Source: Acidobacteriota bacterium (GTDB taxonomy: Bacteria > Acidobacteriota > Blastocatellia > Pyrinomonadales > Pyrinomonadaceae). From it: a DNA stretch of 64,000 bases. Below the pieces are notes generated by a model. It did no database searches and had not been told where the DNA came from. It worked only from the letters and a program-made list of their open reading frames with translations. Location: assembly GCA_020200135.1 (NCBI GenBank), contig JAIVJI010000007.1, forward strand, positions 64,420 through 128,419. Direction: 5' to 3'. Shown here piece after piece: positions 1-64,000 of the stretch (within the stretch, counting starts at the first letter, position 1; each line of letters starts with the position of its first letter). Position numbers and translations under genes: made by a program.

Positions 1-468
1 CCCCTCGTGGATGAGCAGTCCGGCGTCGGCGTCTCCGGCCTGCACGGCCGCGATGATCTGGTCGAAGGGGACGACCACGTACTCGAAGTCGGGGCAGAGG
101 ATGCGCAGCGCGAGGAAGGCGCTCGTCATCGTGCCGGGCACGGCGACCTTCAGCCGCGCGATGTCCCCGACCCCGTGCGGCTCGCGCGCGACGACGATGG
201 GGCCGTAGCCGTCGCCGATTGACGCCCCGTGCGGGAGCAGGGCGTACCTGTCCGAGACGTAGGCGTAGGCGTGGAAGCTGACGGCCGTCACGTCGTAGAC
301 GCCGCGCGTCGCCTTCTCGTTCAGCGTCTGGATGTCTTCGAGCGTGTGCTCGAACCGCAAATCGCCGGTGTCGATCTTGTTCGTCGCCAGCCCATAGAAC
401 ATGAAGGCGTCGTCCGAGTCGGGCGAGTGCGCGACCGTGATGGTGCGGGTCTCTGTTGCTGTCGTCAT
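1..468 (-). CDS. mqnD: 1,4-dihydroxy-6-naphthoate synthase MqnD, partial (3' end beyond window)
   Basis: Absent from the ORF track because it runs off the left edge. Reading the minus strand from the ATG at 468 gives 156 codons without a stop. The N-terminus carries [15 protein letters not shown] and the last visible residues are [11 protein letters not shown], both typical of MqnD in the MqnA/MqnD periplasmic-binding-protein-like family. MqnD converts cyclic dehypoxanthinyl futalosine to 1,4-dihydroxy-6-naphthoate in the futalosine route to menaquinone. mqnE and mqnP on the same strand nearby support this. MqnA is the main alternative, but the DSDDAFMFY signature favours MqnD. Confidence 0.88.
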
Positions 469-505
469 GATGTTAAAGAATCAGTCCTTGTAATGAAGTC
501 GTCCG

Positions 506-982
506 TCATTCCGCGGCCCCGCCGTCGGCCGCCGGCCCCCCGCCCCCGGCCTCGCAGCGCAGCCCGCGTTCGAGCAGCAGGGAGGCCAGCGCCAGCGGCG
601 AGAGGTAGTTGATGTAGAGGCCGCCCCCGCCGGGGATGCGGAGGTACGAGTCCTCCTCCGTCCAGGACTCCCAGTGGCAGAGGAGCGCGTTGACCTCCGG
701 GCACCAGCCGACCTTGATCGAGGCGCCGGAGAGGAGGTAGGCCGTGCCCCCCGTGTAGGTCTTGTAGCGGGAGGCGTGCAGCTCAGAAGACGGGGCGCTG
801 GACGCTATCGGGAGCACCGGGGCCTTGCACCTCCTGCGCTGCCCGTCCGTCCGCAGGACATAGTCGGGCAGCTCGTAGCGTTCGTAGAGCGACTCGACGC
901 GCGCGATGACCTCGTCGCGCCCAAGTTCGCCGGGGAGCGCCGCCAGCTCGCGCTTGAAGTCCTCCAACTGCTCCGGCCTCAC
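506..982 (-). CDS. hypothetical protein, 158 aa
   Basis: I do not recognise this family. It starts at GTG, with a good CAGGAG ribosome site about 8 nt upstream, and its GTGA start overlaps the stop of the next gene upstream (979-1533), so the two are translationally coupled. There is no signal peptide or membrane helix. The first 40 residues are charged and helical, the middle is mixed (RYKTYTGGTAYLLSGAS) with Trp residues, and the C-terminus is Gly/Ala-rich and low in complexity. Codon use matches the neighbours. It is a soluble unknown. Confidence 0.6.
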   Translation of the reverse strand: MRPEQLEDFKRELAALPGELGRDEVIARVESLYERYELPDYVLRTDGQRRRCKAPVLPIASSAPSSELHASRYKTYTGGTAYLLSGASIKVGWCPEVNALLCHWESWTEEDSYLRIPGGGGLYINYLSPLALASLLLERGLRCEAGGGGPAADGGAAE

Positions 983-1533
983 GGCTCGGGCTCCTGCGGC
1001 TCGTCGGGGTGGCGCTCGACGGCCTTGCGGAGCAGGCGGAAGCGCCCGCGGTCGAAGAGGAAGTAGTAGGCCGTGTAGCCCCCGCGGCCGTCGTAGTAGT
1101 TCTGCGTGATGCGGAGCAGCTTGCTGTCGAGGCGGAACCAGCGCGAGCGCGCCGCCCCGTCCTCCGTGTCGGGGATGTCCATGTACTCGACCGGCGGGAA
1201 GTAGGCGCGGCCGGTCACGGCGTCCACCACGCCCATCTGCGCGCAGCCCGTGCCGCAGCCCCAGACGACGACCGTGTAGCGGCCGGCGAAGTTCGGCCCC
1301 GCGCGCGAGTCCTCCCTCAGCCGCGTGCGGTACGCGCGCGCCTTACGGCTGTCGAGCCGGACGGGCGCGACCGTCCCGCGGTAGACCTCGCGGACGGGGT
1401 AGTCCTCGAAACGCGGCGCGGGCCGCCCGCCCCGAGCCTTCCACGCCTGCGCGCTCGCGCCCGGGCTGAACGCGTGCGCGCAGGCGAAGAGGGCGAGCGC
1501 GACCGAGAGTAGTTGTTTCAAGCTCGTCTTCAT
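979..1533 (-). CDS. secreted protein of unknown function
   Basis: The start was moved from 1563 to the ATG at 1533 because that gives a clean signal peptide (MKTSLKQLLSVALALFACAHA, cleaved near ASA-QA). The mature part of about 160 aa contains GPNFAGRYTVVVWGCGTGC followed by AQMGVVDAVTGRAYFPP. This GPNFAGxY...WGCGTxC pattern occurs in a widespread group of uncharacterised bacterial exported proteins, and its two cysteines may form a disulfide. The stop overlaps the start of the 158-aa gene downstream, so they form a two-gene unit. No catalytic motif is apparent. Confidence 0.65.
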   Translation of the reverse strand: MKTSLKQLLSVALALFACAHAFSPGASAQAWKARGGRPAPRFEDYPVREVYRGTVAPVRLDSRKARAYRTRLREDSRAGPNFAGRYTVVVWGCGTGCAQMGVVDAVTGRAYFPPVEYMDIPDTEDGAARSRWFRLDSKLLRITQNYYDGRGGYTAYYFLFDRGRFRLLRKAVERHPDEPQEPEP

Positions 1534-1589
1534 GGGTAGTCGTGGAGGCCGACCGGCCCGCACGGCCGCGCCCGCCCCAGGTCAAGCCT

Positions 1590-1904
1590 TCAACCCTGAG
1601 ACTTCCCGTCGCGCCCCTGCGAGATGATGTCGATGATGGCGTTAAGCCGCTGGTCGGTGTGCGCCTGCGCCTCCGCTAGCTCGGTCATCTTGACGGTTAA
1701 ATCCGTCTGCGCCCTACCGAGTTCGTTGACGGTGTTGTTTAGGTCGGTGGCTGCGTTATAGAGGTGGACTGCGGCTGTCTCAAGCTGGCCGATACGCTCT
1801 TCAGCCATCTCCTGCGACCTGCGCATCCGCTCCATGCCTTCGGCAAAGCTCTCCTGCTGTTTGATGATGAACTCCATCACCCTCTGAATCTCTTCGTTGG
1901 TCAT
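1590..1904 (-). CDS. small coiled-coil protein
   Basis: This 104-aa protein has an ATG start preceded by GAGGAG. It is almost entirely predicted helix with heptad-like spacing (EEIQRVMEFIIKQQESFAEG, then LETAAVHLYNAATDLNNTV), with no signal peptide and no transmembrane segment. Short proteins opening MTNEE...MEFI..QQ are common in Acidobacteriota and cyanobacteria, where they are annotated only as hypothetical. Oligomerisation through the coiled coil is likely; a biochemical role cannot be inferred. It sits alone between the secreted protein and mqnE. Confidence 0.65.
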   Translation of the reverse strand: MTNEEIQRVMEFIIKQQESFAEGMERMRRSQEMAEERIGQLETAAVHLYNAATDLNNTVNELGRAQTDLTVKMTELAEAQAHTDQRLNAIIDIISQGRDGKSQG

Positions 1905-1983
1905 GCGCGTCTCCTCGTCTCAAGAGTCGTCGGGTGGTGGTGTCACGCTGGTTGGCGGGCCCGCGCGGGCGGAGGCGATTTCG

Positions 1984-3096
1984 TCACGCGTGCGCGGGCT
2001 CGCGTTCGACGGGACGGTAGAGCGTGTCGCGCTCGACCGCCTGGAGGCCGGCGTCTTCGATGAGCGCGACGATCTCGTCCTTCGACATCTTGACCTCGCC
2101 GTTCGACTCGACCGAGTAGCTCTCGGAGAGTTCGCCGCCCTCGGTGATGGTGCCGTCGAGGTCGTTCGCGCCGTAGTGGAGCGCGACCTGCGCGAGCCGC
2201 TTGCCGAGCATCACCCAGTAGGACTTGACGTGCGGGAAGTTGTCGAGCATCAGGCGCGAGACGGCCATCGTCTTCAGGCTGTCCACGCCCGAGGGGCCGG
2301 GCAGGTGCGCGAGCTGCGAGCCGGGCGGGTAGAAGGCTAAGGGTATGAAGCACTGGAAGCCGCGCGACTTGTCCTGCTGCTCGCGCAGCCGGACGAGGTG
2401 GTCGACGCGGTCTTCCAACGCCTCGATGTGGCCGTAGAGCATCGTCGCGTTGGTCTTGAGGCCGGCCGCGTGGACCTTGCCCGAGAGGTCGAGCCAGCGC
2501 TGCGCGTCGGTCTTGTGCGCGCAGATCATCGAGCGCGTCGGCTCGCGGAAAATCTCGGCCCCGCCGCCCGGGCACGAGTCCATCCCCGCCTCCCTGAGCT
2601 TCGAGATGACCTCCTCGTCCGTCATCTTGTAGAAGCGCGCGAAGTGGTCGAGCTCGACCATCGTCCACGCCTTCAGGTGGAGGCGCGGGTAGTGCGCCTT
2701 GAGCGAGGAGAGCAGGTCTGTGAAGTAGCTGAACGGCAGCTTGGTGTTCAGGCCGCCGACGATGTGCAGTTCGGTCGCGCCCTCGCGGACGGCCTCGCCG
2801 GCGATGCGCAGAGAGTCCTCGATGTTGTGCGTGTAGGCGTCGGGCTGCCGGGGCGTGCGGAAGAAGCCGCAGAACTTACAGTCGGCGTAGCAGACGTTGG
2901 TCGGGTTGAAGTGGCGGTTGACGTTGTAATACGTCACGCGCCCGTGCAGCCGTCGCCTGACCGTGTCGGCCAGCCGCCCGAGCGCCGGCACGTCCTCCGA
3001 GGCGAAGAGCGCCAGCCCGTCCTCGAAGCTCAGCCGCTCGCCGGCCTCGACCTTCGACGCGAGTTCGTTGAGTCTGGGGTCGTGTGAAAATTCCAT
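1984..3096 (-). CDS. mqnE: aminofutalosine synthase MqnE (radical SAM)
   Basis: MqnE joins the enolpyruvate product of MqnA to SAM, giving 6-amino-6-deoxyfutalosine, an early step of the futalosine menaquinone pathway. The 370-aa length is normal. The radical-SAM cluster CYADCKFC supplies Cys69, Cys73 and Cys76. The conserved runs [23 protein letters not shown] and [10 protein letters not shown] separate MqnE from its paralogue MqnC. Only 4 nt separate its start from the stop of mqnP, so the two are co-transcribed with mqnP first. mqnD lies downstream on the same strand. Confidence 0.95.
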
Positions 3097-3100
3097 AGTC

Positions 3101-3991
3101 TTAAAATCTGTTCATGAGAGCCGCGCCGCCGAACGTGGCGAGCAGGATGACGCTGACGAAGGCGTTCGTGGTGAAGAACGCCGCGTTCAGCCGGCCCAGA
3201 TCGTCGGCGCGCACGAGCGAGTGCTGGTAGACCAGGAGCGCCCCCGTGGCCGCGACGCCCGCGAGCGCCGCCGCGCCCAACCCGGTCAGAAAGTATAACC
3301 CAACGAGCGCGGCGAACGCCCCCGCGTGAAGCCCGCGCGAGACCCACAGAGCGCGCGCCACGCCCACCCGCGCCGGTATCGAGCGCAGCCCCGCGCGCCG
3401 GTCGAAGTCGTGGTCCTGGCACGCGTAGAGCACGTCGAAGCCGGCCGTCCACAGCAGCACCACGAGCGAGAGCAAAAGCGGCACGGCCGACCCGAACTCG
3501 CCGCGCACCGCGACCCACGCGCCCGTCGGCGCGATGGAAAGGCACCAGCCGAGCACGACGTGCGAGAGCGACGTGAAGCGCTTGGCGTAGGAGTAGAGCA
3601 GCACCGACCCGAGCGCGACGGGCGAGAGCAGCAGCGCCGTCCGGTTGAGCATCAACGCGGCGACGAAGAAGAGCGCGGCCGACGCGAGCGTGAAGCCCCA
3701 GACGAAGCCGACCGAGAGCCGGCCGGCGGGGATGGCGCGCGCGGCCGTGCGCGGGTTGGCGGCGTCGTACTCGCGGTCGGCGATGCGGTTAAAGGCCATC
3801 GCGGCCGAGCGCGCGCCGACCATCGCCGCCGTTATCCAGAGCGCCTGCCAGGCGGTCGGCAGCCCCGTGGCCGTGAACCCGCGCGCCGCCAGCAGCGCCC
3901 CCAGGAAGGCGAAGGGCAGCGCGAACAGCGTGTGCTCGATCTTTATCATTTCGAGCGTCGTGCGGATGTTGCTGGCGGCGGTCGTCGTCAT
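3101..3991 (-). CDS. mqnP: MqnP-type UbiA prenyltransferase
   Basis: An integral-membrane prenyltransferase of the UbiA family. The first Asp-rich motif is [15 protein letters not shown] (Asn68, Asp72, Asp76) and the second is [12 protein letters not shown] (about 186-197); both bind Mg-diphosphate. About eight hydrophobic segments and 296 aa fit the family. Next to mqnE it is best read as MqnP, which prenylates the naphthoate acid in the futalosine pathway, rather than a ubiquinone UbiA. It is the promoter-proximal gene of the mqnP-mqnE pair. Confidence 0.9.
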
Positions 3992-4156
3992 CTCGGTCTG
4001 TCAGGGAAGCAAAAAGCGGGCCGGGTCGGAGTCGGGGTTCGAGCCTTCGGGCGAGCCGCCTGAGCGCGGAAATGCGGGCTTTTCAGGCCGCGCACGCTAG
4101 CAAAATGCCAACCCGCGCCCGCGCCCGTGGCTTTCCGCCAAACGCCGCCGGCCCGC

Positions 4157-4615
4157 TCAGCGCGGCCGCCAGTAGTCGGGCGACTCCTTCATCGAGGGGT
4201 CGGGGCGCTCCATCCAGCGCTCCGGGCGGTGCAGATCTATGAAGCCGAACTTTCTGTAAAGCTCGTGCGCGTCCCTGGTCGCCAGCACCCAGCGGCGGAA
4301 GCCCTGCAACTCCGGGTGAGAGAGTATGACCTCCATCAGCCACTTCGACAGGCCGCGCCCGCGGTGCTCCTTGAGCACGAACACGTCGGCCAGCCACGCG
4401 AAGGTCGCGTAGTCGGTCACGACGCGCGCGAACCCGACCATCTCGTCGCCGTGGTAGACGCCGAAGGGGACGGAGTTCTCCACCGCCCTCCGCACGACCT
4501 CCGGCGAACGCCCCTGCCCCCAGTAGCTCTCCTCGCTGATGAACCCGTGGACGACCCCGAGGTCTAAACGCCCGCGCTCCGTGCTGATCGTGTACTCGCC
4601 GCGATGCCAATCCAT
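4157..4615 (-). CDS. GNAT-family N-acetyltransferase
   Basis: The ORF track starts at 4678, but the extra 21 residues are read from the heptamer hairpin upstream, so the ATG at 4615 (MDWHRGEYTIST) is preferred. The 152-aa protein holds a GNAT fold: VGFARVVTDYATFAWLADVF (strands 4-5), then the acetyl-CoA loop KEHRGRGLSKWLM, and a C-terminal HELYRKFGF. The substrate is unknown; GNATs acetylate amines on small molecules or proteins. It lies between mqnP and ubiX on the same strand but is separated from both by non-coding DNA. Confidence 0.85.
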   Translation of the reverse strand: MDWHRGEYTISTERGRLDLGVVHGFISEESYWGQGRSPEVVRRAVENSVPFGVYHGDEMVGFARVVTDYATFAWLADVFVLKEHRGRGLSKWLMEVILSHPELQGFRRWVLATRDAHELYRKFGFIDLHRPERWMERPDPSMKESPDYWRPR

Positions 4616-4623
4616 AACATCTC

Positions 4624-4699
4624 GTGAACCGTAAACCGTAAACCGTGACAAGAAGAAATGTCCGTCTTCTCTTGTCACGGTTTACGGTTTACGGTTCAC
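4624..4699. repeat. perfect 29-bp inverted repeat built from 7-bp units
   Basis: The left arm (4624-4652) reads gtgaacc gtaaacc gtaaacc gtgacaa, a 7-bp tandem. The right arm (4671-4699) is its exact reverse complement, with an 18-nt loop between. It spans the ubiX stop codon and ends just upstream of the GNAT start. It could act as a terminator or mRNA-stabilising hairpin after ubiX, or be a mobile palindromic repeat. Similar 7-mer hairpins lie at 23711-23781 and 30152-30246. Confidence 0.85.
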
Positions 4700-5304
4700 G
4701 GCTCTTCTCCTTTCCAACGCGTCCCGGTCGGGTGCGGGATGCCGAACTGGTCGAGGAGGCGGAAGACGAGGTGGTCTACGAGCTGCTCGATGGTGCGCGG
4801 GCGGTGGTAGAAGCCGGGGCTCGCGGGGAAGACGCGCGCGCCCGCGTGCGCGAGCCGCACCATGTTCTCGAGGTGGATGGAATTGTAGGGCGTCTCGCGC
4901 ACGACGAGGACGAGCCGGCGCCCCTCCTTCAGCGTCACGTCGGCCGCGCGGTGAATCAGGTTCGTCACCGCGCCCGAGGCGATGGCGCCGAGCGTCCCCA
5001 TCGAGCACGGCACCACGACCATCCCCGCCTGCGGGTGCGAGCCCGACGAAGGCTTGGCCGCCATGTTGTCGAGCCGGTGGAACTGGATGAGCTTCGAGTC
5101 GGCGGGCAGCCCCACCCACTCGTTGACCGCGCGCACGTCGCCCGGCTCTATTTTCGCCCCCATCTCGACCCGCGCCACCGTGAGCGCGGACGCCGACATA
5201 ATGAGGTTGACGCGCTCGACCGCGCCGCTCGACGCCATGTGGGCGAGCGTGCGCTGCGCGTAGATGGAGCCGGAGGCTCCGGTGACCGCGACCGTCAGTT
5301 CCAT
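4696..5304 (-). CDS. ubiX: UbiX-like flavin prenyltransferase
   Basis: UbiX enzymes make prenyl-FMN, the cofactor of UbiD-type decarboxylases. The long track ORFs here are shadows; the real start is the ATG at 5304 ([18 protein letters not shown], the FMN-binding N-terminus). Other family blocks are [17 protein letters not shown] and [18 protein letters not shown], and the 202-aa length is normal. With mqnDEP nearby it probably serves the futalosine-pathway decarboxylase as the MqnM type, though no UbiD partner is in the window. It diverges from larB with only 2 bp between the two start codons. Confidence 0.92.
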
Positions 5305-5306
5305 CC

Positions 5307-6059
5307 GTGACCTTACGCGCGGCGGGCGGCGTGTCGGGCGATTCGCGCCGCGCCACACGCGCCGCGCGCCGCGTCTCGAACCTGCACTTCGAGGATTTGG
5401 GGCACGCGCGCGTAGACCACGCGCGGGCCGCCCGCCAGGGCTTCCCCGAGGTCGTCTTCGGGGCGGGGAAGACTCGCGCGCAGGTGGTCGAGATCGTCGG
5501 GGCACTCGCGCGCCGCTCGCCCAACCTGCTCGTGACGCGCACCGACGAGGGCACGTTCGGCGAGGTCCGCAACGTCTGCACAGAGGCCGAGTGGCACCCG
5601 TCGGCGCGGCTCATCCGGGTCGTGCGCGACCGCACCGAGCGCGGGGCGGGGACGGTCATGGTCGTCACCGCCGGCACCTCCGACATCCCCGTCGCAGAGG
5701 AGGCCGCGCTCACCGCCGAGGCGATGGGCAACCGCGTCGAGCGCATCTGGGACGCGGGCGTCGCCGGCATCCACCGCATCATGTCGGAGCGCGAGCGCCT
5801 GCGGGCGGCGCGCGTCCTCGTCGTCGCCGCCGGGATGGAGGGCGCGCTGCCCTCGGTCGTCGGCGGGCTTGTGAGCGTCCCCGTCATCGCCGTCCCGACG
5901 AGCGTCGGCTACGGCGCCAGCTTCGGCGGCGTCGCCGCGCTGCTCGGGATGCTCAACTCCTGCTCGTCGAACGTCACGGTCGTCAACATCGACAACGGCT
6001 TCGGCGCGGGCTTCGTCGCCAGCCTTATCAACCGGCAGGCGGGGGCGGATGAAGCCTGA
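5307..6059 (+). CDS. larB: LarB, pyridinium-3,5-biscarboxylate mononucleotide synthase
   Basis: LarB carboxylates nicotinate adenine dinucleotide in the first step of nickel-pincer cofactor synthesis. Diagnostic blocks are [53 protein letters not shown] and the C-terminal GFGAGFVAS. The first 26 residues do not resemble the usual helical LarB N-terminus. The GTG start at 5307 abuts divergent ubiX with 2 bp between; a GTG at 5331 is an alternative. No larC, larE or lactate racemase is in view. The missing intergenic region and odd N-terminus suggest a small deletion here. Confidence 0.9.
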
Positions 6060-6092
6060 GCCCTGCGCGCCGTCCCTTTCGGGTCAAACCTT

Positions 6093-7196
6093 ATGAAGCC
6101 GAACGCGTCGCAAATCTTAGCCGCCTGCCTACTCCTGCTCCTCGCGTGCGCCTTTCATCCTGCTGCGCGCGGCCAGTCGCGCCAGCCTTCGGCGCGGAAG
6201 TTCGACGAGTTCACGACGGGCATCGGCGGCGCGCAGCAGCGCTGGTGGTACAGAAATGCTGAGGCGGAGGGCAAGGAGCTGAAGGAGCGCTTTCGTCTCT
6301 ACGCCGAGCAGCTACGGAAGGAAGGCGCGCGCCCCTACGCCATTACGTACGGCCCGCGCGTCGTCGAGTGGGAGATTTACAACAGGTCAATCGCCAGCAT
6401 GCGCGCGGGCGCCCTCTGGGAGTACCTGACGCCGGCCGGCTTTGACTGGAGTCAGATTAACTGGGTCAACGGCGGCTTCCGCGAAGAGGCTGCGACCGAA
6501 CTCTGGATAGTGCCGCCCGGCGCACAGCCACCCTGCCCGACGCCGACCGTCCGGCCTGAGGACGTTGCCTACTGCCCGCGCGTGGGTGTCACGGGCGCGA
6601 CCTACATCCCCGCGCCGTCCGGCCCCTTGAGTTTCAAGGCGAGCGTGAGCGCCAACGACAAGAAATTCAGCCCGACCATCTCGTGGATGGTTTCTCAGGG
6701 GCGGATAGTCGGCGGCCAGGGCACGGACACGATATCCGTCGAGCTGCCGCAGGGCGCGAGTGGGGAGGTGTTGGCGAAGGTCGTGGTTCACGGCTACTCG
6801 CTCGAATGCCCGGCCGAGTCGTCGGCCGCCTACGCGAAGACGACGGTCGGCGTCACACACTTCAAGCTCGACGAGTTCGGCAACATACGCCAGGGGGATA
6901 CGAAGGCTCGGCTGGATAACTTCGCTATCGAGTTGCAAAATGACCCGACGCTGCAAGCGCACCTCATCGTCTATGGCGGCCGACTCGGGCGGCGCGGGGA
7001 GGCGATAAGACGCGCGGACTGGCTGAAAAATTACCTGGTGCAGACGCGCGGCTTAGACCCCGCGCGAATCATCACCGTCGAGGGCGGCTTTCGCAACGAG
7101 CTATCCGGCGAGCTTTGGCTCTCGCCTCTGGGCGCCCCCCCGCCGCCCGTGAGGCCGACCATCGACGAGGACTACGTCAAGCCGAAGGGGAGGTGA
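6093..7196 (+). CDS. secreted protein with two OmpA-like repeats
   Basis: A signal peptide (LAACLLLLLACAFHPAARG) is followed by two copies of a domain that opens with K(F/L)DEF and closes with xxGGFRxExxxELWxxPxGA. The first copy covers about residues 35-145 and the second 255-350 (FKLDEFGNIRQGD ... GLDPARIITVEGGFRNEL). Between them is an Ig-like beta segment (ATYIPAPSGPLSFKASV). The domain resembles the OmpA C-terminal fold, but I see no clear peptidoglycan-binding motif. The next gene has a single copy. A cell-surface role is plausible; function is unknown. Confidence 0.7.
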   Translation: MKPNASQILAACLLLLLACAFHPAARGQSRQPSARKFDEFTTGIGGAQQRWWYRNAEAEGKELKERFRLYAEQLRKEGARPYAITYGPRVVEWEIYNRSIASMRAGALWEYLTPAGFDWSQINWVNGGFREEAATELWIVPPGAQPPCPTPTVRPEDVAYCPRVGVTGATYIPAPSGPLSFKASVSANDKKFSPTISWMVSQGRIVGGQGTDTISVELPQGASGEVLAKVVVHGYSLECPAESSAAYAKTTVGVTHFKLDEFGNIRQGDTKARLDNFAIELQNDPTLQAHLIVYGGRLGRRGEAIRRADWLKNYLVQTRGLDPARIITVEGGFRNELSGELWLSPLGAPPPPVRPTIDEDYVKPKGR

Positions 7197-7205
7197 GGAA
7201 CAAAC

Positions 7206-7730
7206 GTGAGAAGTCTGCTTCTGAAACTGTTCGCCGCCTCGCTCTTCGTGCCGTCGCTCGCGGCCTCCGGCCTGCACGCGAAGGGCGCGCGCGCCGTCGC
7301 GCAGGAAGGCCGCGCACAGGACTGCGGCCTGCTGATACAGTCGCGCAAGTTTGACGAGTACGGCGACCTGCCGGCCGAAGAGGAGAAGTCGCGCCTCGAA
7401 AAGCTCGCCGCCGCGCTCAAAGCGGAGCCGGAAGACACGAAGGCTTTCGTCATAGGCTACGCGGGCCGCAACGGGCGTGCGGGCAGCGGCCTGGCGCGCG
7501 CCGACAGGGCCAAACAGACTCTCAACGCTCAGTCCTCTTATAATTCCTACAACACGAGGGTCAACACCCTGGACTGCGGCCGCAGGGAGACGCCCTCGAC
7601 CGAGTTTTGGATCACGCCCGCGGGCGGCGCGCCCCCGCGCTGCATGCCGACCCTCGACCCGCCGACGCCAGCTCCCGCGAAAGGCGGCCCCGCGCGGCGG
7701 CCGGCGCGCCGCTCCGGCCGGAGGTTATGA
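7206..7730 (+). CDS. secreted protein with one OmpA-like repeat
   Basis: A GTG start gives a signal peptide and 174 aa. It contains RKFDEYGDLPAEEEKSRLEK, AFVIGYAGRNGRAGSGLARA and a closing STEFWITPAGGAPP. It is therefore a single-domain relative of the preceding gene, probably a duplicate. The C-terminus is Pro/Arg-rich. The gap to the upstream gene is 9 nt, and the stop overlaps the ATG of the downstream lipoprotein (ATGA), so all three are likely one operon. Cysteines outside the signal peptide (AQDCGLL, TLDCGRR) may pair. Confidence 0.7.
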   Translation: MRSLLLKLFAASLFVPSLAASGLHAKGARAVAQEGRAQDCGLLIQSRKFDEYGDLPAEEEKSRLEKLAAALKAEPEDTKAFVIGYAGRNGRAGSGLARADRAKQTLNAQSSYNSYNTRVNTLDCGRRETPSTEFWITPAGGAPPRCMPTLDPPTPAPAKGGPARRPARRSGRRL

Positions 7731-9208
7731 GCAAAAGAACAACCGCCCTCCTCATAACCTGCGCCCTGCTCTTCACGCTGACACTCTCGACGGGCTGCGG
7801 CGCGCGCCGGACGCCCGACCTGGGGCGCGTCTTCGCGGGCGCGCGCCTGACGAAGGGTAAGCGCCCCGTCATCGTCATCCCCGGCGTGCTCGGGTCGAGC
7901 ATCGTCAACCGCCGGACGGGCGAGGTCGTCTGGCCTTCGGTCTTCCGCTCCGACGTTGACGGGCTCTCGCTCCCGGCGACGCCCGACTTGGAAAACAACC
8001 GCGACGAGCTGGTCGCGGCGCGCATCGTCGAGGCGGCGCGTCTGGCGAAGATCGCGCCCGAGGTCTACGTCTACCACCACCTGCTGCGCGCGCTCGAAGA
8101 CTACGGCGGCTACCGCGAGGGCGACTGGGCGAACCCGCCCGAGGGCGGCGACCGGGACACCTTCTACGTCTTCGCCTACGACTGGCGGCGCGACAACGTC
8201 GAGACGGCGCGCCTGCTCGTCAGGCAGGTCGAGGCTCTGAAGCTGAAGCTCGGGAGACCCGACCTGCGCTTCAACGTCGTCGCGCACTCGATGGGCGGAC
8301 TCGTCGCGCGCTACGCCGCAATGTACGGCGACCGGGACCTCCCGCCGGAGGGCGTCGGGCCCGAGCCCGACTGGGCGGGCGCGAGCTTCGTCAGCAAGAT
8401 TTTCATGTTCGGCACGCCCAACGGCGGCTCGATGGAGGCGCTCGCCGTCCTGCTCGAAGGCTACTCGGTGACCGAGGGCCTGCGCCGCCGCGTACACCTC
8501 CTCAACAAGCTCTCGCGCGAGGACGTGATGACCGCGCCGTCCATCTTCCAACTCATGCCGCACGCGCCTCAGGCGCGCTTCCTCGACGCCTCCCTGCGGC
8601 CGCTCGCCGTAGACCTCTACGACCCGGCGGTGTGGCGGCGCTACCGGTGGTCGGCGGCCAACGACCCCGCGTTCCGCGAGGCTTACGCGCGCGGCACGCC
8701 GCGCGGTCAGGAGGCCCCGACCGGGCGCGGCACGCTCGGAGAGCTGGACGCGTACCTCGACGCGGTGCTCCTGCGCGCGCGCCGCTTCCACGAGGCGCTC
8801 GACGCGACGGGCGGCCCCCGGACGGAAGCCGCCGAGGCGCCGGTCAAGCTCTTCGCCTTCGGCGGCGACTGCGAGGAGACACTGACCGCGCCCGTCATCA
8901 TGCGCGACGAGAAGGCCGGGCGCTGGGTGACGCTGACCCGTCCGAAGTCTCTGCGGGGCGACGACGGGCGGAAGCTCGCGCGCTCCGAGGTGGTGCGCGC
9001 GATGTACGCGCCGGGCGACGGGCGCGTCACGCGCGACTCTCTGATGGGCGTCGGGCTCGGCGGCGGCGCGCGCCGCAGCGCGCTCTACGAGACGCCGCTG
9101 CCGCTCGCCTACGCCGCCTTCGCCTGCGACCTCCACAGCGACCTCCACAACAACAGGACGCTCCAGGACAACGCGCTGACGCTGCTCGTCAACGAGCTGG
9201 TGGGCTGA
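7727..9208 (+). CDS. LCAT-like alpha/beta-hydrolase lipoprotein
   Basis: The start was moved to the ATG at 7727, which overlaps the upstream stop and gives a lipoprotein signal (LTLSTGC lipobox). The mature protein has PVIVIPGVLGSS, the hallmark of lecithin:cholesterol acyltransferase-like hydrolases, the nucleophile elbow AHSMGG (Ser188), AYDWRRD, and FGTPNGGS. A late GD and a C-terminal DLHSDLHNN His region may complete the triad. It probably hydrolyses or transfers acyl chains of lipids at the envelope. The length is 493 aa. Substrate not predictable. Confidence 0.85.
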   Translation: MSKRTTALLITCALLFTLTLSTGCGARRTPDLGRVFAGARLTKGKRPVIVIPGVLGSSIVNRRTGEVVWPSVFRSDVDGLSLPATPDLENNRDELVAARIVEAARLAKIAPEVYVYHHLLRALEDYGGYREGDWANPPEGGDRDTFYVFAYDWRRDNVETARLLVRQVEALKLKLGRPDLRFNVVAHSMGGLVARYAAMYGDRDLPPEGVGPEPDWAGASFVSKIFMFGTPNGGSMEALAVLLEGYSVTEGLRRRVHLLNKLSREDVMTAPSIFQLMPHAPQARFLDASLRPLAVDLYDPAVWRRYRWSAANDPAFREAYARGTPRGQEAPTGRGTLGELDAYLDAVLLRARRFHEALDATGGPRTEAAEAPVKLFAFGGDCEETLTAPVIMRDEKAGRWVTLTRPKSLRGDDGRKLARSEVVRAMYAPGDGRVTRDSLMGVGLGGGARRSALYETPLPLAYAAFACDLHSDLHNNRTLQDNALTLLVNELVG

Positions 9209-9230
9209 AGGGCGCCCGCCGTTTAGACGG

Positions 9231-9698
9231 ATGGCTGAATCGTCGGCAGTGCTGCTGTTCGTCTGCGCCGTGGCGACCGTCTACGTGCTCGCGGCCGGGA
9301 CGAGCGTGTGGGTCGCGGGCGCGCCCTTCGCGTCGCTGCCCGAGCCGCCGGCGGGCTCGCGCGGCGGCATCGAGACGGCCGTCAGAGACGTTCCGGGCGG
9401 CGGCTTCACCGTCTTCCTCTACCACACGCCCGACGAGATTCCGGAAGCGGCCGAGACGGGGCGCGTCGACCTCTACTGCGCCGGGCACACGCACGGCGGG
9501 CAGGTGGCGCTGCCCGTCTACGGCGCGCTCGTCACGCTCTCGAAGTTCGGCAAGAGGTTCGAGTCGGGGCTCCACCGCGTCGGCCCGACCTGGCTCTACG
9601 TCACGCGCGGCGTCGGCATGGAGGGCGGCCCCGCCCCCCGCGTCCGCTTCTTCGCGCGCCCCGAGATCACCGTCATCGAACTCGCCCCGCCGCGTTAG
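9231..9698 (+). pseudogene. metallophosphoesterase, C-terminal part only
   Basis: The 155-aa ORF begins with a hydrophobic helix (VLLFVCAVATVYVLAAGTSV) and then continues as the C-terminal third of a YkuE-type calcineurin-like phosphoesterase: FTVFLYHTPDEIPEAAETG, the metal-binding GHTHGGQ, and WLYVTRGVGMEGG. The earlier metal motifs (DxH, GDxxD, GNH[DE]) are missing, so it should not be an active phosphoesterase as read. Family members are about 270-370 aa. Most likely an internal deletion joined the membrane-anchor N-terminus to the C-terminus in frame. Confidence 0.7.
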
Positions 9699-10034
9699 CC
9701 GAGCGCCGGCCTCGTCCTAACAATAAAACTTCCAAGCTCCCGAATATCGAAACTGATTCGACGGCTATCAGAACTGATAGTCCGCGCCCCGCGCCGCCGC
9801 GCACGCCCCGCCCTCCCCGCGCGGGGCGTCAAACACGCGCGCGCAAGCGAGTTAAGCGAGCCCGCCCACCGCCGCCCGCGCGCGGCACGCCGATAGCCAT
9901 GGAGACGTCGCCAGGCGGGGGACGGGTCAGTCATTCGCGCGAGCGCCCCGGACAGCTCGACGCCCTCGGGCGATGAGCCCGCAAGCCGCCGAGCCCGCAC
10001 GTCCGAAAAAAATTAGCAGGAGGGTTCAATTGTT
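9699..10034. other. intergenic region with hairpins, no gene
   Basis: This 336-bp gap has no convincing ORF. It holds a compact inverted repeat ctatcag-aa-ctgatag (9765-9780) and a 9-bp GC stem acgccccgc/gcggggcgt (9803-9829), which may terminate the upstream operon although no U-tract follows. A strong AGGAGG ribosome site lies about 10 nt before the next gene. Confidence 0.5.
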
Positions 10035-10397
10035 ATGAGTGAACACACGTTGACGTCGGTCATCGAGGGCGATCTGTTCGCGGTCCTTCTTTACCTCGAA
10101 GGGCAGAGAATAGATCTCAGCTACAACGGCTCGGACACGTACAGGTCCACCAACACCATTGCCGTTGCCGGCCCCCTGAATGTCACCTTCGTTGGCCGCG
10201 GCGTCTCACCCGCGGCGTGGAAGCTGACCATCAGCAAGGGCACCAAGAAGCTGGTCGAGCACGAGGACACCATCGGGCCCGGCAACATCAGCGCGTTCAG
10301 CACGAACGTCGAGATTAAGGAGGACGGTAACGCGAGCAGCAAATCCGCCTCAACCAAAGGGGGCGCCAAGAAGTCCAGCAAGAAGGGGGGGAGCTGA
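10035..10397 (+). CDS. hypothetical protein, 120 aa, Lys/Ser-rich tail
   Basis: An ATG start follows a strong AGGAGG. About 95 residues look like an all-beta domain (IDLSYNGSDTYRSTNTIAVAG, LNVTFVGRGVSPAAWKLTIS), then comes a low-complexity Lys/Ser tail (SSKSASTKGGAKKSSKKGGS). No signal peptide or membrane helix. Two nucleotides separate it from the next gene, so they are probably co-expressed. The basic tail could bind acidic partners. Family not recognised. Confidence 0.6.
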   Translation: MSEHTLTSVIEGDLFAVLLYLEGQRIDLSYNGSDTYRSTNTIAVAGPLNVTFVGRGVSPAAWKLTISKGTKKLVEHEDTIGPGNISAFSTNVEIKEDGNASSKSASTKGGAKKSSKKGGS

Positions 10398-10399
10398 CG

Positions 10400-11806
10400 A
10401 TGATTACCCCGCTGAAGAGGGCGCTGGCGTGCTCGTCGCTCGTCGCGCTGCTCGCCGCCGTGACCTGCGCGCAGTCCGCCCTTCAGGACGCGAGCGGCGA
10501 GAGCAGCGTCTTCATAAAAGACGGCGGCGGCTTCGCGCGCATCAACCCCACCGACAAGAGCATCGACATCGGCTTCCTGCGCGACAGGGGTGACGAGAGG
10601 TGGTACTTCGGGCTGGACGCCAAGGGCAAGGCCGGCGGGAACTTCGCCTCCCTCTTCAGCGGCCGCACGCCCGCGCCCGAGGCCCGGCTCGGCTTCACGC
10701 TCGGGAAGAGGTTCGTGGCCGTGGACTCGGACTTCAGAACCATCCAGAAGTGCGCCAAGACGACGGCGCCCGAACTCCTAGCCAATCCGCCGAAGCTGAC
10801 CCCCGAGGGGAGGGAGCAGTTCGTCGAAAAGCTCAAGGCGAGCCGCGCCCCCGAACTCCTGAAGGAGATCACTCAGACAAGGAGGGACGAGATAAAGCAG
10901 GAGCTACTCAAGAGGGCCAAAGAGGACGGGGCCTCGGCCACCGTGGCGGAGTTGTACGCGGAGCAGCTCGCGGACAAAAGGGTCGCGGCCGAGGCCGAAA
11001 CCCTCGCCAAGAAGGCGGACGAACGGGCTGAGGAAGAGGCCAAGAATAAGCTCGCCGCCTCGGGCGGCCTGGACCCGAACGCCGGGCCGCTCGACCCGGC
11101 GGGGGCGGACGTCCTCGCCAAGGCGCTGTGCGCCGCGGAAGACCCGAACCTCATTCGACGGCTCGACCCGGACTGGCTCGCCTTCAGGTTCGAGTACACG
11201 CGGGCGAGCTACAAACTCCTAAACACGGGCGGGGCCTTCGCCGACCAGATCAGGAAGCAGAACTTCGACGGCTTCTCGGCCACCGTGGCCTACAACGCGC
11301 TGATCACTCTCGACAGCGTGAAGGAACTGAGGAAGCAGAGGGAGGCGCTGAGGGCGGCGCGCCGGAACAACCTCGACCCGCCGGAGTTGACGCCGCGTGA
11401 GTCGAAAGGCTCCGTGATTCTGGGCATCTCGCTCGGGGTCAAGCGCGCGAACAACATAGATGACCTCAAGTCCACCGATGTCGAGGACCAAATCTTCACG
11501 TCGTCGAGCGAGACGACGCAGCGGAGCGCCTTCGCCAAGCAGACGGTGTTGAGAGGCGATTACAAGGAGTACATCGCCGTGCCGCTCAACACGGACGTGG
11601 TGTGGTATCCGGGGCGGTTCAGGAGCCGGATAGCCTTCGACTTCTTCACGCGCTCGAACCTGGGTTCGACCGACAGGAAGTTCGTCCCCGGCGCCGGCGT
11701 CTTCCTCACGAAGGAGGGCAAGCCGACGAAGGTCGTCGGGGGCATCAGTCTCGCCTACGACGACGGGAAGGCGCGCTTAGGTCTCGTCAGCGGCTTCCAC
11801 TTCTGA
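10400..11806 (+). CDS. exported protein, possible outer-membrane beta-barrel
   Basis: A signal peptide (ACSSLVALLAAVTCAQS) precedes 440 mature residues. Residues about 30-100 and 330-468 are rich in alternating beta patterns and the chain ends GLVSGFHF, a terminal Phe as in outer-membrane barrels. The middle (about 135-225) is a charged coiled coil (EIKQELLKRAKEDGASATV, KADERAEEEAKNKLAA). No enzyme motif. It is paired with the upstream 120-aa gene and followed by a strong terminator. Function unknown; the barrel reading is inference. Confidence 0.6.
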   Translation: MITPLKRALACSSLVALLAAVTCAQSALQDASGESSVFIKDGGGFARINPTDKSIDIGFLRDRGDERWYFGLDAKGKAGGNFASLFSGRTPAPEARLGFTLGKRFVAVDSDFRTIQKCAKTTAPELLANPPKLTPEGREQFVEKLKASRAPELLKEITQTRRDEIKQELLKRAKEDGASATVAELYAEQLADKRVAAEAETLAKKADERAEEEAKNKLAASGGLDPNAGPLDPAGADVLAKALCAAEDPNLIRRLDPDWLAFRFEYTRASYKLLNTGGAFADQIRKQNFDGFSATVAYNALITLDSVKELRKQREALRAARRNNLDPPELTPRESKGSVILGISLGVKRANNIDDLKSTDVEDQIFTSSSETTQRSAFAKQTVLRGDYKEYIAVPLNTDVVWYPGRFRSRIAFDFFTRSNLGSTDRKFVPGAGVFLTKEGKPTKVVGGISLAYDDGKARLGLVSGFHF

Positions 11807-11831
11807 GCGGGGCGCCGGCTTAAAAAAGAGG

Positions 11832-11867
11832 AGGCGCCGGGGGGGCCGCGTGGCCCGCCCGGCGCCT
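11832..11867. terminator. bidirectional terminator hairpin
   Basis: A near-perfect stem aggcgccgggggggcc/ggcccgcccggcgcct with a 4-nt loop lies between convergent genes. It is flanked by an A-run on the left (taaaaaagag) and tttgttt on the right, so it can serve both the exported-protein gene and proS. Confidence 0.8.
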
Positions 11868-11892
11868 TTGTTTACACGCGGCTGGCCGCCGG

Positions 11893-13647
<1,755 letters not shown>

Positions 13648-13700
13648 CTAAGTTTTTGCGGCCCCTCTCGGACAAGTATCCGTTGACCAAGACGAGCAGC

Positions 13701-13761
13701 CATTCTCGCGCACGGCGCGCGCGGAACGCAAACCGCGCCGACGTGCGCCTATGCGAGAATG
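13701..13761. promoter_or_regulatory. interrupted palindrome cattctcgc...gcgagaatg
   Basis: Two perfect 9-bp arms (13701-13709 and 13753-13761) are separated by 43 bp in the proS/monooxygenase divergent region. The right arm reaches the first ATG of the monooxygenase gene. It could be an operator pair; a chance match is possible. Confidence 0.35.
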
Positions 13762-14913
13762 TCGCGTATGAGAATCGTTATCGTCGGCGGCGGCATCGGG
13801 GGCCTCGCGGCGGCGCTGGCGCTGAGGCGCGAGGGCTTCGAGCCGTCGGTCTACGAGCAGGCGCCCGAGCTGCTCGAGGTCGGCGCCGGCATCGCGGTCT
13901 GGCCCAACGCCTTCAGGGTGCTGGAGCGTCTGGGCCTCGGCGGCGAAGTGCTCGCGCGCGCGGGACACATCCGGCGCGCGAGCTGGCTCGGTCACGACGG
14001 GACGACTTACAAACACTTCGCGTTCCCCGAAACTGGCGCGCCCGCGGTCGCGCTCCGCCGCGCGGACTTACAGGCGACGCTTTGCGGCGCGCTGCCCGCC
14101 AGTTCGCTCCGCCTCGGAAAGACGTTTGAAGGCTTCGCCGAACAGGGCGGGGAAGTCGTCGCGCGCTTCGGCGGCGGGACGGAGGTCGCCTGCGACGTGC
14201 TCGTCGGGGCGGACGGGCTGCACTCGCGCGTGCGCGCTCAGGTGCTCGGCGCGGGCGGGCCGGTCTACCGCGGCTACAGCGTCTGGCGCGGGGTCGCGCG
14301 GCTCAGAGAGGCGACGCTCCCGCCGTCGACGGCGCTTGAGGTCTACGGCGAGGGGCGCCGCTTCGGCGTCGGGCCTCTGGGGCTCGGCCGCACGGGCTGG
14401 TGGGCGACCGCGAACGAGCCCGAGGGGACGCCCGAGTCGCCCGCGGAGCACGCGCCGAAGCTGTCGCGGCTGTTCGGCGGCTGGTGCTCGCCCGTGACCG
14501 AGCTGGTCGGGGCGACGCCTTCCGAGTCCATCCTGCGCAACGCCGCGTACGACCGCCCTCGGGCCGCGCGCTGGGGCCGCGGGGCCGTCACGCTCCTCGG
14601 CGACGCCGTCCACCCGATGACGCCCAACCTCGGGCAGGGCGGCTGCATGGCCGTCGAGGACGCCGCCGTCCTCGCGCGCTGCCTCGCCAAGTATGAGGGC
14701 CCGGGCCGCGCCCTGCGAGCCTACGAGTCGAGACGCCGTGCGCGCGCCGACGCGGTGGCGCGATATTCAAGACTCTACGGCGCCGTCGGCCAGTGGGAGG
14801 GAGGCGCCGCCACGCGCCTGCGCGCGCGCCTCCTCGCGTCCGTCCCCGAGGCGGTGGGGAGAAAGTTGTTGAGAATGGTTTTCGACTACGACGCTTACGC
14901 GGTTGAGGTCTGA
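13759..14913 (+). CDS. FAD-dependent aromatic-type monooxygenase
   Basis: A single-component flavoprotein hydroxylase of the salicylate hydroxylase/zeaxanthin epoxidase family. The N-terminus has the dinucleotide-binding MRIVIVGGGIGGLAAALAL, then VLVGADGLHSRVR (the DG motif) and GDAVHPMTPNLGQGG (FAD ribityl binding). It has 384 aa from ATG 13759; ATG 13768 is an equally good start. There is no operon partner, so the substrate is open. A terminator hairpin follows directly. Confidence 0.88.
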   Translation: MSRMRIVIVGGGIGGLAAALALRREGFEPSVYEQAPELLEVGAGIAVWPNAFRVLERLGLGGEVLARAGHIRRASWLGHDGTTYKHFAFPETGAPAVALRRADLQATLCGALPASSLRLGKTFEGFAEQGGEVVARFGGGTEVACDVLVGADGLHSRVRAQVLGAGGPVYRGYSVWRGVARLREATLPPSTALEVYGEGRRFGVGPLGLGRTGWWATANEPEGTPESPAEHAPKLSRLFGGWCSPVTELVGATPSESILRNAAYDRPRAARWGRGAVTLLGDAVHPMTPNLGQGGCMAVEDAAVLARCLAKYEGPGRALRAYESRRRARADAVARYSRLYGAVGQWEGGAATRLRARLLASVPEAVGRKLLRMVFDYDAYAVEV

Positions 14914-14957
14914 AAAAGGGTAGCCCGGCCGTCGAGCCGGGCTACCCTTTTTCAGAC
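14908..14957. terminator. bidirectional rho-independent terminator
   Basis: A long perfect inverted repeat, gtctgaaaaagggtagcccg and its complement around a short loop, has A- and T-runs on each side of the GC stem. It separates the convergent monooxygenase and S41 peptidase genes and includes the monooxygenase stop codon. Confidence 0.92.
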
Positions 14958-14984
14958 CCGCTTGAGCGGCCGAAGGTCCAGCCT

Positions 14985-16103
14985 TTACTTCCCGGCCTGC
15001 GCCTGGCCGGCCTCTTTCTGGAGCATCTCTATCTCGCGCTGGAGCGCGCCCTTCAGCTCGACGTCGGTCGTCTTCTCGACCGCCTTCCTGAGCGCCATGA
15101 TGCGCGCCGTCGTGAGCGCCTGGTCGGCCGCGACCTTCACGTCGGGCTCGACGCCCGTGCCCTCCCAGTTGGTCTTGGTGATGGGGCTCACGGCGCGCCC
15201 CCTCGGGATGAAGACGCCGAAGTGCTTCGAGAGGCGGTTGCTGCCGCCGGGGTTCGCGCCGCCGCCGGTCGTCTCGCCGATGATGGTGGCGCGCTTCAGG
15301 TTCTTGAGGTTGTAAGTGAACTCCTCCGCGCCCGAGAAGGTGTTGTTGCTCGTCAGCACGTACACGTCCCTGCCCGTGTAGCGCTTGCCGGCGACCTCCT
15401 TGTGCGTCCAGAACTCCTCGACCCGTTCGCCCTTGCCCTCGCGCCAGTGCAGAGAGTTGAGGTGGACGGGCTCGGCGCCGAAGAGGTAGGAGCAGATGAG
15501 CGCGACCATCGCCGGGTTGCCGCCGCCGTTCTTGCGCAGGTCGAAGATGATGGCTTCGGTGTTGCTGAGGAAGTTGAAGACGGCGGCCACGGTGTCGCCG
15601 CCGCCCTCCGGGTCGGTGAAGCCGCGGAACTCGACGTAGCCGATGTTGCCCGGCAGCCGCTCGACCTTCTGGAAGCCGTAGTTGATGCGCGCCATGTCGC
15701 GCCGGAACCGCTCGCGCTCCTCGGCCGTCGGCTCGCGCGGGCCGCCCGTCCGCTCGGGGATGGGCTGCGCGGAGTAGCGCACGCGGAGGTGCTTGTCGCG
15801 GCTCACCTCCTGCACGTCCGAGGTCAGCTTCTGCGCGAACTGCCTGGCGCTCGTGATCTGGTCGTACTCGCCACGGGCTACGCGCGCGCGGACGGCCTGC
15901 TCCATCTTGGCGGCCGCGTCGGCGAAGACGTAAGTCTCGTTGAGGCGCTTGATGAGGTTCTCGATGACCTCCTTGCGCGCGGCGGCGTCCACGGTCATGT
16001 CGGGCGGCTCGGGCGGCGCCTGCCGCGCGGGGGCGGCCGAGGGGTCTCCGAGCATGAAGCACGCGCAGAGCGCGAGGGCGAAGAAGGCTTTAAACCTGTG
16101 CAT
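14985..16103 (-). CDS. secreted S41-family (C-terminal processing type) peptidase
   Basis: After a signal peptide (FFALALCACFMLGD) comes an N-terminal helical domain typical of IRBP/tricorn-type S41 enzymes (LIKRLNETYVFADAAAKME). The catalytic core follows with IIFDLRKNGGGNPAM and TSNNTFSGAEEF, where Ser257 is the nucleophile, then GETTGGGANPGG. There is no PDZ domain. 372 aa. It probably degrades exported or misfolded proteins in the periplasm. A palindromic operator overlaps its likely start of transcription (16147-16176). Confidence 0.88.
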   Translation of the reverse strand: MHRFKAFFALALCACFMLGDPSAAPARQAPPEPPDMTVDAAARKEVIENLIKRLNETYVFADAAAKMEQAVRARVARGEYDQITSARQFAQKLTSDVQEVSRDKHLRVRYSAQPIPERTGGPREPTAEERERFRRDMARINYGFQKVERLPGNIGYVEFRGFTDPEGGGDTVAAVFNFLSNTEAIIFDLRKNGGGNPAMVALICSYLFGAEPVHLNSLHWREGKGERVEEFWTHKEVAGKRYTGRDVYVLTSNNTFSGAEEFTYNLKNLKRATIIGETTGGGANPGGSNRLSKHFGVFIPRGRAVSPITKTNWEGTGVEPDVKVAADQALTTARIMALRKAVEKTTDVELKGALQREIEMLQKEAGQAQAGK

Positions 16104-16146
16104 GTGACTGAAATTCTCCTTGTCTGTTGCGGCCGGTCTTGACTCG

Positions 16147-16176
16147 TGACTGAAATCGAGTTTCAGTCATATATTA
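16147..16176 (-). promoter_or_regulatory. -10 box and TGACTGAAA palindromic operator of the S41 gene
   Basis: A perfect palindrome tgactgaaa-tcgag-tttcagtca (16147-16169) lies just downstream, on the minus strand, of a TAATAT -10-like box (16171-16176). A third half-site, tgactgaaa, begins at 16106 next to the start codon. A repressor bound here would cover the transcription start. No matching regulator was identified in the window. Confidence 0.55.
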
Positions 16177-16312
16177 CGACACCCCGGTCCCCGAGTTCCA
16201 CTATCTTTCGCCGCCGGGGAGGGGCGTTGCGGCCGGGCGGGGCGTGATGTAACATCAGGCCGCCCAAAATCAAGCCGTCAACCGAGAGACAATCCGGGAG
16301 GAGCTTTAGAGG

Positions 16313-17614
16313 ATGAGCGACCTTTTGAACGCGCCTTTGGCCGAGGTGGACCCTCTAATCTCACGCGCCGTGGACGACGAGGCGCGGAGGCAGGCCGAAG
16401 GGCTGGAGCTGATCGCCTCGGAGAACTTCGTCTCGGAGGCCGTGCTCGAAGCGATGGGCTCTGTCTTCACGAACAAGTACGCCGAAGGCTACCCGCGCAA
16501 GCGCTACTACGGCGGCTGCGAGTTCACGGACGTCGTCGAGCAGGCGGCCATCGACCGCGCCAAAGAGCTGTTCGGCGCCGACCACGCCAACGTCCAGCCG
16601 CACTCGGGCTCGCAGGCCAACATGAGCGTCTACCTCGCGGCCCTGGAGTACGGCGACACCATCCTCGGGATGAACCTCTCGCACGGCGGACACCTCACGC
16701 ACGGCCACCCGCTCAACTTCTCCGGCTTCAGCTATCGTGTAGTCGAGTACGGCGTCTCGCGCGAGACCGAGCAGATAGACTACGAGGATCTTGAGCGCCT
16801 CGCGCAGGAACACAACCCGAAGATGATCGTCTGCGGCGCGTCGGCGTATCCCAGGATCATCGACTTCGAGCGCATCGGCGAGATAGCGCGCTCGGTGGGG
16901 GCGCGCGTGATGGCGGACATCGCGCACATCGCCGGCCCGGTGGCCGCCGGCCTGCACCCTTCGCCGGTGCCGCACGCCGACTACGTGACGACGACCACGC
17001 ACAAGACCCTGCGCGGCCCGCGCGGCGGCCTCGCGCTGTGTAAGGCCGAGCACGCGGCCGACGTCGACCGGAAGGTCTTCCCCGGCGTGCAGGGCGGCCC
17101 GCTCGTCCACATCATCGCCGCCAAGGCCGTCGCCTTCGGCGAGGCGCTGCGCGAGGACTTCAAAGAGTACCAGCGGCGCATACTCGCCAACGCGAAGGCG
17201 CTGGCCGACGAGCTGCGGGAGCAGGGCTTCCGCCTCGTCTCGGGCGGGACGGACAACCACCTCGTCCTCGTGGACGTGTTCATGGAGGGGAAGGGCGTGA
17301 CCGGCAAGGTGGCCGAGAAGGCCCTGGAGGCCGCCAGCATCACCGCCAACAAGAACACCATCCCCTTCGACACCAACAAGCCCTTCGTCGCCTCGGGCAT
17401 CCGCCTGGGGACGCCGGCGCTGACGACGCGCGGGATGGGCGAGGATGAGATGCGGCAGGTCGCGCGCCTCATCGCGGCCGTGCTCCACGACCCGGAGTCG
17501 GAGGAGGTTCGCGACCGCGTGCGCGAGTCCGTACACGAGCTGGCCGCGCGCTTCCCGCTCTACGCGCGCCGGCTGCGCCTGAGGGCCGAAGCCGAGGGCG
17601 TGGGCGCCGACTAA
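16313..17614 (+). CDS. glyA: serine hydroxymethyltransferase
   Basis: PLP enzyme interconverting serine plus tetrahydrofolate with glycine plus 5,10-methylene-tetrahydrofolate. The 433-aa sequence has the substrate-binding [38 protein letters not shown] and the PLP-lysine motif [15 protein letters not shown] (Lys231). A GGGAGGAG ribosome site lies upstream. Two small peptide genes follow on the same strand after 99 bp and are probably separate. Confidence 0.97.
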
Positions 17615-17713
17615 TGCGCCGCGCGCGATGTTTCGCACGTAGTGAACCTCGCTTTAAAACTCAGTCCTCGCGCCGCGCCGACGCGCGGACGCGCTTCACG
17701 AAGGAGGAGAACG

Positions 17714-17938
17714 ATGAGCAGGATTAACGACCCGTCAGAGGAAGGCGGCGGCGGCCCCGGCGAGGGCGGTGGCGGCTTCGTCGATCCGTCCGAGGGGAAC
17801 CGCGCGCAAGGCTCCAGCGAGGAGCGCCGCGAGGACGATGAACGCGGCGAGGGCGGCAAAGGCGGCGGCCGCGAGGGCGGCGGAGACGCGCCGAAGACCG
17901 CTTCGAAGGGCATCAATCCCGTCCAGCACTCCGAGTAG
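17714..17938 (+). CDS. small Gly-rich peptide with two DPSE motifs
   Basis: The start is the ATG at 17714 behind a strong AAGGAGGAG, giving 74 aa. It contains INDPSEEGGGG and GGFVDPSEGN, then an acidic/Gly-rich region with a basic patch. No Cys, no signal peptide, no predicted fold. The next small ORF has the same upstream block (ttcacgaaggag versus ttcacgaaaggag) and the same paired DPSE motif, so the two look like a tandem duplication. Function unknown; expression is supported only by the ribosome site and the paralogue. Confidence 0.6.
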   Translation: MSRINDPSEEGGGGPGEGGGGFVDPSEGNRAQGSSEERREDDERGEGGKGGGREGGGDAPKTASKGINPVQHSE

Positions 17939-18026
17939 CGACACGGCCCGCGGGCGTGCGCCCGTGTACGCGACTTGCCCTGCCGCGCGGCCCGGCGCGG
18001 TGTTACTTCACGAAAGGAGCAGTGTC

Positions 18027-18152
18027 ATGTCCAGCAGGGAATTCCCCGGCGGCACACAGGTCGACCCGTCCGAGGACGCGCTCGAGGGCGAGCAGCAGGC
18101 GCAGGTCGATCCGTCAGAGGATCAGGACGAAGAGGCGGAAGTCGTAGAGTAG
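18027..18152 (+). CDS. acidic mini-peptide with two VDPSED motifs
   Basis: A 41-aa ORF from ATG 18027 with an AAAGGAG ribosome site. Sequence features are GGTQVDPSEDALEG and QQAQVDPSEDQDEE, a near-exact internal duplication, and a very acidic tail. It shares the VDPSE motif and 5' leader with the 74-aa peptide just upstream. It may be an intrinsically disordered partner protein or a substrate of a modifying enzyme; nothing adjacent points to either. Confidence 0.55.
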   Translation: MSSREFPGGTQVDPSEDALEGEQQAQVDPSEDQDEEAEVVE

Positions 18153-18283
18153 ACGGCCGGGTTTTCAGCGCCCGCCGGCATAACCCGAGGGGCCGGCGTT
18201 CAGCGTGAGGGCGCGAGCCTTTGTGACTGACCGCCGGCCTCTCTTTCCTTTGAGAACACAACTTTTCCGTTGAGGACAAAACT

Positions 18284-20467
18284 TTGACGCCTATGGTCAG
18301 AAAGATTTCCGCCGCCCTCGCCGCCGCGCTGCTGCTCTCTTCGAGCTTCGCCTCGCCGCCGCCGGCGCGCGCGCAGGCGGCCGCCCCGGCCGCCCCGGAG
18401 GCGCGTGCGAAAGAGTCTCCGGCGTGGATGAAGGACGCGCTGGCGAAACTCGAAGCCGAGCTGGCGTCGAAGTACGGCGAGGCGCAGCGCGCGCGCGCGG
18501 CGCGCGGGCTCGGGCAGGTGGCGGGCTTCTGGCGCGAGGAGGACGGCGCCGCCGCCGCCTTCGGCGAGTTCGTCCGCGCCAACTTCGCGGGCGACCAGGC
18601 GACGCTCGACACGATGTTCGAGCGCTTCCAGCACAACCTCGAACAGCTCTACGGCCACATGGGCGAGATCGGCCGCGAGTTCCGCACGCAGGCCGACCTC
18701 GACCGCGGGCCGATACTCCCCTTCGACGACCTCTTCAACGGCTACGACCCGGGCGCGCACCTCTCGGACGACTTCTTCCGCAACAAGCTCGCCTTCGTCG
18801 TCCTGCTCAACTTCCCGCTGACAACGCTCGAACAGCGCCTCACGGAGGGCGAGCGCTGGACGCGCCGGCAGTGGGCCGAGGCGCGACTGGCGTCACAGTT
18901 CTCGCGCCGCATCCCGGCCGAGGTCAACCTCGCCAACGCGCGCGACTCGGCCGAGGCCGACCGCTACGTCTCGAGCTACAACGTCTGGATGCACCACGTC
19001 CTCGACCGGGAGGGACGCCGCCTCTTCCCCGCGCGGATGCGTCTGCTCACGCACTGGAACCTGCGCGACCAGATCAAGGCCGACTACGGCGACCGGGTCG
19101 AAGGACTCGCGAAGCAGCGCGCCGTCCAGCAGGTGCTCGAGCGCATCGTGACGCAGACCATCCCGGCCGCCGTCGTCGACAACCCGCGCTACGACTGGAA
19201 CCCTTTCACCAACGCGGTGCGGCCGACGACCGAGCGCGACTTCAGCGCGCCGGGCATCGAGGTGCCGGGCGCGCCCGTCCCGGCGGGCGCGGCGCTCGAC
19301 GCGCCGGAGCCCGACACGCGCTACGCGAAGCTCCTGCTCGCCTTCCGCTCGGCGCGCCGCGTTGACCCGTACGCGCCGACCGCGCCGACCTACATCGCCC
19401 GCAGCTTCGACGAGGGGCGCGAGATACCCGAGGCGCGCGTCCGCCGGATGTTCGAGCAGGTGCTCTCCTCGCCGCTCGTCCCGCGGGTCGCCGCGCTCAT
19501 CGAGCAGCGCCTGGGCCGGCCGCTCGAACCCTTCGACGTCTGGTACGACGGCTTCCGCCCGCGCGGCGCGTACACCGAGGCGCAGCTCGACGAGATAGTC
19601 TCGAAGCGGTACCCGGACGCGGCGGCGTTTGAGAAGGATATTCCGAACATTCTCGTCAAGCTCGGCTTCTCGAAGGAGCGCGCCGAGAGTCTCGCCGCCA
19701 ACGTCGTCGTGGACCCGGCGCGCGGGTCGGGGCACGCGATGGGGGCTTCGATGCGCTCGGCCAAGACGCGCCTGCGCACGCGCATCGAGAAGACGGGGAT
19801 GAACTACAAGGGCTACAACATCGCCGTCCACGAACTCGGCCACAACATCGAGCAGACGCTCTCGCTCAACCACATCGACCACACGCTCCTCCAGGGCGTG
19901 CCCAACGCGGCCTTCACCGAGGCGCTCGCCTTCGTCTTCCAGCACAAAGACCTCGAACTGCTCGGGCTCTCGCGCCCCGACGCGCAGAGCGAGGCGCTCA
20001 AGACGCTCAACGCCTTCTGGGGGACGTACGAGATAGCCGGGATGGCGCTCGTCGACATGCGGACGTGGCACTGGCTCTACGAGCACCCGCGGGCGACGCC
20101 GGCGGAGCTGAAAGACGCCATGCTGCGGATAGCGCGCGAGGTCTGGAACAAGTACTACGCGCCGGTCTTCAAGCGGCGCGACGTGGTGCTGCTCGCCGTC
20201 TACTCGCACATGATCAACTACCCGCTCTACCTTCCGAACTACCCGCTCGGCCACATGATCGCCTTCCAAATCGAGGAGCAGATAGAAAAGGCCGGCCGCA
20301 TCGGCCCCGAGTTCGAGCGCATGGCCACCGCCGGCAACATCGCCCCCGACCTCTGGATGAAGAAGGCGACCGGCGCCCCCGTCGGCCCCGAGGCCATGCT
20401 CAGCGCCACGCAAAAGGCGCTCGCCGCGCTGGCGCGGCCGGCGCCGGCGGCGGAAAGGGGCCGGTAG
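18284..20467 (+). CDS. secreted zinc metallopeptidase (HExxH, M3-like)
   Basis: A signal peptide (ISAALAAALLLSSSFA) precedes about 700 mature residues. The motif AVHELGHNIEQ gives His516, Glu517 and His520, and FTEALAFVFQ supplies a likely third ligand at Glu546, 26 residues after the second His, the gluzincin arrangement of M3-type oligopeptidases. The rest is helical, as in that group. A periplasmic oligopeptidase is likely. The start could also be ATG 18293 (MVRK). The short leader contains a repeated ttgag(a/g)acaaaactt-like segment. Confidence 0.75.
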   Translation: MTPMVRKISAALAAALLLSSSFASPPPARAQAAAPAAPEARAKESPAWMKDALAKLEAELASKYGEAQRARAARGLGQVAGFWREEDGAAAAFGEFVRANFAGDQATLDTMFERFQHNLEQLYGHMGEIGREFRTQADLDRGPILPFDDLFNGYDPGAHLSDDFFRNKLAFVVLLNFPLTTLEQRLTEGERWTRRQWAEARLASQFSRRIPAEVNLANARDSAEADRYVSSYNVWMHHVLDREGRRLFPARMRLLTHWNLRDQIKADYGDRVEGLAKQRAVQQVLERIVTQTIPAAVVDNPRYDWNPFTNAVRPTTERDFSAPGIEVPGAPVPAGAALDAPEPDTRYAKLLLAFRSARRVDPYAPTAPTYIARSFDEGREIPEARVRRMFEQVLSSPLVPRVAALIEQRLGRPLEPFDVWYDGFRPRGAYTEAQLDEIVSKRYPDAAAFEKDIPNILVKLGFSKERAESLAANVVVDPARGSGHAMGASMRSAKTRLRTRIEKTGMNYKGYNIAVHELGHNIEQTLSLNHIDHTLLQGVPNAAFTEALAFVFQHKDLELLGLSRPDAQSEALKTLNAFWGTYEIAGMALVDMRTWHWLYEHPRATPAELKDAMLRIAREVWNKYYAPVFKRRDVVLLAVYSHMINYPLYLPNYPLGHMIAFQIEEQIEKAGRIGPEFERMATAGNIAPDLWMKKATGAPVGPEAMLSATQKALAALARPAPAAERGR

Positions 20468-20565
20468 TCAAGGCGGAGCCCGAGCCTTTATACTGACGAC
20501 AGGTTTTTTTGCGTCGCCGGCGCCGCGCCGCGGGCGTCGTCCGTTGGAGAAAGGAAAGACGATTG

Positions 20566-21252
20566 ATGCATCCCACCCCCACGGGAGTCCTGTCTCTCGC
20601 CCTGTGCCTGTGCGCGTTCTGGGCCGCCGCCGCGCCGCCGCGCTCCCTCGCGCAAACACAGGCGGGGCCGCCCCCTCCGCCGCGCCCGACTCCCGCGCAA
20701 AAGGCGCCCGCGCCGCTGCCGCGCAAGGCCGTCGCGGGCGCGCGCGCCGGGCAGGGTTGGCAGCGTTACGAGATCGGCGCGCCGCCCGTGCTCAGCGTCG
20801 ACCTCCCGGCCAAACACGAGGTCGAGACCGAGATGGTGGCGATGGGCGGGAGCCTTTCCGCGCCCGCCTACGTCTACACGGGCGAGACCGCCGACGGCAC
20901 CTACATCGCCTACTTCATCGAGAACCTGCCCCTCGACTCGGCGCGGATGCCCGAGGCCATCAAGAAGCAGTTTTACGACGGCGTGTGGGAGGGGATGGCC
21001 AAGGGGATTAAGAGCGGGATGGAGAAGAACGGCCTCCTCATCGAGCTGGTGACCGGCCAGTCGAAGATGGTCAAGGTCGGCGGGCTCGACGCGCGCGAAC
21101 AGGATTTCACCCTCGGCCCGCTCAAGGGGCGCGCGCGGGTCGTGCTCTCGGGCAACCGCGCGTTCCTCGTCCTCCTGCTGGAACTGGGCGACACCATCTC
21201 GGGCACGGGCCTCGCCTTCCTCGACTCGCTCGAAGTCCGCGCCCCGCGCTAG
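20566..21252 (+). CDS. secreted protein of unknown function
   Basis: The start is placed at ATG 20566 after GAGAAAGGAAAG, which gives a signal peptide (SLALCLCAFWAAAAPPRSLAQ). A Pro-rich linker follows, then a 165-aa domain (WQRYEIGAPPVLSVDLPAKH ... LEVRAP) with the alternating strand-helix pattern of PsbP/Mog1-like exported domains, such as the long helix EAIKKQFYDGVWEGMAKGIK. That fold suggestion is tentative. It lies between the metallopeptidase and dinG, each gap short, on the same strand. Confidence 0.6.
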   Translation: MHPTPTGVLSLALCLCAFWAAAAPPRSLAQTQAGPPPPPRPTPAQKAPAPLPRKAVAGARAGQGWQRYEIGAPPVLSVDLPAKHEVETEMVAMGGSLSAPAYVYTGETADGTYIAYFIENLPLDSARMPEAIKKQFYDGVWEGMAKGIKSGMEKNGLLIELVTGQSKMVKVGGLDAREQDFTLGPLKGRARVVLSGNRAFLVLLLELGDTISGTGLAFLDSLEVRAPR

Positions 21253-21274
21253 GGGCGGCCAGGCGTCAGAACAC

Positions 21275-23290
21275 ATGGAAGAGATTTTCGGCCCCGGCGG
21301 CCTCATCGCCCGCGCGCACCCCGAGTACGAGTTCAGGCCCGGTCAGGTCCAGATGGCCGAGGCCGTGCTGCGCGCGTTCGAGGAGCGGCGCCACCTGCTC
21401 GTCGAGGCGGGGACGGGGACGGGGAAGACGCTGGCCTATCTCGTCCCGGCAATCGCGGCGGCGGCCGCGCGGGGCGGCCGCGTCGTCGTCTCGACGGGGA
21501 CGAAGAACTTGCAGGAGCAGTTGATGGAGAAGGACATCCCCTTCCTCCAGCGCGTGCTCCCGCGAAAGTTCTCGGCCGCCTACATGAAGGGGCGCTCGAA
21601 CTACGTCTGCCTGAACCGCGTCAAGCGCGCCGAGACCTCGCCCATCCTCGACGGGCTCGACGACGTCGACCACTTCGACGCCGTCCGCCGCTGGTCGCGC
21701 GACTCGGCCTCGGGCGACCGCGCCGAACTGACGGAGCTTCCCGAGAACCTCACCTTCTGGCGGCACATCGACGCGCGCTCCGAGATTTGCACCGGCCAGA
21801 AGTGCGCCGACTACGACGCCTGCTACATCACGCGGATGCGCCAGCGCGCCTCGGACGCCGACATCGTCATCGTCAACCACCACCTCTTCTTCGCCGACCT
21901 CGCGCTCCGGGGCGGCGAGTACGGCCAGGTCATCCCGGACTACTCGGCCGTCATCTTCGACGAGGCGCACCAGGTCGAGGACGTGGCGGCCGAATACTTC
22001 GGCGCGCAGGTCTCGAACTTCCAGCTCGAAGACACGCTGCGCGACCTGCAGATGCTCCCCGTCACCGACTCGGGCACGAACCGCGAGCTGACGCGCGCCG
22101 CGAACCGCGTGGCGCGCTTCGCCGAGCAGTTCTGGATGGGCTTCGCGCGCGAGGCGCGCTCGGACGAGGGGCGCTTTCCCTTAGCGCCCGGCACGTTCGC
22201 GCGCAAGGGGCGCAATGGTGAGATAGAGGCCACGCCGCTCGGCGACGCGTACCTCGGCGTGGACGGCGCGCTCGGCCGCCTGGAGACGACGCTCGACGCG
22301 CTGCGCGAGAAGCCGCCCGAGGTCGAGAACCTCGTCCGCCGCATACGCGAGACGCGCTTCAACCTCGAATTCATCGTCGCGGGCGACGACCGGCGCTACG
22401 TCTACTGGGTCGAGCGCCGCGGGCGCGGGACGTTTTTGCGCGCCTCGCCCATCGACGTTTCGACTCTGCTTCAGGACAAGCTCTTCGACCGCGTCGAGAC
22501 GGTCGTGCTCACCTCGGCCACGCTCGCGAGCGCGGGCAGCTTCGACTTCATCAAGCAGCGTCTGGGTCTCGCGCCGGGCGTCGAAGACGAGCGAGAGGCC
22601 GACGGCGGCGGGGCGGGGAAGACCGACGAGCTGGTCGCTTCCTCGGGCTACAACTACGAGGAGCAGGCCGTGCTCTACCTCCCGCCGCGGATGCCCGACC
22701 CGCGCAGCGAGGGCTGGACAGACCGCGCGGCGGCCGAGGTCGTGGAGCTTCTCAACGTCTCGCGCGGCCGCGCCTTCGTCCTCTCGACTTCTTTGAGCGG
22801 GATGCGCGCGCTCTACGACCGCGTCGCGCCCGAGGTCGAGTTCCCGTGCTTCGTGCAGGGGAGCACGGCGAAGGCGGGGCTGTTGGAGAAGTTCCGCGTG
22901 ACGCCGAACGCGGTGCTCTTCGCGACGGCCAGCTTCTGGCAGGGCGTGGACGTGCGCGGCGAGCAGCTCTCGTGCGTCATCATCGACAAGCTGCCGTTCG
23001 CCGTCCCGACCGACCCGGTGGTCGCCGCGCGCCAGCGCTTCATCGAGCAGCAGGGCGGGTCGAGCTTCTACGAGTACAGCGTCCCGCAGGCCATCATCAC
23101 CCTGAAGCAGGGGCTGGGCCGCCTCATCCGCTCGGCCACCGACCGCGGCCTGCTCGCCGTCCTCGACCCGCGCCTGCGCACCGCCTCCTACGGCCGCCTC
23201 TTCCTCCAGAGCCTCCCGCCCTGCCGCGTCACCTCCTCTCTCGCCGAGGCGGCCGCGGTGTTTGAGTCGGACGAGACCCCGGTGAGATAA
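21275..23290 (+). CDS. dinG: DinG/XPD-type ATP-dependent DNA helicase
   Basis: Superfamily 2 helicase with a 4Fe-4S domain. The Walker A is EAGTGTGKT (Lys51), motif II is IFDEAH, and QGVDVRGEQ plus GRLIRS are late helicase motifs. Four cysteines (NYVCLNRVKR, then CTGQKCADYDAC) bind the cluster expected for DinG/XPD enzymes. 671 aa is normal. DinG unwinds D-loops, R-loops and damaged DNA. No LexA box was recognised in the short upstream gap. Confidence 0.93.
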   Translation: MEEIFGPGGLIARAHPEYEFRPGQVQMAEAVLRAFEERRHLLVEAGTGTGKTLAYLVPAIAAAAARGGRVVVSTGTKNLQEQLMEKDIPFLQRVLPRKFSAAYMKGRSNYVCLNRVKRAETSPILDGLDDVDHFDAVRRWSRDSASGDRAELTELPENLTFWRHIDARSEICTGQKCADYDACYITRMRQRASDADIVIVNHHLFFADLALRGGEYGQVIPDYSAVIFDEAHQVEDVAAEYFGAQVSNFQLEDTLRDLQMLPVTDSGTNRELTRAANRVARFAEQFWMGFAREARSDEGRFPLAPGTFARKGRNGEIEATPLGDAYLGVDGALGRLETTLDALREKPPEVENLVRRIRETRFNLEFIVAGDDRRYVYWVERRGRGTFLRASPIDVSTLLQDKLFDRVETVVLTSATLASAGSFDFIKQRLGLAPGVEDEREADGGGAGKTDELVASSGYNYEEQAVLYLPPRMPDPRSEGWTDRAAAEVVELLNVSRGRAFVLSTSLSGMRALYDRVAPEVEFPCFVQGSTAKAGLLEKFRVTPNAVLFATASFWQGVDVRGEQLSCVIIDKLPFAVPTDPVVAARQRFIEQQGGSSFYEYSVPQAIITLKQGLGRLIRSATDRGLLAVLDPRLRTASYGRLFLQSLPPCRVTSSLAEAAAVFESDETPVR

Positions 23291-23327
23291 TCCGAAAAAC
23301 CAGAGCAGAGGCGGAAGCGAGACGAGG

Positions 23328-23711
23328 ATGGCCGGACAATTCGAGGTGATGATCGAGCGGAACTTTTCGAGCGCGCACCAGTTGCGCGGCTACAAGGGGA
23401 AGTGCGAGAACCTGCACGGGCATAATTATAAGATCGAGATTTACGCGCGCGGGAGCGAGCTGGACAACATCGGCCTGCTGGTGGATTTCGGCGAGCTGAA
23501 GGAGGCGGCCGACGAGGTCGTCGCCTACCTCGACCACCGCAACATCAACGAGCTGCCGCCCTTCGACGAGGAGCTCAACCCGTCGGCCGAGAACCTGGCC
23601 CGCTACATCCTCGAACGCGTCTCCTCCCGCGTCGGCGACGAGCGCGTCCGCGTCTACAAAGTCCGCTGCTTCGAGACGCCCACGAGCGTCGCCACGTATC
23701 AGGTCGAATAG
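23328..23711 (+). CDS. queD: 6-carboxytetrahydropterin synthase QueD
   Basis: A 127-aa member of the 6-pyruvoyl-tetrahydropterin synthase fold. Zinc ligands are His17 (SSAHQL), His30 and His32 (LHGHNY), and Cys26 is the catalytic cysteine of KGKCENLHGH. The C-terminal CFETPTSVATYQ has the substrate-binding Glu. QueD makes 6-carboxy-tetrahydropterin for queuosine and other deazapurines. No queC or queE is adjacent. A bidirectional terminator follows. Confidence 0.92.
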   Translation: MAGQFEVMIERNFSSAHQLRGYKGKCENLHGHNYKIEIYARGSELDNIGLLVDFGELKEAADEVVAYLDHRNINELPPFDEELNPSAENLARYILERVSSRVGDERVRVYKVRCFETPTSVATYQVE

Positions 23712-23781
23712 TCTGGAGTCTGGAGTCAGAAATAAGAAAAGCCCGGTTCGCAATGACCGGGCTTTTGCTTTGACTCCAGAC
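23711..23781. terminator. bidirectional terminator with heptamer-repeat arms
   Basis: The core hairpin aaaagcccggt...accgggctttt (23737-23766) is a classic two-way terminator between convergent queD and the NtrC-type regulator. Its outer arms, gtctggagtctggagtc and gactccagac, extend the stem and are tandem 7-bp units (gtctgga gtctgga). Confidence 0.9.
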
Positions 23782-23783
23782 TT

Positions 23784-25178
23784 TTAAGAAGCCGTGAGCG
23801 CGGGGATGTCTATCTTGTACTTCTTGATCTTGGAGTAGAGCCGGGGGCGATAGATGCCCAGGAGGTTCGCCGCCGCCTGCTTGTTGCCGCCGGTGCGCTG
23901 GAGCGTGCGCTCGATGACGAACTTCTCTATCTCTTCGAGCGTCATGTTGGGCGGCACGTCCCAGTTCGCGCCCGCCGCGTTCTTCTCGGGCAGCGAGCCG
24001 TTGTCGAACGGCAAGTCGACCGGCTCGATCTTGTTGCTCTTGGCGAGCAGCACGGCGCGCTCCAGGACGTTCTGCAGCTCGCGCACGTTGCCCGGCCACG
24101 TGTGCGAGAAGAGACGCTGGTAGGCCGTCTGCGAGATGCCGCTGATCGAGCGCTGGTACTTGCGCGCGTACATCTTGAGGAAGTGTTCGGCGAGGAGCTG
24201 GATGTCCTCCGAGCGCTCGCGCAGGGGGGGCACGTGAATCGTGATGGTCGAGATGCGGTAGAAGAGGTCGTCGCGCAAAGCCCCGTCGCGGATGGCGTCG
24301 GCCGGCAGGCGGTTCGTCGAGGTGATGAGCCGGAAGTCGACGGGGTAGGTCCTCTCCGACCCGAGCTTGCGGTAGCTGCGCTCCTGGAGCACGCGCAAAA
24401 GTTTCGGCTGAAGCTCGACCGGCATCTCGGCGATCTCGTCGAGGAGGAGCGAGCCCTGCTCGGCGTGCTGGATGAGGCCGTCCTTGTCGGCGTGCGCGCC
24501 GGTGAAGGCGCCCTTGGTGTGGCCGAACAGCTCCGACTCGATGAGCTCCTTCGGGAGCGCCGCGCAGTTGACCTTGATGAAGGGCTTCTTCGCGCGGAGA
24601 GAGTTGTAGTGGATGGCGTTGGCGATCAGCTCCTTGCCCGTCCCCGACTCGCCGACGATGAGGACGTTGGCGTCCGACTTCGCCACCGACTCGATGGTCT
24701 CGTAGATGGTCTGCATCTCCTTCGACGAGCCGATGATGTTGAAGTACTCGGTGCGCGTCGCCAGGCGCTGGCGCATCGTCGTCGTCTGCTCGACCAGGTC
24801 GCGGCGCTCCAGCGCCTTCTCCACGAGCGGCAGCAGCACCTCGAAGTCGAACGGCTTTTCCAGGAACCAGAAGGCCCCGGCCTTCGTCGCCTCGACCGCG
24901 CGCTCGACCGTCCCGTAGCCGGTCATTACGATGACCTCGGTCGTGGGGTGCGTGTCCTTGACGTGGCGGAGCACGTCCACGCCGTTCATGTCCTTGTCGG
25001 GCAGCTGGAGGTCGCAGACGACCAGGTGGTGACCGCTCCCGTCGAACAGCTCGACGGCCTGCGCGCCGTTCGAGGCCGTGTCCACCGTGAAGCCCTCCTC
25101 GGCGAGGTTCTGCTTGAGCGAGTCGGTCATCATCGGCTCGTCGTCGACCACCAGAATGCGTACTTCCTTACGTTCCAC
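23784..25178 (-). CDS. NtrC-family sigma54-dependent response regulator
   Basis: Receiver domain (1-120) with phospho-acceptor Asp56 in VVCDLQLP, AAA+ sigma54-interaction domain with Walker A GESGTGKE and the sigma54-contact loop GAFTGA, and a C-terminal Fis-type helix-turn-helix (TGGNKQAAANLLGIYRPRLY). The 464-aa length is normal. It activates sigma54 promoters when phosphorylated. The miniature kinase gene 107 bp upstream on the same strand is its likely partner, though that protein lacks a recognisable ATP lid. Confidence 0.93.
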   Translation of the reverse strand: MERKEVRILVVDDEPMMTDSLKQNLAEEGFTVDTASNGAQAVELFDGSGHHLVVCDLQLPDKDMNGVDVLRHVKDTHPTTEVIVMTGYGTVERAVEATKAGAFWFLEKPFDFEVLLPLVEKALERRDLVEQTTTMRQRLATRTEYFNIIGSSKEMQTIYETIESVAKSDANVLIVGESGTGKELIANAIHYNSLRAKKPFIKVNCAALPKELIESELFGHTKGAFTGAHADKDGLIQHAEQGSLLLDEIAEMPVELQPKLLRVLQERSYRKLGSERTYPVDFRLITSTNRLPADAIRDGALRDDLFYRISTITIHVPPLRERSEDIQLLAEHFLKMYARKYQRSISGISQTAYQRLFSHTWPGNVRELQNVLERAVLLAKSNKIEPVDLPFDNGSLPEKNAAGANWDVPPNMTLEEIEKFVIERTLQRTGGNKQAAANLLGIYRPRLYSKIKKYKIDIPALTAS

Positions 25179-25285
25179 TTCGTCTCCCCCTCTTGAAAGG
25201 ATGAAATCGGAACGATGAACGTCGAACTGTCGGGAAGAGCGGTTCAGTTCAGAGTCCAGCGCTCAAAATTCAGCGTTCTTATAAA

Positions 25286-25720
25286 TCAGTCTTCTCGTAG
25301 CGGCAGCCGCGCACGGATGCGGCCGCCCTCGTGCGAGACTTCGCCCCCGTGGGCGCGTACAATCCTGGCCGCGAGCGCCATCCGCAAACCGGTCGCGGTC
25401 TCGAACGGCGCGCCCTCGGCCGCGTCCGCCAGAAGGCGCGCCAGGTCGGTGCCGGGCTGCCGGCGCAGCTCGACCGAGCGCCCGTAGCGGACGAGGACGT
25501 TCATGTCCGCGGCGGCGCGCTCCAGCCCCGAGATGAGCTTGGACACGGTCTCCTGCTCGTCCTCGGGCCGCCCGGCCTTCTCCAGACGCTTGCGCAGGAA
25601 CGTGGCATAGAGTTTGAGACCGTTCAACTGATTTTTGAGGTCGTGAACGATCTGCACGGACGCGCTCCCGAGGTCGCGCAGGGTCTCGGCGTCCTGTAAT
25701 TCAGTTTTTAAAGGCTTCAT
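25286..25720 (-). CDS. miniature histidine kinase, ATP-binding core incomplete
   Basis: A 144-aa protein with a phospho-acceptor helix (ASVQIVHDLKNQLNGLKLYA, His in HDLKN) and a C-terminal fragment of a GHKL ATPase: TGLRMALAARIVRAHGGEV matches the G2 box and final helix. The N box (NxxxNA) and the G1 box (DxGxG) between them are absent, so the ATP site is not formed as read. It could be a phosphotransfer/decoy protein, a conserved short kinase, or an in-frame deletion of about 60-80 residues. It precedes the NtrC gene. Confidence 0.7.
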   Translation of the reverse strand: MKPLKTELQDAETLRDLGSASVQIVHDLKNQLNGLKLYATFLRKRLEKAGRPEDEQETVSKLISGLERAAADMNVLVRYGRSVELRRQPGTDLARLLADAAEGAPFETATGLRMALAARIVRAHGGEVSHEGGRIRARLPLRED

Positions 25721-25935
25721 GCCGCCTGTCCGGGCTTCCGCCGGGAAGAGATTAGTGTGACGGAAGCCGCCGGGTGTGCCGGGGCCATGTACTTATTTAA
25801 CCCAAGTCCCGTTGTTTTTTGTGTCGCGTTTCGATGCGCATCTTAACAAAAAACTTGAGTGTTTGCTAGTCGTACGTGCGGGTGGATTTTGTGGGAGTTA
25901 TTTCGCTAAACGGGGAGCAGGAGGCACGGGGCGGC

Positions 25936-26322
25936 ATGGACGAACAGGCAGGGGGGCGGCCGACCGTGCTGGTGGTCGAAGACTTCGAGGACAACCGCTT
26001 TATGATGAGGCGGCTGCTCGAAATGAGCGGCTACCGCGTGGTCGAGGCGGTCAACGGCAACCAGGCCGTCGAGTCGGCAGCCACCGAAAGCCCCGACATC
26101 ATTCTGATGGATTTGAGCCTGCCGCAGCTCGACGGGCTGGCCGCGACGCGCCGCATCCGCGCGCGTGAGGGCGCGCGCAAAGTCCCCATCGTCGCCGTCT
26201 CCGCGCACGACTCTGCCGACTTTCATGCCGAGGCGCTCGCCGCCGGCTGCAACGAGTACGTCACCAAGCCCATCGACTTCGACCAGCTCGTCCATCTGCT
26301 CGACCGGCTGACGGCGAAGTAG
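25936..26322 (+). CDS. single-domain response regulator
   Basis: The start is taken at ATG 25936 with CAGGAGG upstream, rather than the track's GTG at 25876. The 128-aa receiver domain has the acidic pocket VVEDFEDN, phospho-acceptor Asp59 (IILMDLSLPQLDG), Ser/Thr switch in VAVSAHD and Lys in YVTKPID. There is no output domain, so it acts by protein contact, as CheY/DivK types do. The upstream region is AT-rich and holds an 8-bp inverted repeat gttttttg/caaaaaac (25814-25854). Confidence 0.9.
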   Translation: MDEQAGGRPTVLVVEDFEDNRFMMRRLLEMSGYRVVEAVNGNQAVESAATESPDIILMDLSLPQLDGLAATRRIRAREGARKVPIVAVSAHDSADFHAEALAAGCNEYVTKPIDFDQLVHLLDRLTAK

Positions 26323-26557
26323 CCGCCGCCGCCGCTTCGGCGCCCGCCCCGCGTCGGTCGTTGGCCGTTGATTAACTCGGGCGGCCGCGATAATCCGGGG
26401 GGCGCGAGACTTCAGGTATCACTTCAAGCGGACGCTTCGTGAACACAAAAGTCGGACGCTTAAGCCTAATTTCGGACGGTCTGAAGCGAGGGTTCTTAAG
26501 CTCAAAACCCGGCGCCGGACGCCGCCGGCCGACGCCCGTGCGCTGAGCGCTTCACAC

Positions 26558-27058
26558 ATGCCCCGACGGTTCTCGTCACTCTTCCGCCAGAGCCTCGACC
26601 ACTTGACGCGCGCGTGGGTGGACGAAGTCTACGCCGACCGGCGCACGGACCTCGCCACGCTGCTCACTTTCCGCGAGCTGGTCGAGCACGTCCCCGACCT
26701 CTTCGACGAGCTGGCCTACCTGCTCGACGAGCGCGCCGACGAGGAGGAGATTTGCGAGGGGGCGCGCCGTCTTCGCGGGTACGCGCAGACGCGGTTTCAG
26801 CAGGGCGCGCTGATAGACGAAGTGGCACGCGAGTTGATGCTTTTGAGGGATACATTGTGCGAGTTTCTTTGGCGGGAGGTTCCCGTCGGCCCTGACGAGG
26901 GGGCTTCGGGTCTGCACGACGCGCTCCGGCGCTCGTGGCTTTTTTTCGACGAGCTGATCGCGCAGGCGATACTCGTCTACGCGGTGAGTCTGCGCCCCGT
27001 GATCCCGACGCGCGGGTCGGTCTGGCCGCCGCCGCCGCGCAGGCGGCGCGGGCAGTAA
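26558..27058 (+). CDS. RsbRD N-terminal-like sensory protein
   Basis: A 166-aa all-helical protein (SLDHLTRAWVDEVYADRRTD ... TFRELVEHVPDLFDELAYLL ... GALIDEVARELMLLRDTLCEF) matching the RsbRD N-terminal domain pattern found before STAS or kinase modules. No output domain is present. It is encoded 23 bp before a sensor kinase and may feed into it. The C-terminus is a short Pro/Arg tail. The 235-bp gap before it contains three loosely spaced cggacg(c/g)t boxes but no gene. Confidence 0.7.
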   Translation: MPRRFSSLFRQSLDHLTRAWVDEVYADRRTDLATLLTFRELVEHVPDLFDELAYLLDERADEEEICEGARRLRGYAQTRFQQGALIDEVARELMLLRDTLCEFLWREVPVGPDEGASGLHDALRRSWLFFDELIAQAILVYAVSLRPVIPTRGSVWPPPPRRRRGQ

Positions 27059-27081
27059 ACATCGTGCGGGAAGGTGGACGG

Positions 27082-29484
27082 ATGAGGAGGGGGAAGAGGA
27101 AACGCAGCGCGCTCGACGTTCGCACCAGGCTTCTGCTGATGCTGGCGGTGCTGTCTCTGCCGCTGCTCATCGTGGGGCTCTACCAGCTCTACAGCTACCG
27201 CAAGAGTCTGAGCGACCAGTCGGCGGCCATCGCGCGCACGGAGGCCGAGGCCGCGGCCGGCGCGCTCGAATCGTGGATCGAGTCGCACCCGGCGCAGGCC
27301 GCCGACCCGCACGCGCTGACGCAGGCGGAGGCGCGCGAGCTGTTCGGGCGACTCACGCGTCGCGCGCGGCCGGGCACGCAGGCGGCCGTCGCCGTCTACA
27401 ACCCGGAGGGACGCGCCGTCTCGCTGCGCGTGGGCGCACCCGCGCCCGTGCCCGCGGAGCTTCCGGGGCGCGCGGGGCCGGAGCCCTGGAGCGACGGGGT
27501 GAACCGCGTCACGTTCGTCACGCGGACTCAGCCTTCTGGGTGGAGCGTGGCCGCGGGCGTGCCCGCGCCGGACGGGACGCCGGGCGGGCGCTCTCTGCTG
27601 CTGCTCGCGGCGGCGTGGATGCTGACGCTCACCGCCTCCTTCCTGCTCGCGGTCTGGGCCGTCGGGCGCTTCACGCGACCCATCAGGAGCCTCGTCACTT
27701 CCGCCACGGCGCTCGGCGAGGGGCGTTTGCACGAGCGCGCGCGGGTCGAGACCGACGACGAGGTCGGCACGCTCGCCGAGAGCTTCAACGCGATGGCCGT
27801 GAGCCTCGAATCGAAGTTCGAGGCGGTTAAGCTCCAGAGCGCGTTCATCGGCGAGGTGCTCGACAGCCTGCCGCTCTGCGTCGTCGTGCTCGACGCGAAG
27901 CTCTTCGTGCGCAAGGTCAACGCGGCGTTCGCGCGCGTGACGGGGCGGCCGGCCTCCGAGCTGACGGGTCGCGGGCTCTACGACGCGGCCGCCGGGCTCT
28001 CGGTGCTGCGCGACGTGGTCGAGGACGTGCGGCGCACACGGCGCGCGTTCGTCAACTACGGCCAGCCGCTCAGGCTCGCGGCCGCCGATGAAGAGGGCGG
28101 CGGCGCCGGGAACGTCGGGGGGCCGAAAGAGTCGGAAGGGGACGCGCAGAAGTTCTGGGACGTGACGGTCTGGCCCGTGACGGAACAAACCGAGGGGCGC
28201 GGCGATCTAATCCTCATCCTCTCGGAGGTGTCGAAGCGCGTGCGCGCCGAGCGTCTGGCGACCGCCGCCTTCGCCGCCGAGAAGTCGCGCGCGGCCGAGC
28301 TGGCGAGCGTCATCAACCAGATGGACGAGGGCGTCGTCATCGTCGACCGCGAGGGGCGCTACCGCCTGAACCGCGCGGCGGCGCGCGTCTTCGGCCGGCG
28401 CGAGGGCGAGTTCGAGGGCGGCGTCAAGGCGCTCGTCGTCGACATGACCTTGCGGGACACGGACGGGCGCGTGCTGGCCGCCGAGGAGACGCCGATCTGC
28501 CGCGCGCTCTCGCGGGGCGAGCACGTCTCGGCCGAGCAGTACAAGGTCATCCGCGGCGAGGGCGAGGAGCGCGTGCTCTCCGTGAGCGCGACGCCTTTGC
28601 GGGGCGAAGGGGGGCGCGCCGAGGGCGTCGTCGCCGTCTTCCGCGACACCACCGAGGGAGTGCGCAAGCACGAGGAGCTGCTCGCCGCCTACGGGCGCCT
28701 GCGCGAGCACGACCGTCTGAAGTCGGCCTTCGTCGCCAACATGAGCCACGAGCTGCGGACGCCCCTGAACGTCATCATCGGGCTGTGCCAGCTCCTCTCG
28801 CGCGACCCGGCGCAGCCGCTCGCGCCGCTCCAGGCCGACGCGGTCGGGCGGATGGAGCGCAACGGGCGCGCGCTGCTGGAGATGGTCAACGACATGCTCG
28901 ACTACTCGCGGCTTGAGTCCGGGCGCTCGGCGCTCTGTATCGAGCGGCTCGAGGCCGGCGAGGTCATCCGTTTCGTGGCGAACGGCTTCGAGCAGGAGGC
29001 GCGCGAGAAGAACATCGAGCTGCGCGTCGAAGTCTCGCCGGAGGTCGGCGTGGTGAGCACCGACCGGCGGAAGCTGACGCAGGTCATGACGTGTCTGGTC
29101 TCGAACGCCTTGAAGTTCACCTCCGCCGGGAGCGTCTCGGTGTCGGCGGGCGCCGAAGGGGCGGAGCGCTGGTATATTGAGGTGACGGACACGGGGATTG
29201 GGATGTCGAGCGACGCGCTGGCCTACATCTTCGACGGGTTCCGACAGGTGGACGACCGCCTGACGCGCTCTTACAACGGCGTCGGTCTGGGGCTCGCCAT
29301 CACGCGCCGCATCGTCGAGCTGCTCGGCGGCGAGATAAAGGTCGAGAGCCGGCAGAACGAGGGCAGCCGCTTCCGCATCATCTGGCCGCGCGAGGCGCAC
29401 CCGCGCACCGGCACCGGCTCGCTCGTCGCGCCGCCCGCGCCGCAGACCGAAGGCGCACAGCCGCGCCGCCTGCGCGCCGTCTGA
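27082..29484 (+). CDS. membrane histidine kinase with HAMP and PAS domains
   Basis: The start was moved to ATG 27082 after GGAAGG. Order: TM1 (LLLMLAVLSLPLLIVGLYQL), an extracytoplasmic domain of about 155 aa, TM2 (LLLLAAAWMLTLTASFLLAV), HAMP, two PAS domains (about 260-360 and 410-530), HisKA with NMSHELRTPLN (His556), and HATPase_c with the N box in CLVSNALKFT and EVTDTGIGMSSDAL. 800 aa. It autophosphorylates in response to an unknown signal. The RsbRD_N protein is directly upstream; no cognate regulator is adjacent. Confidence 0.9.
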   Translation: MRRGKRKRSALDVRTRLLLMLAVLSLPLLIVGLYQLYSYRKSLSDQSAAIARTEAEAAAGALESWIESHPAQAADPHALTQAEARELFGRLTRRARPGTQAAVAVYNPEGRAVSLRVGAPAPVPAELPGRAGPEPWSDGVNRVTFVTRTQPSGWSVAAGVPAPDGTPGGRSLLLLAAAWMLTLTASFLLAVWAVGRFTRPIRSLVTSATALGEGRLHERARVETDDEVGTLAESFNAMAVSLESKFEAVKLQSAFIGEVLDSLPLCVVVLDAKLFVRKVNAAFARVTGRPASELTGRGLYDAAAGLSVLRDVVEDVRRTRRAFVNYGQPLRLAAADEEGGGAGNVGGPKESEGDAQKFWDVTVWPVTEQTEGRGDLILILSEVSKRVRAERLATAAFAAEKSRAAELASVINQMDEGVVIVDREGRYRLNRAAARVFGRREGEFEGGVKALVVDMTLRDTDGRVLAAEETPICRALSRGEHVSAEQYKVIRGEGEERVLSVSATPLRGEGGRAEGVVAVFRDTTEGVRKHEELLAAYGRLREHDRLKSAFVANMSHELRTPLNVIIGLCQLLSRDPAQPLAPLQADAVGRMERNGRALLEMVNDMLDYSRLESGRSALCIERLEAGEVIRFVANGFEQEAREKNIELRVEVSPEVGVVSTDRRKLTQVMTCLVSNALKFTSAGSVSVSAGAEGAERWYIEVTDTGIGMSSDALAYIFDGFRQVDDRLTRSYNGVGLGLAITRRIVELLGGEIKVESRQNEGSRFRIIWPREAHPRTGTGSLVAPPAPQTEGAQPRRLRAV

Positions 29485-29518
29485 CCGTAAACAAATTTTC
29501 GGAGGAGTCTGACCGGCC

Positions 29519-30139
29519 GTGATTCGTTGCGAGAACTGTGGTGGAGAGATCGCCGAGGGACGAGACTCCTGCCCGCACTGCGGGAAGGCCGTCGTCAGCG
29601 GCGGCGGCGGACAACTCGTGAAGGTCGCGGAGCCGCGCGAAGTCGCGCCGGCCGCCGTCCCCTCCTTCGGCGTGAGGAGCGAGGAGCGTGACAAGTCGCG
29701 GCTGGTCATCTACGCGGCGGTGGCGGCGGTCGCGCTGCTGCTGCTGGCGGGGCTCGGGTATCTCGCCAGCCGGCCGTCGGCGGAGCCGGGCGAGGAGCGC
29801 CTGGAGGGGGCGATACGCCCGGGCGCGGCGGAGTACCCGGGCGACAAGCTCGTCGTGGACTTCGAGCCGGACGAGGACGCGACCGGCGGCGAGAACACGC
29901 TGGGCAACTACGTCGTGACGATGAAGCCGACGGTGCGCAACTTCACCGGGCGCACGGTCAACGGGCTGGAGTTCCGCGCCGCCGGGCTCGACCTCAAGGG
30001 GAACGTCATCCGCGAGCGCACCTACGTCAGCGAGGGTGAGATCGAGACGAACAAGACCGCCTCGCCCGCCATCGGCCTCAACTTCCCCAACCGCCCCGCG
30101 CAGCTCAGGCTCGAACTGACGGGCGTGCGCTTCAAGTAG
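29519..30139 (+). CDS. zinc-ribbon membrane protein
   Basis: A GTG start behind GGAGGAG. The N-terminal zinc ribbon is CENCGG...CPHCGK (four Cys, residues 4-22). One transmembrane helix follows (LVIYAAVAAVALLLLAGLGY) and then a beta-rich domain of about 120 aa (NYVVTMKPTVRNFTGRTVNGL ... RERTYVSEGEIE), a pattern seen in proteins that carry an FxxAM-like exported domain. Likely anchored with the ribbon inside and the beta domain outside. Function unknown. Confidence 0.7.
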   Translation: MIRCENCGGEIAEGRDSCPHCGKAVVSGGGGQLVKVAEPREVAPAAVPSFGVRSEERDKSRLVIYAAVAAVALLLLAGLGYLASRPSAEPGEERLEGAIRPGAAEYPGDKLVVDFEPDEDATGGENTLGNYVVTMKPTVRNFTGRTVNGLEFRAAGLDLKGNVIRERTYVSEGEIETNKTASPAIGLNFPNRPAQLRLELTGVRFK

Positions 30140-30151
30140 AAATAGACGGTT

Positions 30152-30246
30152 GTCAGTAGACAGTGGCCGGTAGAAAAACAGGCGGCGCGCTCGGCAGATG
30201 ACCGGACGCGCCGCTTTCAGTTTTCTCTACGGACTACTGACTACTG
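30152..30246. terminator. compound hairpin with degenerate 7-bp repeat arms
   Basis: An inner stem gcggcgcg/cgcgccgc (30183-30214) is bracketed by outer arms of degenerate 7-mers: gtcagtagacagtggccggt on the left and ctacggactactgactactg on the right, followed by tagaaaaa and ttttctct runs. It lies between the convergent zinc-ribbon and ABC-transporter genes and overlaps the latter's stop codon. Confidence 0.75.
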
Positions 30247-31176
30247 CCCGTCGTTGACGAACAGCTCTTCGAGCGGGTTGCCGACCGGCTGGACGGCGAC
30301 GAGGCCCGCGCCGGCGTCGCGCGCGGCGCGGAGCACGGCGTCCACTTCCGACTCGGTCGGCACCTCGACGCGCGCGCCGCCCGGCGTGGCCGTCAGGCGC
30401 GCGCCGCTCAAAGGTGAGAGCGCCGCTTCGAGGCGCGCGGCGTCGGGCGCGGACAAGACGACCTCCATCGGGCGTGCGCCGCCCGCCCCGCGCAGCTCTT
30501 CGAGCCGGCCGACGTGCGCGAGCCGCCCTTTGCGCAGGACGGCGGCGCGGTCGCAGAGCACCTCCACGTCGGAGAGGATGTGCGAGCAGAGGAAGACGGT
30601 CGTGCCAGTCGTGCGCAGGCTGGCGATGAGGTCGCGCACCTCGCGCCGGCCGACGGGGTCGAGCCCCGACATCGGCTCGTCGAGGAAGACGACCGACGGG
30701 TCGTTGACGAGCGCCTGCGCCAGCCCGACGCGCTGCAACATCCCCTTCGAGAATTTTCTCAGCTGCTTATCCCAGGACTTCTCTTCGAGCCGCACGCGCC
30801 GGAGCATGTCGGCGGCCCGGGCTTTGCGCTCCGGGCGCGCGTAGCCGAACAGCTCGGCGCAGTACTCCAGCAGCTCGCGCGCCGTCAGGTAGTCGTAGAA
30901 GTACGGCTGCTCGGGGAGGTATCCGATGCGGGCGTGCATCGAGGTGTCGCCGATGTCGCGGCCGAGGATGCGCGCGCCCCCCGAGGTCGGGTAGATGAGA
31001 CGCATGAGGAGCTTGAGCGTCGTCGTCTTGCCCGCGCCGTTGGCGCCGAGGAAGCCGAAGATTTCGCCGCGCCCGACCGAGAGCGACAGCCCGTCGAGCG
31101 CGCGCACCCTACGCTTGCGCAGGAAGCCGACCTCGTAGTCCTTCGTCAGCGAATCTATCTCTACCGCCGGAGTCAT
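30241..31176 (-). CDS. ABC transporter ATP-binding protein
   Basis: Single ABC-type ATPase with Walker A GANGAGKTT, signature-region KFSKGMLQRVGLAQALV, Walker B VVFLDEPMSGLDP and the H-loop CSHIL. The C-terminal 80 residues form a divergent extension seen in CcmA/NatA-like ABC-2 exporters. ATG 31176 after a GAG-rich site is preferred over GTG 31191. It is the last gene of an operon that includes the ABC-2 permease and a TPR protein. Substrate unknown. Confidence 0.92.
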   Translation of the reverse strand: MTPAVEIDSLTKDYEVGFLRKRRVRALDGLSLSVGRGEIFGFLGANGAGKTTTLKLLMRLIYPTSGGARILGRDIGDTSMHARIGYLPEQPYFYDYLTARELLEYCAELFGYARPERKARAADMLRRVRLEEKSWDKQLRKFSKGMLQRVGLAQALVNDPSVVFLDEPMSGLDPVGRREVRDLIASLRTTGTTVFLCSHILSDVEVLCDRAAVLRKGRLAHVGRLEELRGAGGARPMEVVLSAPDAARLEAALSPLSGARLTATPGGARVEVPTESEVDAVLRAARDAGAGLVAVQPVGNPLEELFVNDGQ

Positions 31177-31194
31177 CTCTTCAGTCCTCACCTC

Positions 31195-32157
31195 TCACTT
31201 CGCGTGGACGCGCGAGCGCGCGTCGAGTTTCGCTTCGCAGCTCGCGGCGTCGAGCGCGTAGGGCACGCCCGAGGGGTCGAGCGGCGCGCCCGACGCGTCG
31301 AGCCTCAAACGCGCGGCGCGCAGGGCCGGGGCGACCTCGCGCCACGCGGCGGGGCAATGGCCCGCGCGCGCGCGGAAGTCGGCGAGGACGCGCGCGATTT
31401 GCTCGCGCTCGGCGAGCGAGTCGAGCTGCGCGACGCGCGTGGCGGCGTGCGCCTTGACTTTGTCGTCGGTGGCCTCCTGATACGTGCGCAGGTACATCTC
31501 GCGCGCGAGCTGGCGGCTGCCGCCCTCGTCGCTCATCTTCGCAGCCATCACGCGCATCCAGTCGGGCGCGCCCGCGACACGCGAGCCGGCCGCGTAAACC
31601 GTGGCGGCCTCGTGGAAGCGCCCCGCGCGCCAGTGTATGTAGCCGAGGTGGTGTTGGAGCCGCCACTCTTCGGGGTTCTCGCGGATGCCCTTCTCGACGA
31701 GGCGGACGGCCGCCTCGCGGTCGACCGACGGGAGGACGACCGCGCCGAACTCGTAGGCGGCCATGAACTGCGGGTCGAGCGCCGTCGTCTGTTCGAGCAG
31801 CGCGCCGAGGTTGCGCATCCCGAGCGGGCGCATGTCTTCGAGCGAGAACTGCCCCCCGTACGCCTCGACCTTGCGCCCGACGTACTGGAGCGAGCGCAGC
31901 CAGTACCAGTCGGCCGCGAGCCCGTTGAAGGCGAGACTCATGCGCCGCGCCGCCTCGGGTGTGACGTACATCTCCTCGTAAGCCGCGAAGGGGTCTTCCG
32001 CCGGCCGGCGCGCGTCGAGACTGCGCGAGAGCGCGAACGAGGCGGCGAGCCCGGCGGCGACGACCAGCGCGAGCAGAGCGTCTCGCGCGCGTTCGCGGCG
32101 CGCGGCGGCGGCGCGCGAAGTCGCGAAGTCTCCGGCTGTCTGCCCGGCGGTGGTCAT
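31195..32157 (-). CDS. membrane-anchored TPR protein
   Basis: The track shows a 776-aa ORF, but its first 456 residues are a frame shadow of the genes upstream; the real start is ATG 32157, which overlaps the permease stop (ATGA). The 320-aa protein has one N-terminal TM helix (ALLALVVAAGLAASFALS), then helical repeats resembling tetratricopeptides (WRLQHHLGYIHWRAGRFHEAATVYAAG). It lies between permease and ATPase genes, so it is probably an accessory of that exporter. Confidence 0.75.
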   Translation of the reverse strand: MTTAGQTAGDFATSRAAAARRERARDALLALVVAAGLAASFALSRSLDARRPAEDPFAAYEEMYVTPEAARRMSLAFNGLAADWYWLRSLQYVGRKVEAYGGQFSLEDMRPLGMRNLGALLEQTTALDPQFMAAYEFGAVVLPSVDREAAVRLVEKGIRENPEEWRLQHHLGYIHWRAGRFHEAATVYAAGSRVAGAPDWMRVMAAKMSDEGGSRQLAREMYLRTYQEATDDKVKAHAATRVAQLDSLAEREQIARVLADFRARAGHCPAAWREVAPALRAARLRLDASGAPLDPSGVPYALDAASCEAKLDARSRVHAK

Positions 32158-33044
32158 TTGAAGTTGCGCCGCTGGAAGACGAGCGCAGAGGCCGCGAGCA
32201 GCACGGCGATGTAGGCGAGCCCGTAGGCGACGCCGCCGAAGAAGTCTCCGGCCGTCGGCGTCCGCCCGTGCGAGGCGGCGGTGATGTAGGCGTAGTTCGA
32301 GAGGTTCGGCAGGAGGTAGTAGAGCGCCGCGAAGAGGACGCGCGCCGCGCCGCCGGCGGTCGCGGCCAGACCTTTGAGACCCGCGCTGAAGTGGCCGATG
32401 ACGAAGACCGCGAAGGTCAGAAGCGCCGAGAGCGCGGGCGACGAGAAGGAGGAGAAGAGCAGTGCGACCGCGACCAGAATCATCAGCTCGACGTAGACGA
32501 GCCCGACCGCCGGCCAGATGCTGAGCACGACGGGGCTCCAGCCGCCGCGCACGTAGAGGAGCGCGAGAGAGACGCCCGCGCCCATCACCGCGACGTTGAC
32601 CGCGAGCGTCAGGCACAGCCCCAGGTACTTGCCCAGAAGGAACTCGGCGCGCCCGACCGGCTTGGCGAAGATGGCGTAGATGGTGCGCCGCTCGATCTCC
32701 TTGTAGACGAGCCCGACGCCGACGAAGATGGCGATGAAGACGCCGAACAGGAGCGCCGCCGAGAGCCCCATGTCGATGATGATTTTCGTCTCCTGCGCGG
32801 CCGACAGCTCGCCGAGGAAGACCGCGCCGCCCGTCAGGATGAGCACGAAGAGGACGAGGTTGTAGAGCACGCGGTCGCGCACCGCCTCGCGGAACGTGTT
32901 GCGCGCGATGGCCGCGACGCGCGAGAGCGAGCCCGACATGCGGGCGGACGCGCGCGCACCCGGCCGCGCCTCCGCGGGCAGATCGGGCGCCGCCCCGGTC
33001 TGTCGTGCGGCGGTCTCTTCGCGGGTCGAGAGTCCGGTGTCCAT
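32154..33044 (-). CDS. ABC-2 type transporter permease
   Basis: Six predicted membrane helices (YNLVLFVLILTGGAVFLGEL, LLFGVFIAIFVGVGLVY and others) with the family motif KEIERRTIYAIFAKPVGRAEFLLGKYLG of ABC-2/NosY-like permeases. Length 296 aa with a 35-residue cytoplasmic N-terminal tail. It works with the ATPase encoded two genes downstream. It begins 6 bp after the ligase-like gene stops, so all four genes look co-transcribed. Confidence 0.88.
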   Translation of the reverse strand: MDTGLSTREETAARQTGAAPDLPAEARPGARASARMSGSLSRVAAIARNTFREAVRDRVLYNLVLFVLILTGGAVFLGELSAAQETKIIIDMGLSAALLFGVFIAIFVGVGLVYKEIERRTIYAIFAKPVGRAEFLLGKYLGLCLTLAVNVAVMGAGVSLALLYVRGGWSPVVLSIWPAVGLVYVELMILVAVALLFSSFSSPALSALLTFAVFVIGHFSAGLKGLAATAGGAARVLFAALYYLLPNLSNYAYITAASHGRTPTAGDFFGGVAYGLAYIAVLLAASALVFQRRNFK

Positions 33045-33050
33045 CGTTTC

Positions 33051-35129
33051 TTAGTTCGAGCGCATGTGCGCGCGCCAGCCCTTGCGCACGGCCTCCGGGA
33101 AACGCTTCTCGTTCTCCTTGAGCACGGCGAAGACCGCTTCGTCGGGCTGCAACTCGCCGGGCGTGGCGAAAGTCGAGGGGTCGCGGCGCGAGGCGTCGGA
33201 GGCCGCGTCGATGTCGTCGTCGATGAGCTTGCGCCAGCCGCGCGCCGCACGCGAGTCTAGCAGGACGGCCGCCGCCATTTCCAACTCGGCCTCGCCCGCG
33301 CGCCCGACGCGCGCCAGCGCCGCCGCGTGCCGCGCCCGCAGGAAGACCGAGCGCGGGTAGACGCGCACGGCCTCGGCGAGCGTGCGCTCGGCCGCCGCCT
33401 CGTCCCCGGCGTTCGCCTCCGCGCCCGCGAGGTACGCGTAGCAGGTCGAGGCGTTGAAGCCGCGCTCGACCGCGAAGCGCAGGTGCCCGACCGCCTCGCG
33501 CTCGCGCCCACGGTTGAAGAGCCACGTGCCGAACTGGTAGCGCGCCGAGGGGTTGAGCGGGTTGACGGCGAGAGCCGCGCGGAAGAGCGATTCGGTGCGC
33601 GCGGCGGCGAGCAGTTGGACGTGCGCGCCCTGCGCCGCCATCACCACGGCGACGAGCAGCGCCAGCGCCAGCCCGACGGCCGGCGCCGGGCGGGCCGCGG
33701 CGTCGAAGAGTCGGCGCAGCCCGCGCGGCCGTGAGACTTCAATCGGCTTCTTCTCCGCGGCGCGCTCTTCCTCCGGCCCGGGGCGCGCGGCGAACCTCAG
33801 GACGAGCGCGGCGGCGAAGAAGAACATGAGGCCGCTGCCCATCCAGCGGAACGAGATTGCGCTCGCGCCCGAGCTGACGGCGAAGACCGCGAGGCTCGCC
33901 ACCGCGCCCGGCACCAGCGGCCCGCGCGCGACGCGCAGGGCGCGCCAGGCCGCCCACACCAGCGACGCGCAGAAGCCGACGAAGAGCGCGAGCCCGACCG
34001 CGCCCAGCTCCGCGAGAATCTGTAGGTACTCGTTGTGCGCGCCGGCGTTGAGGTACTTCTCGTTGAGTCCGCTGAGCGGCGAGTCGGGGTGTCGTGCGGC
34101 GAAGGCCGCGCGCGCCTCTGGAATCGCCGCGCTGAAGTTGTTCGCGCCGACGCCCGCGAGCGGGCGCGCGCGCCACATCTCCAAGGCGGCGCCCCAGTAG
34201 AGGAAGCGCGCGCGCGTGTTCATGTCGCCCGCCGAGGTGGCGCCGAGGCGCGCGAGCACCGGCTGGTGCCTGCTCTGCTCGAAAGGCGAGGGCGCGTACT
34301 GGAAGGCCACGCAGGCGACGAGCGCGAGCGCGACTACGACAGCGCGCCCCTTGCTCCGCGGGCGGAAGCGCGGCGTGGCGAGCGCCGACGCGGCGAGGAC
34401 GAGGAGCCCCGCGCAGACCGCGATGAAGGCCGCGCGCTCGGCTATCTGGAGCACGGCCAGCCACGCGAGCGCGGCCGCCAGCCCCGAGAGCACCGCGGCC
34501 CTACGCCTGCGCACCGACAGCGCCAGCGACGCGAACAGCGGGACGCCCACGGCCAGCGGCTCGCCCATGCCGTTGGCGCGCAGCAGCGAGTGCGCCGACC
34601 CGAGGTGGCCGACGACGTTGGCCGCGGCGGTAACGAGGACGACCGCGCCGAGCAGCTTGAGCGAAGCGCTCAAGACGCGCCTGCTCGCGTAGGCGCGCAC
34701 GAGGAGCGGGAGGAGGAGCAGGTATGCGACCCAGGAGAGCGCGTGGTGCGCGGCGGCGAAGACGCTTGTCGCCCACAGCGCGGACACGGCAGACCACGCG
34801 ACGAAGGACGCCAGCAGCACAGACGTAAGGCGCGCGGCGCGTGTCCACGTCCCGGGGTCGTCGCGGCCCGGGCGCGCGCGACGGCGCAGCAGGAGCGCGA
34901 AGGCGGCCGCGAGGACGAGTGCGACGGTCAGCTCCTGTCGAAACGTGAAGCCGCCGTTGGCGAGTCGGGCGAGACCCGGCACGAACGGCGCGGCGAGCGC
35001 CAGCGGCCAGAGCAGCCCCGCGACCCGCTCGGGCTCGCGCGCGCACTTCGACGCAAAGCGGGACGCGCCCGCGAGCATTCGGCTGGCGGGCGGCGTGCGT
35101 CTCTCTGCGGAGGTCGTCAGGAGTGACAC
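33051..35129 (-). CDS. O-antigen ligase/polymerase-like membrane protein with TPRs
   Basis: A GTG start and about 12 membrane helices in residues 40-460, with the Wzy_C/WaaL loop GVGANNFSAAIPEARAAF ... AGAHNEYLQILAELGAVGL (the conserved loop with the catalytic His). The C-terminal 190 residues form helical repeats (NPLNPSARYQFGTWLFNRGR, TCYAYLAGAEANAGDEAAAE), a fusion common in bacterial O-antigen ligase homologues near pili, where some act as pilin glycosyl-ligases. Its position right after two pilin genes fits such a role; this is inference. Confidence 0.8.
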   Translation of the reverse strand: MSLLTTSAERRTPPASRMLAGASRFASKCAREPERVAGLLWPLALAAPFVPGLARLANGGFTFRQELTVALVLAAAFALLLRRRARPGRDDPGTWTRAARLTSVLLASFVAWSAVSALWATSVFAAAHHALSWVAYLLLLPLLVRAYASRRVLSASLKLLGAVVLVTAAANVVGHLGSAHSLLRANGMGEPLAVGVPLFASLALSVRRRRAAVLSGLAAALAWLAVLQIAERAAFIAVCAGLLVLAASALATPRFRPRSKGRAVVVALALVACVAFQYAPSPFEQSRHQPVLARLGATSAGDMNTRARFLYWGAALEMWRARPLAGVGANNFSAAIPEARAAFAARHPDSPLSGLNEKYLNAGAHNEYLQILAELGAVGLALFVGFCASLVWAAWRALRVARGPLVPGAVASLAVFAVSSGASAISFRWMGSGLMFFFAAALVLRFAARPGPEEERAAEKKPIEVSRPRGLRRLFDAAARPAPAVGLALALLVAVVMAAQGAHVQLLAAARTESLFRAALAVNPLNPSARYQFGTWLFNRGREREAVGHLRFAVERGFNASTCYAYLAGAEANAGDEAAAERTLAEAVRVYPRSVFLRARHAAALARVGRAGEAELEMAAAVLLDSRAARGWRKLIDDDIDAASDASRRDPSTFATPGELQPDEAVFAVLKENEKRFPEAVRKGWRAHMRSN

Positions 35130-35158
35130 TGTGCGGAAGCGTGGGTGGCGCGCGCCGG

Positions 35159-35671
35159 TTAGTTCCGAAGGGGCACGCCGCCGGCAGTCGAGGTGGGCGG
35201 GTTGCCGACGGCGACCGGGTGTTGGTAGATGACGCCGGGCGTGTCGGAGGAGAAGTTGCGCTGGCCGGCGTTGAGCGAAGTGGGTGCGGCGCCCGCGCAG
35301 AAGGCCGTGCCCGAGTCGGAGGTGACGACGCTGAAGATGTAGCCGCTCTTGGCCCTGTCGGCGGTGGTCGAGGTGCCGAGCGCCGAGTCAATCATCTTCG
35401 CCTCGACGAGGACGTCGAGGTTCCCGAACCCGGAGCCGCCGCCCTTCGTCGCGCGGTAAGCCTCCTGCGCGCTCGAAATCGTGCGGATGGCCGAGATGGC
35501 CGAAGCCTCGTTGGCGGCGCGCCGTGAGGCCAGGAGGTTCGGAATCGAGAGCGCGGCGATGATGCCGATGATGGCGACGACGATGAGCAGCTCGATGAGC
35601 GAGAAGCCGCCCGCGCGCCGGGGCCGCCGGCGTCTCGCCTGAGTCTTCCTTTGGTCGGGTCGGTCGGTCAT
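35159..35671 (-). CDS. type IV pilin-like protein (second)
   Basis: Prepilin signature: a basic leader ending RRAGG before FSLIELLIVVAIIGIIAALS, with Glu5 after the cleavage point, so PilD-type processing is expected. The helix continues PNLLASRRAANEASAISAIR, nearly identical to the neighbouring pilin, showing recent duplication of the N-terminal part. The globular C-terminus differs. The leader is unusually long (22 residues) and Arg-rich. Cys occurs only once in the globular part, so the usual C-terminal disulfide is missing. Confidence 0.9.
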   Translation of the reverse strand: MTDRPDQRKTQARRRRPRRAGGFSLIELLIVVAIIGIIAALSIPNLLASRRAANEASAISAIRTISSAQEAYRATKGGGSGFGNLDVLVEAKMIDSALGTSTTADRAKSGYIFSVVTSDSGTAFCAGAAPTSLNAGQRNFSSDTPGVIYQHPVAVGNPPTSTAGGVPLRN

Positions 35672-35749
35672 CGGGCTGCCTCTCGGGGGCGGGTCGCCGT
35701 TGGGATTGTCAGGCCGCCCGTGGGGCTCGCGTGCGGCGTTGGAAACGGC

Positions 35750-35790
35750 AGCGCGGGGGCGCGATAGATGTCTAACGGCCCCCGCGCTGC
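35750..35790 (-). terminator. GC hairpin between the pilin genes
   Basis: A perfect 12-bp stem cagcgcgggggc/gcccccgcgctg with a 17-nt loop lies between the two pilins. Without a U-tract it is more likely a partial terminator or RNA-stability element that lowers expression of the second pilin relative to the first. Confidence 0.6.
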
Positions 35791-35810
35791 TGCTGTCAGG
35801 TGTTGAAGTT

Positions 35811-36287
35811 TTAGTTGCCGATGGGGGTCGTGCCGGTCGTGTCCGCCAGCGGGGTGGAGCTCGACTCGGCCTTGGCGTAGATCACGCCCGCCTCGTCGGA
35901 GATGAAGTTGCGCGAGCCGCTGTTAGCCGTGCACTGCGTGCCGGTCGAGACGTAGCCGCTGCCCCAGTCGCCGTCCTTGGCGTCAAGCTCGAAGAAGTAG
36001 CCGCTCTTGCAGTCGCTGACCGAGTCGGCCGCGGCGACGGCCGAGTCAATGAGGCCACGCGAGGCCAGATCGGTCATGGGGCCGTAATCGCCAAAACCGA
36101 CGGTCGAGGCGTAGGTGCTCTGGGCGGTGCCGACGGTGCGCAGCGCGGAGACGGCGGACGCCTCGTTGGCGGCGCGGCGGGAAGCGAGGAGGTTGGGGAT
36201 GGCGATGGCGGCGATGATGCCGATGATCGCGACGACGATCAGCAGCTCGATGAGCGAGAAGCCCTTCTGGCCTTTGTTCTTGTGCAT
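35811..36287 (-). CDS. pilA: type IV major pilin PilA
   Basis: A short leader MHKNKGQKG precedes FSLIELLIVVAIIGIIAAIA (class IVa, Glu5 present). 158 aa; the C-terminal half has two Cys (SDCKSG, GTQCTAN) that could form the D-loop disulfide. It is the promoter-proximal pilin, with a candidate sigma54 promoter about 115 bp upstream and pilR/pilS beyond, so it is probably the main pilus subunit. Confidence 0.93.
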   Translation of the reverse strand: MHKNKGQKGFSLIELLIVVAIIGIIAAIAIPNLLASRRAANEASAVSALRTVGTAQSTYASTVGFGDYGPMTDLASRGLIDSAVAAADSVSDCKSGYFFELDAKDGDWGSGYVSTGTQCTANSGSRNFISDEAGVIYAKAESSSTPLADTTGTTPIGN

Positions 36288-36361
36288 TGCTTTAACGGTG
36301 CTCCTTAGAGAAGTTGTTTGAGTGAAGATTTCTTTCTCGCGCCGTCGGCCATCGTCTCAGG

Positions 36362-37864
<1,503 letters not shown>

Positions 37865-37881
37865 AGTTTTTCAGCAGGGCC

Positions 37882-39512
37882 CTAGCTCTGTTTGGCGGGC
37901 AGCTCTATCGTGATGGTCGTCCCGTGTCCCTCGCGGCTGCGGACGTTGATTGTACCACCGTGGTCGCGGATTATCTGGTAGACGATGGAGAGGCCGAGAC
38001 CCGTCCCGCCGGTGGTCGAGGACGAGAAGGGCTCGAACAGCCGCTCGACCTGCGCGGGCGACATGCCGCGCCCGGTGTCGGCGAAGGTGATGCGGACGCT
38101 GCTGCGGCCGCCCCCGCGCGCCATCTCCGCGCGGAGAGTGCCCCCGTCGGGCATCGCCATCAGCGCGTTGCGCGCGAGATTCCAGAAGACCTGCCGGATG
38201 CCCTCGACGTCGGCCAACGCGACCAGCGGCTCCTCGGGCAGCTCCTCCTCGAGCTGGTGCCCGTCGAGCATCTCGGGGCTGTGGCGCAGCAGCGCGAAGG
38301 TCTCGCGCAGGGGCTCGCGCAGGTCGGTCTCGGCGAGCGAGAACTTGCGCGGGCGCGCGTAGGTCAGGAAGTCCGTGATGATGCGGTTGAGCCGGTCGGA
38401 CTCGCTGAGGACGATGTCCATCAACTCCCGCTGCGGCGCGTCGGCCCCCAGCTCCGAGCGCAAAACCTGAATCGAGCCGCGCATCGCCGCCAGTGGGTTG
38501 CGTATCTCGTGCGCGATGCCGGCGGCGACCCGCCCGACCGCCGAGAGCCGCTCCTGCCGCCGCGAAGTCTCCTCCATCGAGCGGATGTCGGTCAGGTCCT
38601 GGAAGGTGATGACGAGCCCCGTCGTCTCGCCGCGCTCGGAGGAGAGCGGCGAGAGGTTGTAGCCGAGCTTGACGAGGAAGCCCTCGGGCGTCAGGCACTC
38701 CGACTCGTAGCGCGGGCTGGCGTGCCCGGCGGCCACCGCCGCGAGCGACTCCTCGATGCGCCCCCGGATGTCGCCGAACAGTATCGACACGTCCTGCCCG
38801 CGCAGGTTCGTGGCCGCGTAGCCCGTCATCTCCTCGGCCGCGCGGTTCACGGTGTAGACGCGCCGCTCCAGGTCGGTCGTAATCACGCCCGAGCGGATGG
38901 ACTCGACGATGCGCTCGTGCAGCGCGCGCAAAGAGGCGAGCGCGTGCGTCGCCTCGCGCATCTGCACCTCGGAGAGCGTCTGCCGCTCGGCGAGCCGCGC
39001 CGCCAGCAGCCCGACGACCAGGAAGGCCACGTCGTTGAGCCCCGTCGCCTGCGCGACCTCGGCGAGCGTGGCCGCCGTCAGACCCCGCCCGATGCCGCCG
39101 AGCCACCCCGCCGTCAGCCCGAGCATCGTCGCCGTGTAGAGGGTGGCGCAGCCCACCGCCATCACCAGCGCCCCGCGCGCACCCAGAAAGATGCTCGCCG
39201 CTGAGATGATCAGGATGTAGAGCGCCGTGTAGCGGCGAACTGCGCCACGGCCTGCGCGCGCAGCGGGATCCGCGTAAGACGCAGCGCCAGCGCGTAGACG
39301 GCCGAGAGCGCCAGCACCACGGCCGCGAAGGGTAGCGCCCCGCCGAGTCTGCGCGACTCCTGCGCGCCCGGCGCGAGCCCGCTCGTCCAGAGCACGCTCA
39401 CGCCGAACAGGAGCCCCGCGACCAGCAGACGCCCCGCGATGAGCCTCCAGACCCAGATGCTTTGCAGCCCCCCGTCGCCGCCGGCGGCCGCTTTTTCTTC
39501 GCGCGCCCTCAT
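37882..39512 (-). pseudogene. pilS: PilS-like sensor kinase, frameshifted with internal gap
   Basis: Two reading frames are needed. From ATG 39512 the first gives the N-terminal membrane part (WRLIAGRLLVAGLLFGVSVL ... LRAQAVAQFA) and stops near 39210. The second resumes near 39233 with YTALYILIISAASIFLGARG and runs through PAS, HisKA (AAGIAHEIRNPLAAMRGS) and HATPase_c (TGGTGLGLSIVYQIIRDHGG) to 37882. PilS homologues have about 20 more residues between the halves, so a short deletion plus frame loss lies near 39233. The cytoplasmic kinase is intact and may be made from an internal start. It precedes pilR. Confidence 0.8.
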
Positions 39513-39694
39513 CGCGCATAAGCCTAGCATAAAAGCCCTCCCGCCTTGAGTTTTTGTCCGTAATTGAGTCTAAAAGGCCGTGGATTGCCATTTTTGTCGT
39601 CTTTTTGAACGGCTATAGGAGGTAAATTTGGGATTAATGCAAAAGAATTTGCTAAATTTAAACTTGGTTTAATAACCTCTTGAAAATAAAGGGG

Positions 39695-39722
39695 TTGACA
39701 CCCTTTGCCACTTCAGTTAATC
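39695..39722 (+). promoter_or_regulatory. sigma70-type promoter candidate
   Basis: A perfect -35 ttgaca (39695-39700) is followed after 16 bp by ttaatc (39717-39722), with an A/T-rich upstream stretch like an UP element. It would drive the secreted repeat protein. Confidence 0.5.
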
Positions 39723-39791
39723 TGCGCCCGGACTAAAAGCTTCTTCCCGGTGGGTCTGGAGCCGACGTCGCCTGTCTTTTGAACTCCTCTG

Positions 39792-39810
39792 CACAAACGC
39801 TACACAAACG
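39792..39810. promoter_or_regulatory. direct repeat cacaaacg x2, 11-bp period
   Basis: cacaaacg occurs at 39792 and 39803, one helical turn apart, inside the leader of the repeat-protein gene. The geometry suits a dimeric DNA-binding protein; it may also be chance. Confidence 0.3.
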
Positions 39811-39856
39811 AAGTGGTAGGCAGGTTCCCCTGTCCTCAGAGTTTTGCAGGCACTGC

Positions 39857-39872
39857 TGGAGCTATAGCTCCA
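39857..39872. promoter_or_regulatory. 16-bp perfect palindrome tggagctatagctcca
   Basis: A gapless palindrome lies 29 bp before the GTG start of the repeat protein. It may be an operator, or form a hairpin in the mRNA leader near the ribosome site. Confidence 0.4.
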
Positions 39873-39900
39873 CTCATTTTCGTCAGTTTTGGAGGTTAAA

Positions 39901-40581
39901 GTGAAAAAAGCGCATCTCCCCCCCGTGACGCCTTTACTGGTGTCATTCTCACTGGCTTTCGGTATTCTCGTCAGCGACCTGAGCAGCTACAAGTTCCTCA
40001 CAACCGCGCACGCTCGGGGCAGTTCCTGTTCGGGCAAAAAGGTTGCAACCAAACACGTCAGTGTGGACGACGGGTACGTCCTGGGCGGCATACACTTCCG
40101 CACGATCAGGGTTAACGGCCACGTCATCCCGCACGGCGTCATCGCGGCCGGCGTCCACATCAACGACACCACCATCGTGGGCGCGAACGGCGTCATCGTC
40201 AGCGACGGCAGCCCGACCACGAACGGCGTCATCGTGAGCGACGGCTCCCCCTGCGCGAACGGCGTCATCGTCAGCGACGGCAGCCCGAACGTCGTCGGTG
40301 TCATCGTCAGCGACGGCAGCCCGACCACGAACGGCGTCATCGTGAGCGACGGCAGTCCCAAGCCGGCCGGCGTCATCGTCAGCGACGGCGTCGCGGTCAA
40401 GGGCGTTATCGTGAGCGACGGCGTCATGGCCCACGGCGGCACGCTGACGGGCGACAACATCAGTGTCACCGACGGCGTCATCACCGGCGAGAACCTGCGG
40501 CTGACCGGCACCACCATCAGGGGCGGCACGGTCAACATCAACGGCTCCATCACGTCGGTGCAGATTTCGCCGGCAGGCTGA
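39901..40581 (+). CDS. secreted 12-residue-repeat (beta-solenoid-like) protein
   Basis: GTG 39901 with GGAGG 5 nt upstream is the start; the track's TTG lies inside the ribosome site. A signal-like N-terminus (LLVSFSLAFGILVSD) leads to six tandem 12-residue units NGVIVSDGSPxx (residues 96-167), followed by looser copies (GVIVSDGVMAHGGTLTGDN ... TTIRGGTVNINGS). The Gly-Val-Ile-Val turns predict a right-handed beta-solenoid, similar in style to pentapeptide or adhesin repeats. No homologous family recognised. A surface or extracellular role is likely, and pilus genes lie just upstream. Confidence 0.7.
   Translation: MKKAHLPPVTPLLVSFSLAFGILVSDLSSYKFLTTAHARGSSCSGKKVATKHVSVDDGYVLGGIHFRTIRVNGHVIPHGVIAAGVHINDTTIVGANGVIVSDGSPTTNGVIVSDGSPCANGVIVSDGSPNVVGVIVSDGSPTTNGVIVSDGSPKPAGVIVSDGVAVKGVIVSDGVMAHGGTLTGDNISVTDGVITGENLRLTGTTIRGGTVNINGSITSVQISPAG
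40186..40401 (+). repeat. 36-bp tandem repeat, 6 units
   Basis: In-frame 36-bp units opening with (a/g)(a/c/t)cggcgtcatcgt(c/g)agcga encode NGVIVSDGSPTT-like repeats. The first five are near-identical at DNA level, with most changes at third codon positions and in the last two codons, so expansion is recent or homogenised. Confidence 0.9.
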
Positions 40582-40617
40582 CGCGACGCCGCCTCGGTTC
40601 GCGGCGCGCATTTGAGC

Positions 40618-40662
40618 GGGGCGTCGGGCTCGTCTGAGCGATTCAGGCGTGCCCGACGCCCC
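40618..40662 (+). terminator. 12-bp GC-stem terminator
   Basis: ggggcgtcgggc and gcccgacgcccc form a perfect stem around a 21-nt loop, 37 bp after the repeat-protein stop. There is only a weak T-run after it, so termination efficiency is uncertain. Confidence 0.65.
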
Positions 40663-40807
40663 CTGGACTTTGAGGGTCGCGGGTTTTCGCCACCGGCGCC
40701 GTGAACCTGTTGACGGCGTCAAGAGCAGACACTAGACTTGAACTCGGGTGCCGGGGCGTCCCACCGCGCAGGCACTGGCTTCCCACGGCGCGACTCGCCC
40801 GAAGGCG

Positions 40808-42507
40808 ATGGACAGCAAACACTGGCAAGAGTATTACGTCCGCTTCGTCATCGCGCTCGGCGTGGTGGCGATGGCGCTGTGCCTGGCCGGGATGTCGTTC
40901 GCGCAGCTCGACACGAAGTTCCTGCTGCTGGCCGCGGTGACCGTCTTCCTGAGCGCGCGCGTCGAGATTCAAATCCCGCATTCGAGCGGTCACATCACCA
41001 TCTCCGACACCTTCATCTTCCTCACGATACTGCTCTACGGCGGCGGGCCGGCGACGCTCCTGGCGGCGGCCGAGGGCGCCTACTCCTCCTACCGCTTTGG
41101 CGACAAGGCGAAGACGGTCGCCTTCAACGGCGCGCAGATGATGATCTCGACCTACGTCACCGCGAGCGTGCTGGGTCGCATCTTCGGGCCGCCCGAGGCG
41201 CTGCCGACGACCGACAACCTGGGCCGTTTCCTCTCGGCCATCTGCGTGATGTCGGTCGTGCAGTACATCACCAACTCCGGGCTCGCCTCGGTCTACATGG
41301 CCTTCAAGCGGGGTCTCGGCGTCGGGCACACCTGGAGCCGTTACTACCTCTGGTCTTCGATCACGCACCTGGCGGGCGCGTCGGCGGCGGGGCTCATCTC
41401 GCGCGTCGTCGCACGCTTCGGCTTTTCTTACGTCCTGCTCACCGCGCCCATCGTCGCCATCGTCTACCTGACCTACCGCACCTACCTGAAGAGCGTCGAG
41501 GCCTCGGCGGCGCAGGCCGAGCAGGCCGAGCGCGAGCGGATGCGCGAGCACTACTCGCAGATGGAGAAGCTCTCGGCGCTGGGCGAGCTGGCGTCGGGCG
41601 TGGCTCACAACTTCAACAACACGCTGACCGGCATCCTCGCCCGCGCGCAGCTCATGCTCGACGCCGCGGACATGAAGGACGTCCGGCGCGGCCTGCGCAT
41701 CATCATCCAGACGGCCGAGGACGGGGCGCCGGCGAGCTGCGCGAGGTCCTCGTCAACATGGTCTTCAACGCGGTGGACGCGATGCCCGAGGGCGGCACGC
41801 TCACGCTCTCGACGCAGGAGGCGGGCGACGAGGTCGTGCTCACGGTCGCCGACACGGGGACGGGGATGGCCGAGGAGGTCCGCTCGCGCATCTTCGACCC
41901 GTTCTTCACGACGAAGGGCAAGGCGGGGATGGGGCTCGGGCTCTCGGTCTCTTACGGCATCATCCGCCGCCACGAGGGGCGCGTCGAGGTCGATTCCGAG
42001 GTCGGGCGCGGCACGACGTTCCGCATGAAGTTCCCCGTCATCGGCGAGTCCGACACGCAGCGCATACACGAGACGGGGCCGCTGCCGGCCGCGCGCGCCG
42101 ACGGCTCCTTGCGCATCCTCGTCGTGGACGACGAAGACTACGTCCGCGAGCTTCTGGCCGACATCCTCGAGCGCGAGGGCTGCGAGGTCGTGCTCGCGGG
42201 CGAGGGGCGCGAGGCGCTGAGCCTGTTCGACGGCAGCGGGTTCGACGCCGTCTTCACCGACGTGGGGCTGCCCGGGATGAGCGGCTGGGAGCTGTCGCGC
42301 GCCGTGCGCGAGCGCGACCGCGCCGTCGCGCTCGCCGTCATCACCGGCTGGGGCGACACCGTCACGGCCGAGGAGCAGTCGGCCGCGCAGGCCGACTGGA
42401 TCGTCCCCAAGCCCTTCACGATCGAGCGCATCGCCGGCCTCGTCGACGAAATCTCGCAGCGCAAGGCCGCCGGCGTAAAGCCCGCCACGACCTCGGCCGC
42501 GCGCTGA
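40808..42507 (+). pseudogene. hybrid sensor kinase, frame broken near 41730
   Basis: The first frame from ATG 40808 encodes an eight-helix-like membrane sensor (FLLLAAVTVFLSARVEI ... SYVLLTAPIVAIVYLTY) and HisKA with ELASGVAHNFNNTLTGILA. At about 41730 the frame moves to the other ORF, which continues GELREVLVNMVFNAVDAMPEGG (HATPase N box), ADTGTGMAEEV and GMGLGLSVSYGI, then a receiver domain (RILVVDDEDYVREL; Asp in VFTDVGLPGMSG). About 50-60 residues between EDGA and the ATPase are missing. As written it yields two proteins, neither a complete kinase. Confidence 0.75.
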
Positions 42508-42616
42508 CTCGAAAAACCACCGCCCGCCGATTTCCGCTGCCGCAACTTGTCGCCGCCCGCCCGCACGTACTAAGCTGGCCGCAAATCGCTTTTACAACTC
42601 GGAAGGAGGCAGGGGC

Positions 42617-43045
42617 ATGGCAGACAACGTGCAGCCCGACGCGGGCGAGCAGGGCGAAGAGTCCACTTCGGGACTCTTACTCTCGGCTGAACCATTGCGG
42701 GGCTCGGCCACATACAGGCTGGGCGGGGACGACTCGGACAGCGACAAGGGCGGACTTCTCGGCGACGACTCTTCGGACTCTGACGCGAGCGACGCGCTCG
42801 GCGGCGACGACTCGGGCGCGGGCGACTCGGACGCCAGTGACTCCGGCGACGACGAGTCCGACGCCGACGGCAGCGACGTTGCCGACGCCGACGGCACCGA
42901 CACGGGGCTTGACGCCGACGGGACGGACCCGCTCGGCATCGCGCCCGGCGACGCCGACAGTTCGGACGCGTCGGAGGCTGGCGGCGCGCCGGACGCGGAG
43001 CGCAGGCGCCCCACCGTAGACGGGCAAGACGCGAGCGACTCCTGA
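42617..43045 (+). CDS. Asp/Ser/Gly-rich peptide, putative substrate of the JmjC oxygenase
   Basis: A GGAGG-led ATG opens a 142-aa protein. Residues 1-34 form a leader-like segment (SGLLLSAEPLRGSATYR). The rest is Asp/Ser/Gly/Ala repeats: RLGGDDSDSDKGG, LLGDDSSDSDASDALGGDDS and DADGTDTGLDADGTD, with no Cys or Trp. The stop overlaps the ATG of the JmjC gene (TGATG), so they are translated together. The layout (leader, repetitive modifiable core, adjacent oxygenase) resembles a RiPP precursor. An alternative is a disordered calcium-binding protein. No family recognised. Confidence 0.65.
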   Translation: MADNVQPDAGEQGEESTSGLLLSAEPLRGSATYRLGGDDSDSDKGGLLGDDSSDSDASDALGGDDSGAGDSDASDSGDDESDADGSDVADADGTDTGLDADGTDPLGIAPGDADSSDASEAGGAPDAERRRPTVDGQDASDS

Positions 43046-44295
43046 TGTTCGCTGCGACGGAAAGGCAGCCCGCGGGCCTCGAAAGTCTGACCCGGATGCT
43101 TGAGCCCCGCGCCCCGGAGGAGTTCCTCGACTCCTACTGGGGCGCGGGCTTCTTGCACGTCCGCGGGCGCGCGGGGCGCTTCGCGCGCATGATGCCGTGG
43201 GCGCGTCTGAGCGAGATACTCGGCCGCCACCGGCTCGACCACCCGCGCCTGCGGCTGGTGCGCGACGGGAAGCCCGTCCCCGTCTCGTCCTACCTGCGCC
43301 ACACGACCGGCGCGCGGCAGAAGACGACCGTCCCGAGGCTGAAGGCGTCGGAGCTTTCCCGCCAGCTCCGGGAGGGCGCGACGCTCGTCCTCGACGCCGT
43401 CGACGAGCTGTCCGAGCCCATCGAGGTGCTGGCGCGCGACCTCGAACTCTTCTTCCGCGAGCGCGTGCAGGTCAACCTCTACGCCGGGTGGCAGACCTCG
43501 CGCGGCTTCGACCTCCACTGGGACGACCACGACGTCTTCATCCTCCAGGTCGCGGGGAGAAAGCGCTGGAGCGTCTACGGGCAGACGCGCCCTCACCCTC
43601 TGGTCAACGACATCGAGAAGGCGGAGAAGCCCGGGCACGGGCCGCTCTGGGAGGGGACGCTCGAAGACGGCGATTTGCTCTACATCCCGCGCGGGTGGTG
43701 GCACGTCGCGGAGCCTCTGGCCGAGCCGACGCTGCACCTGACGGTCGGCGTCCACAACCGCACGGGGCTCGACCTACTGCGCTGGCTCTCCGAGCGGATG
43801 CGCGCGAGCGAGACTTTCCGCCGCGACCTCCCGCGCTTCGCCCCGGCGGCCGCGCGCGCCGCGCACGCCGCGCGCCTGCGCGAAGAGCTTCTGACGGCGT
43901 GGGACGACACTCTCGTCGAGCGGTTCTACGAAGACCTCGACGCGCGCGCCGACTCGAGGCCGCGCGTCGAGCTGCCCTGGATGGCGATGCCCGGCGCCGC
44001 GCCGCCCGCGCCGGAAACAGTCGTCAGCCTGCTCGCACCGCGCCCGCTCGGAGTAGAGGCGTCGGGCGGCGTCATAGAGTTCGCCTGTCTCGGCCGCCGC
44101 TGGCGCTTCGCCGAAGACGCGGCGCCCGTGTTGAAGAGACTCGTGGAGCGGCGCGCCTGCACAATCGCCGAGCTGCATGAGGCCGCCCGAGGCCGCCTCT
44201 CTCTGGCGAAGGTGCAAGCCTTCGTCGCGGAGCTGGCGCACCACGGGTTTGTTACGTTCGTGGGCGGCGGCGAGGGCGACGAGGTGGACGCTTGA
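43045..44295 (+). CDS. JmjC/cupin_4 Fe(II), 2-oxoglutarate-type oxygenase
   Basis: 416 aa. The double-stranded beta-helix core has GFDLHWDDHDVFILQVAG, giving metal ligands His158 and Asp160, and the distal ligand His220 in PRGWWHVAEP; GRKRWSVYG follows the motif as in ribosomal oxygenases (YcfD/ROX). The C-terminal 120 residues form a helical and winged-helix-like region (CTIAELHEAARGRLSLAK) as in ROX proteins. Such enzymes hydroxylate Arg, His, Asp or Asn side chains. It overlaps the peptide gene by 1 nt and the ferredoxin-like gene by 4 nt, suggesting the peptide is the substrate. Confidence 0.85.
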   Translation: MFAATERQPAGLESLTRMLEPRAPEEFLDSYWGAGFLHVRGRAGRFARMMPWARLSEILGRHRLDHPRLRLVRDGKPVPVSSYLRHTTGARQKTTVPRLKASELSRQLREGATLVLDAVDELSEPIEVLARDLELFFRERVQVNLYAGWQTSRGFDLHWDDHDVFILQVAGRKRWSVYGQTRPHPLVNDIEKAEKPGHGPLWEGTLEDGDLLYIPRGWWHVAEPLAEPTLHLTVGVHNRTGLDLLRWLSERMRASETFRRDLPRFAPAAARAAHAARLREELLTAWDDTLVERFYEDLDARADSRPRVELPWMAMPGAAPPAPETVVSLLAPRPLGVEASGGVIEFACLGRRWRFAEDAAPVLKRLVERRACTIAELHEAARGRLSLAKVQAFVAELAHHGFVTFVGGGEGDEVDA

Positions 44296-45278
44296 CGCGC
44301 GACGAAGAGGTTGACGTGGCGCGTGCGGGAGAAGGCGACTTGAAGAGGCCGGACGACGCGCGCTTCTTCTGCTCGGAGCTTTCGCGGCGCTCGGGCGAGA
44401 GTAGCGTCGGCACGGCCTCGACCGGCGCGGTCTGGCTGCTGCTCGAATACCCGCACGGCTGGGGCCGGAACGCCGTCGAGCAGAGCGCGCTCGCGCCCGA
44501 GGTCAAGCAGTTCTTCCGAGACACGACGGCGCGCATCAGGCACTCGCGCGTCCTCCTCGTCAAGACCGACCGGGGCCGCACGGACGCGCGGATGAACCTC
44601 TTCGTCGTCCGCTGCCGCGAGCGCTCGCCCTTCGTCGTGCGTCTGCGGCTTGAGAAGTACGAGGACGTTCTGGGCCACGACCTCGCGGCGGTCGCCTCGG
44701 GGCGCGACACGCATGGCGGCGAGGCGTGCGACGGGCCGCTCTTCTTAGTCTGCACGCACGGCCGGCGCGACAAGTGCTGCGCGAAGTTCGGCATCCCGCT
44801 CTATAACTCTCTGCGCGAGGTGGCGGGCGACGCGGTCTGGCAGTCCTCGCACGTCGGCGGCGACCGCTTCGCCGGCAACCTCGTCTGCTTCCCGCACGGC
44901 CTCTTCTTCGCGCACACGACCGCCGAGGCCGGGCGCCGCGTCGTCGAGGAGTACCGCGCGGGGCGCGTCGCCCCCGGCGAGTTCCGTGGCCGCGCCTGCT
45001 ACTCGCACTTCATACAGGCGGCCGAAGCCTTCGTGCGCGAAGAGGCCGGGCTCGCGGGCGTCGAGGCGCTGCGCTTCCTCGCGGCCGAGCCGGCGCACGC
45101 CGACGCGTGGCGCGTCCGCTTCGCCGAGCGCGGCGCGCGCCGCCTCCACGAGGCCACGGTCGCGCGCCGCATGTCAGACTTCCACAACCACATCACCTGC
45201 CACGCGACCGAGCCGGCCCCCGTCCCGCAGTTCGCGCTCGAAGACTACAAGGCATCGACGGAACCTTTGAACCAATGA
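44292..45278 (+). CDS. sucrase/ferredoxin-like (thioredoxin-fold 2Fe-2S) protein
   Basis: A TTG start overlaps the JmjC stop (TTGA). The 328-aa protein has the Suc_Fer-like pattern: an N-terminal FFCSELSRRSGE, the core VCTHGRRDKCCAKFG and the following SSHVGGDRFAGNLVCFP. The Cys-rich CTHGxRDxCC...G and HVGGHRFAxN blocks match thioredoxin-like 2Fe-2S ferredoxins. A redox role is likely, perhaps supplying electrons to the oxygenase, which also needs reductant to stay active. The stop overlaps the start of the PAPS synthase gene. Confidence 0.8.
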   Translation: MTRDEEVDVARAGEGDLKRPDDARFFCSELSRRSGESSVGTASTGAVWLLLEYPHGWGRNAVEQSALAPEVKQFFRDTTARIRHSRVLLVKTDRGRTDARMNLFVVRCRERSPFVVRLRLEKYEDVLGHDLAAVASGRDTHGGEACDGPLFLVCTHGRRDKCCAKFGIPLYNSLREVAGDAVWQSSHVGGDRFAGNLVCFPHGLFFAHTTAEAGRRVVEEYRAGRVAPGEFRGRACYSHFIQAAEAFVREEAGLAGVEALRFLAAEPAHADAWRVRFAERGARRLHEATVARRMSDFHNHITCHATEPAPVPQFALEDYKASTEPLNQ

Positions 45279-47029
45279 CAGAGAACGTGTCTGGACATCC
45301 TAAAGCCGCGCCCGGTTTGCCCGGTTTGATAGGGCCGTACGGCGGCGCCCTCATCAACCTGCTCGCCGGCGTGGACGGCGGCGAACTGCTCGCGCGCGCG
45401 GCGGCGCTGCCGCGCGTACAGCTCACCGCGCGCGGCGTGTGCGACCTCGAACTGCTCGCCTGCGGCGGCTTCTCGCCGCTCCGGCGCTTCATGAACCGCG
45501 CGGACTACCTGAGCGTCCTCGAACGGATGCGGCTCGCCGACGGCACGCTCTACCCCATCCCCGTCACGCTCCCGCTGCCGACGGACGCGGGCGTCCGGCT
45601 CGACGCGGAGGTCGCGCTCTCCGACCAGCACAACAACCTTCTGGCGGTCATGCGCGTCGAGGAGATTTACGAGCGCGACCGCGCGGGCGAGGCGCGCTCG
45701 GTCTGCGGCACCGTTGACCCGCGCCACCCGCTCGTGGCCGAGATGAACTCGTGGGGCGACTCTTACGCCTCGGGCGAGCTGCGCGTGCTGGCCGCGCCGC
45801 GACACTACGACTTTAAGAGTTTAAGGTTGACGCCCGCGCAGGTGCGCGAAAGGCTCGCGGCGCTCGGCCGCGCGAACGTCGTCGCCTTCCAGACGCGCAA
45901 CCCGCTCCACCGCGCGCACGAGGAGCTGACCGCGCGCGCCGCGCGTCAGGTCGGGGGGACGCTCCTGCTCCACCCGGCCGTCGGCCTGACCAAGCCCGGC
46001 GACGTCGACTACTACACGCGCGTGCGCACCTACAAGATTCTCGCCGCCGACTACTACGACCCGAGCGGTACGGTGCTCGCGCTGCTCCCGCTGGCGATGC
46101 GCATGTGCGGGCCGCGCGAGGCGCTCTGGCACGCGCTCATCCGGCGCAACTTCGGCGCCAGCCACTTCATCGTCGGACGCGACCACGCCAGCCCCGGCAA
46201 CGACTCGCGGGGCCGCCCCTTCTACGGCCCCTACGACGCGCAGGAGCTGGTCGGGCGTCACTCGGAAGAGATAGGCGTCCGCCCGCTCGCCTTCAGCGAG
46301 ATGGTCTACCTGCCCGAGGAGGACCGCTACGAGGAGCAGACGGCCGTCGCGGAGGGCGCGCGGACGCTTTCGATCTCGGGCAGCGAGCTGCGGGAGGAGT
46401 ACCTCGAAGGCGGGCGCGACATCCCCGCGTGGTTCATGCGGCCGGAGGTCGCGGCCGTGCTGCGGCAGGCTTACCCGCCGAAGCACGCGCAGGGGTTCTG
46501 CGTCTGGTTCACGGGCCTGAGCGGGGCGGGGAAGTCGACGACCGCCGACATCCTGACGGTGAAGCTGCTCGAATACGGGAGGCGCGTCACGTCGCTCGAC
46601 GGCGACGCGGTGAGGGCGCACCTCTCGAAGGGGCTGGGCTTTAGCAAGGAAGACCGCGACACGAACGTGCGGCGCATCGCCTACGTCGCCTCGGAAGTGG
46701 CGCGGCACGGCGGGGCGGCGGTCTGCGCGGCGGTCAGCCCCTACAGCGCGACGCGCAACGAGTGCCGCGCGATGGTCGGCCACGAGCGCTTCGTCGAGGT
46801 CTTCGTCGACACGCCTCTCGAAGTCTGCGAGCGGCGCGACACGAAGGGCATGTACGCGCTCGCGCGCGCGGGCAAGCTCAAGTCCTTCACCGGCGTCGAC
46901 GACGCGTACGAGCCGCCGACCAGCCCCGAGCTGAGAATCGAGACCGAGACCCGCACCGCCGAAGAGAACGCCGACCGGATCGTCGAACACCTCGCCCGGC
47001 GCGGCTTTCTCCAACGCCCCCGCACGTAA
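45275..47029 (+). CDS. cysNC-like (sat-cysC): bifunctional sulfate adenylyltransferase/APS kinase
   Basis: ATG 45275 overlaps the upstream stop (ATGA); the track's extension to 45107 is spurious. Residues 1-395 are ATP sulfurylase (QTRNPLHRAHEEL with the HxxH motif, GRDHASPGNDSRG). Residues 405-584 are APS kinase (FTGLSGAGKSTTADIL Walker A, RDTNVRRIAYVASEVARHGG, DTKGMYALARAGKLKSFTG). The fusion makes PAPS for assimilation or sulfotransfer. It is translationally coupled to the ferredoxin-like gene, so it probably belongs to the peptide-JmjC operon, though no sulfotransferase is present here. Confidence 0.92.
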   Translation: MTENVSGHPKAAPGLPGLIGPYGGALINLLAGVDGGELLARAAALPRVQLTARGVCDLELLACGGFSPLRRFMNRADYLSVLERMRLADGTLYPIPVTLPLPTDAGVRLDAEVALSDQHNNLLAVMRVEEIYERDRAGEARSVCGTVDPRHPLVAEMNSWGDSYASGELRVLAAPRHYDFKSLRLTPAQVRERLAALGRANVVAFQTRNPLHRAHEELTARAARQVGGTLLLHPAVGLTKPGDVDYYTRVRTYKILAADYYDPSGTVLALLPLAMRMCGPREALWHALIRRNFGASHFIVGRDHASPGNDSRGRPFYGPYDAQELVGRHSEEIGVRPLAFSEMVYLPEEDRYEEQTAVAEGARTLSISGSELREEYLEGGRDIPAWFMRPEVAAVLRQAYPPKHAQGFCVWFTGLSGAGKSTTADILTVKLLEYGRRVTSLDGDAVRAHLSKGLGFSKEDRDTNVRRIAYVASEVARHGGAAVCAAVSPYSATRNECRAMVGHERFVEVFVDTPLEVCERRDTKGMYALARAGKLKSFTGVDDAYEPPTSPELRIETETRTAEENADRIVEHLARRGFLQRPRT

Positions 47030-47038
47030 AGGCCGCCC

Positions 47039-47923
47039 TCAACCCCGTCGCCTCGCGATGAAGTCGGCCAGCTCGCGCAGCCGGCGCGCGGCCGCGCTTT
47101 CGCCGAACTCGCGCGCGAGCACCTGCTTGACCTCCGCCACCTGCGACTCGATGCGTTCGCGCCCCCGCGCGTGCTCGGAGTCGTGCGTCGCGGCCGGCGT
47201 CGCTGAGTCCTCGTGCAGGTCGTGCAGGTCGTCCCTGATCTGGTAGGCGTTGCCGAGCAGCTCGGCCACGCGCGCGAGCGCGCCGAGCTGGCGCGCGTCC
47301 GCCCCGCAGAGGATGGCGCCGAGGCCGGCGGCGAGCCGCATCAGCGCCGAGGTCTTCAGGTTGCGCGCGGCGTCGAACCCGCCCGAGACGGCGGCGCCCG
47401 CCCCCGCGAGGTCGATGGCCTGCCCCCCGACCATGCCGCGCGCGCCGACGCACTCGACTATCTCGGCGTGCGCGGCTAGCGCGCGTCCCGGCGCCGACGG
47501 CGCGGCGCCGAGGACGATGCCGTAGGCGGCGTTGAGCAGCCCGAGCGCGACGAGGACGGCGACGCCGTCGCCGTAACGACGGTGCACGGACGCGCGCCCG
47601 CGGCGCTCGCGCGCGTCGTCCATGCAGGGCAGGTCGTCGAAGACGAGCGAGCTGGTGTGTATGAACTCGACCGCGACGGCCGCGTCCATCACCTCGTCGG
47701 CGCGCCCGCCGACCAGCTCCGCCCCGAGCAGCGTCAGCACCGGGCGCAGGCGCTTCCCGCCGGGGAAGAGCGCGTACTCAAGCGCCTCGTTGTACGGCGT
47801 CTCGAACTGCGCGGGCGTCAGCGGGAGGTGATGTCTGAGGGCGCGCTCGATGCGCGGGCGCATCTCGGCGACGTAATCCGACAGGCTCTGCGGTGTGGGT
47901 TGTGGTTGCAAGGGCGCGGCCAT
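47039..47923 (-). CDS. ispA: short-chain polyprenyl (farnesyl/geranylgeranyl) diphosphate synthase
   Basis: A trans-prenyltransferase with first Asp-rich motif DDLPCMDD and second motif QIRDDLHD. GGKRLRPVLTLLGAELVGG and the KTSALMRLAAGLG block are also present. The 294-aa length fits FPP/GGPP synthase, which supplies chains for quinone and cell-wall lipids. ATG 47923 is preferred over TTG 47941. It converges with the sat-cysC gene, 9 bp between stops, with no room for a separate terminator. Confidence 0.9.
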   Translation of the reverse strand: MAAPLQPQPTPQSLSDYVAEMRPRIERALRHHLPLTPAQFETPYNEALEYALFPGGKRLRPVLTLLGAELVGGRADEVMDAAVAVEFIHTSSLVFDDLPCMDDARERRGRASVHRRYGDGVAVLVALGLLNAAYGIVLGAAPSAPGRALAAHAEIVECVGARGMVGGQAIDLAGAGAAVSGGFDAARNLKTSALMRLAAGLGAILCGADARQLGALARVAELLGNAYQIRDDLHDLHEDSATPAATHDSEHARGRERIESQVAEVKQVLAREFGESAAARRLRELADFIARRRG

Positions 47924-47984
47924 CCGGTCGTTTGAGGTCAAGGCGGCCCGACTATAACGTCTCCCGCCCCTTTTTGCCAGAGCA

Positions 47985-49093
47985 CTACCGCCCCGGCGTG
48001 TTCGCGCGCGCCGAAGGGGAGTCGTCCGTGCGGAAGGGCGAGGCGGGCAGCCCCGCGCGGTTGTAGAGGTTGCAGTCGGGGTTGTCGGCCCAGCCGTAGC
48101 GCACCGCCGCCGGCCTCTCCACGCGAGGCGAACGGACGATGACCTCGTCGCCTTCGATAGAAGCCTCGGCCCACACGAAGCGCCCGTCCTCGCCCGCGAC
48201 GGCGAAGCCTCTGAGGCGGCCGCCGCCTCCGGCGACGAGCCCGCCCTCCGCGCGGTCGAAGGTGAGGCGCACGCGGTCGCCCTCGACTTTCATGCGGCGG
48301 TAGACGGGGCCGGAGTACTCGACCTTGCGGCCGTAGACCTTCGCCAGCGCGGCCAGCGCGAGGCGCTCGCCCACGTCGCGCTTGTTCTTCGGGTGGATGT
48401 CGCGTGCGTCCCCGATGTCGATGGTGACGGCGAGGCCGGAGTTCGGCACCGAACGCGAGACGCGCAGCTGGGCCTCGCGCAGGCGCGCCCAGTCGGAGTC
48501 GGCGGGCTGCTCGCGCCGTTCGAGGTAGTTGGCGAGCTGGACGATGAGGAAGGGGAAGTCGCCCACGCCGAAGCGCGCGCGCCAGTCGCGTATGAGCAGC
48601 GGGAGGAGCCGCTCGTACTGCGCGGCGCGGCCGACGTTGGTCTCGCCCTGATACCAGATGGCTCCGCGCACGGCGAAGGGGACGAGCGGCGCGATCATGC
48701 CGTTGTAGCGAATGGAGGGGACGCCGTAGTCGTTGCCGCCCTGCGGCGGCGGCTGCGTCGCGAGGTCGCCGAGCGCGACGCTCGGGCGGTAGCTCCACTC
48801 GCCCGCCAGCGAGACGGCGACCGAGTCGGCCCCTTCGGGCTCGATTCTCAACAGCCCCGGCTCGCCGTAGATGCCGCCGCCGCCTCGCGGCCGAGCATGC
48901 GCACGACGACGCGCGCCCCCGGCGTCGCCCAACCCCAGACGGGGAAGCGCACGCCGCGTTGCAGCACCATCCGGTCTCCGAAGAGTTGATGAAGGAAAGG
49001 CCGCCCGTCGTCGGCGCGGGCGGGCGCGGGCCGTCGCGCGTGCGCGTGCGCGGCGAGCAGGCAGAGCAGGAGCAGCGGCAGGAGTCGTTTCAT
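47985..49093 (-). pseudogene. sialate O-acetylesterase-like protein, internal deletion and frameshift
   Basis: The frame from ATG 49093 gives a signal peptide (RLLPLLLLCLLAAHAHA) and the N-terminal beta domain (FLHQLFGDRMVLQRGVRFPV ... RMLGREAAAA), then stops near 48848. The other frame continues from about 48880 (IYGEPGLLRIEPEGADSV) with AIWYQGETNVGRAAQYE to the end at 47985. The family's catalytic GQSNM block and about 250-300 residues are missing. The junction falls in gcggcggcggc. The catalytic Ser is gone, so no active esterase can result. It diverges from the glycoside hydrolase operon. Confidence 0.8.
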
Positions 49094-49227
49094 AAGAGTT
49101 CGACGCGGGGCCAAGGCTTGCGCCCCGACAAATAGTTCTTGAAAAAGGGAGGGGGAATGAAAGAGAATGCGTGCGCCAAGCTCCGACAGTTTACACTCCT
49201 TCAAAACAGGCGAACCGCGGTGAGACC

Positions 49228-51672
49228 ATGAGCGCTTGCGCCGGCGATGATAATGTGTGGCCCGGGCTTTTGTCCACGATTGCAACAAAGGTCGGCGGCC
49301 GTCTGCTTCTAACGCTCGCGCTCGCGTGCGCCTGCGCGACCAATGACGTGGTTGTCGCGCAGCAGCCCTTCGTCCTGGGCGACGCGTTGGACGTGAGCCA
49401 GAACTTTCAGCGGATGGAGAACGTCTACTTCGTCGCCGCCCGCGTCAAAGAGTTTGACGCCGCGCGGGGGCGCGGGACGCTCCAGTGGGACAGGTACTCG
49501 CGCTCGACCACGCTCTCCTTCAACAAGATTGATGTGGGGCTCGGCCGCGCCAAAGCGACCGAGTTCCCCGGCACCGAGTACGACGCCGACCCCGCGCTGC
49601 CTTTCGCCATCGACTTCGTCAGCCCGCGCGTCGTCCGCCTGCGCTTCAACACGCGGCAGACGCCCTTGACGGACGAGCCTTCGCTGATGCTCGTCGGGAC
49701 TCCGCCGCGCGACAACTCGTGGAGAGTCGAGCAGACCGCCGAGGCGGTCACCTACACCGGCGCGCACGGCCGCGTCCGCATCGTCAGAGAGCCGTGGCGC
49801 GTCGAGTTCTACGACGCCGCCGGCCGGCTCCTGACGCGCACGCAAACGCAGGGCGACCCGCACACCTACTTCACGCCCGTCCCGTTCTCTTTCGTCCGCC
49901 GCGCCTCCGACCTGGGCCGGCGCGTCGCGGCGACGTTCGAGCTGGCACACGACGAAAAGATTTTCGGGTGCGGCGAAAGCTTCACGCGGCTCGACAAGCG
50001 CGGGCAGAAGGTCAACGCGTGGACGCGCGACGCGATGGGCGTGCAGAACGAGTGGATGTATAAACCCGTCCCGTTCTTCCTGTCGAGCCGCGGCTACGCG
50101 GTCTTCGCCCACACCTCCGCGCCCGTCACCTTCGACTTCGGCAAGACCTACGACCGCCACAACGTCGTCTACACGGCCGACGAGACGCTCGACCTCTTCG
50201 TCCTGCTCGGCGACCCGAAGGACGTGCTCTCCGAGTACACACAGCTTACGGGTCGCAGCCCCGTCCCGCCGCTCTGGTCGTTCGGCTTCTGGATGAGCCG
50301 CATCACCTACAAGTCTGAGGAAGAGGTGCGCGACGTGGCCGCCAAACTGCGCGCGCACCGCATCCCCTCGGACGTGATACACCTCGACACCGGCTGGTTC
50401 GAGACCGAGTGGCGGAGCAACTTTCAGTTCTCGCGGGCGCGCTTCCGCGACCCCGCGCGGATGATAGCCGACTTAAAGCGGCAGGGCTTCCGCGTGAGCC
50501 TCTGGCAGTACACGTACTTCACGCCGAAAAACGAGCTGTTCGGCGAGATAGTCTCCAGAGGCTACGCGGTGAGGGACGAGGGCGGGCGTCCGGCACCGGA
50601 GGACGCGGTGCTCGACATGTCCAACCCGGAGGCGGTGCGCTGGTATCAGTCGAAGCTCGCGGCGCTCCTCAAGCTCGGCGTCGGGGCCATCAAGGTCGAC
50701 TTCGGCGAGGGCGCGCCGGCCGCCGGCGTCTACGCCTCGGGGCGCACGGGGCTCCACGAGCACAACCTCTACCCGCTGCGCTACAACAAGGCCGTCGCCG
50801 ACGTGACGCGCGAGACGACCGGCGAGAGCGTCATCTGGGCGCGCTCGGCGTGGGCCGGGAGCCAGCGCTACCCACTGCACTGGGGCGGCGACGCGGAGAA
50901 CACCGACTCGGCGATGGCGGCGCAGCTTCGCGGCGGGCTCTCGTTCGGGCTGTCGGGCTTCACCTACTGGAGCCACGACGTGGGCGGCTTCGTAGACCGC
51001 GCGCCGCGCGACCTCTACCGGCGCTGGCTGGCGTGGGGCGTGCTCACCTCGCACACGCGCGCGCACGGCGCGCCGCCGCGCGAGCCGTGGGAGTATGACG
51101 AGGCGCTCGTCGAAGACTTCCGCCGCGCGCTCGGGCTGCGCTACTCGCTGATGCCTTACATCTGGGCGCAGGCGAAGGACTCTTCGGCGCGCGGCTTCCC
51201 CCTCCTGCGCGCGCTCTTCTTCGAGTACCCCGGCGACCCGACCTCCTGGACGATAGACGACCAGTACATGTTCGGCTCGGACCTCCTGGTCGCGCCTTTG
51301 ATGGAGCCGGGCGACGGCCGCCGCGTCTACCTCCCGCCGGGCGAGTGGATCGACTACCAGACGGGCGAGCTGCACCTGGGCGAGCGCTGGCGCCGGATAA
51401 AGGCCGGGCAAATTCCGGTCGTGCTCCTCGTCAGAAATCACTCGGCCGTCCCGCACGTGCGTGTAGCGCAGAGCACCGCCGACATCGACTGGCGCGGCGT
51501 CGAGCTGCGCGTCTTCAGCACCGACGACGCGCCGGCCTCCGGCCTCTTCGCGCTGCCCGACGGGGGCGCCCAGACGCTCGACCTTAAAGTCTCGGCCGGC
51601 TCCTACGCGCTGCAATCCGACCCGCTCCGGGGCCGTGTCAACTGGCGGGTCACGCGCTTCCCCGTACGCTAA
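49228..51672 (+). CDS. GH31 alpha-xylosidase-like glycoside hydrolase
   Basis: Secreted, with an N-terminal signal (LLLTLALACACATNDVVVAQ) from ATG 49228. The GH31 (beta/alpha)8 core shows nucleophile Asp491 in AIKVDFGEGAP and acid/base Asp555 in HWGGDAENTD. The KxDFGE form matches YicI-type alpha-xylosidases rather than alpha-glucosidases. The C-terminal beta domains are complete; 814 aa. It would remove alpha-xylosyl side chains of xyloglucan. It leads an operon with GH3, GH5 and GH1 genes; the GH3 start is 19 nt downstream. Confidence 0.88.
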   Translation: MSACAGDDNVWPGLLSTIATKVGGRLLLTLALACACATNDVVVAQQPFVLGDALDVSQNFQRMENVYFVAARVKEFDAARGRGTLQWDRYSRSTTLSFNKIDVGLGRAKATEFPGTEYDADPALPFAIDFVSPRVVRLRFNTRQTPLTDEPSLMLVGTPPRDNSWRVEQTAEAVTYTGAHGRVRIVREPWRVEFYDAAGRLLTRTQTQGDPHTYFTPVPFSFVRRASDLGRRVAATFELAHDEKIFGCGESFTRLDKRGQKVNAWTRDAMGVQNEWMYKPVPFFLSSRGYAVFAHTSAPVTFDFGKTYDRHNVVYTADETLDLFVLLGDPKDVLSEYTQLTGRSPVPPLWSFGFWMSRITYKSEEEVRDVAAKLRAHRIPSDVIHLDTGWFETEWRSNFQFSRARFRDPARMIADLKRQGFRVSLWQYTYFTPKNELFGEIVSRGYAVRDEGGRPAPEDAVLDMSNPEAVRWYQSKLAALLKLGVGAIKVDFGEGAPAAGVYASGRTGLHEHNLYPLRYNKAVADVTRETTGESVIWARSAWAGSQRYPLHWGGDAENTDSAMAAQLRGGLSFGLSGFTYWSHDVGGFVDRAPRDLYRRWLAWGVLTSHTRAHGAPPREPWEYDEALVEDFRRALGLRYSLMPYIWAQAKDSSARGFPLLRALFFEYPGDPTSWTIDDQYMFGSDLLVAPLMEPGDGRRVYLPPGEWIDYQTGELHLGERWRRIKAGQIPVVLLVRNHSAVPHVRVAQSTADIDWRGVELRVFSTDDAPASGLFALPDGGAQTLDLKVSAGSYALQSDPLRGRVNWRVTRFPVR

Positions 51673-51691
51673 ACCAGGAGGGACTGTCTCG

Positions 51692-54082
51692 ATGGATTTG
51701 AACGCGACGCACACACTCCGACGGCCGCGAAACGTGCGCGCCGTCGCGCCGCTCTGCGCGCTGCTCGCGCTGCTCTGCGCCGCGCCGCGCGGGGCGTGGA
51801 CGCAAGCGGGGGCGCCCGACTACAGGAACCCGCGCCTGGCCGTAGAGCGGCGCGTGGCCGACCTGCTCGGGCGCATGACGCTCGAAGAGAAGTTGGCGCA
51901 GCTCGTCTGCCTGTGGGAGTCGAGGCCGGTGACGGAGCCGAAGGCCGGCTCCCCGAAACTCCACGGCGACTTCTCGCCGGAGAAGGCGCGCGGGGTGTTG
52001 AAGGACGGCGTGGGCCAGATAGCGCGACAGCGCGAGGGCAAAGAACCGCGCGAGGCCGCCCGCTTCGCCAACGCGCTCCAGAAGTGGCTCGTCGAAGAGA
52101 CGCGGCTCGGCATCCCGGCCATCTTCCACGACGAGATTCTGCACGGCCTGATGGCGCCGAAGGGGACGAGCTTCCCCACGCCCATCGCGCTCGCCAGCAG
52201 TTGGGACACCGAACTGGTCTCAAGAGTCTTCACCGCCGCCGCCTTAGAGACGCGCGCGCGCGGCAGCCACTTCGTGCTCGGCCCCAACCTCGACCTCGCG
52301 CGCGAGCCGCGCTGGGGGCGCACCGAAGAGACCTACGGCGAAGACCCCTACCTCGTCTCGCGGATGGGCGTCGCCGCCATCAAGGCGATTCAGGGGCCGG
52401 GGCCGAACGTGGACGGCGAGCACGTCGTCGCCGTCGCCAAGCACTTCGCCGCGCACGGCCAGCCCGAGGGCGGGACGAACATCGCGCCGGTCAACGTCTC
52501 GGAGCGCGTGCTGCGCGAGTACTTCCTGCCGAGCTTCGAGGCGGCGGTGAAGGAGGCGCGCGTGTTGAGCGTGATGGCCTCGTACAACGAGATGGACGGC
52601 GTCCCCTCGCACGCCAACCGCTGGCTGCTCCAGAAGGTGCTCCGCGACGAATGGGGCTTCGACGGGCTGGTCGCCTCGGACTACTACGGCATCCCGCAGC
52701 TCGAGAGCCTGCACCACGTCGCCTCCGACAAGACGGAGGCGGCGCGGCTCGCGCTCGAAGCGGGCGTGGACGCCGAGCTGCCCGACCCCGACTGCTTCCC
52801 CAGGCTCCTGCAACTCGTCAAAGACGGCCGGGTGTCGCAGGCGTCAATAGACAAAGCCGTCGCGCGGAACCTGCGCGTCAAGTTCCTGCTCGGACTCTTC
52901 GAGAACCCTTACGTCGACCCCGAGCGCGCCGCGCGCGTCACGAACTCCGAGGCACACCGCCGGCTCGCGGCCGAGGCCGCGCGTCGCTCGATAACGCTTC
53001 TGAAGAACGAGGGGAACCTCCTGCCGCTCGACCGCGGGCGCCTGAAGTCCATCGCCGTCATCGGCCCCAACGCCGACCGCGCGCACCTCGGCGGCTACAC
53101 CGACCCGAACCAGGGGGTCGGAATCAGCGTCCTCGAAGGCGTCAGGACAAAGCTCGGCGAACGCGTGAAGGTCAACTACGCGAAGGGCGTCCACATCACC
53201 CGCGAGGGCGGCGACTGGTGGGCCGACACGTCGCACCTCGCCGACCCGGCCGAGGACGAGAAGCTCATCGCCGAGGCGGCCGAAGTGGCGCGGGGCTCGG
53301 ACGTGGCGCTGCTCGTCTTAGGCGGCAACGAGGACACGAACAAAGAGGCGTGGTCGAACGACCACCTCGGCGACCGCGACAGCCTCGACCTCGTCGGCCG
53401 GCAGGACGACCTTGTCCGCGCCGTGCTGGCGACGGGCAGGCCCACCGTCGTCCTGCTCATCAACAGCGGGCCGCTCTCCGTCAACTACATCGCCGAGCGC
53501 GTCCTCGCCGTCCTCGAAGGTTTTTACCTCGGGCAGGAGACGGGCACGGGCGTGGCCGACGTGCTCTTCGGCGACTACAACCCGGCGGGCAAGCTGCCCG
53601 TCAGCTTCCCGCGCAACGTGGGGCAGCTCCCCGTCTACTACAACCAGAAGCCGACGGCGCGGCGCGGCTACCTCTACGCGAGCAAGGAGCCGCTGTTCGC
53701 GTTCGGCCACGGGCTGAGCTACACCACGTTCGAGTACTCGAACCTGACGGTGTCGCCCGCACGCATCACGCCGGGCGGCCGCGCGCGCGTGAGCGTCACC
53801 GTTAAGAACACGGGACGGCGCGCGGGCGACGAGGTCGTGCAGCTCTACGTGCGTGACCTCGTCAGCTCGGTCACGCGACCCGTCAGGGAGCTGAAGGACT
53901 TCCGGCGCGTCTCGCTCGCGCCCGGCGAGAGCAGGGCCGTCACGTTCGAAGTGACGCCCGACAAGCTCGCCTTCTTCAACCTGAACATGGAGCGCGTCGT
54001 CGAGCCGGGCTGGTTCGACATCATGGTCGGCACCAGCTCCGTCAAGTTCCAGACCGCGAAGCTTGAGGTGACGGCGCGTTGA
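51692..54082 (+). CDS. GH3 beta-glucosidase/beta-xylosidase
   Basis: ATG 51692 follows CCAGGAGGG. A signal peptide (LCALLALLCAAPRGAWT) precedes the GH3 barrel (LGRMTLEEKLAQL, RWGRTEETYGEDPYL, KHFAAHGQPEGGTN) with nucleophile Asp330 in LVASDYYGIPQ, the alpha/beta sandwich domain, and a C-terminal fibronectin-like domain (GHGLSYTTFEYSNL). 796 aa. It would split beta-linked glucose or xylose from oligosaccharides. The GH5 gene starts inside its stop codon (TTGA). Confidence 0.93.
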   Translation: MDLNATHTLRRPRNVRAVAPLCALLALLCAAPRGAWTQAGAPDYRNPRLAVERRVADLLGRMTLEEKLAQLVCLWESRPVTEPKAGSPKLHGDFSPEKARGVLKDGVGQIARQREGKEPREAARFANALQKWLVEETRLGIPAIFHDEILHGLMAPKGTSFPTPIALASSWDTELVSRVFTAAALETRARGSHFVLGPNLDLAREPRWGRTEETYGEDPYLVSRMGVAAIKAIQGPGPNVDGEHVVAVAKHFAAHGQPEGGTNIAPVNVSERVLREYFLPSFEAAVKEARVLSVMASYNEMDGVPSHANRWLLQKVLRDEWGFDGLVASDYYGIPQLESLHHVASDKTEAARLALEAGVDAELPDPDCFPRLLQLVKDGRVSQASIDKAVARNLRVKFLLGLFENPYVDPERAARVTNSEAHRRLAAEAARRSITLLKNEGNLLPLDRGRLKSIAVIGPNADRAHLGGYTDPNQGVGISVLEGVRTKLGERVKVNYAKGVHITREGGDWWADTSHLADPAEDEKLIAEAAEVARGSDVALLVLGGNEDTNKEAWSNDHLGDRDSLDLVGRQDDLVRAVLATGRPTVVLLINSGPLSVNYIAERVLAVLEGFYLGQETGTGVADVLFGDYNPAGKLPVSFPRNVGQLPVYYNQKPTARRGYLYASKEPLFAFGHGLSYTTFEYSNLTVSPARITPGGRARVSVTVKNTGRRAGDEVVQLYVRDLVSSVTRPVRELKDFRRVSLAPGESRAVTFEVTPDKLAFFNLNMERVVEPGWFDIMVGTSSVKFQTAKLEVTAR

Positions 54083-55290
54083 GGCGGAAGCAACATCGTC
54101 GGGGCTTTGCCACGCGAGTCGTCCGGGCGTTCGCGCTCGTTCTCGTCGTCTGCGTGACGCCGGCGGCGGGCCAGACTCCGGGTCAGCCGCGTGACGCGGC
54201 CGGGAGACTGTCGGGCGTCCCCGCGTCGAGGCTGGCGCGGCTGCGGCGCGGCATCAACCTGAGCCACTGGTTCGCGCAGTCGCGCGACTACTCCGCGAAA
54301 CACCTGCGCGGGCACACCACGCGGGGCGACCTCGACCTCATCCGACGGCTCGGCTTCGACCACGTGCGCTTCACAGTCGAGCCCGCGCCGCTCTTCGACG
54401 AGGCGCGCCCGTCGCGGCTCAAGGGCGAACACCTCCGCCACCTCGACGTCGCGCTCGACATGCTCATGGCGTCGGGCGTGGCCGTCGTCTTCGACCTGCA
54501 CCCGGCCGACGAGTTCAAGCTCCGGCTGAGGGCGGACGACCGCTTCGTCTCTTCGGTCGCGGCCTTCTGGCGCGCGCTCGCGCGACACCTCTCGCGGCGC
54601 GACCCCGAGCGGCTCTTTCTCGAAATCCTCAACGAGCCGATGGTGGAAGACCCGCGGCGCTGGACGGACATCCAGACGCGGCTCGCGGCGGCCGTCCGCG
54701 AAGGCGCGCCGCACCACACCATCGTCGCCACGGGGCCGCGCTGGTCGGCCGTCGCCCAGTTGCTTTTGATGGAGCCGCTCGCAGACCGAAACGTCGTCTA
54801 CAACTTTCACTTCTACGAGCCGCACACCTTCACGCACCAGGGCGCGACGTGGGGCGCGGACTTCTGGCCGCACCTCAAAGGTCTGCCCTACCCTTCGAGC
54901 CCCGAGCGCGTCGCTCCGCTTTTACCCTCGGTCGAAACGGAGGCGGCGCGCGCGGCTTTGAAGGACTACGGCGGCGAGCGCTGGGACGCTGCGCGCGTCG
55001 GGCGCGAGGTCGCCCTGGCGGCGGAGTGGGCGCGGCGTCGCGGCGTCGCGCTCACGTGTAACGAGTTCGGCGTCTACCGCAGGTACGCGCCGCCGGCCGA
55101 CCGGCTGCGCTGGATAAAGGACGCGCGCGAGGCGTTCGAGCGTCACGGCATCGGCTGGACGATGTGGGACTATGCCGGCGACTTCGGCGTCGCCGTGCGA
55201 AGGGGCCGCCGCGTCGAGCCGGACGAGCTGACGGCCGCCGCGCTGGGACTGCGGCCGCTGAGATGGACGATTGGAGGGACCGACCGTTGA
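54079..55290 (+). CDS. GH5 cellulase-type endo-glucanase
   Basis: TTG start overlapping the GH3 stop. Signal peptide, then a GH5 barrel: GINLSHWFAQ, VRFTVEPA, acid/base Glu186 in LEILNEPM, NFHFYEPHTFTHQG and nucleophile Glu329 in ALTCNEFGVY, then WTMWDYAGDFG. 403 aa, a single catalytic domain without a carbohydrate-binding module. Such enzymes cut beta-1,4-glucans or xyloglucan backbones. The stop overlaps the GH1 start (TTGA), so translation is coupled throughout. Confidence 0.9.
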   Translation: MRRKQHRRGFATRVVRAFALVLVVCVTPAAGQTPGQPRDAAGRLSGVPASRLARLRRGINLSHWFAQSRDYSAKHLRGHTTRGDLDLIRRLGFDHVRFTVEPAPLFDEARPSRLKGEHLRHLDVALDMLMASGVAVVFDLHPADEFKLRLRADDRFVSSVAAFWRALARHLSRRDPERLFLEILNEPMVEDPRRWTDIQTRLAAAVREGAPHHTIVATGPRWSAVAQLLLMEPLADRNVVYNFHFYEPHTFTHQGATWGADFWPHLKGLPYPSSPERVAPLLPSVETEAARAALKDYGGERWDAARVGREVALAAEWARRRGVALTCNEFGVYRRYAPPADRLRWIKDAREAFERHGIGWTMWDYAGDFGVAVRRGRRVEPDELTAAALGLRPLRWTIGGTDR

Positions 55291-56786
55291 GCAAAAAACT
55301 ATCCAGACGAACTTTCGCGAAGGCCGCCGGCGCGGCGGCGCTCGCGGCCACGGCCTCGACGACGCCGTCGCCCGCTTCGACCGCCCTGACATCGACGCCG
55401 CAGGGCGGCGCGGGCGCGGCGTCATCCGGTCACGACGCGTTGCGGTCGTTCCCGCCCGGCTTCATCTGGGGCACGGCGACCGCCTCGTACCAGGTCGAGG
55501 GCGCGGTCAAAGAGGACGGGCGAGGGCCTTCCATCTGGGACACCTTCTCGCACACGCCCGGCAAGGTCGTCGGCAACGCCACGGGCGACGTGGCCAACGA
55601 CCACTACCACCTTTACAAAGGCGACGTGCAGTTGATGAAGGCGCTCGGCGTCAAGGCGTACCGCTTCTCCGTCGCGTGGCCGCGCGTCTTCCCAGGCGGC
55701 GACGGACGGCCGAACCCGAAGGGGCTCGACTTCTACAACCGGCTCGTCGACGAACTGCTCGCCAACGGCATCCAGCCCTTCGCCACGCTCTACCACTGGG
55801 ATTTGCCGCAGTCCTTACAAGACCGCTTCGGCGGCTGGGAGGGGCGCGACACCTCGAAGGCTTTCGCCGACTACGCCGCACACGTCAGCGCGCGCCTGAC
55901 CGACCGCGTCAAGCACGTCTTCACCATCAACGAGTTCGGCGCCTTCATCGAGGTCGGCTACCGCTGGGGCGTCCACGCGCCGGGCCTACGGCTTACGGGC
56001 TCGCGCCTGAACCAGACGCGCCACCACGCGGTGCTCGGCCACGGGCTGGCGGTGCAGGCCATCCGCGCCGCGGCGAAGCCGGGAACGAAAGTCGGCATCG
56101 CCGAGAACATCACGGTCGCCGCCCCCGTCTTCGAGTCGGCGGCGCACGTCGCGGCGGCCGAGCGCGCCACGCGCGAGATGAACGCGCAGTACCTGACCGT
56201 CATCATGGAAGGGAAGTACACCGACTGGTACTTGAAGTCGGCGGGCTCGGACGCGCCGAAGTTCACCGACGCGGACTTGAAGGCCATCTCGTCGCCGCTC
56301 GACTTCGTCGGCATCAACATCTACACGCCGCAGTTCGTGCGCGCCGACGAATCCTCCCCGGTCGGCTTCGCACACGTGCCGCACCCGAAGTCTTTCCCGC
56401 ACGCGCCGTCGCCGTGGCTCTTCGTCGGGCCGGAGGCGCTCTACTGGGGCCCGCGCCACGTCTCAAAGCTGTGGGGCGCGAAGGAGATTTACATCACGGA
56501 GAACGGCTGCTCGTCTTCGGACGAGCCGGCGCCGGACGGCAAGGTCTACGACACCGACCGCGTGACGTACCTGCGCAGCTACCTCACGCAACTGCGCCGC
56601 GCGACCGCCGAGGGCGTGCCCGTGCGCGGCTACTTCCTGTGGAGTCTGATGGACAACTTCGAGTGGGCGGACGGCTACACCAACCGCTTCGGCCTCCACT
56701 ACGTGGACTACGCGACGCAGAAGCGGAGCCCCAAGCTCAGCGCGGACTTCTACCGCGAGGTCATCGCGCGCAACACCGTCGTCTGA
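55287..56786 (+). CDS. GH1 beta-glucosidase, Tat-exported
   Basis: TTG 55287, overlapping the GH5 stop with GGAGGG upstream, gives a twin-arginine signal peptide (KLSRRTFAKAAGAAALAAT). The GH1 barrel has FIWGTATASYQVEGA, acid/base Glu216 in TINEFG (the usual Pro after Glu is Phe here) and nucleophile Glu405 in ITENGC, ending GYFLWSLMDNFEWADGY. 499 aa. It would hydrolyse cellobiose-like products of the GH5 enzyme. A Tat signal on a GH1 is uncommon and implies folding with export in the active form. Confidence 0.9.
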   Translation: MSKKLSRRTFAKAAGAAALAATASTTPSPASTALTSTPQGGAGAASSGHDALRSFPPGFIWGTATASYQVEGAVKEDGRGPSIWDTFSHTPGKVVGNATGDVANDHYHLYKGDVQLMKALGVKAYRFSVAWPRVFPGGDGRPNPKGLDFYNRLVDELLANGIQPFATLYHWDLPQSLQDRFGGWEGRDTSKAFADYAAHVSARLTDRVKHVFTINEFGAFIEVGYRWGVHAPGLRLTGSRLNQTRHHAVLGHGLAVQAIRAAAKPGTKVGIAENITVAAPVFESAAHVAAAERATREMNAQYLTVIMEGKYTDWYLKSAGSDAPKFTDADLKAISSPLDFVGINIYTPQFVRADESSPVGFAHVPHPKSFPHAPSPWLFVGPEALYWGPRHVSKLWGAKEIYITENGCSSSDEPAPDGKVYDTDRVTYLRSYLTQLRRATAEGVPVRGYFLWSLMDNFEWADGYTNRFGLHYVDYATQKRSPKLSADFYREVIARNTVV

Positions 56787-56913
56787 CGTTCGAGCCGGCC
56801 GAGGAACACATGGTGAGAATCACGCCTTCCCCCGGCCGGCTCGAACTCTTTTCGAGGGCGTCGCCGCGCCGCTTCAGGTCTCGCCACCTCCGCGCCAACG
56901 GTGTGGGTGCTTC

Positions 56914-57600
56914 TTAACTCTTCTCGCTGGGCGCGCCCGCCGGGGGCGTCTCGCCGCTGGAACGGCGCGCGGGGCGTTCGAGGTGACTGGCGCTCTCCCA
57001 TTCGGCCAGCGTCGAGGCGTCGCCGCGAAAGATGTTGCGGACGACCGCGTCGAGCTCGCGTACGGCCTCTCGCCCGCGCCCCGCCGCCTCCGCGACGGCG
57101 ACCGTGGCCGAGACGCGCGCGGCCGACTTCTGCGCCCTGCCGTCTATCGACTGCTCGACGTTCCCGATGCGCGACCTGAAGCCTTCGAGGAAGTTCGCGG
57201 CCATGCCGCGTCGCACGAACTCGTCCTTGAGCGGCTCGGCGTCGGCCGCGAAGGCACGCGCGGTGAGGAGCCAGGTCTGCTCGCCGGCGTTGTGCGGCAG
57301 GCGGAACTTGTCACGCAAGCCCGGGGTGGCGCGCGCCATCGAGCGCGCGGTGCGGCTGATGGCCTCCATCTCCGCGCGCAGCACGTCGCTCGCGGCGTTC
57401 TTCTGCGCGGTCTTCTCCTTCGCCGCGCGCGCGTGTGAGGTCTGCAACGCCGAGAGTCCTTCCAGGTCGTCTACGGCCGAGCCGACGTGTGTGAACAGTT
57501 CCGCGCCCCGCGAGCCTGAGGGGAAGCTGTCGGCGTGCGCCCTGCCGAACTGGCGGACGCGGATTAACATCTCCAGAATACGGACTTCAGAGTTTTTCAT
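56914..57600 (-). CDS. helical protein of unknown function
   Basis: The start was moved to ATG 57600, preceded by AAAGGAG. The 228-aa protein is helical throughout: RILEMLIRVRQFGRAHADSF, an Ala/Lys-rich stretch (SHARAAKEKTAQKNAASDVL), and FLEGFRSRIGNVEQSIDGRA. It resembles short four-helix hypothetical proteins common in Acidobacteriota. No signal peptide or motif. It converges with the GH operon and its promoter region faces the 21-bp repeat array. Confidence 0.6.
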   Translation of the reverse strand: MKNSEVRILEMLIRVRQFGRAHADSFPSGSRGAELFTHVGSAVDDLEGLSALQTSHARAAKEKTAQKNAASDVLRAEMEAISRTARSMARATPGLRDKFRLPHNAGEQTWLLTARAFAADAEPLKDEFVRRGMAANFLEGFRSRIGNVEQSIDGRAQKSAARVSATVAVAEAAGRGREAVRELDAVVRNIFRGDASTLAEWESASHLERPARRSSGETPPAGAPSEKS

Positions 57601-57788
57601 TGAGCGTCTCCTTTGTGTAAGGCCAAAGAACGTGGCGGACATCCTTTAGGCAGGACTGTGAGAGGCGAGGCAAGAGCGCCGAGGTACAGCGCGCGCAGTA
57701 TACTCCTCCCGCGACACGCCGCAAGACCTTTTTTCAAGCCGCGCACACGACCAGAACCGCACACGCAATCCCCGCGCGCCACGCTTCG

Positions 57789-57956
57789 ATAAACTTACAC
57801 GTCGCTACGCCACACTCTCACGCCGCTGCAAAAAACTCTCGCGCATATACGGCCGACTCTCGCACCTCTACGCTCAACTCTCACGCCCGTACAACCGACG
57901 TTTACGCAGCTACGAGAAACTTTCACGCCGTTACGATAAACTTCCCTTATGCTACA
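57789..57956. repeat. eight 21-bp tandem repeats
   Basis: Eight contiguous units of exactly 21 bp fill 168 bp, with the plus-strand core aactctcacgcc(g/n)ctacg. Examples are ataaacttacacgtcgctac (57789) and agaaactttcacgccgttac (57915). The units have diverged but keep the period and the actytc-acg-ctacg skeleton. It lies in a gene-free stretch next to the cassette array. The minus-strand ORF over it is a by-product of a period divisible by three. Confidence 0.88.
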
Positions 57957-58231
57957 GCCGTTTAATTCGGCCATTTTCAACCCGAAGATGACCGCCCGCG
58001 CTGCGCGGAGAGAGAGAGGCGAGAGTTAAAATTATTTGAGAGACTGACAGCGGATGAGGCAATATACCCCCGCATTCCGGGACACAAAGCCGCCAGCACC
58101 CGGGGCAAGCCAAACGGCTCGGCTTCTCACGTCCCGTTGCGGGCTTAGACCGACTGATTCGGCTTTTACAGCCCCATTGCGTAGTTAGACCGAATCATTC
58201 GGCACAATAGTAGTTATGCGTCTTCAATCCC
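57957..58231. other. gene-free boundary of the cassette array
   Basis: No gene. A palindrome-like gccgtttaattcggc opens the segment, followed by a purine-rich run (gcggagagagagaggcgaga), an AT-rich patch (ttaaaattatttgagag), and the 40-bp tandem repeat at 58120-58199. The 57601-57788 stretch before the repeats also has no gene. Confidence 0.55.
58120..58199 (+). repeat. two 40-bp direct repeats before the first cassette
   Basis: Units 58120-58159 and 58160-58199 share cggctt(c/t)t...ttgcg...ttagaccga...att and are followed by another cggc. The second contains gttagac (58184-58190), which fits the R' core GTTRRRY. This may be a degenerate attI/attC end or a breakpoint repeat. Confidence 0.6.
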
Positions 58232-58603
58232 ATGGGTGAGCTGGCTCGTATTGAAGCAGAGGTTACGTTCATCCCCGCATCCGAGGGCGGGCGGCTCAAC
58301 CCTCCGCTGCTTGTATCTTCAGGCGGCTCGTACCGACCTCACATCGTTGTCGGCGATCCGAAGCAGAGACGTGCCATCACCGTCGGGAACGAAATCCGGG
58401 AGACCTACCTCGGCGTGGCATTCCTGTCAGGCCCGGACAAGGTGGAGGCAGGCGATCCATTCTTGGCGGAGCTTGCGCTAATATTTTATCCGCATCCGGC
58501 GTATGACTCGCTCGTGCCCGGCGCGACGTTTACAATCCGCGAAGGGGCTAAGGTCGTCGGGTTCGGAGAGGTAAAGAAATTTCTGCCACCCGGCGACGCC
58601 TAA
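58232..58603 (+). CDS. cassette 1: EF-Tu domain III-like protein
   Basis: 123 aa. IEAEVTFIPASEGGRLNPPL, the YRPHIVVGD segment and the C-terminal GATFTIREGAKVVGFGEVKK match the beta-barrel domain III of elongation factor Tu (compare its FAIREGGRTVGAGVV). The GTPase domain and domain II are absent, so it is a free-standing barrel. In EF-Tu this domain contacts tRNA and EF-Ts. A role as a decoy, phage-defence or translation modulator is speculation. The stop TAA lies inside the R'' core of the following attC. Confidence 0.7.
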   Translation: MGELARIEAEVTFIPASEGGRLNPPLLVSSGGSYRPHIVVGDPKQRRAITVGNEIRETYLGVAFLSGPDKVEAGDPFLAELALIFYPHPAYDSLVPGATFTIREGAKVVGFGEVKKFLPPGDA

Positions 58604-58686
58604 CAACGGCATGCACCCGACCCGCGACACGCAGGCTCTCATCTTCAGCAGAGGGGCCGGCGGGCGGGTGATGCCGGGCGTTATGC
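58598..58686 (+). mobile_element. attC site 1
   Basis: 89 bp. R'' gcctaac (58598-58604), left arm aacggcatgcacccgac, right arm gcgggtgatgccgggc and R' gttatgc (58680-58686). The arms pair as attC sites do, with extrahelical mismatches. The stop codon of cassette 1 overlaps R''. Confidence 0.85.
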
Positions 58687-58718
58687 TGCTGCGCCGGAAA
58701 AGTAAAATAATTGTCATC

Positions 58719-59465
58719 ATGAATGTACTTGCAGCCAATCCGCACATCTCTTTAGTGATTCCGGCATACAATGAAGCTGCGCTGCTTCCAAGACTGCTGG
58801 ATTCTATAGATATAGCGCGGCAAGTATTTGCAAGGTCAGGCGGCACTGTAGAGATTATTGTAGCTGATAATTGCTCGATAGATGAGACACGAATGATAGC
58901 CGCCGGACGGGACTGTAAGGTTGTCTCTGTTGAGCAAAGATGTATTGCCGCCGTGCGTAACGCGGGGGCCAAAATCGCTATGGGTAAATTACTAGCCTTC
59001 GTTGACGCCGACGGGACTATTCACCCGCAAACATTCAAGCAGTTATCCCAAATCCTCGCAGACGATTCAATCGTAGGCGGGGCTACCGGCGTAACATTAG
59101 AACGTTGGTCGCTCGGGCTAGCCGTAACGTACGCTCTCATCTATCCTTTTCTTGTCTTGACGAGAATGGATACAGGAGTAGTTTTTTGTCGTCGTGCAGA
59201 TTTCGATCTGATTGGTGGTTATGATGAGCGACTAAAGTTCGCGGAGGATGTAGCGTTTTTATGGGCGTTGAGATGTTTAGGGAAGAGGCGCGGGCAGCGA
59301 TTAACACGCGCCACATGTATCAGGGGAGTAGCCTCTACGCGTAAATTTGATGAGCATGGAGATTGGCATTACTTCTGGCTTCTCCGGAAAGTAGCGGTGT
59401 GTATGTTCAACCGCAAAAAGGTTGAAGAGATCGCCGACAGCTACTGGTATAAACCGAGCCGCTAG
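58719..59465 (+). CDS. cassette 2: family 2 glycosyltransferase
   Basis: The start is ATG 58719; the track's extension reads through attC1. 248 aa with GT-A motifs: ISLVIPAYNEAALLPRLLDS, IIVADNCSIDET and FVDADGTIHP (DxD). A hydrophobic stretch (LGLAVTYALIYPFLVLTRM) and EDVAFLWALRCLG follow. Base composition is clearly more AT-rich than the flanking chromosome, so it was imported. It probably transfers a sugar to a lipid or surface glycan; acceptor unknown. Confidence 0.85.
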   Translation: MNVLAANPHISLVIPAYNEAALLPRLLDSIDIARQVFARSGGTVEIIVADNCSIDETRMIAAGRDCKVVSVEQRCIAAVRNAGAKIAMGKLLAFVDADGTIHPQTFKQLSQILADDSIVGGATGVTLERWSLGLAVTYALIYPFLVLTRMDTGVVFCRRADFDLIGGYDERLKFAEDVAFLWALRCLGKRRGQRLTRATCIRGVASTRKFDEHGDWHYFWLLRKVAVCMFNRKKVEEIADSYWYKPSR

Positions 59466-59479
59466 GTGTCTCGACCGCA

Positions 59480-59587
59480 GCATAACAACTCGTTCAACCG
59501 GAGCGCGGATTGAATTCTTCTCATCATTGACTGCTTCGATGGAAGTTGAATACTTCTTGCCGCGCCCGGTTAATTCGGGCGTTGTGC
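59480..59587 (+). mobile_element. attC site 2
   Basis: 108 bp. R'' gcataac (59480-59486) with left arm aactcgttcaaccgg, inner arm pair attcttc/gaagttgaat, right arm ccggttaattcgggc and R' gttgtgc (59581-59587), which fits GTTRRRY except for the second R. Its arms differ from those of sites 1, 3 and 4, suggesting another source integron. Confidence 0.75.
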
Positions 59588-59598
59588 GCTAGCGGGTT

Positions 59599-60048
59599 AT
59601 GAACATGAGACAATTTCTCGAAGGCCTGAAGGTGATCGCCTACCCTGCATGCTTCGTCGTCGGCATGATGGCAACGCCGGCTTACGGCATATTCAGCGGC
59701 GTGTTCTGGGGGAAGAACATCCAGACGCTCGAATCCCCGAACGGCGAACATCGCGCCGTGCTCCTGAAAAAGTTTAACCTCGCCGACATTAACTTCATCG
59801 TCAAGGTTGACGGCGAGCGGGTCTACTACTCGCCGGACTTGATGGGCTTCCCCGACCGCTGGTACCGGGAGACGCTAGTGTGGGATAAGACGGGCAGGGT
59901 CGTCGTGCTGGAGTTGATGGGGAAACGGGTCTTTGCCTACGACACCCAAACAAAGCGGGAATTACAGAAGGGCGAGTTGAATCAATATCAGCTCTGGCCC
60001 ATGCCGTCTGACCACAATTATGCTGACCTGAAAGATATAGATGAATAG
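59599..60048 (+). CDS. cassette 3: membrane-anchored unknown protein
   Basis: 149 aa with one N-terminal membrane segment (VIAYPACFVVGMMATPAYGI) and a beta-rich remainder (NIQTLESPNGEHRAVLLKKF, RVYYSPDLMGFPDRWYRETL, VVVLELMGKRVFAYDTQTKR). The pattern fits small exported proteins that report a response of the form 'S-P-N/D-G-x-R-A'. No catalytic motif and no recognised family. The coding sequence sits closely between attC2 and attC3, as cassette genes do. Confidence 0.7.
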   Translation: MNMRQFLEGLKVIAYPACFVVGMMATPAYGIFSGVFWGKNIQTLESPNGEHRAVLLKKFNLADINFIVKVDGERVYYSPDLMGFPDRWYRETLVWDKTGRVVVLELMGKRVFAYDTQTKRELQKGELNQYQLWPMPSDHNYADLKDIDE

Positions 60049-60071
60049 TTGCTATAGTAGTCCCTCGGCGC

Positions 60072-60183
60072 GCATAACAACGGCATGCACCCGACCGCCC
60101 TTTGCTTGGCTGTCATCAACCTCGCGTCTTGCGATGTGGCTTGTGTGTCATCGTCGGGCGGCGGGATAATTCGAGCGTTAGGC
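60072..60183 (+). mobile_element. attC site 3
   Basis: 112 bp. R'' gcataac (60072-60078), left arm aacggcatgcacccgaccgcc, right arm gggcggcgggataattcgagc and R' gttaggc (60177-60183), a perfect GTTRRRY core. The right arm is less complementary than in site 1. Confidence 0.82.
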
Positions 60184-60279
60184 GCTTGTGGGGGCCCACA
60201 CGCTGGACAAACCTTAATTATAAGCGTCGCTGCTCGGAGCGAAGGCGGGGAGATTACTCAGATGCATAGCGGAGAGACT

Positions 60280-61563
60280 ATGAACCGGCGTCACTTTCTC
60301 AACGCCCTGGCAGGTGCCGCCATAGCTGCGCCGAGCCTCGTCGGTTGTGCGGCTTGGGCGACTACTCGGCCCGCGCGCCGCTGGGCTGCTGTGCAGAGAC
60401 TTCTCGATGGGTACGTCGCCGACAAGAAGATGGCGGGTGTGACCGCGGCGCTGTCCTTCGGGGGCTCACCGCCCGCCTACCCGTCCGCTGGTCACATCGC
60501 GCTCGATTCGGCCGTGCGCTTCGACGAGAACAGCCTGTGTCGCATCTACTCGATGACTAAACCAGTCACCGGCGCCGCGGCGATGATGCTCGTCGAGGAC
60601 GGCAGGATAAAGCTCGACCAGCCGGTCGCCGACGTGCTGCCTGAATTCCGCTCCTTGCGCGTCGCGATTGACATCCAGAAAAGCATGGAATCGCGCCCCG
60701 CCGTCAAGACGATGACGATGCGCCACCTGTTGACGCACACGTCGGGCCTCAGCTACTGGACCCCAAGCTCCGGCGCGGGCGTGCTCCCCACGGCCTACCG
60801 CGAGCGCGGCATCACGCCGGGTAACTACGGCGCGCGCCTCAACCGGCCCGGATACGGCCCGCAGGCGCGGGGCCTCGCCGAGATGGTCGAGCGCGTCGCG
60901 GAACTTCCACTCTTGTGCGAGCCGGGAACTGCTTACAACTATTCGATCGGACTCGACGTGATGGGGCTGGTGATCGAGCGCGTCGCAGGCCGTGGCTTCG
61001 ACGTGTTCCTTCGCGAACGATTGTTCGGCCCGCTCGACATGAGTTCGACCGGCTTCCAGGTCGCGCCGAAGAACGTTGCGCGCCTGACGACCAACTATGA
61101 CGTAACGCCGGAGGGTTTGAGACCCACCGATTCAGCCGCATCGAGCGTCTGGCTCCGACCGCCGACGCTCATCGCGGGTGGCGCCGGGCTAATTTCGACC
61201 GCGCGCGATTTCGCTCGCTTCGGCGCGATGCTGCTCGGAGATGGGGCACTGGGGCGCGTTCGAGTCTTGAAACCTAAGACGGCACGCCTCACGCGCTCGA
61301 ACCTGCTTCCGGCGGGCGTTGTCTACTCGGGCGGGGACGGATTCGGCGCCGGGGCGGCCTTGGTGCTGAACGGCACCAACCGGCGTTTCGGCCCGCCCGG
61401 CAGTTTTGGCTGGGGTGGCGCCGCCGGAACGCTCTGGAGGATCGACCCCGCGCGCCGGGGGAACATGGTCTTCATGAGCCAGCACATGCCCCCCACGACC
61501 TACCCCATTCGTGAGAATATGGCCGCCGCGATTGAGGCTGACATCAAGCAAGAGAAAGGCTGA
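60280..61563 (+). CDS. cassette 4: serine beta-lactamase-like hydrolase
   Basis: ATG 60280 after agcggagag; the track start lies inside attC3. A Tat/lipoprotein-like signal (NRRHFLNALAGAAIAAPSLVGC) precedes a class C beta-lactamase fold: SMTK (Ser91-Lys94), HTSGLSYW, the Tyr motif YNYSIGLD, and a late WGGAAGTLWRID. 427 aa. It may be an esterase or D,D-peptidase as well as a beta-lactamase; drug resistance cannot be inferred. It is the largest cassette gene. Confidence 0.88.
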   Translation: MNRRHFLNALAGAAIAAPSLVGCAAWATTRPARRWAAVQRLLDGYVADKKMAGVTAALSFGGSPPAYPSAGHIALDSAVRFDENSLCRIYSMTKPVTGAAAMMLVEDGRIKLDQPVADVLPEFRSLRVAIDIQKSMESRPAVKTMTMRHLLTHTSGLSYWTPSSGAGVLPTAYRERGITPGNYGARLNRPGYGPQARGLAEMVERVAELPLLCEPGTAYNYSIGLDVMGLVIERVAGRGFDVFLRERLFGPLDMSSTGFQVAPKNVARLTTNYDVTPEGLRPTDSAASSVWLRPPTLIAGGAGLISTARDFARFGAMLLGDGALGRVRVLKPKTARLTRSNLLPAGVVYSGGDGFGAGAALVLNGTNRRFGPPGSFGWGGAAGTLWRIDPARRGNMVFMSQHMPPTTYPIRENMAAAIEADIKQEKG

Positions 61564-61615
61564 CCGGAAGGCCGACCGAGTGCTATTTTGCTGAGAGATC
61601 GGACATCCGGCCGGC

Positions 61616-61699
61616 GCCTAGCAACGGCATGCACCCGACGCCCCGCAGCGTACCTATCGTGATAGTTGAACAGGGGCGCGGGTGATGCCGGCGTCAGGT
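61616..61699 (+). mobile_element. attC site 4 (core bases altered)
   Basis: 84 bp. R'' gcctagc (61616-61622), left arm aacggcatgcacccgac, right arm gcgggtgatgccggc and R' gtcaggt (61693-61699). The arms match site 1, but the AAC and GTT of the two cores are AGC and GTC, so recombination at this site is probably weak or lost. Confidence 0.78.
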
Positions 61700-61741
61700 T
61701 GCTTTGTGTGAGGCGCGGGAAGAGTTGAAGGAGACGTTGGT

Positions 61742-62533
61742 GTGACAAACATTGGGACGGTCGAAAGTTTATGGCGTTACCCGGTTAAAAGTATGAGCGG
61801 CGAGGCGATGGCCGAAGCGTTTATGGGGTTTTCCGGCTTTTACGGCGACCGGTGCTTCGCCTTCAGGAATTCAGCCGCGCGCAAAGGATTTCCTTATCTG
61901 AACGCAACAGTGCAGCAGCAAATGCTGTGCTATCGTCCACAGTTTCGTTACGCCGAAAGGGCGGCGAAACCGCCGAATTTGCTCGAAGCGATGAGCATCG
62001 CGCCCGGTGTCACCCCGGCAAACGCCGAGCCGAACGACCTCACGTTGGATGTCGTCACGCCGTCGGGGGCGGTCGTCGCCGTTGACGACCCGGCGTTGAT
62101 AGAGATGCTCGGCGAAGGATTGCGCGGTGAAAATCAACTCACGCTCGTGCGTTCGGATCGCGCGCTGACCGACTGTCGCCCGGTTTCGTTGATGAGCCTG
62201 CAAACCGTCCGACAGGTCGAAGCGGAGCTGGGCATTCCGATTGATAAACGACGCTTTCGGGCAAACGTCTATCTCGACCTCGCGGCGGACGAAGGCTTTG
62301 CCGAGGATGAGTTGGTCGGGCGCCGCCTGCGTATCGGTTCGAGCGCGGTGGTCATGGTTCTGGAACGCGACCCGCGCTGTAAGATAATCTCGCTCGACCC
62401 TGACACGGGCGAACACAACCCGGAAGTGTTGCGCAAAGTCGCCCAGGCACACGCAGCCTTCGCCGGTGTTTACTGCGCCGTTTTGGTCGAAGGAATTTTG
62501 ACGAATAGCGATTCCATCGAGCTGTTGGACTAA
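61742..62533 (+). CDS. cassette 5: MOSC domain protein
   Basis: GTG 61742 with AAGGAG upstream. 263 aa with the MOSC N-terminal beta-barrel (VESLWRYPVKSMSGE) and the MOSC domain itself (KRRFRANVYLDL, DPRCKIISLDPDTGEHNPE). MOSC proteins bind molybdenum cofactor or mobilise sulfur, as in mARC and YiiM-like enzymes. The expected substrate is unknown. It is the last gene of the array, ahead of the degenerate attC5. Confidence 0.88.
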   Translation: MTNIGTVESLWRYPVKSMSGEAMAEAFMGFSGFYGDRCFAFRNSAARKGFPYLNATVQQQMLCYRPQFRYAERAAKPPNLLEAMSIAPGVTPANAEPNDLTLDVVTPSGAVVAVDDPALIEMLGEGLRGENQLTLVRSDRALTDCRPVSLMSLQTVRQVEAELGIPIDKRRFRANVYLDLAADEGFAEDELVGRRLRIGSSAVVMVLERDPRCKIISLDPDTGEHNPEVLRKVAQAHAAFAGVYCAVLVEGILTNSDSIELLD

Positions 62534-62566
62534 AAGCGCGACGCGGCAACCAAAATATTGCGTTAT

Positions 62567-62661
62567 CTCTAACAGAGGCCTGCGCCCGACGCCCCGCCAG
62601 AGGAAATGCACGGTGGCATTCAACTTCTTCCGGCCTAACCGCGTCGCGCCGGGCGTTTCCC
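62567..62661 (+). mobile_element. attC site 5, degenerate, fused to the neighbouring gene end
   Basis: 95 bp. R'' ctctaac (62567-62573), left arm aggcctgcgcccgacgcccc, right arm gcgtcgcgccgggc and R' gtttccc (62655-62661), which departs from GTTRRRY. The right arm overlaps the last codons of the PAS-STAS gene on the other strand. Supported by arm pairing and position rather than by a clean core. Confidence 0.6.
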
Positions 62662-64000
62662 CGTGACCCATTCCGCGAACTCGATGCCGTCCCGGAGGCT
62701 CCGGCGCGTCGCCACGTCCTTCAGGTCCATCCCGAGCCCGACCATCACCCGCGCCACGCCCGCCCGTATGCCGGTTATCACCACCTCCGCGCCGAGCAGG
62801 CGGACGGAGTGCGCAGCCCGCATCAGCATGTCGGCGACGTGCGTGTCTACGGCCTGCACGCCGGTCACGTCCACAATCGCCACGCGCGCCCCGCTCGACG
62901 CCACCCCCCCGAGCAGCGCCTCCAACATCTGCGCGGCGCGCTCGGCGTTCATCGCGCCGACGAGCGGCATCACCACGACGCCCTCCCCGAGCGGGATCAG
63001 CGGAGTGGACAACTCCGCCGGCAGCGACTGCTGCGCCTCGATGACCTCCTGCCGCAGTCTTTCCCGCTCCTCCCCGGCCCTCTTGCGCTCGGTTATGTCG
63101 CGCGCCACTCCCTCCACGGTCGGGGGGCGCCCGTTGTCCGACGAGACCCGCGTGCTCACTTCGAGGGTGAGCCGCCGACCGTCCTTGGACAGAATATCCA
63201 ACTCGTAGACGGTCGGCGAGGGGTCGCGCAGCTTCTGCTCCGTCATCCGCTTCGCGCGTTCGAGGTGGTCCGGGTGGACGATCCGCGCGATGTTGAGCCC
63301 GCCGAGAATCTCCTCGCGCGTGTAGCCCGTGACCCTCACGCCCGCGCGGTTGATGGAGATGAAGGCGCCCGCGAGGTCGTGCGAGTAGATGATGTCGTTG
63401 GCGTTCTCCAGCAGCGACAGGTAACGCTCCTCGCCGCGGCGCAGCTCATCCTCCATCCGCTTGCGCTCGCTCAGGTCGCGGGTGACGCTCAGCAGCAGCC
63501 GCTCGCCGCCCAGGTCGGCGCCCGTGGCGCTGACCTCCACGGGGAAGGTCGAGCCGTCGCGCCGCCGGTGTCTGGTCTCGAAAAGGGCGCCCCCCGCGTT
63601 GGCCTGCCGTAGCTGCTCGGGCAGGAGTTCGGCCGTCTCGGGCGCGCGCAGGTCGCCGATGCCCATCGCGAGCAAATCCTCGCGCGCGTAGCCGTAAGCC
63701 CTCTCGGCGGCCCGGTTGGCCTCGACTATACGGCCGTCCGGGCTCATGAAGAGCATGATGTCGCGGGCCATCTCGGAGAGCAGGTGGTAGCGCTCCAGCG
63801 CGGCCCCCGCACGCTTGCGCTCGGTGACATCCTGGAAGAAGACCGAGAGGCCGTTCCCGGACGGGTAGGCGCGGACTTCGAGCCAGGAGTTGATGGCGGG
63901 GTAGTAGAACTCGAAGCTGACGGTCACCTGCTCGGCCACCGCCCTGTGGTACTCCTCGTACGGCCTGGAGCCGACCAGCTCGGGCAGCTCCTCCCAGATG
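62635..64000 (-). CDS. multi-PAS protein with STAS output domain (RsbR-like), 5' end beyond window
   Basis: The frame stays open through the right edge upstream of the track's GTG at 63939 (reading WEELPELVGSRPYEEYHRAV), so the protein is longer than 434 aa. It has three PAS domains, each ending (T/S)ERKR, and a C-terminal STAS domain (VVVMPLVGAMNAERAAQMLE, VAIVDVTGVQAVDTHVADML with a possible phospho-acceptor Thr/Ser). RsbR-type PAS-STAS proteins pass signals in stressosome-like pathways. Its last codons (GKRPARRG) come from the attC5 right arm. Confidence 0.85.
   Translation of the reverse strand, partial: IWEELPELVGSRPYEEYHRAVAEQVTVSFEFYYPAINSWLEVRAYPSGNGLSVFFQDVTERKRAGAALERYHLLSEMARDIMLFMSPDGRIVEANRAAERAYGYAREDLLAMGIGDLRAPETAELLPEQLRQANAGGALFETRHRRRDGSTFPVEVSATGADLGGERLLLSVTRDLSERKRMEDELRRGEERYLSLLENANDIIYSHDLAGAFISINRAGVRVTGYTREEILGGLNIARIVHPDHLERAKRMTEQKLRDPSPTVYELDILSKDGRRLTLEVSTRVSSDNGRPPTVEGVARDITERKRAGEERERLRQEVIEAQQSLPAELSTPLIPLGEGVVVMPLVGAMNAERAAQMLEALLGGVASSGARVAIVDVTGVQAVDTHVADMLMRAAHSVRLLGAEVVITGIRAGVARVMVGLGMDLKDVATRRSLRDGIEFAEWVTGKRPARRG

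Follow-up and report, generated by a model that had tools for sequence, protein, structure and literature searches.

A GVIVSDG-repeat protein of Pyrinomonadaceae as a possible protease-less partner of a membrane-receptor family

A repeat gene in the window (the whole stretch of 64,000 nucleotides analysed here, from a soil Acidobacteriota genome) can be read, with somewhat better than even confidence, as encoding the extracytoplasmic partner of an Acidobacteriota membrane-receptor family in a form that lacks the protease. The usual partner would be an S8 subtilase with a homogenised hexapeptide tail, encoded directly upstream of the receptor or one GNAT gene away. The receptor would combine a conserved multi-pass membrane domain with an exchangeable output (histidine kinase with receiver, GGDEF-EAL or HD-GYP). 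The version found in the window's genus, and in one further genome, lacks a protease domain and consists of a leader, a repeat array and a cap. As its relatives show, this small protein takes the place of the repeat-tailed protease that normally adjoins the receptor, and so it probably forms the outer half of a poorly known sensing pair. The anatomy of the gene, the conserved gene pair, the swapping of outputs, the homogenised repeats and the conserved promoter are established by the data described below. The features of the region are as follows.

35811-36287, minus strand: type IV pilin, PilA-like, with the N-terminal GFSLIELLIVVAIIGIIAAIAIPN motif
36362-37864, minus strand: PilR-like sigma-54 response regulator
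37882-39591, minus strand: PilS-like histidine kinase, divergent neighbour; found in the genus, not found at the G038 locus
39637-39723, plus strand: AT-rich upstream element and promoter, with a TTTAAACNNNGTTTA dyad, an AT block, a -35-like TTGACA (39695-39700) and a -10-like TAATCT (39718-39723), from the alignment of five upstream regions
39891-39895, plus strand: ribosome-binding site GGAGG, the same in five of five homologues
39901-40014, plus strand: signal-peptide-like leader, residues 1-38, with AHA at its end; GILVxD and A-x-A kept in five of five homologues
40015-40185, plus strand: N-terminal part of the mature protein, residues 39-95, beta-rich, conserved
40186-40422, plus strand: repeat array with seven GVIVSDG cores (Tandem Repeats Finder and unit comparison)
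40423-40578, plus strand: C-terminal cap (GGTLTGDNISVTDGVITGENLRLTGTTI), predicted beta strands, conserved; AlphaFold pLDDT about 83 over mature residues 141-160
40579-40581, plus strand: stop codon of the repeat gene
40808-42507, plus strand: partner hybrid histidine kinase with a multi-pass membrane domain, HisKA, HATPase_c and a receiver (Pfam of the intact homologue; synteny)

The open reading frame (39901-40581, plus strand) has 226 codons and begins with GTG, preceded by the GGAGG site. The leader carries K2 and K3, a hydrophobic stretch and AHA at residues 36-38, and is followed by the beta-rich part, the seven cores and the cap. Since the basic start, the hydrophobic stretch and the A-x-A at residues 36-38 are kept by all five homologues, the protein is probably exported, and the secretion proposed in the initial annotation gains support from sequence. 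Pfam finds no S8 peptidase domain in the protein, which is therefore classed as a variant and not as a repeat-tailed subtilase.

The cores start at residues 97, 109, 121, 133, 145, 157 and 168; five have the full 12-residue GVIVSDGSPxx form and two are shortened. Tandem Repeats Finder reports a period of 36 at 40184-40389 (5.7 copies, 80% matches) and a second period of 108 (1.9 copies, 90%), which points to duplication of a three-unit block. The tandem 36-bp repeat of the initial annotation is thus real, but its six near-identical units become seven cores, and pairwise identity ranges from 23 to 35 of 36 bases, with only units 1 and 4 nearly identical (35/36). The fraction of identical codons in the cores is 0.84, compared with 0.56 expected from local codon usage, and none of 5000 simulations reached this value. 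The claimed identity at the DNA level beyond codon usage therefore holds, even though the term near-identical is true of a single pair of units.

Full-length homologues occur in five Pyrinomonadaceae/Blastocatellia genomes: all four of the genus (the window's own, G106, G107 and G108) and G038, which belongs to another genus. They were identified by whole-genome, profile and kinase searches. A single-protein search of the named-genome collection returned no relatives, no comparable full-length protein was found elsewhere in the class or phylum samples, and a plasmid search gave one weak partial match. The leader, the N-terminal part and the cap align across the five homologues, whereas the repeat does not: it is GVIVSDGSPTTN in the window, GVIVGSD in G108, DGVVVSGESPTNT in G106, GVIVGG in G107 and GVIASGEVVSTS in G038. 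The length of the unit drifts from about 7 to 14 residues and copy number varies between species, the G107 homologue (L040) having a short array. As judged from these alignments, the species-specific repeats are a pattern of turnover and homogenisation within each gene, and it is in this form, between species, that the recent expansion put forward earlier stands. By the initial annotation's own statement, its reading would fall if there were neither a functional secretion signal nor homologues with the same repeat. That is not the outcome: homologues do exist and keep the leader, although the form of the repeat differs from species to species.

Upstream of the gene, all five genomes share a block in which TTTAAAC-N3-GTTTA is followed by an AT stretch and TTGACA, with a plausible -10 spaced 17 bases from the latter. 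The AT-rich leader described earlier is confirmed here, the upstream GC being 0.45 compared with 0.68 for the window, and it is conserved in the homologues. The block is single-copy in its own genome, even allowing 3 mismatches, and among 220 loci the exact or slightly relaxed block is found only upstream of the standalone repeat gene family. The repeat gene thus seems, from this distribution, to have its own conserved promoter. A strict sigma-70 scan does not list it because the -10 is weak, and Rfam gives only sub-threshold chance matches to RNA elements in the upstream region. A regulon that would share the promoter element with S8 loci was ruled out by the uniqueness of the element in the genome.

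An orthologous hybrid histidine kinase lies downstream and codirectional in five of five homologues, across a gap of about 0.2-0.3 kb. The initial annotation had placed the gene beside pilus genes, and pilA, pilR and pilS are indeed present on the minus strand. Pilus genes adjoin the repeat gene in four of the five genomes (adjacent in G107 and G108, with pilS near in G106), but none occurs at the G038 locus. The pilus link is thereby secondary and not the main context, and the downstream histidine kinase is the constant neighbour. The membrane domain of this kinase has no significant Pfam match. In the window, the kinase falls into two frames: compared with L038 and L040, 193 bp are absent at 41724/41725, and the resulting frameshift separates the DHp part from the ATPase part. 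Either the deletion is genuine or the assembly is at fault; G106, G107 and G108 have a full-length kinase. The orthologous kinase of G038 (L041:7409-9169) shows an in-frame gap of about 45 residues in its membrane sensor domain. Given the window deletion and this membrane-domain loss, two of the five genomes may hold a decaying pair, or else the assemblies are wrong.

The hybrid kinase family has many paralogues. A repeat protein is encoded upstream on the same strand at 42 of 45 testable kinase loci, from genera across Pyrinomonadaceae, and is missing at the other three. The automated count was 37/47; inspection added four S8 loci in which the motif varies (GVFASD, GVFAAD, AILASD and GVVYGD) and the standalone protein of G107 (L040), and two loci too near a contig edge were left out, hence 45. 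With about nine such repeat matches in a 5.3-Mb genome, chance adjacency is under 1% by our estimate. The upstream partners are standalone proteins or, at nearly all loci, one or two S8 subtilases with a C-terminal hexapeptide tail, typically in the order S8-repeat, (S8-repeat), GNAT, kinase. This conserved GNAT acetyltransferase gene separates the repeat protease from the kinase (L118:4554-5459, L109:4946-5863, L142:5228-6160).

The S8 tails run, for example, as GVLIGDGVLIGDGVLIGDG, and some have 12-residue units (GVLIGDGARVSN) in the register of GVIVSDGSPTTN. GVIVSD itself is present in one S8 tail (L120). The standalone family aligns with the S8 tails at an hhalign probability of 93%, although the statistics are soft and convergence is possible because low-complexity sequences are aligned. 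The position beside the receptor is a stronger argument than this profile alignment. The tails differ in repeat dialect: among 56 of them, 31 different hexapeptides serve as the commonest unit, and identity at variable positions is 0.75 within tails versus 0.39 between tails. The receptors of L129 and L132 stand as sister rows in the receptor tree, and the change between the two tails extends across the whole array (GVFASD 7/7 versus GVFAAD 6/7). Some repeat proteases have no adjoining receptor. The window's own genome (G000: C2, C12, C33, C43, C57, C91 and C98) contains further repeat-tailed proteases with different dialects, some of them without a receptor beside them. At L130:2730-5390, a repeat-tailed S8 protease has an N-terminal part that matches the ClpB/ClpA AAA region (E 4e-23), an unusual fusion.

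In a tree of the receptors' membrane domain, the three rows for kinases that accompany standalone proteins form one clade (100/100). The nesting of this clade among S8-linked kinases is weakly supported (83/71), so that loss or replacement of the protease domain in the standalone lineage is probable from the tree rather than proven.

Several genomes also carry the membrane domain as a GGDEF-EAL fusion, and others as an HD-GYP fusion; repeat proteases can precede these fusions as well. Since the same domain occurs with kinase, GGDEF-EAL and HD-GYP outputs, the shared element is the membrane domain and not the output. In an independent sample chosen by the membrane domain alone, a codirectional repeat protease is found upstream in about half of the in-class loci; outside the class this is so in one of ten membrane-domain loci (L212). 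That locus, from another lineage of the phylum, encodes an S8 protease with twelve perfect AILWGD units at its end (L212:3776-5704), directly upstream of an HD-GYP receptor. Many GGDEF-EAL members have no upstream repeat protein. The association is strongest in the kinase branch and partial elsewhere.

A beta-solenoid had been predicted for the repeats and is plausible. A hydrophobic period of 6/12 is significant in the repeats (for period 6 in the window protein, none of 1000 shuffles was as strong), and period 6 is significant in four of the five caps (p 0.006 for the window cap); it is not significant in residues 39-95. Of four S8 proteins scored against Pfam Hexapep (cut-off 27), two pass with 41.4 and 54.7 bits, one falls just below with 23.3, and one with GITMAD units has no match. 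The S8-tail profile matches left-handed beta-helix PDB chains (best E 6.5e-6). PF00132 does not match the window protein, for which the best relevant hit is LbH_EIF2B (E 0.43). Structure prediction, which the initial annotation had proposed as a check, is confident for the C-terminal part only: AlphaFold gives a pLDDT of 34.5 with the five homologues and of 51.9 with 30 rows that include S8 tails, leaving the repeats at low confidence and the cap, with its strands, at about 83. Foldseek of this second model finds nothing significant (best E 4). A left-handed solenoid is likely for the S8 tails and possible for the window protein.

The mechanism that we propose would begin with export of the window protein. 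Its repeat domain would fold as a beta-solenoid outside the inner membrane, with two hexapeptides per 12-residue unit. The membrane domain of the receptor would read the state or abundance of the repeat domain through a putative contact and would then control phosphotransfer, the signal presumably passing in that direction. A further-reaching idea is that Acidobacteriota possess an undescribed signalling system in which secreted, gene-specific repeat proteins are dedicated ligands or regulators of a multi-pass receptor with exchangeable outputs, homogenisation acting as a specificity code that separates paralogous or rival systems. This larger scheme is speculative and we regard it as rather unlikely.

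Gene order could also arise if the repeat protein and the proteases were products regulated by the receptor (surface or matrix proteins, adhesins, exoenzymes), co-regulated without contact. This explanation deserves some weight, although we give it well under an even chance. Sensor genes often adjoin the targets that they regulate, the c-di-GMP outputs GGDEF-EAL and HD-GYP fit surface or biofilm functions, and sigma-54 regulators lie beside some pairs. However, the last domain of the hybrid kinase is a receiver, and DNA-binding domains are absent from the c-di-GMP receptors, so that any local control by the receptor is indirect; moreover, it is the membrane sensor domain that stays conserved whatever the output. 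For the sake of this constancy we prefer a partnership outside the inner membrane, whether physical or regulatory, to simple co-regulation.

The adjacency to a kinase in five of five genomes, and the paralogues paired with repeat proteases at 42 of 45 loci, speak against a purely structural role, in which an envelope or matrix protein would assemble itself as a beta-solenoid or functional amyloid, its neighbours would play no part in its mechanism, and its homogenised repeats would come from slippage under weak constraint. Regular repeats rich in Val/Ile and turns, whose number and sequence change freely between species, would suit such a protein, which we nonetheless consider improbable. It is harder still to believe that the gene is a degenerate, non-functional remnant of a repeat-tailed subtilase and its receptor. 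The 193-bp kinase deletion, the short G107 array and the membrane-domain deletion in G038 point that way, but two genera keep the frame open and share the leader, the cap, the ribosome-binding site and the promoter block, and the other three kinases of the genus are full-length.

Under the preferred reading, a protease-less partner of the receptor, the closest known counterparts are the Pyrinomonadaceae S8 subtilases with hexapeptide tails (PF00082 and PF00132). They share a G-[VI]-x-x-x-D-G repeat that is homogenised per gene, and they occupy the same place upstream of the same receptor family. In contrast to these tails, the window protein has no peptidase domain, has units of 12 and not 6 residues, and is not seen by the Hexapep profile. 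Left-handed beta-helix proteins (LpxA, GlmU, gamma-carbonic anhydrases) are alike in having an aliphatic residue every six positions and Gly/Asp turns. However, they are cytoplasmic or mitochondrial enzymes or enzyme-like subunits, whereas the window protein is probably exported, has no acyltransferase feature and has a putative fold.

LapD-LapG is reported to pair a c-di-GMP receptor with a periplasmic protease across the membrane (PMC3032545, PMC3032553), which shows that pairing of this kind exists. The system is alike in joining a membrane receptor with c-di-GMP domains to an extracytoplasmic protease, as at the GGDEF-EAL loci here. The window's version differs in having no protease and a kinase output. 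Pfam scans of the partners and receptors report S8 and kinase domains. LapG is not known as an S8 protease, and LapD carries a periplasmic domain where the receptors here have a multi-pass sensor. LapD-LapG is thus an analogy only, and no membership is claimed. A description of the repeat-protein/receptor pair was not found in the open-access literature.

Acidobacteriota are abundant in soil and their sensing systems are little known. Gene order here assigns a specific candidate partner to a sensor domain that is uncharacterised, has no significant Pfam match and is present across the phylum. The gene-specific dialects also provide a natural example of rapid concerted evolution where the protein concerned may need to match a partner. 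Farther along the window, at 42617-43045, a short Asp/Ser/Gly-rich open reading frame with repeats of 15-30 bp precedes a JmjC-like gene.
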